Of a stretch of DNA of 23,600 nucleotides, positions 1-23,600 are shown one piece after another. The DNA is taken from IMG/VR virus record IMGVR_UViG_3300044970_001451, positions 1-23,600 of that record; one strand, 5' to 3'. The position numbers and the translations under genes were made by a program. The notes under the pieces were generated by a model that was given only the letters and a program-made list of their open reading frames with translations, was not told where the DNA came from and did no database searches. Source of the stretch: a virus. Position 1 is the first letter of the stretch. Every line of letters starts with the position of its first letter.

Positions 1-1
1 C

Positions 2-187
2 AAGAACGGCCGTCTTGACGAAACCCACATCTATGTGATGAGTGTTTACGATAAGCCTGATCCCCATTTTGAACCCGCTAAGTTTCTCACGTTTGAAATT
101 GAGGCTATCGCGAAGTCCTATATTATGGAAAATATTGAAGACCAGCTTCGCGATATTCGCGGAGACGACGAGGACGACGAGGATTGA
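2..187 (+). CDS. 3' end of an unidentified phage protein with acidic C-terminus (partial)
   Basis: An open frame enters from the left edge and stops at TGA 185-187, giving 61 residues. The readable part is charged and ends in an Asp/Glu run (GDDEDDED). Position just before the head protease is where portal or minor head proteins usually lie in this gene order, so it may be the end of one of these, but no motif in the visible part proves that. The gene ends one base before the stop of the convergent regulator gene, with no terminator hairpin between them. Existence is supported by a clean frame and good codon use; function is unknown. Confidence 0.6.
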   Translation, partial: KNGRLDETHIYVMSVYDKPDPHFEPAKFLTFEIEAIAKSYIMENIEDQLRDIRGDDEDDED

Positions 188-472
188 TCACTCCCTTTTC
201 GCATTGACAATAAAAGATGGGTAGCCCATCAGCCACAGCACGCTGATGCCATAGAGCCCACTGAGAGTTCTTACTTGCACGCAGTCAGGAGCAAGCGTGG
301 CTCTTTCCATCCGAGAATAAGAACTTTGACTAATGTGCAAAGCTTCTGCCACATCCTTTTGAGAAAGCCCGCTGTTAAGGCGGGCTTCTTTAATGCGAGA
401 AGCAATGAGAAGACGAGCCTGCTGATGCGGCATTTTAAGCACGTCGGCGGTGCTCCTCGCTAGAAACATCAT
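188..472 (-). CDS. XRE/Cro-CI-type HTH transcriptional regulator
   Basis: A 94-residue protein with a typical XRE helix-turn-helix: residues about 24-80 read RIKEARLNSGLSQKDVAEAL followed by HISQSSYSRMER, the pattern of the Cro/CI DNA-binding fold (scaffold helix, Q-x-x-V/L-A turn, recognition helix near residues 47-57). There is no second domain, so it is a single-domain regulator of the kind that dimerises on a palindrome. The frame stays open upstream to 1066, but that part overlaps the protease gene and is unlike protein; I chose the tandem ATGATG at 472-467, with a weak TAGG a few bases upstream. It is the only minus-strand gene in the window, converges on the partial gene at the left edge and diverges from the head operon. 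Likely role: local repressor or activator acting at the palindrome at 505-521. It could also be a moron (an independently expressed cargo gene). Family call is firm; target is inferred. Confidence 0.85.
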   Translation of the reverse strand: MMFLARSTADVLKMPHQQARLLIASRIKEARLNSGLSQKDVAEALHISQSSYSRMERATLAPDCVQVRTLSGLYGISVLWLMGYPSFIVNAKRE

Positions 473-501
473 GAGCCTAGTCTGTTTTGAATAGTTGTAT
501 T

Positions 502-507
502 TATAAT
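502..507 (+). promoter_or_regulatory. perfect TATAAT -10 element facing the head operon
   Basis: TATAAT lies 28 bases before the protease start. No convincing -35 box lies 15-18 bases upstream (the sequence there is AGTCTG), and there is no TG extension. If used, it would need an activator or a phage-specific factor. It overlaps the palindrome at 505-521, so a bound regulator would affect it. Confidence 0.3.
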
Positions 508-532
508 AAATGCCATTTATTGGTAAAGTAAA
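503..532 (-). promoter_or_regulatory. candidate sigma70-type promoter for the XRE gene
   Basis: On the minus strand, TTTACT (532-527) and TATTAT (508-503) are separated by 18 bases, matching four and five of six positions of the -35 and -10 consensus. The start point would fall near 496, about 25 bases before the regulator's ATG. The -10 element overlaps the palindrome at 505-521. AT-richness makes chance matches easy, so confidence is modest. Confidence 0.4.
505..521. promoter_or_regulatory. 17-bp perfect palindrome, candidate operator
   Basis: AATAAATG-C-CATTTATT is a perfect inverted repeat with 8-bp arms and a one-base centre. It sits in the 63-bp divergent spacer between the XRE gene and the protease gene, overlapping the -10 elements of both candidate promoters. 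Odd-length palindromes of about 15-17 bp are typical operators of Cro/CI-type dimers. Binding by the neighbouring regulator is inferred. Confidence 0.5.
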
Positions 533-535
533 TAT

Positions 536-1729
536 ATGAGCACCATTTCTTGCCGATACGATTTCTCTCCCATTGAGAAATATGAGGTGACGCCAGAAGG
601 TTATCTTCGGGCGTGGGCCTCCATTGCTCGCACGGGAATTCAGCTCTATACAGACGCTGATGGTTCCGTGCGTCGTGAATACAGGCCCGAGATAGAAGTG
701 GCGTCTCCCGATAGTCTTGCTTCCTTTGCGGGCAAGGCAATCACTTCTGAGCACCCCCCCGTCCTTCTTGATGCCGAAAATACTAAAGACTACCAAGTAG
801 GATTTAGCGGCACTGAAGTGGTGTACGACAATGGTTTCGTCAAAGCCGTAATGACAATTACGGACCAAGATACCATCGAGCGTATCATGCGTGGCGATGC
901 TCGTGAGGTAAGCGCTGGCTATAGGGTTAATTACGATCCTACGCCTGGCGTTACTGACAGCGGCGAAAATTACGATGGCATCCAAAAGGAAATCCTCGGA
1001 AATCACATTGCTGTTGTTCGTCGGGGCCGCGCTGGCCCGCAAGTGAAGCTTCATCTTGATCGCCAAGATGCCGCTGATCCATCCTTAATTACAAACGACG
1101 AGGATCCATCTATGACTGCTAAGGTCAACTTCGATGGCGCCGAGTTCGAGGTGAGCGAGAGCGTTGCTCTGGCGATTACCAAAGAACGGGAAGATGCCAA
1201 AATGTCCTACGAGGACATGAAGAAAAAGTACGATGGCATGATGTCTGAAGCTTCCAAAATGAAGGAAGAAATGGACGCCATGCAAAAAGAAATGAAGGGC
1301 AAGTGCGATTCCGCCGAGGGTCGTGCAGATGCTCTGGCTGAGCAAGTTGAAGAACTCAACACTGAGCTGGCTGCTGCCAAGGAAATCAATCTTGATTCCA
1401 TGGTGGAAGAGCGCGTGGCTCTCATCGAGAAAGCCAAGCCTGTTCTTGATGCAGCTTATGCCTTCGCTGGCAAAACTGCCCGTGAAGTGATGGTTGATTC
1501 CATTAAAGCAGTGCGTGGTGACGAGCTTGATCTCTCTGAGAAGAGCGACGACTACGTGCAGGCAATGTTTGACACTCTCTCTGAGGGTCGCAAAGATTCC
1601 GTAACCACCGACGAGCTGCGTAAAGCCGTAGCTTCCATTGCTTCTCCTGTGTCTGCTCCTTCGTCCTATATGGACATGCTGCAGAATGCATGGAAGAAGC
1701 CTCTCTCCATCTCTAAGGAGGCTAAGTAA
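536..1729 (+). CDS. DUF2213-like prohead maturation protease fused to scaffold domain
   Basis: A 397-residue protein in two parts. Residues 1-175 resemble the DUF2213 phage family, regarded as a head maturation protease of the herpesvirus-assemblin-like type. The conserved blocks are SEHPP, REVSAGY and NHIAVVRRGRAG, giving His73, Ser126 and His157 as candidate catalytic triad; the triad assignment is my inference. Residues about 195-300 are a charged, Met/Lys/Glu-rich coiled coil, and 300-397 a helical tail, as expected of a scaffold that fills the procapsid and is then cut up. Fusion of protease and scaffold is common in tailed phages. The gene lies directly before the decoration and capsid genes, the usual place. 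Its own SD is weak (GGTAAAG well upstream of ATG 536), in keeping with a low-copy protease. A second start inside the gene at 1112 may give scaffold alone. Confidence 0.8.
   Translation: MSTISCRYDFSPIEKYEVTPEGYLRAWASIARTGIQLYTDADGSVRREYRPEIEVASPDSLASFAGKAITSEHPPVLLDAENTKDYQVGFSGTEVVYDNGFVKAVMTITDQDTIERIMRGDAREVSAGYRVNYDPTPGVTDSGENYDGIQKEILGNHIAVVRRGRAGPQVKLHLDRQDAADPSLITNDEDPSMTAKVNFDGAEFEVSESVALAITKEREDAKMSYEDMKKKYDGMMSEASKMKEEMDAMQKEMKGKCDSAEGRADALAEQVEELNTELAAAKEINLDSMVEERVALIEKAKPVLDAAYAFAGKTAREVMVDSIKAVRGDELDLSEKSDDYVQAMFDTLSEGRKDSVTTDELRKAVASIASPVSAPSSYMDMLQNAWKKPLSISKEAK
1100..1104 (+). promoter_or_regulatory. internal ribosome binding site for the nested scaffold
   Basis: GAGGA is placed 7 bases before the in-frame ATG at 1112, at the junction of protease and coiled-coil domains. 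It is stronger than the site in front of the full-length gene. Confidence 0.55.
1112..1729 (+). CDS. nested in-frame head scaffold protein (candidate)
   Basis: The same reading frame as the protease gene has an ATG at codon 193 (MTAKVNFDGAEFEV) with a well-placed SD. The resulting 205-residue product would consist of the coiled coil and C-terminal tail only: a scaffold without the protease. This mirrors lambda, where Nu3 scaffold starts within the protease gene C. Many copies of scaffold but few of protease are needed per head, so a stronger internal start makes sense. The placement of this start exactly between the two domains is the main support; no expression evidence can be had from sequence. 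Confidence 0.5.
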   Translation: MTAKVNFDGAEFEVSESVALAITKEREDAKMSYEDMKKKYDGMMSEASKMKEEMDAMQKEMKGKCDSAEGRADALAEQVEELNTELAAAKEINLDSMVEERVALIEKAKPVLDAAYAFAGKTAREVMVDSIKAVRGDELDLSEKSDDYVQAMFDTLSEGRKDSVTTDELRKAVASIASPVSAPSSYMDMLQNAWKKPLSISKEAK

Positions 1730-1731
1730 TT

Positions 1732-2292
1732 ATGGCCGTAACTTTCTCTGCTTCGGGCACTGCCTCTGCTGGTGGCGTGCAACAGAGCTACGCTCTGGAG
1801 CATGCTGCACTGCTGGAAGGTCAACTGTCTGACATCCGCGACAACACCATTTCCACTGGCGTTAACCAAACCGGCGCTGTTGTTCCTTTCGGCAATCTTG
1901 CCGTTTATAACGTTGCTGGCACTGTTGCCAACTCTGCTACGACCATCTCTGGCGCTTCTGACACCGTGCTGGGCGTGAACGTGCTCACCTACGTTGACGA
2001 AACTGCCCTGGACGCTAACAATCGTCCTGGCGTGAAGAATCAGCAGGTCATGAACCTGGCTAACGAAGGTGCAGTGGCCGTTTACGTGACTGGCGCTGTC
2101 ACCCCCGCATCGCCTGTGCGTGTGCTGTATTCCGCCAGTGGCACTGGCAAGGCTGGTCAGTTCTCCCATGCTTTTGCATCGGGTAAGACTGTTCGTCTCG
2201 CGAATGCTCGTTTCCTCACCTCCACCACTGGCAGCGGTCTTGCTGTTCTGGAGCTGAATGGTCCGAGCTTCACCCTCTCTGCTGATTCTTGA
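1732..2292 (+). CDS. probable capsid decoration/cement protein
   Basis: A 186-residue, Ala/Gly/Thr/Val-rich, beta-sheet-type protein with no signal peptide or membrane segment. It sits between the protease/scaffold and the major capsid gene, where DUF2213/DUF2184-type phages usually encode a cement protein (gp24-like) that binds the outside of the expanded capsid and stabilises it. Composition and length agree with that role; the call is from context and general resemblance. Expression should be high: AAGGAGG at 1715-1721 stands 10 bases before ATG 1732. It is separated from the protease stop by only two bases. Confidence 0.6.
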   Translation: MAVTFSASGTASAGGVQQSYALEHAALLEGQLSDIRDNTISTGVNQTGAVVPFGNLAVYNVAGTVANSATTISGASDTVLGVNVLTYVDETALDANNRPGVKNQQVMNLANEGAVAVYVTGAVTPASPVRVLYSASGTGKAGQFSHAFASGKTVRLANARFLTSTTGSGLAVLELNGPSFTLSADS

Positions 2293-2293
2293 T

Positions 2294-2299
2294 AGGAGG
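2294..2299 (+). promoter_or_regulatory. strong ribosome binding site of the major capsid gene
   Basis: AGGAGG is followed by 9 bases and then ATG 2309. It decides the start: the frame is open upstream to a GTG at 2258, but that part overlaps the cement gene, and the SD and the conserved family N-terminus both point to 2309. Confidence 0.8.
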
Positions 2300-2308
2300 C
2301 TCTTAAAA

Positions 2309-3217
2309 ATGTCTGAATTCCGTATGGATGATGCGGGCCTGTTCCTTGAGCGTCAGCTTGAGTACATTCGCCCCCAAGTGTTTGAAGTGCAATATGCGGA
2401 TATCAAATATCCGACTGTGCTGCCCGTGACTAGCGAAGCTGGTCCTGGTGCTCAAACCTTCACCTATCGCATCATGGACTCCACTGGTGAGTTCAAGCTG
2501 ATTGCCGATGCTGCTGACGATCTGCCCCGTGCCGACATCAGCCAAGTGGAGAAGAGCATCAACATCCGCTCGTTCGGTGGCAGCTTCGGCTACACCGTGC
2601 AGGAACTGCGTGCCGCTCAAATGGCCAACATCGCCCTGGAGCAGCGTCGTGCTGCTGCTGTGCGTCGTGCCTATGAGGAGAAAGTGGAAAGCGTTGCTTT
2701 CTTCGGCGAAAGCACTGTGGGTCTGTCTGGCTTCTTCAACAACTCCACCGTGGACGTTGTGGCTGCTGACAAGTGGTTCACCACCGCTGGCACCACTGCC
2801 CAAGAAATGCTTGAACTGCTGAACTATGGCGTGACTGCCATCATCAATGGTTCCAAGATGAAGGAGCAGCCGGACACCATTCTGCTGTCCTATGCCGACT
2901 ACAACAAGATCAGCACCACTCGCAACTCCGATTCTTCGGACGTGACCGTGCTGGAATACTTCCTGCGCACCAATCCCTACATCCGTAACGTTGAGCCCAT
3001 CAACCAGTTGGAAGCTGACAACAGCGTGCTGAACACTGACCGCATGGTGGTGTACAAACGCGATCCCGAGAAAGTGCAACTGCACATTCCTCAACCCCTT
3101 GAGCTGTTCCCCCCTCAACAGCGCGGTCTGGAATTCATCGTTCCCGCCCATGCTCGCGTTGGTGGCGTTGCTCTGTACTATCCCAAGAGCGTCATTTACG
3201 TTCAGGCTTCTGCCTGA
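2309..3217 (+). CDS. major capsid protein, DUF2184-like
   Basis: A 302-residue protein that I recognise as the DUF2184 type of HK97-fold major capsid protein. Diagnostic parts are the N-terminal MSEFRMDDAGLFLERQLEYI, the TSEAGPGAQTFTYR segment (residues 41-54) and ADDLPRADI (69-77), followed by a segment rich in Arg/Ala and a beta-rich C-terminus. It forms the icosahedral shell around the scaffold and is the most abundant virion protein, which fits its strong SD. No long N-terminal delta domain is visible, consistent with a separate scaffold supplied by the preceding gene. Codon choice (many GCC, CTG, CGT, ACC codons) looks more biased than in the tail-tip genes, as often seen in highly expressed genes. 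Confidence 0.85.
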   Translation: MSEFRMDDAGLFLERQLEYIRPQVFEVQYADIKYPTVLPVTSEAGPGAQTFTYRIMDSTGEFKLIADAADDLPRADISQVEKSINIRSFGGSFGYTVQELRAAQMANIALEQRRAAAVRRAYEEKVESVAFFGESTVGLSGFFNNSTVDVVAADKWFTTAGTTAQEMLELLNYGVTAIINGSKMKEQPDTILLSYADYNKISTTRNSDSSDVTVLEYFLRTNPYIRNVEPINQLEADNSVLNTDRMVVYKRDPEKVQLHIPQPLELFPPQQRGLEFIVPAHARVGGVALYYPKSVIYVQASA

Positions 3218-3249
3218 GGATAGTTAGTCAAGAAGAGGGGCGTTAAGCT

Positions 3250-3270
3250 ATGAACAATTGTTTCTATTGA
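3250..3270 (+). CDS. six-codon minicistron (MNNCFY) upstream of the next gene
   Basis: ATG 3250 is preceded by AAGAGGGG (3233-3240) at 9 bases, a good SD, and the frame stops at TGA 3268-3270, three bases before ATG 3274. The following gene has no SD of its own, so ribosomes may load here and restart downstream. The region also contains the palindrome AACAATTGTT (3253-3262) and two copies of TGAACAAT (3251-3258, 3268-3275). A peptide product with a function of its own is unlikely. Confidence 0.35.
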   Translation: MNNCFY

Positions 3271-3273
3271 ACA

Positions 3274-3660
3274 ATGCTCATCGCTTATCGCCCCGAACTT
3301 GAAAATCCCCCTCGCGATGCAGGGTTTGGCATTATTACCAAGAGTGGGCTTATTCAACTCACTCCTGGCCTTAACCAGGAAATTCCTGACGAGAAATGGA
3401 AGGAAGCAAAGGAAAACGGTGCCGTTAAAAAGCTTCTAGCCATTGGCGCCATTGAAGAAATGCAAGAACAAGTGATGGTAGATACTCTGCCTGAAAATGT
3501 TCAAAGCCTTAGCGAACTTCCCCTCGTTCAAGCTATTCGCGCCATTGAACTCATTCATGACTCAGACCGTCTGAGTGATTGGAAAAAGATTGAAGGTCGC
3601 ATCCGAGTAAGGAATGCCATTGCAAAGCGCGTGGAAGCCATTCGTATTGGGAAGGCCTGA
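3274..3660 (+). CDS. conserved-type hypothetical head/connector-region protein
   Basis: A 128-residue soluble protein between the capsid gene and the connector genes. Its N-terminal third is beta-type with the phrase LTPGLNQEIPDEKWKEAKEN, then VKKLLAIGAIEE; its C-terminal half is helical (LVQAIRAIELIHDSDRLSDW, then KIEGRIRVRNAIAKRVEAIR). I have seen similar two-part small proteins after phage capsid genes, but I know no proven function. Possible roles are connector accessory or head completion. ATG 3274 has no SD and may be reached by re-initiation from the minicistron just upstream. The next gene starts two bases after its stop. Confidence 0.6.
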   Translation: MLIAYRPELENPPRDAGFGIITKSGLIQLTPGLNQEIPDEKWKEAKENGAVKKLLAIGAIEEMQEQVMVDTLPENVQSLSELPLVQAIRAIELIHDSDRLSDWKKIEGRIRVRNAIAKRVEAIRIGKA

Positions 3661-3662
3661 TT

Positions 3663-3974
3663 ATGGCCGTCACTTACAACAGCTTTCTTGAGCGCTTCCC
3701 TGAATTCAGTCCACATCCTTCTGGCATTGTCAATGGCGCCATCACGGAAGCCACTTACGATGCATCGGCTGATGTGTTTGGGGAACAAACAGACCGGGCA
3801 GTAAAGTTTCTTGCTGCTCATATCATCGCCATTCAACTCGCTCAAATGGGCATTCAAATTGGTGCCACTGAAGGCAAAGTATATGGCGAAGGACTTGATG
3901 CCACTCAATATGGCCAAGAGTTCAAACGGATGACTAACAATCTTCCTCTTTCTTCCGTTGGTTTTGTCGTATGA
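3663..3974 (+). CDS. head-tail connector (adaptor) protein, DUF4054-like
   Basis: A 103-residue, mainly helical protein. The opening (VTYNSFLERFPEFSPHPSG), followed by AITEATYDASADVFGEQTDRAVKFLAAHIIAIQLAQMG, matches the pattern of DUF4054/gp6-like adaptor proteins: an F-x-x-R-F-P-E-F motif, an acidic stretch and a long helix ending in AH. Such proteins form the ring that binds the portal and starts the neck. The position after the capsid block and before the stopper candidate is the standard one. Its end overlaps the next gene by four bases (ATGA). Confidence 0.65.
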   Translation: MAVTYNSFLERFPEFSPHPSGIVNGAITEATYDASADVFGEQTDRAVKFLAAHIIAIQLAQMGIQIGATEGKVYGEGLDATQYGQEFKRMTNNLPLSSVGFVV

Positions 3975-4360
3975 GCAACTTTCTGGAGCCTCTTGCAAAT
4001 GCCACTTTGGTATTTAGTGTGGCTTCAGGCTATGCTCTTGACAATGAAACTGGCAATTATGTGCCAGTGGCTACGGGCGTTACGTTCTATGCCACGCTGA
4101 AGCAAAAACAAAATCCTCGTTACGACCAACTCTTGGGCGCTGACATGACTGCCGTCTACATGGAAGGCAGGATGACCAGCGCTCTTGCTCTATCTGGCGT
4201 AACTGTAGGAGATTCTGCTAGGGCAACAATCAATGGAAGAGAAGGGCGGTTTGAACTACTGCCTAACGAGCAAATTGCTATTCATTATTGGCAGTTTTTA
4301 GGCACGCCAGTCAGGGGTATTTTTAGACTGATTGGCAAAGGAAGCGTGGACAACGCTTGA
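3971..4360 (+). CDS. probable head closure (stopper) protein
   Basis: A 129-residue beta-rich protein, started at an ATG that overlaps the stop of the adaptor gene. A strand-rich core (VTFYATLKQKQNPRYDQLL, VYMEGRMTSAL, GREGRFELLPN, IRGIF-like end) suggests the small barrel of stopper proteins, which plug the connector after DNA packaging. The inference rests on size, predicted strand content and position directly behind the adaptor. No sequence signature settles it; another neck protein is the main alternative. Confidence 0.5.
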   Translation: MSNFLEPLANATLVFSVASGYALDNETGNYVPVATGVTFYATLKQKQNPRYDQLLGADMTAVYMEGRMTSALALSGVTVGDSARATINGREGRFELLPNEQIAIHYWQFLGTPVRGIFRLIGKGSVDNA

Positions 4361-4378
4361 TTTCTCTTCTTTCCCATT

Positions 4379-4383
4379 GAGGA
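4379..4383 (+). promoter_or_regulatory. ribosome binding site of the major tail protein candidate
   Basis: GAGGA is 7 bases before ATG 4391. It is one of the few strong sites in the tail block, consistent with a product needed in high copy number. Confidence 0.6.
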
Positions 4384-4390
4384 TTTTCTA

Positions 4391-4969
4391 ATGCTCTACC
4401 ATCCCACTGAGCTAGTGAAGAGCCAGGACGTGATTGTCCGCGTGGGCTCTATCGGTGGCATCGCACGCCCTGTAATTACGCAGAGCGGCGCCACCTTTAC
4501 TGTTAGCGGCGCTCCTACTCTCTACACTCTGCAAGCAGCCACCACGGCTTCTGTTGCCTTCAATGATGGCAACACTGAGTTCTATCTGCTTGGCGGCGGC
4601 GGCTTCTCTGATAGCGTAATTGTTACCAGCCAAGCCACTACTTCCATCACTGCCTACTTCCAGAAGGATGTTGATGGTACCACCTTCATCCCCAACAGCT
4701 TTGACGAAGCTTTCCAAGTGATTGCCACTGGCCGTTACGACAAGAACGCTGAAGTGTATGTTGAGATTAACAAGCAGCTTGGCTCTTCTGGCACCACGTT
4801 CTACTATGACCGAGTGGCTTACACTGGTCGTGTGATGAACTACAACGAAAGCTATCCTGCTGATAACCTCGTTGAAGTGACGTTTGATTTGATTAGCCGT
4901 GGCCGCATTGGCATTCACCAGAATGCTTCTGAGACTGGCAGCATCATCCCCACTGCTCCTAATTCCTGA
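4391..4969 (+). CDS. probable major tail (tube) protein
   Basis: A 192-residue, beta-rich protein with many Thr, Ser, Gly and Val residues. The C-terminal segment (VYVEINKQLG, then YDRVAYTGRVMNYNESYPAD and VEVTFDLISRGRI) resembles the tube-forming beta sheet of siphovirus tail proteins, ending in a short flexible tail. High-copy status is suggested by a strong SD and by a strong terminator directly downstream, an arrangement that isolates the abundant tube product from low-copy genes behind it. It lies before two completion protein candidates, a slightly different order from lambda, where the tube gene follows them. Two further tube-like genes occur at 16679 and 17160, so which one builds the main tube needs protein data. 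Confidence 0.55.
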   Translation: MLYHPTELVKSQDVIVRVGSIGGIARPVITQSGATFTVSGAPTLYTLQAATTASVAFNDGNTEFYLLGGGGFSDSVIVTSQATTSITAYFQKDVDGTTFIPNSFDEAFQVIATGRYDKNAEVYVEINKQLGSSGTTFYYDRVAYTGRVMNYNESYPADNLVEVTFDLISRGRIGIHQNASETGSIIPTAPNS

Positions 4970-4990
4970 TTCTTTTATTGAATCTTCGCT

Positions 4991-5018
4991 AGCCTGTTCC
5001 TACGGGAACAGGCTTTTT
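4991..5018 (+). terminator. rho-independent terminator
   Basis: AGCCTGTTCC, a TACG loop and GGAACAGGCT form a perfect 10-bp hairpin, followed by TTTT after the last stem T. UNCG/TACG-type loops are very stable. It ends one base before ATG 5020, so the 3' arm also carries the only SD-like bases (CAGG at 5009-5012) of the next gene. Confidence 0.9.
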
Positions 5019-5019
5019 A

Positions 5020-5430
5020 ATGAACATTTCACAACTGCGCGAGACAGTTACTGAGCTGCTTTCTGCATCACCTAATCTCATTGGCACTTATACGTTGCCA
5101 AATAATTCAACACTTCCTGCCGTGTATGTGGTGGGAAGACAGAGCGTGCCCAAGGAGTGGAAAGCCAAAGGGCTAGAAGTGACCATGCGCGAATTTCCAG
5201 AACTCGCCCCTCGCTCTCCATTGGGAGGCACAGTCAAGGTGACGCAAGTGTGGGAAGTGGTGCTAGTGCAATATACGCCTAGCGCTAACACTCTTGCATT
5301 GGCGATGGACAGAATGGTGCGTAGATTTCCTGATGCCACTCCACGATATTTTCCTGGAGATGATATTGCCTATGAACGCTGCAGGTTCTTGGTGCCAGAT
5401 TTAATCCTTCGCAACTTGATTGCACCATGA
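5020..5430 (+). CDS. probable tail terminator/completion protein
   Basis: A 136-residue alpha/beta protein: N-terminal helix (ISQLRETVTELLSAS), strands, VWEVVLVQY strand, then a helix LALAMDRMVRRFPDAT and a closing strand pair. This order matches the fold of lambda gpU-like tail terminator proteins that cap the tube and join it to the head. Assignment rests on layout and position, not on a firm motif. Its ATG follows the upstream terminator by one base, and its SD would be buried in that hairpin, so expression probably depends on read-through and ribosome opening. Stop and next start overlap (ATGA). Confidence 0.45.
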   Translation: MNISQLRETVTELLSASPNLIGTYTLPNNSTLPAVYVVGRQSVPKEWKAKGLEVTMREFPELAPRSPLGGTVKVTQVWEVVLVQYTPSANTLALAMDRMVRRFPDATPRYFPGDDIAYERCRFLVPDLILRNLIAP

Positions 5431-5879
5431 GCGCAACTATTGTTGGTGGACAACTTCTTAATACCAAGACGCTTGAGGCAAAGCTTACGAAAGCTTTTGA
5501 AACCTGGACGCGCTTTGATGTGAATGACTATTTTCGTGGCCAGTTTCTTGAGGAAAGATGGTCTTACGATGGTGAGACAGAAAGAAAAAATGGAGCTGTT
5601 GTAGGCACTCCTCGTGACATTTTTGACTTAGGAGAACTTTACAGAAGTGGGCGTGATAGCTTTTCAATCACGCAAGGAAGCGTAGACGTTGCCGCTTCTT
5701 GGAATTGGAATGCAAAGAACGATAGCGGAAGGGGGTATGCTTGGTATGTTCACGAAGGATTGAGCACCAATCTTTCTCCTAGGCAGTGGACTGATGCGTT
5801 CCAGCAGCGAGATTTATTTGACAGTAGTGGGGTTAGCGGCGAGCTTAAAGCTCGCATTCGTTCTGCTCTGAACAAATGA
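5427..5879 (+). CDS. probable neck/tail completion protein (HK97 gp10-like)
   Basis: A 150-residue protein with an N-terminal amphipathic helix (TLEAKLTKAFETWTRFDVND), then ERWSYDGETERKNG, a GTPRDIFDLGELYRSGRD segment, a beta strand WNWNAKN and YAWYVHEGLS with a C-terminal helix. The pattern of an R/D-rich first helix, an L-x-x-S segment and a Y-A-x-x-x-H/E-G strand is typical of small minor proteins of the HK97 gp10/lambda gpZ kind that sit at the head-tail junction. Start overlaps the previous stop; end overlaps the next start. The family call is tentative. Confidence 0.45.
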   Translation: MSATIVGGQLLNTKTLEAKLTKAFETWTRFDVNDYFRGQFLEERWSYDGETERKNGAVVGTPRDIFDLGELYRSGRDSFSITQGSVDVAASWNWNAKNDSGRGYAWYVHEGLSTNLSPRQWTDAFQQRDLFDSSGVSGELKARIRSALNK

Positions 5880-6139
5880 AAATCGACTATCTGTCAAGTG
5901 GGGATGGCACAGTGCATGCCATCAATTGTTTCGTAGATGGCTCTGCGTTGGAAGTGGGTATTTTGTGCCTTATTTCTTGCAGAGAAAGCACCATTAGAAT
6001 AAGCAACGACAATCATTCAATGCTGGTTGAAGTGCCCAAAGAGTTTCGTTCTTCCCATGAGCGAGTGAAGGTGTTCAACGCATTGCTTAACATTCTCGAT
6101 CATGAGCAAATACAGCTTCCTTGTCCAGACCAAAACTGA
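5876..6139 (+). CDS. small hypothetical protein
   Basis: An 87-residue frame starting at an ATGA overlap with the previous gene and running 38 bases into the chaperone gene. It reads as a plausible soluble protein (MKIDYLSSGDGTVHAINCFV, beta-type, then a helix SSHERVKVFNALLNILDHEQ) with three Cys residues. I do not recognise it. Translational coupling on the left and the absence of another frame between 5879 and 6102 support it being real; the long overlap on the right argues for some caution. Confidence 0.55.
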   Translation: MKIDYLSSGDGTVHAINCFVDGSALEVGILCLISCRESTIRISNDNHSMLVEVPKEFRSSHERVKVFNALLNILDHEQIQLPCPDQN

Positions 6140-6635
6140 AGGCTATTTTGAACTATTGCCTGAAATTCGTCTAAAGAAGTATGGCAGTTGGCTGGTTGCT
6201 GAATCCATTGAGCAGGAAGAGATTAGCAAGCTGCAAAGCCAAGCCACTATTCGCGCCGTTCAGCTTGCTAAGCGCATCGCTGCATCCCGTGAGATCCCCT
6301 TGGACGAGGCTTTTACGCTTCTGCAGGGTGGTGGATCCATTTCTGAGACGGAACTCCTGTCTGAGTTCACGGAAGAAACTCTCAGCATGATTAGCAGTGG
6401 CTCGTCCGTCGAGGCTACGAATGCCCGCATGGTCACCGCCTTCATTCGTTCCCGTGGTCAGGGCATGATTGATGGTGAGTGGCAAGACCTGCCTGACTGG
6501 GAAATCGAAGACACCAAAACACTTCCTCGTAAGGCCATCGCAAAAGTGGTGGAATTTATTGCCGAAGAGCAAAATGCTGAGACGCAGGAGGCCGTAGAAG
6601 CAAAAAAAGCGACGAAGAGGAATTCTCCTCAGTAG
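6102..6635 (+). CDS. tail assembly chaperone, short form (lambda gpG-like)
   Basis: A 177-residue acidic, mainly helical protein directly upstream of a second frame and the tape measure gene, the position of lambda gpG. Such proteins coat the tape measure during tail assembly and leave before the virion is complete. Beginning: MSKYSFLVQTKTEGYFEL; middle rich in Leu/Ile heptad-like helices; end (EAVEAKKATKRNSPQ) encoded across an A7 run, where a share of ribosomes is expected to shift into the -1 frame. ATG 6102 has no clear SD and lies inside the previous gene, so translation is probably coupled. No database check was possible; frameshift architecture and location carry the call. Confidence 0.65.
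   Translation: MSKYSFLVQTKTEGYFELLPEIRLKKYGSWLVAESIEQEEISKLQSQATIRAVQLAKRIAASREIPLDEAFTLLQGGGSISETELLSEFTEETLSMISSGSSVEATNARMVTAFIRSRGQGMIDGEWQDLPDWEIEDTKTLPRKAIAKVVEFIAEEQNAETQEAVEAKKATKRNSPQ
6586..6630 (+). promoter_or_regulatory. programmed -1 ribosomal frameshift signal (SD stimulator, A7 slippery site, hairpin)
   Basis: Three parts in order. AGGAGG at 6586-6591 is an SD-like sequence not used for initiation, ending 10 bases before the slippery site, as in E. coli dnaX. The heptamer A AAA AAA at 6602-6608 is in the right phase, the zero-frame codons being GCA AAA AAA GCG. A small hairpin GAGGA-ATTC-TCCTC lies at 6617-6630, eight bases after the heptamer. The zero-frame stop TAG (6633-6635) follows the hairpin. 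A -1 shift enters a frame that stays open to 7075. Confidence 0.85.
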
Positions 6636-7075
6636 CAGAAAAGCTTGAAGCACGAGCCAGGCAACAACTTAAAAGCTTGACAGATTGGAACGAAATTTAC
6701 TTTCGTCTTTCCGCTTCAGACCTTAGCGATAGGCGATGGCATGCAGATCAATTTGGTCTGCAGTCATTGTCTGATGTGAAGCGTGCGCTTAAATATCTTG
6801 ATCGCCACGACATTGCAAAATATAATGTTGGAAGCGTTGCCGTGGCAAAGCTTGGCGCTATGGCAGCAGGCATGATGGCAGGCAAGAAGAGCAAAATTAA
6901 GCCTGAAGATTTCCTGCCGTTTGATACAAAACAGATTAAGAAAGACGATGGCGTAACTGACGCAAGCTTGACGGTACTTCAGCGCTTAATGAAAACCAGA
7001 AAAATGGACGGACGTGTTATTGCATTGCTTGCTGATGAGCTAAAAAGTTTTAGTGGGCGGAGTCAAGAGCAATGA
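6608..7075 (+). CDS. -1 frame extension of the tail assembly chaperone (lambda T-like, made as a GT fusion)
   Basis: After slippage, reading resumes AGC GAC GAA (S-D-E) at 6608 and continues to TGA 7073-7075. Joined to the upstream part, this gives a fusion of about 324 residues starting at 6102. The extension has no ATG near its beginning and no SD; the first alternative start is a TTG at 6677 with nothing in front. Its sequence (SLTDWNEIYFRLSASDLSD, then RRWHADQFGLQSL) and the KPEDFLPFD phrase near residue 75 of the 6677-based reading resemble T domains of siphovirus chaperones, which recruit tail tube subunits. Coordinates cover only the shifted part. Confidence 0.75.
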   Translation, partial: SDEEEFSSVAEKLEARARQQLKSLTDWNEIYFRLSASDLSDRRWHADQFGLQSLSDVKRALKYLDRHDIAKYNVGSVAVAKLGAMAAGMMAGKKSKIKPEDFLPFDTKQIKKDDGVTDASLTVLQRLMKTRKMDGRVIALLADELKSFSGRSQEQ

Positions 7076-7097
7076 TTATAGAATGAAGGGAAAGTAA
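7072..7097 (+). other. two chained minicistrons before the tape measure gene
   Basis: ATG 7072 overlaps the chaperone stop (ATGA) and encodes MIIE, stopping at 7084-7086. ATG 7083 overlaps that stop and encodes MKGK, stopping at 7095-7097, 12 bases before ATG 7110. The tape measure start has no well-spaced SD (GAAGGGAAAG at 7085-7094 is 15 bases away). The chain may pass ribosomes on by re-initiation or be accidental. Confidence 0.25.
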
Positions 7098-7109
7098 GCG
7101 AAAATTAAG

Positions 7110-10100
7110 ATGGCAGCTCAAGACGCCGAACTAAAACTTAAGGTAAGTCTTGACCTGGGATTTTTTAGGCAGCAATTAGCAGGACTTGGGCAGGCAGCGG
7201 CTGGCTATAGCATGCCGGTGCAGGTGAAGTTTGACCGCCGCTCTGTTCAGAATGAACTGAATGCTCTTGGTGCAAATATCCAGCGTAGAAATTACACGCT
7301 CAATGTAAATACTAATTTAAAGGCAGAAATTGCAAATGCCAAAACTCTTGCAAAGGAACTAGAAAATCTCGCCAAAGTGCGAGCCAGCGCACAAGGAGGC
7401 ATTCGTCAGCAAATGGGCATGGGGGCATTACTTCCCGGTCCCCAATCTGGCGGAGTGGGATCCAAGGAAGTTGGCAAGTTGTATAAGGCAGCGGCTAAGG
7501 CTGGATTGCTTGAGTTTGACAAAGAGGTGGCTAGGGCAAAAGCTTCTATGGTTGCCGCGCTTGAAAGCGTTGGACGTGATTCAATGGAGGGACTGCTAAA
7601 TGGTCTTTCAAGCGAAAACGAAAAATTAAAAGCTGCTGCTTCTCACATTGGTGAAAGTTTAATCAAGACCATCAAGGGAGTGTTGGGCATTGCATCTCCA
7701 TCGAGAGAATTCAAGAAAATAGGTGAAGATGCGGGCAAAGGTTTCGAGCTTGGCCTACTGAAAGCAATGGAACTTGCAGAAAAGTCTGCCACTAGTCAAA
7801 TGCGACGGATGTTAGATCGTCTCGCTCGCATGGCGCTCATGATGGGCGGGATGAGTACAGCAGAAATCGGCAGGCAAATTGGACAAGCACGAGCATTGCC
7901 TGGTGTTAATTTTCCTGCCACAGTTCCACCTCGTCAGCGCATTTCCATTGGCCCTTCTGATACCGGCAGGGCACTACCTCCTGGTGTAACCCCCGGGGCA
8001 TTGCCTGGCACTGCATTTGGCGCTCAACGCTATCTTCCTTCTGCGCTGGGAGAGGAAATGAAGCGAGTGCTTCGTGAAGCAGCAAACACTTTCCTTGACA
8101 CCATTCGCGCTGGCATCAGACAAGTAAATGTACGAGATCTTGGAACTACTGTTTCTCGCCAGTCGCTGCTAGGGCCCGGACGCATGGCTGGAATGCTTCC
8201 AGCCGCGGTAGGCAGAGAGCCAAGTAGATATGCCATAGGGGGAGAGTCGCGAGAGCAGATGATGGCGCGTCGCACTGCAGAAGCTTATGCTCGTTCTGCG
8301 TTGCGTGGCGAATCCGTCATGGGGAGAGGCGGGGCATTGTCTGTCATTCCTAAAACAATGGGCTTGGGACAGCAATCATTCATGCGTGCGCCAAGTATTC
8401 CTACTGCGACGGGAGGAGGCGCAGGTGGTGGATCAGTGCCTCCTGGTGGGAGAGGAGGTGCTGGTGGAATGGGCGGTTTTGCTCGTGCGATGGGAGGACT
8501 CAATCTTCCAGGGGCTGGCGTCATCCGAGAGCTTGGCAGCGAATTTGCCTTTGCTACGAAACAAGTGTTGCTATTTGGGCAAGCATATAAACTGCTTGCA
8601 TTCATCCAAAGCTTTCCGGCACAAGTGGGAGAGGCCGTAAGTCAACTTCAGAATTTCCGCAATACCCTTGGTGCCATCTCACCCACTGCCAATGAAGCCG
8701 CAGCATCTAATCAGCTTATTCTTGATCTAGTTGAGAAATACAACGTACCTTTGCAATCAGCTAGGGACGGATTCACGAAGCTTTACGCTTCCATGGCTCC
8801 CGCTGGATTTAGCGGTGACGAAGTGAGGGATCTATTCACGGGCATTACGCAAGCTGCCGCCACGTTTGGCATGAGTGCAGACAAAGTGGATCGCGTGAAC
8901 TACGCCTTCGCTCAGATGGCCAGCAAGGGGCAGGTCATGAGCGAAGAGCTTAAGGGACAACTAGGCGACGTGCTGCCTGGTGCAATGGCATTGTTTGCGG
9001 AAGCCGCTGGATTTAAAGGTCCAAAAGCTATTCAAGATTTCTCTGTCGCGTTGGAAGATGGCGCCTATAAAGGAGAAGCAATGGTTGCATTGCTGAAGAA
9101 TGTTGGCGTGATTATGAAGCAAGAGTTTGGCCCTGGTGCCGAAGGTGCTGCTCGGACATTTCAAGGCGTAATTAATCGCATGCAAAACTCAATGACTCTT
9201 TTATACGAGAGCTTTGAGCCTGTTGCAGTGAACTTCTTGAATGGAGTGGTGGTGCCTTTAACCGCTGGCATTAAGCAGATTTCTGATGGATTTAACGCTT
9301 TCTTTGCGAGTACGGCAGCGCAAACAAGCGGAGGTTTCGCCATTGCGCAAGAGCTGGAACGCTTGCGTCCTGCTTTTGATGGAATTGGCCAGAACGTGTC
9401 TGCACTAGTATCACAGCTTGGACAATTTGCTCGCATTGGCTTGGAGGTGGGCAAGGTATTGCTGCAAATTGCAGGAAATCCTTTTGTGGGCTATCTGGCG
9501 CGAGTGTATATCAATATTCTCGCACTGACCACTGCCATTCAAATATTAAATCTGCGGGCATTGATCCCGATGATCGCAAATTTTGCGCGTTCTACTTATG
9601 CGCTTATCACTTTTACTGTTCAGTGCATTCGGGCCGGGCAAGCGGTTCAAGTTACTGGTTTGATGCTTAGAACTTTTTTTGCCACCACTGGGGTGGGGCT
9701 TGTAATCGTTGGCATTGGTTTGCTTACTGAAAGATTCATGAGCATGAATCAAGCGCTGGCCGACACTCAAGCTAAGGCTTTGGGGGCTGCCCAAGCAATA
9801 CGAAGCATGTCTCAAACAGAGGCACGAGTAGAAGGGCAGAGAATCGCTAGGAATACGAGAGATTTACAGAATCTTCAAAAATCAAAAGAAAGTTATAAAC
9901 TTGGCGGCGAAGAGGTGGTTCCAGTGCAGGGCGATATGGCGAAAAGATTGCAGGAAGGAGGAGTTGGCGTTAGGCGTGATTTACTTGGACGAACATTCAT
10001 TCCTAAGACAAGTGTGACTGCTGAGATTTTGCGCCAACAGGGCTTGCAATCAGAAGCAGAAACCCGCCAAAGGCAAATTCAATTTGAAGAAAAGCAGTCA

Positions 10101-11627
10101 CAGCAGCCAGTGGCGATTGCCCCCATCCCGCCAAGCGAAGGCGATGGAAAGAAGAAAAAAGGAAAAGAGCTTGACACCTATGATCGCAGTCAGCTTGGAT
10201 TTATTCAGCAACAGTTCAGTATTGAAAAGCAGCGTCTTGACAAACGATTACAGGGACAGCTTATATCTCAGACCGAGTACGATATATCCTTGGCCGAACT
10301 CAAACTTGAAACCGCCAAACTTGAGACAGCAGAGGAATATCGACTTGCTGTAGAAAAAACGAACAAAGACAATTTATCTGCAGTAGACAAAGCCTTAAAG
10401 CTCAAGGATATAGAGGCCGCACGAGTCAATGCTTTGACCATTGCAGAAGAAGATCGCAATATTGCCGTTGGCGCTGCCAGGCTAAAAATTACCGAACCCA
10501 TCCTTGAAGAAATTGACAAGGAGGTGATGGCAATAGAACGCCAGACCCTGCAATTGGAAGCCCTGAAGGCAGGCCGCTTAGAACTTTCTGCAGCACAAGA
10601 AGCTGAACTAGCTGTTAAGGAGCGTTACGCTCAGCTTTCCGCCGACGAAAAAGAACTGGCAAAAGGTGAAATTGATCTTTTAAGGCAGCAAATTCAATTG
10701 CGGATTGAAAATGCAGCAGCTTTAGAAAAAGAGCAAGGGCTGACAGAAGCTCGCGCTGGACTGCGTGGCATTGGTGGAGGGCTGAGGTCTGGATTCACTG
10801 GTAGCGCTGCTGGCGTGTTTGAAAGAGCAATGGGGCAATATGGCGACTCCGATTATGCAACGAAGCTGGCAAATATTGAGACGGTTGCAATGCAGCTCAG
10901 GAGCGTATTTGAAGGACTGCAAGGTGCCATCAATGGCGTAAGCAGTGCATTTGCCAATGTGCTTACAGAAGGTATTGCCAACATGATTTCTGGCACTGCT
11001 ACTGCCAAGGAAGTATTTGCCAGCTTCCTGCAAAGCGTTGGGCAAGCATTGTCTCAGGCCGCTTCTCAAATGATTGCCACTTACATTGCTATTGGCATTG
11101 CGAAGTTGTTTGCAGGACTGGGAGGAGGAGGGGGTGGTGGTGGTGGCAGTGGTGGAGTGAATGCCGTGCCAGGGGCTCCCGCCATTGATCCTCTTCCTCA
11201 GTTGCCAGGCATGCTAAAAGCTGCCAATGGCGCTGTCTGGGAAGGAGGCTTTGCTCCATTCCAAGCATTCGCCAAGGGAGGCGTTGTCAGCGGCCCCACG
11301 CTTGGCCTTGTAGGGGAAGGCAAGTACAACGAAGCCATTGTTCCTCTTCCTGATGGCAAGAGCATTCCCGTGCAGCTTGGTGGGCGCTCTGCTCGTGACC
11401 TCATGGGAGGCGGTGCTCCAGGCATGCCTCAAGCCCCCTCTCTCAATATGAAGTTTGAAACTACTAAGATCAATGGCGTAGAATACGTTAGCAGGGAGCA
11501 ATTGGAAGTGGCAATGGCAGAAACACGCCGTGCCTCTATTTCTGGTGGTGCTCGTCAAGGCATGTCAATGACCCTGGATAGAATCAAGCAAAGCCCCTCC
11601 ACTCGCTCTAGCATTGGTATCCGCTAA
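7110..11627 (+). CDS. tape measure protein
   Basis: At 1505 residues this is the longest gene of the tail block and directly follows the chaperones. Residues 1-500 are helical and charged with a Gly/Pro-rich linker near 435-455. About 505-700 resembles the phage tape measure N-terminal domain (FRNTLGAISP, YNVPLQSARDGFTKLYASMA, DVLPGAMALFAEAAG). Hydrophobic stretches between about 785 and 880 (including TTGVGLVIVGIGLL) may cross the host membrane during DNA entry. A coiled coil spans about 1025-1205, then a poly-Gly stretch, and a C-terminal motif FAKGGVVSGPTLGLVGEG near 1385-1402, frequent at the end of tape measures. By the usual 0.15 nm per residue the tail would be about 225 nm; this is an estimate. 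The stop overlaps the next start by one base (TAATG). Confidence 0.92.
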   Translation: MAAQDAELKLKVSLDLGFFRQQLAGLGQAAAGYSMPVQVKFDRRSVQNELNALGANIQRRNYTLNVNTNLKAEIANAKTLAKELENLAKVRASAQGGIRQQMGMGALLPGPQSGGVGSKEVGKLYKAAAKAGLLEFDKEVARAKASMVAALESVGRDSMEGLLNGLSSENEKLKAAASHIGESLIKTIKGVLGIASPSREFKKIGEDAGKGFELGLLKAMELAEKSATSQMRRMLDRLARMALMMGGMSTAEIGRQIGQARALPGVNFPATVPPRQRISIGPSDTGRALPPGVTPGALPGTAFGAQRYLPSALGEEMKRVLREAANTFLDTIRAGIRQVNVRDLGTTVSRQSLLGPGRMAGMLPAAVGREPSRYAIGGESREQMMARRTAEAYARSALRGESVMGRGGALSVIPKTMGLGQQSFMRAPSIPTATGGGAGGGSVPPGGRGGAGGMGGFARAMGGLNLPGAGVIRELGSEFAFATKQVLLFGQAYKLLAFIQSFPAQVGEAVSQLQNFRNTLGAISPTANEAAASNQLILDLVEKYNVPLQSARDGFTKLYASMAPAGFSGDEVRDLFTGITQAAATFGMSADKVDRVNYAFAQMASKGQVMSEELKGQLGDVLPGAMALFAEAAGFKGPKAIQDFSVALEDGAYKGEAMVALLKNVGVIMKQEFGPGAEGAARTFQGVINRMQNSMTLLYESFEPVAVNFLNGVVVPLTAGIKQISDGFNAFFASTAAQTSGGFAIAQELERLRPAFDGIGQNVSALVSQLGQFARIGLEVGKVLLQIAGNPFVGYLARVYINILALTTAIQILNLRALIPMIANFARSTYALITFTVQCIRAGQAVQVTGLMLRTFFATTGVGLVIVGIGLLTERFMSMNQALADTQAKALGAAQAIRSMSQTEARVEGQRIARNTRDLQNLQKSKESYKLGGEEVVPVQGDMAKRLQEGGVGVRRDLLGRTFIPKTSVTAEILRQQGLQSEAETRQRQIQFEEKQSQQPVAIAPIPPSEGDGKKKKGKELDTYDRSQLGFIQQQFSIEKQRLDKRLQGQLISQTEYDISLAELKLETAKLETAEEYRLAVEKTNKDNLSAVDKALKLKDIEAARVNALTIAEEDRNIAVGAARLKITEPILEEIDKEVMAIERQTLQLEALKAGRLELSAAQEAELAVKERYAQLSADEKELAKGEIDLLRQQIQLRIENAAALEKEQGLTEARAGLRGIGGGLRSGFTGSAAGVFERAMGQYGDSDYATKLANIETVAMQLRSVFEGLQGAINGVSSAFANVLTEGIANMISGTATAKEVFASFLQSVGQALSQAASQMIATYIAIGIAKLFAGLGGGGGGGGGSGGVNAVPGAPAIDPLPQLPGMLKAANGAVWEGGFAPFQAFAKGGVVSGPTLGLVGEGKYNEAIVPLPDGKSIPVQLGGRSARDLMGGGAPGMPQAPSLNMKFETTKINGVEYVSREQLEVAMAETRRASISGGARQGMSMTLDRIKQSPSTRSSIGIR

Positions 11628-12022
11628 TGGCAATATTTCCTTCTGTTAGACCGACAGGTCGCTCATATACGCCAGGGCAATTTCCCGTAAAAGTTTATCG
11701 TGGACTTTCGGGAGCCACTGTTAAGCGCGTATTCGGCAATCGTTCATACGGCCATACCATTGATTTGCAGTTTGAAAATATTAGCGACACCAATACCAAG
11801 GCTATTCTGGATCATTACTACGGACAGTACGGAAGCTATGCTCGTTTTACTTTGCCTGATGCTGTTTTTTCTGGCATGTCTTCTTCGTTAAAGGATGTGA
11901 TTCAAGCTCCGGTTAATATTCTGTGGGAATATGCGGAGCCTCCCCAAACGGAGACTGTATTCAACGGACGTAGCACTGTTACAGTGAGACTTATTGGCGA
12001 GCTGGATTATTCTGGCGCTTGA
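11627..12022 (+). CDS. minor tail protein, lambda gpM position
   Basis: A 131-residue protein starting within the tape measure stop (TAATG). It begins MAIFPSVRPTGRSYTPGQFP and continues VKVYRGLSGATVKRVFGNRS, a beta-rich design with a motif of strands and R-F-G-N-R-S-Y turn; the middle is helical (DTNTKAILDHYYGQYGSY). By order it corresponds to lambda gpM, which sits at the tail tip. I know comparable proteins in cyanophage-like genomes as unnamed tail proteins. Function beyond tail tip assembly cannot be read from the sequence. Confidence 0.6.
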   Translation: MAIFPSVRPTGRSYTPGQFPVKVYRGLSGATVKRVFGNRSYGHTIDLQFENISDTNTKAILDHYYGQYGSYARFTLPDAVFSGMSSSLKDVIQAPVNILWEYAEPPQTETVFNGRSTVTVRLIGELDYSGA

Positions 12023-12024
12023 TC

Positions 12025-12564
12025 ATGACTGCCACCACTGTTCACATTGCCAATTTTGCTTACATTAAAACGCCACCAACAACGCTGGCGCCCACTGGTC
12101 GTGATCACTATTACCAGAATTATTTCTTTGGAAAAGATTTTGCAGCAGTGGCAGTACCTGGCACGTCTTCTCCGGCTTATCGCTTTGCGCCATTTCGTGC
12201 CGAGGGGGCATTGGCTGCATTGAATGGAGACAATAGCATCCTGCGCCTATTGTTTCCGCATAGTGAATTTACCATTGCAATGGTAGAAGAGGGCAATGGC
12301 AATAGACTTAGTCAGCTTTCATTAAAGACTGTATGGATGGCTAGCACTGGTAATATTGTTGACTATGCATCGTACAGCCTTGCTTCTGCGACAGCGCAAT
12401 ACGAAGAATTCTATGTGGGAGTGGGAGCTTCTTTTGATGATACCACTGTTGAGCTTCGTTTTCGTTCTGCCATGGACAGTGTTGGTGCAAGCTTTCCCCG
12501 CCGTACATTCACGTCTAAAAACGCAGGCATTCTTCCATTGAATGCAGAAGTGACCCTGCGATGA
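12025..12564 (+). CDS. minor tail protein, lambda gpL position
   Basis: A 179-residue protein. A TTG at 12019 is in frame but overlaps the previous stop and has no SD; ATG 12025, three bases after that stop, is preferred. It reads as a beta-rich protein with a central RFAPFRAEGALAALNGDNSI stretch, a pattern I associate with small phage tail-tip proteins of the DUF1833/gpL sort, but resemblance is loose. No Fe-S cysteine cluster like that of lambda gpL is seen; the protein has no Cys at all. It overlaps the next gene by four bases and is probably part of the tail-tip hub. Confidence 0.55.
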   Translation: MTATTVHIANFAYIKTPPTTLAPTGRDHYYQNYFFGKDFAAVAVPGTSSPAYRFAPFRAEGALAALNGDNSILRLLFPHSEFTIAMVEEGNGNRLSQLSLKTVWMASTGNIVDYASYSLASATAQYEEFYVGVGASFDDTTVELRFRSAMDSVGASFPRRTFTSKNAGILPLNAEVTLR

Positions 12565-12956
12565 TGAATGACTTAATTGGCCTGGATTATGAGCGCAGGG
12601 CGCGCTTTTGTGAAGGCAATGGGAAAAGCGATTGTTTCATGCTTGTTTGCGAAGTAAGGCGTCGTCTTGGGCTTCATGATTATGAAGAGCATTTTCGCTG
12701 GGCATATGATGAATACGACTCAGGGAATTTGCCAATGAAGCGTATTGTTCGATGGTTGTTTGACAATGGCAAAAGAACAAAGGAAAAAGAAAATGGCAAT
12801 GTGGCAATCATGCTTCCACGGTCAGGAGGCGAGATAGCAATAGGAGTGGTTTATGATGGGGGAATATTTACAGTATCCCGAGGAAGTAGGTCATATTGGT
12901 CTCCATCCTTCCCGTCGTTAAAGCTCTTCAAAATGCTGCCAGACGTTGAACAATGA
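12561..12956 (+). CDS. degenerate NlpC/P60-like tail protein, lambda gpK position
   Basis: A 131-residue protein in the place of lambda gpK, a tail-tip protein with a cysteine peptidase domain that helps penetrate peptidoglycan. Residues 7-38 fit the NlpC/P60 N-terminal core: GLDYERRARFCEGNGKSDCF, then MLVCEVRRRLGL, with Asp24-Cys25 followed by a helix. In the second half NVAIM (80-84) and IAIGVVYDGGIFTVSRG match the usual strand pattern around the catalytic HVGI, but the His is replaced by Ala93 and no other His lies nearby. So the nucleophile is kept and the general base is missing. It may be a structural derivative without peptidase activity. Overlaps by ATGA on both sides with its neighbours. 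Confidence 0.6.
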   Translation: MMNDLIGLDYERRARFCEGNGKSDCFMLVCEVRRRLGLHDYEEHFRWAYDEYDSGNLPMKRIVRWLFDNGKRTKEKENGNVAIMLPRSGGEIAIGVVYDGGIFTVSRGSRSYWSPSFPSLKLFKMLPDVEQ

Positions 12957-15900
12957 GAAAGCTTCTTCCTTACGAACGCACGCTGATTGATGCTCTGCAA
13001 ATTTCAGAAGAAGAATATTGGCAGTTTTATTTAGCAAGATTAAATTATCGAGATGAGAAGGAGGGTACCATACTTGACGTGCGCAATGGATTAGAAGTGG
13101 GAACAGTTGCTCTCGTGCTTTCCATTGTTGGTACGGTGGCGCAAGTGGGCGCAGCTCTACTTGCCCCGAGGCCAGAAGCTCCCAGTCAAAAGATGGGGCG
13201 TCAGTCCCGCAATCAATTCTTTGCTCCGCGTTACGGCTTCAATTCCTTTCAAGAAGTGGCTCGCTACGGAGACTTGGTCAATTTGGTTTATACCAACATT
13301 GATGAAAACAAACTAGCAGGAGGCTTGCGAGTTAATACTTCTTTGGTTTGGTCTGCTGTGCATAGCTTTGGTACCAGTCAGCTCATGCAAATGCTCGCAG
13401 TTGTTGGAGCTGGTCCCATCCAGTCCTTTGGATATGAACGCACGGCATTTGGACAAACACCATTGAGGGATTTGGCTTCGCAGCGATTCTTCCTTTATGC
13501 AAATGAAGCATCGGGAAGGCTTGCTTTTGGCGATAAAAAACTCCCATTGGATGCGTCGCCGGATCCCCTTTATACGGCCAATGCTGATTTAATTTGCACT
13601 GTCATTAATAACGGGCAAAATAGAACGCAGGGTTATAGCCAAACGTTCTCTCCCAGTACCAGCTCATCGTTGGGACTGTATGACGTGGTACCGCTCAAGG
13701 TAAAAGTAGAAGACCGGGACGACAAAGGGCGACTTAAGCAGGATTCGCTGGGTATAAATGTAAACGGAAGAGGATCCTATTGGCCTGAAACTTGGCCCGC
13801 CGTTGGTGTTCGACCCAGGCTTCCAGTGGGCAATAAACTTACCATTGTCTTCGAAGAAGACGATGGTAAGCCAACAAAAGATGTGCAAAGAGCTGCTATT
13901 GACTTACGCAGCTCTTACATCAATACATTTGATTCGGCTGCCACTTACAAGCTGGGTGCTGCAAAAATGCGACTAGCTTCCGATGACATTGATGGAGGGA
14001 GCGACATCGAGGGAAAGTTTGTTCTTGAGTGTGTCGAGAGCGGAGTATTGTGTGAAGAAGATTATGGCACGACACGATACCAAGAAAACGAGGAGGATTT
14101 GCGTCGCCAAAAGCAAGAAGCAGAGGACGCCATTAATGCGTTAAACATTGAAAAAAGCGCTGCATTTGCCAACCGCTATACGGGACCTGGTTCAAGCAAA
14201 ATAGCTGAATTTGATCAAAGACTGCTTGAAACGGATAACGCAATCGAGAGCGCTACTGCCATCCTCAAGGGTGACTTAAGCGGCCAAGAGCTGCTAAACG
14301 TTGTCGCCGGGGAGGGTGTTTTTCAGAGCATTAGAATTACCATTGATACTCTAGAGGGAGATATCAAGACCTTAAATGACCAGATTGAAAATCTTCAAGA
14401 TGAAATTTCTGACATCCTTGAAATTCCCTCTAATGATAGAACCAATGCCCAAAAGAAAAAACTAAAGGATGCAAAGAAAGATAAGAAGGACAGGATAAAT
14501 AGCAAGAAAGAAAAAAGGGTGCAAATTCGCGATCAATTTGCAAGGCTTTCTACTCGCGCCATTGAGCAAGGGCTTTACGACGGCAGCAAAAATACCAATT
14601 TAAAAGAAGAGCGCCGCAAATTAAAGGAAACTAAAAGAAGGCTTGAAAAGGACCGAGCACAAGCTGCTAGTAACGTAGACCGCGATTCCGCTGCAGAGCA
14701 GGCTGCACAAGATGATTGGACAAGGCGCTACTCGGAAGCCAATCAAAAGCTTGATGCCATTACCAAGCAGTTAAATAATGAAGATGCTTGGAACGACCAT
14801 TTTAATACTAAATGCCTAGCCAAGATTGAGGAAGTGCGATATGAAGCAGTGACAAAATGTGAAGTAATTAACTTCTCCTTTAAGGCAAGAGTGTTTCAGC
14901 GCATTCAAGGAAGGATGAATAAATATGCAGAAGTGGACCAACAAGGTCACAAAGATAGTGACAATGGCGCACGTAATCGCACTTCTATGTTTTGGCTTTG
15001 GTATAAAAAGCCAGAAGAGGCCTCCTACAAGCTCGTCCCCTATGTGTTTGGCATTAGGAGCGGGCAGGAAATTGATCGGTATGTAGGATTGCGTTTTATT
15101 GCCCCATCTAAGGACAAGTGGCAATTCAAGCTTGATCCAATTGTCGATTTAGCAGCAGAACTGCGCACTCATAATGGTGGCGTCAATATGCAGATGGTGT
15201 ATCTGCGTACCACTGGATATGGTGGGAGCCTAGGTGGCAGGCAACTGTCTTTTGATAATGGCTTTTCCATCGTTTACAAAGGACGTGCTCCCTTAAAGAC
15301 TGTCAATCTCCGCCCGCCATCAAATCACGTGCCTAAGTTTGTTGACGAATGGGGGCTTTTCTCTTTACGTAGCGACACTCAAATTTCGTTCTCCTTTGAG
15401 AGCGGCCCAGAGATCTCCCTTGTCGCTGTTACTGAACAGCAAAAGCAAGCTCTGACCAGCGATGTGTATGTGGGCATGTCAATGATTGGTCTCAATATTT
15501 ATAGTGGACAAGGGATTAAAGACTTGCGCTCGCTTAGCGCATGGGTGACTAGGGGTAAGAAGGTAAGGAAATTTTTGGATGCAAATGGTAACTACGAAGA
15601 TAATCCCTCTAAATCTACAAGCTACGCTCCAGAGATTTTTCTAGACACTGTTTTAGACGAAGAGAATGGAATTAGAGTTTATGCCAATATTAATGGCATT
15701 GACACTAGACAGTTAAGCGTGTCCCAGAGGTTTTGCCAAGCGAATAGTCTTTTCATGGATGCAGTGATTGCTGATCCTGGATCATGGAGAGAATTCTGGG
15801 CGGAGACAGCTCCGTTTAGCTTGCTTGAATTTGCTCGCATTGGAGGGAAAGAAGCACTAATCCCAGCCGTCCCTTACGACACTCTTTACAGAATTTCAAG

Positions 15901-16633
15901 GCAAGTGCAAATTCAGGCTTTGTTTAATCAAGGTAATATTTTAGAGGACAGTTACAAGGAGGAATTTATTGATTACGGCGATAGCACTCAAGACTTGATT
16001 GCCACCATTGTCTATCGAGACACTGCAAATAACAATTCTTTTCCCGTAAACACAAGCGTTCAAGTTAGACGCCAAGATGCAATAGAAGCAAATAGCATTC
16101 GGCAAACTTTCGACTTGTCTGGTTTTGTAAGCAACAGAGAGCAAGCGATTAAATATGGCAAGCTATTGTGCCAACAACGACGATTTTCTCGTCGTGCGAT
16201 TGAATTTAAGACCTTTCCCACTGAAAGTCCAGTGGCTCCTGGATCCTATATTTATGTGCAGCTTGATCAAAATCAATGGGACGATGTGCGCAGTGGCGTG
16301 GTAGAAGCGAATGGACAACTTAATCTCCCCTTGGCCGAAGATGCTGTAAATGGTTCTTTTACCATATTGCTTTACGATGGACAAAATAGTCCAACCAAGC
16401 TTTCGTCTATCGCTATTAGCAATAACCAATCGCCTGCATTGACAGATTACGAAGGGTGGCTCTTTGTTCTTGGCACGCAATTGACCACTAAGCGAGTATT
16501 TCGCACAACTGAAGTGTCAATGGAAGAAGAAGGGGAGATTACTATTAGTGCCATTGAGCATCCATGCGACGAGGTGGGTGGTTCCACTCTTTCCAAAATC
16601 GCTAATTTTGATGATGCCTTCTTCATTGACTAA
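12953..16633 (+). CDS. tail tip/host specificity protein (lambda gpJ-like) with coiled-coil insert
   Basis: A 1226-residue protein at the end of the tail-tip operon, corresponding to lambda gpJ (central fibre and hub). Near residues 45-72 there is a hydrophobic segment (GTVALVLSIVGTVAQVGAAL) like that in the lambda gpI/J region, which may mark a fused I-like start. Residues 85-375 read as hub-type beta domains (RYGDLVNLVYTNI, WSAVHSFGTSQLMQML). Residues about 375-615 form a long, highly charged coiled coil with Lys/Glu/Arg runs (KKKLKDAKKDKKDRINSKKE), interrupted by short linkers. From 618 on hub domains resume (VTKCEVINFSFKARVFQRIQ) and continue to the end with strand-rich, fibronectin-like parts. 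Start is the ATGA overlap with the preceding gene. Receptor choice by this protein is inferred; the fibres downstream may share that role. Confidence 0.75.
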   Translation: MRKLLPYERTLIDALQISEEEYWQFYLARLNYRDEKEGTILDVRNGLEVGTVALVLSIVGTVAQVGAALLAPRPEAPSQKMGRQSRNQFFAPRYGFNSFQEVARYGDLVNLVYTNIDENKLAGGLRVNTSLVWSAVHSFGTSQLMQMLAVVGAGPIQSFGYERTAFGQTPLRDLASQRFFLYANEASGRLAFGDKKLPLDASPDPLYTANADLICTVINNGQNRTQGYSQTFSPSTSSSLGLYDVVPLKVKVEDRDDKGRLKQDSLGINVNGRGSYWPETWPAVGVRPRLPVGNKLTIVFEEDDGKPTKDVQRAAIDLRSSYINTFDSAATYKLGAAKMRLASDDIDGGSDIEGKFVLECVESGVLCEEDYGTTRYQENEEDLRRQKQEAEDAINALNIEKSAAFANRYTGPGSSKIAEFDQRLLETDNAIESATAILKGDLSGQELLNVVAGEGVFQSIRITIDTLEGDIKTLNDQIENLQDEISDILEIPSNDRTNAQKKKLKDAKKDKKDRINSKKEKRVQIRDQFARLSTRAIEQGLYDGSKNTNLKEERRKLKETKRRLEKDRAQAASNVDRDSAAEQAAQDDWTRRYSEANQKLDAITKQLNNEDAWNDHFNTKCLAKIEEVRYEAVTKCEVINFSFKARVFQRIQGRMNKYAEVDQQGHKDSDNGARNRTSMFWLWYKKPEEASYKLVPYVFGIRSGQEIDRYVGLRFIAPSKDKWQFKLDPIVDLAAELRTHNGGVNMQMVYLRTTGYGGSLGGRQLSFDNGFSIVYKGRAPLKTVNLRPPSNHVPKFVDEWGLFSLRSDTQISFSFESGPEISLVAVTEQQKQALTSDVYVGMSMIGLNIYSGQGIKDLRSLSAWVTRGKKVRKFLDANGNYEDNPSKSTSYAPEIFLDTVLDEENGIRVYANINGIDTRQLSVSQRFCQANSLFMDAVIADPGSWREFWAETAPFSLLEFARIGGKEALIPAVPYDTLYRISRQVQIQALFNQGNILEDSYKEEFIDYGDSTQDLIATIVYRDTANNNSFPVNTSVQVRRQDAIEANSIRQTFDLSGFVSNREQAIKYGKLLCQQRRFSRRAIEFKTFPTESPVAPGSYIYVQLDQNQWDDVRSGVVEANGQLNLPLAEDAVNGSFTILLYDGQNSPTKLSSIAISNNQSPALTDYEGWLFVLGTQLTTKRVFRTTEVSMEEEGEITISAIEHPCDEVGGSTLSKIANFDDAFFID

Positions 16634-16678
16634 CCCCATCGGCAAATCCTGTTAACATAAAGAAAAAGCTTTAAGACA

Positions 16679-17098
16679 ATGCCTTTCTATACTGGTCGCA
16701 CTGGTAAGCTACGCCTTGGCGGAAGCGAAGTGTCGAAAGTGCGCAACTGGACGCTTGACACATCAGTGAATATGCTGGACACTACAGCATTGGGAGACAC
16801 TGCAAATACTTTCACCCCTGGACTGTTTAGTGGCACTGGTAGCGCGACGCTGTCTTATTACAACGGCGATACTACTGATGTGACAAATCTTCTGGAAAGG
16901 ATTGCAAAAACTGGTGCCATCACTGATAGTGATGAAGTGACGCTTACTTTTGAAGTGGGAACAAGTCAGTCTTTTGTTGCCGATGCTTTTATCAATAGTG
17001 CCAGCATTAGCTCGTCTACTGACGAGCTAACTAGCGTATCGTTTAACTTTACCATCAATGGCCCCCTCACTAGCGTCACTCTCACTGGCACCACTTGA
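16679..17098 (+). CDS. tail-tube-like protein (paralogue 1)
   Basis: A 139-residue beta-rich protein beginning MPFYTGRTGKLRLGGSEVSK. The following VRNWTLDTSVNMLDTTALGD and pGLFSGTGSATLSYY pattern is typical of phage tail tube proteins: a strand, D-T-T-x-L-x-D, then G-L-x-S-G-x-G-S. It lies behind the tail-tip genes rather than before the chaperones. Because a tube candidate exists at 4391, this product might be the true tube, a tip ring or a decoration of the tail. No SD is visible before ATG 16679 (purines AAAGAAAAAG at about 10-20 bases upstream only). The gap of 45 bases to the preceding gene holds no terminator. Confidence 0.55.
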   Translation: MPFYTGRTGKLRLGGSEVSKVRNWTLDTSVNMLDTTALGDTANTFTPGLFSGTGSATLSYYNGDTTDVTNLLERIAKTGAITDSDEVTLTFEVGTSQSFVADAFINSASISSSTDELTSVSFNFTINGPLTSVTLTGTT

Positions 17099-17121
17099 TA
17101 AGAGCATTAATTTGTCATTTG

Positions 17122-17137
17122 CATTGTTTGTACAATG
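17122..17137. repeat. inverted repeat in the gap between the two tail-tube-like genes
   Basis: CATTGT, loop TTGT, ACAATG forms a 6-bp hairpin, with the palindrome TTGTACAA (17128-17135) at its centre and a TACAAT (-10-like) at 17131-17136. A TTGTCA lies at 17112-17117, but only 13 bases away, too close for a normal promoter. It may be an operator or a phage-type promoter; nothing proves either. Confidence 0.3.
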
Positions 17138-17159
17138 AAAGAATAAGCGCTGAGGCGAG

Positions 17160-18170
17160 ATGACGTTTTTTGTTGGCTATACGGGCGCCATTAAGCTTCA
17201 GCGTGGAGGGGATACCACGTTTGTAACCAGCGTTTCGCCTGACGACGTTAATACACTGCTCAATCGTTTTAGTTTTGACAAAAGCGAAGATAATGTAATC
17301 ATTGGAGACTTTTTGGAAATCTCCACAGAAGATCCCAGAGGGCTACTTTTTTTGCCCTCCACTTTTTGGGAGATTCCAGGGCCGGATGTAGATGGATATG
17401 GCGCTGTGGTGTGGTCCCCTGGAAGCACTGCAGGTCTTTCGGACTGGCTGGATGATGACATTAGCACCAGTAGCGACTTGCCTCCAGAGGGTTACACTGA
17501 TTTTCGACTGGGTGACTATATTATCGCGGATAACGCCAGAGCCTATGCCAATATAAATGCGGCTGGGGGAATTCGGCTGTTTCCCACTTTTAACGATGCC
17601 GTAAATAATGAAAGAGCCAATGAATATGCACTGGCCGAATTCTACGGTGAACCCATCGAGGTGACAATTAGCATAAGGGATACGAAATACAATACGCTGG
17701 GGTCTGTCACATCATTTGAGATTAATACTGACAGAGCTGCGATGGAAACAACAAGTCTGTCAGATAAGTTCAAGCAGCAGTACTCGGCGGGCTTGCTAAG
17801 TGGCAATGGCAGCATTGAATGTTTATTTAGTTACGAATCTGTAGCGAACCAAGAGGTGCCATTATTTTTATTGCAAGTCATCAATCGTCTAGACGTGGGA
17901 AGCGAGTTTGGCGCATTGCTTTCTATCTCTTCTGTCGAGGAATCTCCAGGTTTCAGACAGGAAGTATATTATGACATCCAAGCAGTTGTAACAAGGGCTG
18001 GCGTGACAGTTGCCGCTGATGCGCTGGTTTCATGTTCTATCGACTTTGTTACCACTGGCGAATTTAAACTGCGCGTAGGAGTGCCTCCCGAATATATCCT
18101 TAAGGAGGACACTGATGCGATTTATCTTGAGCAAAGCCTTGATTACTTGCTAAAAGAAGTTACTGACTAA
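17160..18170 (+). CDS. large tail-tube-like protein (paralogue 2) with inserted domain
   Basis: A 336-residue acidic protein. Its opening MTFFVGYTGAIKLQRGG parallels the first residues of the preceding gene, and residues about 180-225 (LGSVTSFEINTDRAAMETTS, then LLSGNGSIECLFSYE) carry the same tube pattern: strand, TTSLSD, GLLSGNGS. Between them, residues 27-165 are an extra domain (DVNTLLNRFSFDKSEDN, IIGDFLEISTEDPRGLLF, INAAGGIRLFPTFNDAVNNE). I remember similar blocks from cyanophage structural proteins, without a known role. The C-terminal 25 residues are charged and helical. Possible jobs: tail decoration, tip ring or special tube subunit. SD is GAGG at a short 4-base spacing before ATG 17160. 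Gene order suggests a tandem duplication followed by domain gain. Confidence 0.55.
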   Translation: MTFFVGYTGAIKLQRGGDTTFVTSVSPDDVNTLLNRFSFDKSEDNVIIGDFLEISTEDPRGLLFLPSTFWEIPGPDVDGYGAVVWSPGSTAGLSDWLDDDISTSSDLPPEGYTDFRLGDYIIADNARAYANINAAGGIRLFPTFNDAVNNERANEYALAEFYGEPIEVTISIRDTKYNTLGSVTSFEINTDRAAMETTSLSDKFKQQYSAGLLSGNGSIECLFSYESVANQEVPLFLLQVINRLDVGSEFGALLSISSVEESPGFRQEVYYDIQAVVTRAGVTVAADALVSCSIDFVTTGEFKLRVGVPPEYILKEDTDAIYLEQSLDYLLKEVTD

Positions 18171-18190
18171 TTTTAATGAAAGGCCATTTG

Positions 18191-18208
18191 CAATAATAGC
18201 TAGTATTG
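18191..18208. repeat. imperfect 18-bp palindrome before the first tail fibre
   Basis: CAATAATAGCTAGTATTG pairs at eight of nine positions around the centre TAG|CTA. It lies in the 77-bp gap between the tail-tube-like gene and the fibre. ATTGTTTG follows at once (18205-18212). It may be a regulator site or a weak hairpin; the gap holds no clear terminator or strong promoter. Confidence 0.3.
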
Positions 18209-18247
18209 TTTGAGACTAGACTGTGTTTAGCTTTGCCCTTCTGAGAG

Positions 18248-21200
18248 ATGGCCGATCAAAGAATTACGGAACTCGTTGAACTTCCTCAGGGAGGCGTGGC
18301 TTCAAATGACGCGCTGCCTATTGCAGACGTTAGCGCTAGTCAGACAAAGAAGGTGCAAGTGAAGAGCCTGATTCAGGCAGGCTTTAACATTGCCGATGCT
18401 TCAACGCTTGATATTTCCAAGATCAATCAAGGCAGCGCTGCAAAATTTACCGGCGTTTCCATTGCCACCAATACGCTTACATACGACAAAATCCAGCAAG
18501 TAAGTGCCAACAAGCTCCTTGGACGCAGTGCGTCTACTGGCAATGTAGAAGAAATTGATTGTACTGTTTATATTCGCACGCTTCTTGACGATGCGGATGC
18601 TGCCGCTGCTCGCTCTACGCTTGAGCTTGGCATTGTTGCCACTGGCAACACCGTCAACACTTCTCTTCTTGAAGACTTAAGTGTTACCACTGGCAAGGTA
18701 AACAATCTTGCTATTACTGCTGGCAAGCTTGCCGCTGATGCAGTGGAAACGGCCAAAATTCTTAATGGTGCCGTCACTTCCGCCAAAATTCAAACTAGTG
18801 GCATCACCGGGGTCAATGTAAGCGCTGACGCCATTGATACTATTCATATTGCTGCTAGCGGCATTACGTTGGCAAAAATGGCTTCCAATTCAGTTGGAAC
18901 CATTCAGATTGTCGACAGTGGCGTCACCCAGGCGAAGCTAGCAAGCAATGCAGTTGCCACCATCAATATTGTTGATAGTGGGATTACACAGGTAAAACTT
19001 GCCGCCAATGCAGTTGGTACTGTCAACTTAGTTGATAGCGGCATTACTAGCGCGAAGATTGCTTCTGGCTCTGTCACAATTAGCAAGCTTGGTCTTTCTT
19101 CTGGAGAGCTTTCTGGAACCGTTATCACGGCGAGTTCGATTCCTTCTGGAAGCTATGCAAGTGGCTCCATTCCCACGGTGGCCATTGAAAATGATGCTGT
19201 CACTTTTGCCAAGATTCAGCAAGTAGCGAGTGGAGTGCTCCTTGGTCGGGTTTCTGCGGGTAGCGGCAATGTTGAGAGTATCACACTCACCGAAGCTGGC
19301 AGGGCCCTTCTGGATGATGCTGACGCATCTGCTCAACGCACAACGCTTGGTCTTGACACCATGGCAGTACAAGCCGCGTCTGGCGTGGCAATCACTGGCG
19401 GCACGGCTGTGCTCAGTAGTGGCACCATTTCTTATGCAACCATCAATGCTGGCGTAATCAGTGGCATTACTGACCTTGCCGTTGCAGATGGCGGAACTGG
19501 TGCTTCAACTGCTTCTGGCGCTCGCACCAATCTTGGTTTGGCTATTGGCACTGATGTGCAGGCTTATGATGCAGCGCTTGCTTCCATTGCAGGACTCACC
19601 ACTGCTTCTGGTCAGCTCATTTATACCACTGCTTCCGACACTTATGAGACTACCACGATCACTGCTGCTGGTCGTGCCATTCTTGACGATGCAGATGCCA
19701 GCGCTCAGCGTACTACGCTTGGCCTTGGTTTGCTAGCCGTAAAAAATACAGTGGGAAGTGGAGATTACGATTCCTCATCCATTGTCACTGCGAATATTTC
19801 CGACAGTGCAATTACCACTGCAAAGCTAGTCGATAGTGGCATTACCACTGTCAAAATTGTTGATGCGAATATTACGGCGGCTAAGCTTGCGAGTAATGCA
19901 GTTACTACCGCCAAGATTATTGATAGCGGCATTACGACTGCCAAGATTGCCGATGCGGCAGTGTCCTATGACAAGATTCAAGCCACTAGCGCGAGTGATG
20001 TCATCCTTGGCAGATTCTCTGCAGGTGGGGGAACTGTAGAAGAGATTGTCTGTACGTCAGCGGCACGCTCTATTTTTGATGATGCCACTGTCGCAGATAT
20101 TCGCGCTACGCTCGACCTTGGAACATTGGCAGTACAAGATGGAAGTTTCTCTGGTACTTCCACTGGCATCAACACTGGCGATCAGACTATCACGCTTTCG
20201 GGAGATGTCACTGGTGCTGGTACTGGAGCCTTTGCCGCTACCATTGCAAACTCTGCCGTCACATCCGTAAAAATTAACGATTTGGCGGTGATTACGGCAA
20301 AGCTTGATGATGGTGCTGTTACCGGCGTCAAGATGGCAGACAACTCTGCTGCTATTGTTGCTGGTTCTACGCCTGTTGGGAGTGGTGAGTTTATTGGTCA
20401 GCAATGGCTTAATACAAGCACTGGCTTCGAATACACGTGGAATGGTAGCTCTTGGCAGCGACAGTCCAGTCTTTCTACTATTGTTATTTCTGGCGATACT
20501 GTTTATAGTTTTGCCTCTGTTTATCCAGACGAATTTAGCGCCTCTGTCATTCCATCTTTGAATACACAAGTGGCATCGCGCTTCTTTGCTGGTCCGGCAA
20601 GTGGAGGCGCAGACGCTGCCCCAGTATTTCGTGCCATCACTGCCAACGACCTTCCTAAGGCAACCACTGCAGCCTTGGGCGTAGCACAAGCTGGTACAGG
20701 CTTGGTCACTGTTAGTGGCATTTTTAATCACGCCAACAGCGTTGCTTCGGGCATCTACTACAAGGTAACCGTAGATCAGCAAGGTCATATTAGCGCTGGT
20801 GAGACCAGCTTGATTGCTGATGACATCCCTTCTCTTCCGGCAAGCAAAATTACCACTGGCTCTTTCGGCAGTGGATTGATTGCAGACGATTCTATTCTTG
20901 CTTCAAAGCTCGCCAATTATTCCGTTAGCCAATTTGGTGAAGCCCCGCCAGTCGCCGATTTTATTGGACAATTCTTCTTCAATCCATTGGAGAAAGATCT
21001 CTATCTATGGGATGGTAACGTTTGGAACCCAGTGGGCATTTCCGTTGGTGAGATTATCTTTGCCGGCACTTATAACGCAAGTGGGAATACTATTGCTAGC
21101 ACCAGCGCAGACGGTGCTGCAGTTGGATTGGTGGTTGGCAGTGGACTCCCCACTCCATCAACCACGTTCAATCGTTATTACGTGGTGGTATCAAGCGGCG

Positions 21201-22168
21201 GTACCGGCGTATCACCAGCACCCACCACTGTTTTGCAGCCGCCTGATATTCTGCTTTGTAATGGCACTGCGTGGACGGAAGTGGATGTTAGCTCCACCTA
21301 CCTTTCTCAAACCGCTACGCAGGTTTCATTCTCACCGGCTGCAAGCATTGCCGCAGGGAACGTGCAAGCAGCAATCGAAGAAGTTAGCACTGAATGCAGA
21401 AATGTAAACAATGTGGCAAGCGGCATTCTTGCCACTGGTTATGGCGGCACGAGCTTTAATGCTTATACCAAAGGTGACATTCTTGTTGGCAGTGGCACAA
21501 CGCTGTTGAAGCAAGCAGTTGGCACTAATGGACAAGTGTTGACGGCTGATTCAGCGATGGGCACTGGCGTGAGATGGGTGACACCTGCTAGTGGCACTGT
21601 GCTTTCAGTGAGTGCAAACGCTCCTATCACTGTTGTGAGCGGCACCACTAATGCCGTCATTTCGATTCCCGATGCTACGACAAGTGTTCGTGGTTCTGTC
21701 ATTCTTACTGACAGTGTTAGTACTACAAGCTCTACACTTGCTGCTACTGCCACTGCAGTTAAGAATGCCTATGACTTGGCCAACGCTGCGTTGCCAAGAG
21801 CTGGCGGTACTATTACTGGCGAAGTGGTTATTGGCAGTGCGGGAACATTATTGTTCGAAGGTGCCACTGATAACACCTTTGAAATTCAGCTTGCAGCGGC
21901 TGACGCCACTTCAGACAAGGTGGTGACACTGCCAGACACTACTGGTACGATTATTACCACTGGCGATAGCGGTACGGTTACCAATTTAATGTTGGCTGGT
22001 AGCATTGCAGATACTAAGCTTTCCACTATTTCTACGGCTGGAAAAGTTAGCAATAGTGCCACTACGGCTACTAGCGCCAATACTGCTAATGCCATTGTTG
22101 CTCGTGATAGCAGCGGAAACTTCTCTGCTGGTACAATTGATGCCATCATTGATGAGGGCACCTTCTAA
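18248..22168 (+). CDS. long repetitive tail fibre protein
   Basis: A 1306-residue fibre-type protein, low in Cys, Trp and charged residues and rich in Ala, Ser, Thr, Gly, Val and Ile. N-terminal residues (MADQRITELVELPQGGVASN, then DALPIADVSASQTKKVQVKS) resemble the virion-attachment part of many cyanophage fibres. Then come tandem blocks with I-T-x-A-K-L repeats of 20 and 10 residues, and four copies of an about 50-residue block ending LLDDADASAQRTTLGL. Around residues 713-740 and 898-930 are two G-x-Q-W-L-N ... Y-x-W-N/D-G-x-x-W modules. The C-terminal third has Gly/Thr/Ser strands and ends with ANTANAIVARDSSGNFSAGT. Likely role: trimeric side or tip fibre that binds the host surface. No SD is plain before ATG 18248. 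Confidence 0.8.
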   Translation: MADQRITELVELPQGGVASNDALPIADVSASQTKKVQVKSLIQAGFNIADASTLDISKINQGSAAKFTGVSIATNTLTYDKIQQVSANKLLGRSASTGNVEEIDCTVYIRTLLDDADAAAARSTLELGIVATGNTVNTSLLEDLSVTTGKVNNLAITAGKLAADAVETAKILNGAVTSAKIQTSGITGVNVSADAIDTIHIAASGITLAKMASNSVGTIQIVDSGVTQAKLASNAVATINIVDSGITQVKLAANAVGTVNLVDSGITSAKIASGSVTISKLGLSSGELSGTVITASSIPSGSYASGSIPTVAIENDAVTFAKIQQVASGVLLGRVSAGSGNVESITLTEAGRALLDDADASAQRTTLGLDTMAVQAASGVAITGGTAVLSSGTISYATINAGVISGITDLAVADGGTGASTASGARTNLGLAIGTDVQAYDAALASIAGLTTASGQLIYTTASDTYETTTITAAGRAILDDADASAQRTTLGLGLLAVKNTVGSGDYDSSSIVTANISDSAITTAKLVDSGITTVKIVDANITAAKLASNAVTTAKIIDSGITTAKIADAAVSYDKIQATSASDVILGRFSAGGGTVEEIVCTSAARSIFDDATVADIRATLDLGTLAVQDGSFSGTSTGINTGDQTITLSGDVTGAGTGAFAATIANSAVTSVKINDLAVITAKLDDGAVTGVKMADNSAAIVAGSTPVGSGEFIGQQWLNTSTGFEYTWNGSSWQRQSSLSTIVISGDTVYSFASVYPDEFSASVIPSLNTQVASRFFAGPASGGADAAPVFRAITANDLPKATTAALGVAQAGTGLVTVSGIFNHANSVASGIYYKVTVDQQGHISAGETSLIADDIPSLPASKITTGSFGSGLIADDSILASKLANYSVSQFGEAPPVADFIGQFFFNPLEKDLYLWDGNVWNPVGISVGEIIFAGTYNASGNTIASTSADGAAVGLVVGSGLPTPSTTFNRYYVVVSSGGTGVSPAPTTVLQPPDILLCNGTAWTEVDVSSTYLSQTATQVSFSPAASIAAGNVQAAIEEVSTECRNVNNVASGILATGYGGTSFNAYTKGDILVGSGTTLLKQAVGTNGQVLTADSAMGTGVRWVTPASGTVLSVSANAPITVVSGTTNAVISIPDATTSVRGSVILTDSVSTTSSTLAATATAVKNAYDLANAALPRAGGTITGEVVIGSAGTLLFEGATDNTFEIQLAAADATSDKVVTLPDTTGTIITTGDSGTVTNLMLAGSIADTKLSTISTAGKVSNSATTATSANTANAIVARDSSGNFSAGTIDAIIDEGTF
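18827..19066 (+). repeat. four tandem 60-bp repeats in the fibre gene
   Basis: Units at 18827-18886, 18887-18946, 18947-19006 and 19007-19066 encode 20-residue repeats such as NAVGTVNLVDSGITSAKIAS. Unit boundaries fit exactly in frame with no insertions. They probably stack as beta-solenoid or triple-helix turns of the shaft. Confidence 0.8.
19805..19984 (+). repeat. six tandem 30-bp repeats in the fibre gene
   Basis: Six 10-residue units (SAITTAKLVD, SGITTVKIVD, ANITAAKLAS, NAVTTAKIID, SGITTAKIAD, AAVSYDKIQA) follow each other without gaps. They are half-length relatives of the 20-residue repeats at 18827-19066, so the basic unit is ten residues. Confidence 0.8.
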
Positions 22169-22179
22169 TCAATTGCAGA

Positions 22180-22235
22180 AAAAGCCTTTTAGAATTGCGA
22201 AAGACTCTTTAGTCTTTTAGTTTTGAAAGGCTTTT
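22180..22235 (+). terminator. nested terminator-like hairpins between the two fibre genes
   Basis: The inner hairpin AAAGACT-CTTT-AGTCTTT (22200-22217) has a 7-bp stem. The outer arms AAAAGCCTTT (22180-22189) and AAAGGCTTTT (22226-22235) pair over 10 bp, with the final T run as part of the 3' arm. Either could end transcription of the first fibre. The outer 3' arm contains AAAGG, the probable SD of the gene starting at 22240, so the two structures could compete. Confidence 0.6.
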
Positions 22236-22239
22236 AATT

Positions 22240-23600
22240 ATGGCTGGCGTTCTTCAGCATTTACGTTCCTCGACGCTGGCTAAGCGTCCTAATCCTGCTT
22301 CTATGGTTGATGGGCAAGTAGCCATTAACTATGCGAGTGGCAGTCCTGGCATGTTCTTCAAGGACAGCAATGGCAGCTTGGTAAAAGTGGGGCCTGTTCA
22401 CGTGGGAAGTGGGGCTCCTAACGTGAGTCCTGCGAGTGGTGGCACTGCTGGTAATTCCCTGGGAGAACAGTGGCTAGATACAAGTGGGGGCACATATGTA
22501 TTCAAGATCTGGGATGGTGCTGCGTGGCGCAGTGAAGCTGGTGAGTTTGTAAACACGACTGGCGACACGATGACTGGTGCGCTTGGGATTATTGCAGGCA
22601 GTGCTTCCACTCCAGGACTGTTTTTTAGCGGCGACGCAAATTCTGGACTATATTCTCCCGGCGCAGACCAAGTAGCCATCTCAACTAATGGCACGGGGCG
22701 GTTGTTTGTAGATGCGAATGGGCAGGTGGGGGTTGGCACCACGAGTCCTGGTACAGCTCTTGATGTTGTAGGTGTTATTCGCTCAAAGGCTGCCGGTGGA
22801 GAAGGAGGTCAAATTACATTAACAGATGTAAGCAATACAGAGGTATTTAATGTTGATGTCGACAATGCTGGAATAATTCGACTCTTTAGTACCGTTAACA
22901 ACAAAGATATTCAGTTTGGACAACTTGTTGGCACTGGTTGTAATATTAACTTTTATACTGGCCAGCTAGAACGCGCCCGCATCGACAGCTCCGGCAGGCT
23001 CTTAGTTGGCACGTCTAGTAACCGTACTGGTGCTGCCCTTCAAATCGAAGGCACTACCTTTGGTACATCCCTTGGCACAATTACAAATAACTCTGCCAAC
23101 TCTGCGCCGGCATATTTTCAACTAATAAAGTCACGCGGCACCAGCGTTGGATCACAAGCCTTGGTGTCAAATGGCGATGGTCTTGGAAATGTCCAGTTTG
23201 TTGGAACTGATGGCACTCAACAACTTGTAGCGGCGGCTATTGAGGGGATTGTAGACGGCACCCCCGGCACTAACGACATGCCGGGCAGGCTAATGTTTTC
23301 TACCACCGCCGACGGAGCGAGCAGCCCGACGGAGCGAGCACGCATCACGAGCGATGGATTCCTTCGGGTAGGCAAATCTTCGGCCGACATTAACGTACAA
23401 GGTATCTCTCTTGCTCCCTTTGGCACCGCAGCCTTTAGCAGAGACGCTGAAATTCCTTTATTCGTTAATCGCAATACCGACGACGGAGCGCTAGTTGTAT
23501 TTAGGCAAGAAGGAACTGACGAAGGCAGTATCTCCGTCTCCGGCACGACGGTTAGCTACAACGGGGCTCACCTTTCCCGTTGGTCCCAACTCCCTGGTGG
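22240..23600 (+). CDS. second tail fibre protein (3' end beyond the window)
   Basis: An open frame from ATG 22240 runs without a stop to the right edge, giving at least 453 residues. Start: AAAGG at 22226-22230, nine bases upstream. N-terminus MAGVLQHLRSSTLAKRPNPA with a V-D-G-Q-V-A-I-N phrase and FFKDSNGSLVKVGPVHVGSG is the pattern I know from cyanophage fibres. Residues 60-97 are a GEQWLDTSGG, WDGAAW module shared with the other fibre. TGDTMTGALGI and SGLYSPGADQVAIST follow, then strand repeats with ARIDSSGRLLVGTSS and ARITSDGFLRVGKSS, typical of fibre shafts. The last visible residues (VSYNGAHLSRWSQLPG) suggest that a C-terminal, perhaps chaperone-type, domain begins near the edge. Likely receptor-binding or collar fibre. 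Confidence 0.8.
   Translation, partial: MAGVLQHLRSSTLAKRPNPASMVDGQVAINYASGSPGMFFKDSNGSLVKVGPVHVGSGAPNVSPASGGTAGNSLGEQWLDTSGGTYVFKIWDGAAWRSEAGEFVNTTGDTMTGALGIIAGSASTPGLFFSGDANSGLYSPGADQVAISTNGTGRLFVDANGQVGVGTTSPGTALDVVGVIRSKAAGGEGGQITLTDVSNTEVFNVDVDNAGIIRLFSTVNNKDIQFGQLVGTGCNINFYTGQLERARIDSSGRLLVGTSSNRTGAALQIEGTTFGTSLGTITNNSANSAPAYFQLIKSRGTSVGSQALVSNGDGLGNVQFVGTDGTQQLVAAAIEGIVDGTPGTNDMPGRLMFSTTADGASSPTERARITSDGFLRVGKSSADINVQGISLAPFGTAAFSRDAEIPLFVNRNTDDGALVVFRQEGTDEGSISVSGTTVSYNGAHLSRWSQLPG

Follow-up and report, generated by a model that had tools for sequence, protein, structure and literature searches.

The DNA analyzed here, hereafter the window, comprises 23,600 nt of a 23.6-kb viral contig and, judged from its sequence, is a fragment of a siphovirus resembling Synechococcus phage S-CBS4. 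This phage is the nearest isolate, with 86.5% identity in the capsid protein, and the likeness suggests an aquatic cyanobacterium, Synechococcus, as the host. Directly upstream of a tape measure gene of 1505 codons, the window carries two overlapping open reading frames in a -1 relation, the second running up to that gene, which is the arrangement of lambda-type G and GT genes. The coordinates of these frames, of neighboring genes and of the elements at the junction are listed in Table 1.

Table 1. Genes and sequence elements in the tail region of the window
Feature	Position	Strand	Observations
Possible major tail protein	4391..4969	+	Weak PHROG match, E 0.0094
Zero-frame ORF, putative G-like tail assembly chaperone	6102..6635	+	177 aa, ATG to TAG; ~61% identity to the S-CBS4 gp031/gp032 region
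AGGAGG, internal Shine-Dalgarno (SD)-like stimulator	6586..6591	+	10 nt before heptamer; 0 synonymous changes vs 11.3 expected, codons 162-163
A_AAA_AAA slippery heptamer, X_XXY_YYZ phase	6602..6608	+	Canonical in-phase heptamer (A7, A6G or G3A4) at 132/133 distinct junctions
T-like domain, -1 frame	6608..7075	+	155 codons plus TGA, without own start; conserved as protein among relatives
GAGGA-ATTC-TCCTC hairpin, possible weak 3' stimulator	6617..6630	+	5 pairs kept in 45/49 close-clade junctions, 7/81 others
Tape measure protein gene	7110..11627	+	PHROG tape measure E 1.3e-66, Pfam TMP_3 2.3e-21

The AGGAGG motif and the slippery heptamer are separated by the ten bases CCGTAGAAGC (6592-6601), and the zero-frame codons across the A run read GCA AAA AAA. 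Eight further bases (6609-6616) lead to the hairpin, which is made of GAGGA (6617-6621), the loop ATTC (6622-6625) and TCCTC (6626-6630), and the zero-frame stop TAG follows at 6633-6635. In the -1 frame no stop intervenes between the heptamer and a TGA at 7073-7075, and the predicted fusion has 169 + 155 = 324 residues. The first-pass annotation had described this order of elements, together with a short form of 177 residues and a fusion of about 324; the former was exact to the base, and reading of the frames gave 177 and 324 residues. Its statement that the second frame lacks an SD or ATG start of its own also agrees with the window, where no ATG preceded by an SD was found in the -1 frame and the earliest near-start codon is a TTG at 6677. 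A7 occurs once on the plus strand of the window and three times on both strands together, which is rarer than the 9.7 expected, and AGGAGG separated by 8 to 14 nt from A6 occurs once against 0.05 expected.

Position and architecture suggest that the two proteins are the tail assembly chaperones G and T. T is about 52% identical to its S-CBS4 counterpart, and 20 of 40 T members gave weak matches to Pfam Phage_tail_T and to phrog_337 'tail protein' (best E of 0.0046 and 0.0016, respectively), with the protein of the window below the Pfam cut-off. G had no useful match in Pfam or PHROG, hhalign of G and T to lambda G and T gave no match, and a PDB sequence search returned nothing useful. A PDB fold search with AlphaFold models of G and T, which were weak (mean pLDDT 59 and 65), likewise found no match. 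Since the profile, sequence and fold comparisons were weak or empty, the chaperone role rests on gene context.

Heptamer and reading frames among relatives

Relatives came from seven scans, six against viral contigs and the seventh against genomes. The several hundred loci obtained, many of them overlapping, were reduced to distinct junction sequences, numbering 123 in an early set and 133 in the final set. All 123 junctions of the early set had the -1 relation together with an in-phase heptamer. In the final set a -1 shift is required at 131 of the 133 junctions, and the heptamers were A_AAA_AAA (117), A_AAA_AAG (8), G_GGA_AAA (7) and A_AAA_AAC (1). Codons 167-168, which hold the heptamer, showed 0 synonymous changes against 15.2 expected in a tree-based count over a clade of 46 sequences. 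Selection for ribosomal slippage would be expected to produce this pattern, in which one canonical slippery type replaces another at a constant position and in X_XXY_YYZ phase. The -1 frameshift proposed in the first-pass annotation is thereby upheld, with an A-rich in-phase heptamer in all close relatives and G_GGA_AAA in one distant lineage.

A few loci stand apart. The sole non-canonical heptamer, A_AAA_AAC, lies near position 1365 of L459. L396 and L399 keep the slip site but differ by 1 nt in the G tail, which brings G and T into the same frame; the scripted heptamer match fell elsewhere in these two, and the junction sequence itself shows GGGAAAA and A7 in place. These in-frame junctions may be sequence errors or a real fused variant. 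The genome scan contributed one contig, L307 (NYTN01000090.1, from a Rhodobiaceae MAG), which probably comes from a phage and ended up in the MAG through binning; it encodes a T relative of 50% identity and has AGGAGG exactly 10 nt before A7 (2943-2965).

RNA polymerase can also slip on poly-A, in which case mRNAs minus one A or plus two would be translated in the standard manner, and the published runs are longer (>7 or ~9 As; PMC3711429, PMC5009743). Seven As are short for such transcriptional slippage, and it fits poorly with the six-A and G3A4 heptamers (AAAAAAG and GGGAAAA) found at the same place in relatives. Additionally, the X_XXY_YYZ phase is invariable and an SD has no relevance to RNA polymerase. 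Slippage during transcription is, in our judgment, highly improbable.

The public annotation of S-CBS4 favors yet another account, that of two separate genes with T initiated independently or by re-initiation. There the locus (L001, 6001-6971) is annotated as two separate CDSs for the hypothetical proteins gp032/gp033; because these are annotated separately, the frameshift is absent from the annotation. The annotated starts are a late one for G (6070) and an internal ATG for T (6750), and the latter lies well inside conserved T sequence. The first-pass annotation had pointed out that a second frame with its own SD-preceded start in related phages would speak against a shift; none was seen in the T frames examined, and 58 of 117 T frames were without ATG, GTG or TTG in their first 45 codons. 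With the heptamer retained everywhere, we give separate initiation of T almost no credence. The relatives say instead that in S-CBS4 both G and T begin earlier, and that T is joined to G by the frameshift. Sequence comparison establishes the junction, its direction, the heptamer and the missing T start.

Elements flanking the heptamer

By itself the SD is only mildly unusual, as the window contains 17 copies of AGGAGG and an SD equally strong appears in about 12% of synonymous resamplings of the Glu-rich tail (p ~0.12). The significance of the SD comes from the comparison of relatives, a single sequence giving a not-significant result. The frameshift could thus be real and AGGAGG an accident of the Glu/Gln-rich C-terminal tail, with A7 alone sufficing for a low-level shift, in the way that lambda shifts with no stimulator. 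Low-level shifts of this stimulator-free type are known in certain tailed phages (PMC5009743), and the SD drifts in position and strength among relatives and is absent in some lineages. Against an accident, codons 162-163 (CAG GAG) showed no synonymous changes across the 46-sequence clade, where 11.3 would be expected from their two-fold sites by a tree-based Fitch/Poisson test that ignores codon bias and recombination. Zero changes were shared by only about 2% of the other two-fold codons in this clade; codon 164 had 11 synonymous changes, and codons 165-166 showed free amino-acid change. GGAGG also survives amino-acid changes, as Q162 is replaced by R in L137 and by L in L089 and the motif is retained in both. 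Dual coding cannot account for this conservation, because the SD codons lie upstream of the dual-coded stretch.

The pairing energies of 32 representatives point the same way. Anti-SD pairing before the heptamer averaged -10.3 kcal/mol against -6.7 kcal/mol for the codon null, and the excess over this null was greatest at this place: the three strongest of 150 positions along the gene were the three overlapping ones nearest the heptamer. The stretch preceding the SD region paired more weakly than its null. An accidental SD is, on this evidence, unlikely. Purifying selection on the motif is established by the sequence comparison, and the synonymous-site conservation in the 46-sequence clade supports both the SD stimulator proposed in the first-pass annotation and a functional role for AGGAGG.

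In this virus group an SD usually precedes the slip site, most often at 10 nt, and other lineages show distances of 7, 8, 13, 16 and 19 nt. The published spacing of -1 SD stimulators is 9-14 nt, without a competing SD just upstream (PMC5009743), and many relatives lie beyond this range (16, 19, 7, 8). No good SD before the heptamer was found in L262, L263 and L265. Because the spacing shifts and a few relatives are without an SD, the feature is lineage-conserved and mobile, not universal.

The hairpin downstream of the heptamer folds at -8.9 kcal/mol, with z -2.07 when a 32-nt piece is considered, and a larger downstream RNA structure in excess over shuffles was not found in 131 nt. Its five pairs are held at most close-clade junctions (Table 1) despite a variable loop, which speaks for a dnaX-like signal complete in all three parts, with the hairpin adding to the stimulation. 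A similar argument can be made from L163, L165 and L237, in which a strong 8-bp stem of other sequence is found at a similar place roughly 11 nt past the heptamer, with z of about -4 to -5. The arms of this stem differ yet match (GGCAACGC/GCGTTGCC, GGCGAGGC/GCCTCGCC), and in the S-CBS4-like lineage it may act as a 3' stimulator. Across 6609-6632, however, any single substitution would change the protein in at least one frame; dual coding alone suffices for the conservation of this stretch, which makes that of the hairpin uninformative. Furthermore, the hairpin is missing from most other relatives, and downstream folding over 95 distinct regions had a mean z of only -0.69. A working 5-bp hairpin is therefore doubtful, and the element at 6617-6630 is a possible weak 3' stimulator, the weakest of the three parts.

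The signal had been described beforehand as complete and three-part, with a check for whether all parts are kept in relatives. The heptamer and the SD stand, the former kept and the latter kept by lineage. For the stem the description goes too far, as its conservation is that expected under dual coding alone and it is kept at few junctions outside the close clade.

The predicted frameshift in relation to known systems

Altogether, we are confident, from the sequences compared, that the tail chaperone locus of this S-CBS4-like cyanosiphovirus uses a programmed -1 frameshift, probably stimulated by an SD, that would yield G and a G-T fusion. The virus thus very probably makes its tail-building helper in two versions, the longer one when a ribosome slips back by one base. 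The majority of ribosomes would terminate at the TAG at 6633 and yield the 177-aa G protein, and a minority, shifted back by one base on A_AAA_AAA, would continue to 7075 and yield the 324-aa fusion. AGGAGG, 10 nt before the slip site, would pair with the tail of the 16S rRNA, put tension on the elongating ribosome and make slipping more frequent, as is the case for dnaX. If the lambda model applies, G would coat the tape measure protein, and recruitment of the tail tube subunit would fall to the T part. We infer the action of the SD by rRNA pairing, the efficiency of the shift and the chaperone role.

The likeness to lambda G/GT (also HK97 and N15) consists of a short form plus a fusion and a T frame without its own start. 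In contrast, the lambda heptamer is G_GGA_AAG where the window has A_AAA_AAA, the best SD at the lambda site reaches -2.5 kcal/mol against -10.3 kcal/mol at 10 nt upstream in the window, and lambda G or T have no demonstrable sequence homology to the proteins of the window. HK97, N15, phiC31 and Mu were compared solely on SD strength in the last 75 nt of the gene. No strong SD was found there in HK97 and N15, and phiC31 and Mu have SD-like stretches of -8.1 and -9.9 kcal/mol. Given these stretches, the control does not prove the SD unique to the S-CBS4-like family. A scan for XXXYYYZ heptamers at the HK97, N15, phiC31 and Mu junctions found none (N15 is annotated as GGAAAAG), which leaves lambda as the sole direct spacing control. 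By sequence, this is a real programmed frameshift of the lambda G/GT kind, to which is added an SD stimulator that is conserved by lineage and for which no equivalent was seen at the sites of lambda, HK97 and N15.

The dnaX signal shares with the window an A-run heptamer, an SD 10 nt upstream and a stem-loop downstream. Its stem has 11 bp and is proven to act (PMC5009743), whereas the hairpin of the window has 5 bp and is a candidate from sequence alone. As in dnaX-like signals, the window has an A_AAA_AAR heptamer and an SD within 9-14 nt that is conserved in the clade beyond its amino acids, and the dnaX heptamer A_AAA_AAG itself is present in some relatives. The dnaX shift shortens its product, in contrast to the tail chaperone shift, which lengthens it. 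Signals of the IS3 family, such as that of IS911, likewise combine an A-run heptamer with stimulators, and the IS911 signal carries an SD stimulator. The IS911-type shift yields a transposase fusion, whereas a tail chaperone fusion is predicted in the window. A branched RNA structure lies downstream in the IS3-family signal (PMC5009743).

Few programmed frameshifts are as common as those of tail chaperones. In certain tailed phages at least, these are described as stimulator-free (PMC5009743). The open-access text searched described no SD stimulator in a tail-chaperone frameshift and no frameshifting in a cyanophage tail gene, and the novelty of an SD stimulator at such a site is provisional. 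According to a paper on Prochlorococcus, these cyanobacteria probably initiate without reliance on SDs (PMC5607370). Strong SDs are also rare in the window, at 1-2 of 19 gene starts, and against this background an internal SD that is conserved stands out more. We tentatively suggest, with more doubt than conviction, that the G:GT ratio is set, across a widespread lineage of cyanophages, by pairing between the SD and the anti-SD of elongating ribosomes, in a virus with few SD-led starts of its own and picocyanobacterial hosts that probably do not depend on SDs to initiate. If true, this would be a natural case of the anti-SD being used for control of elongation and not of initiation. An SD that is conserved, moved and sometimes absent provides a natural series for how phages tune the G:GT ratio, and the same lineage lets one ask whether elongating ribosomes make use of their anti-SD in bacteria that seldom initiate with it.
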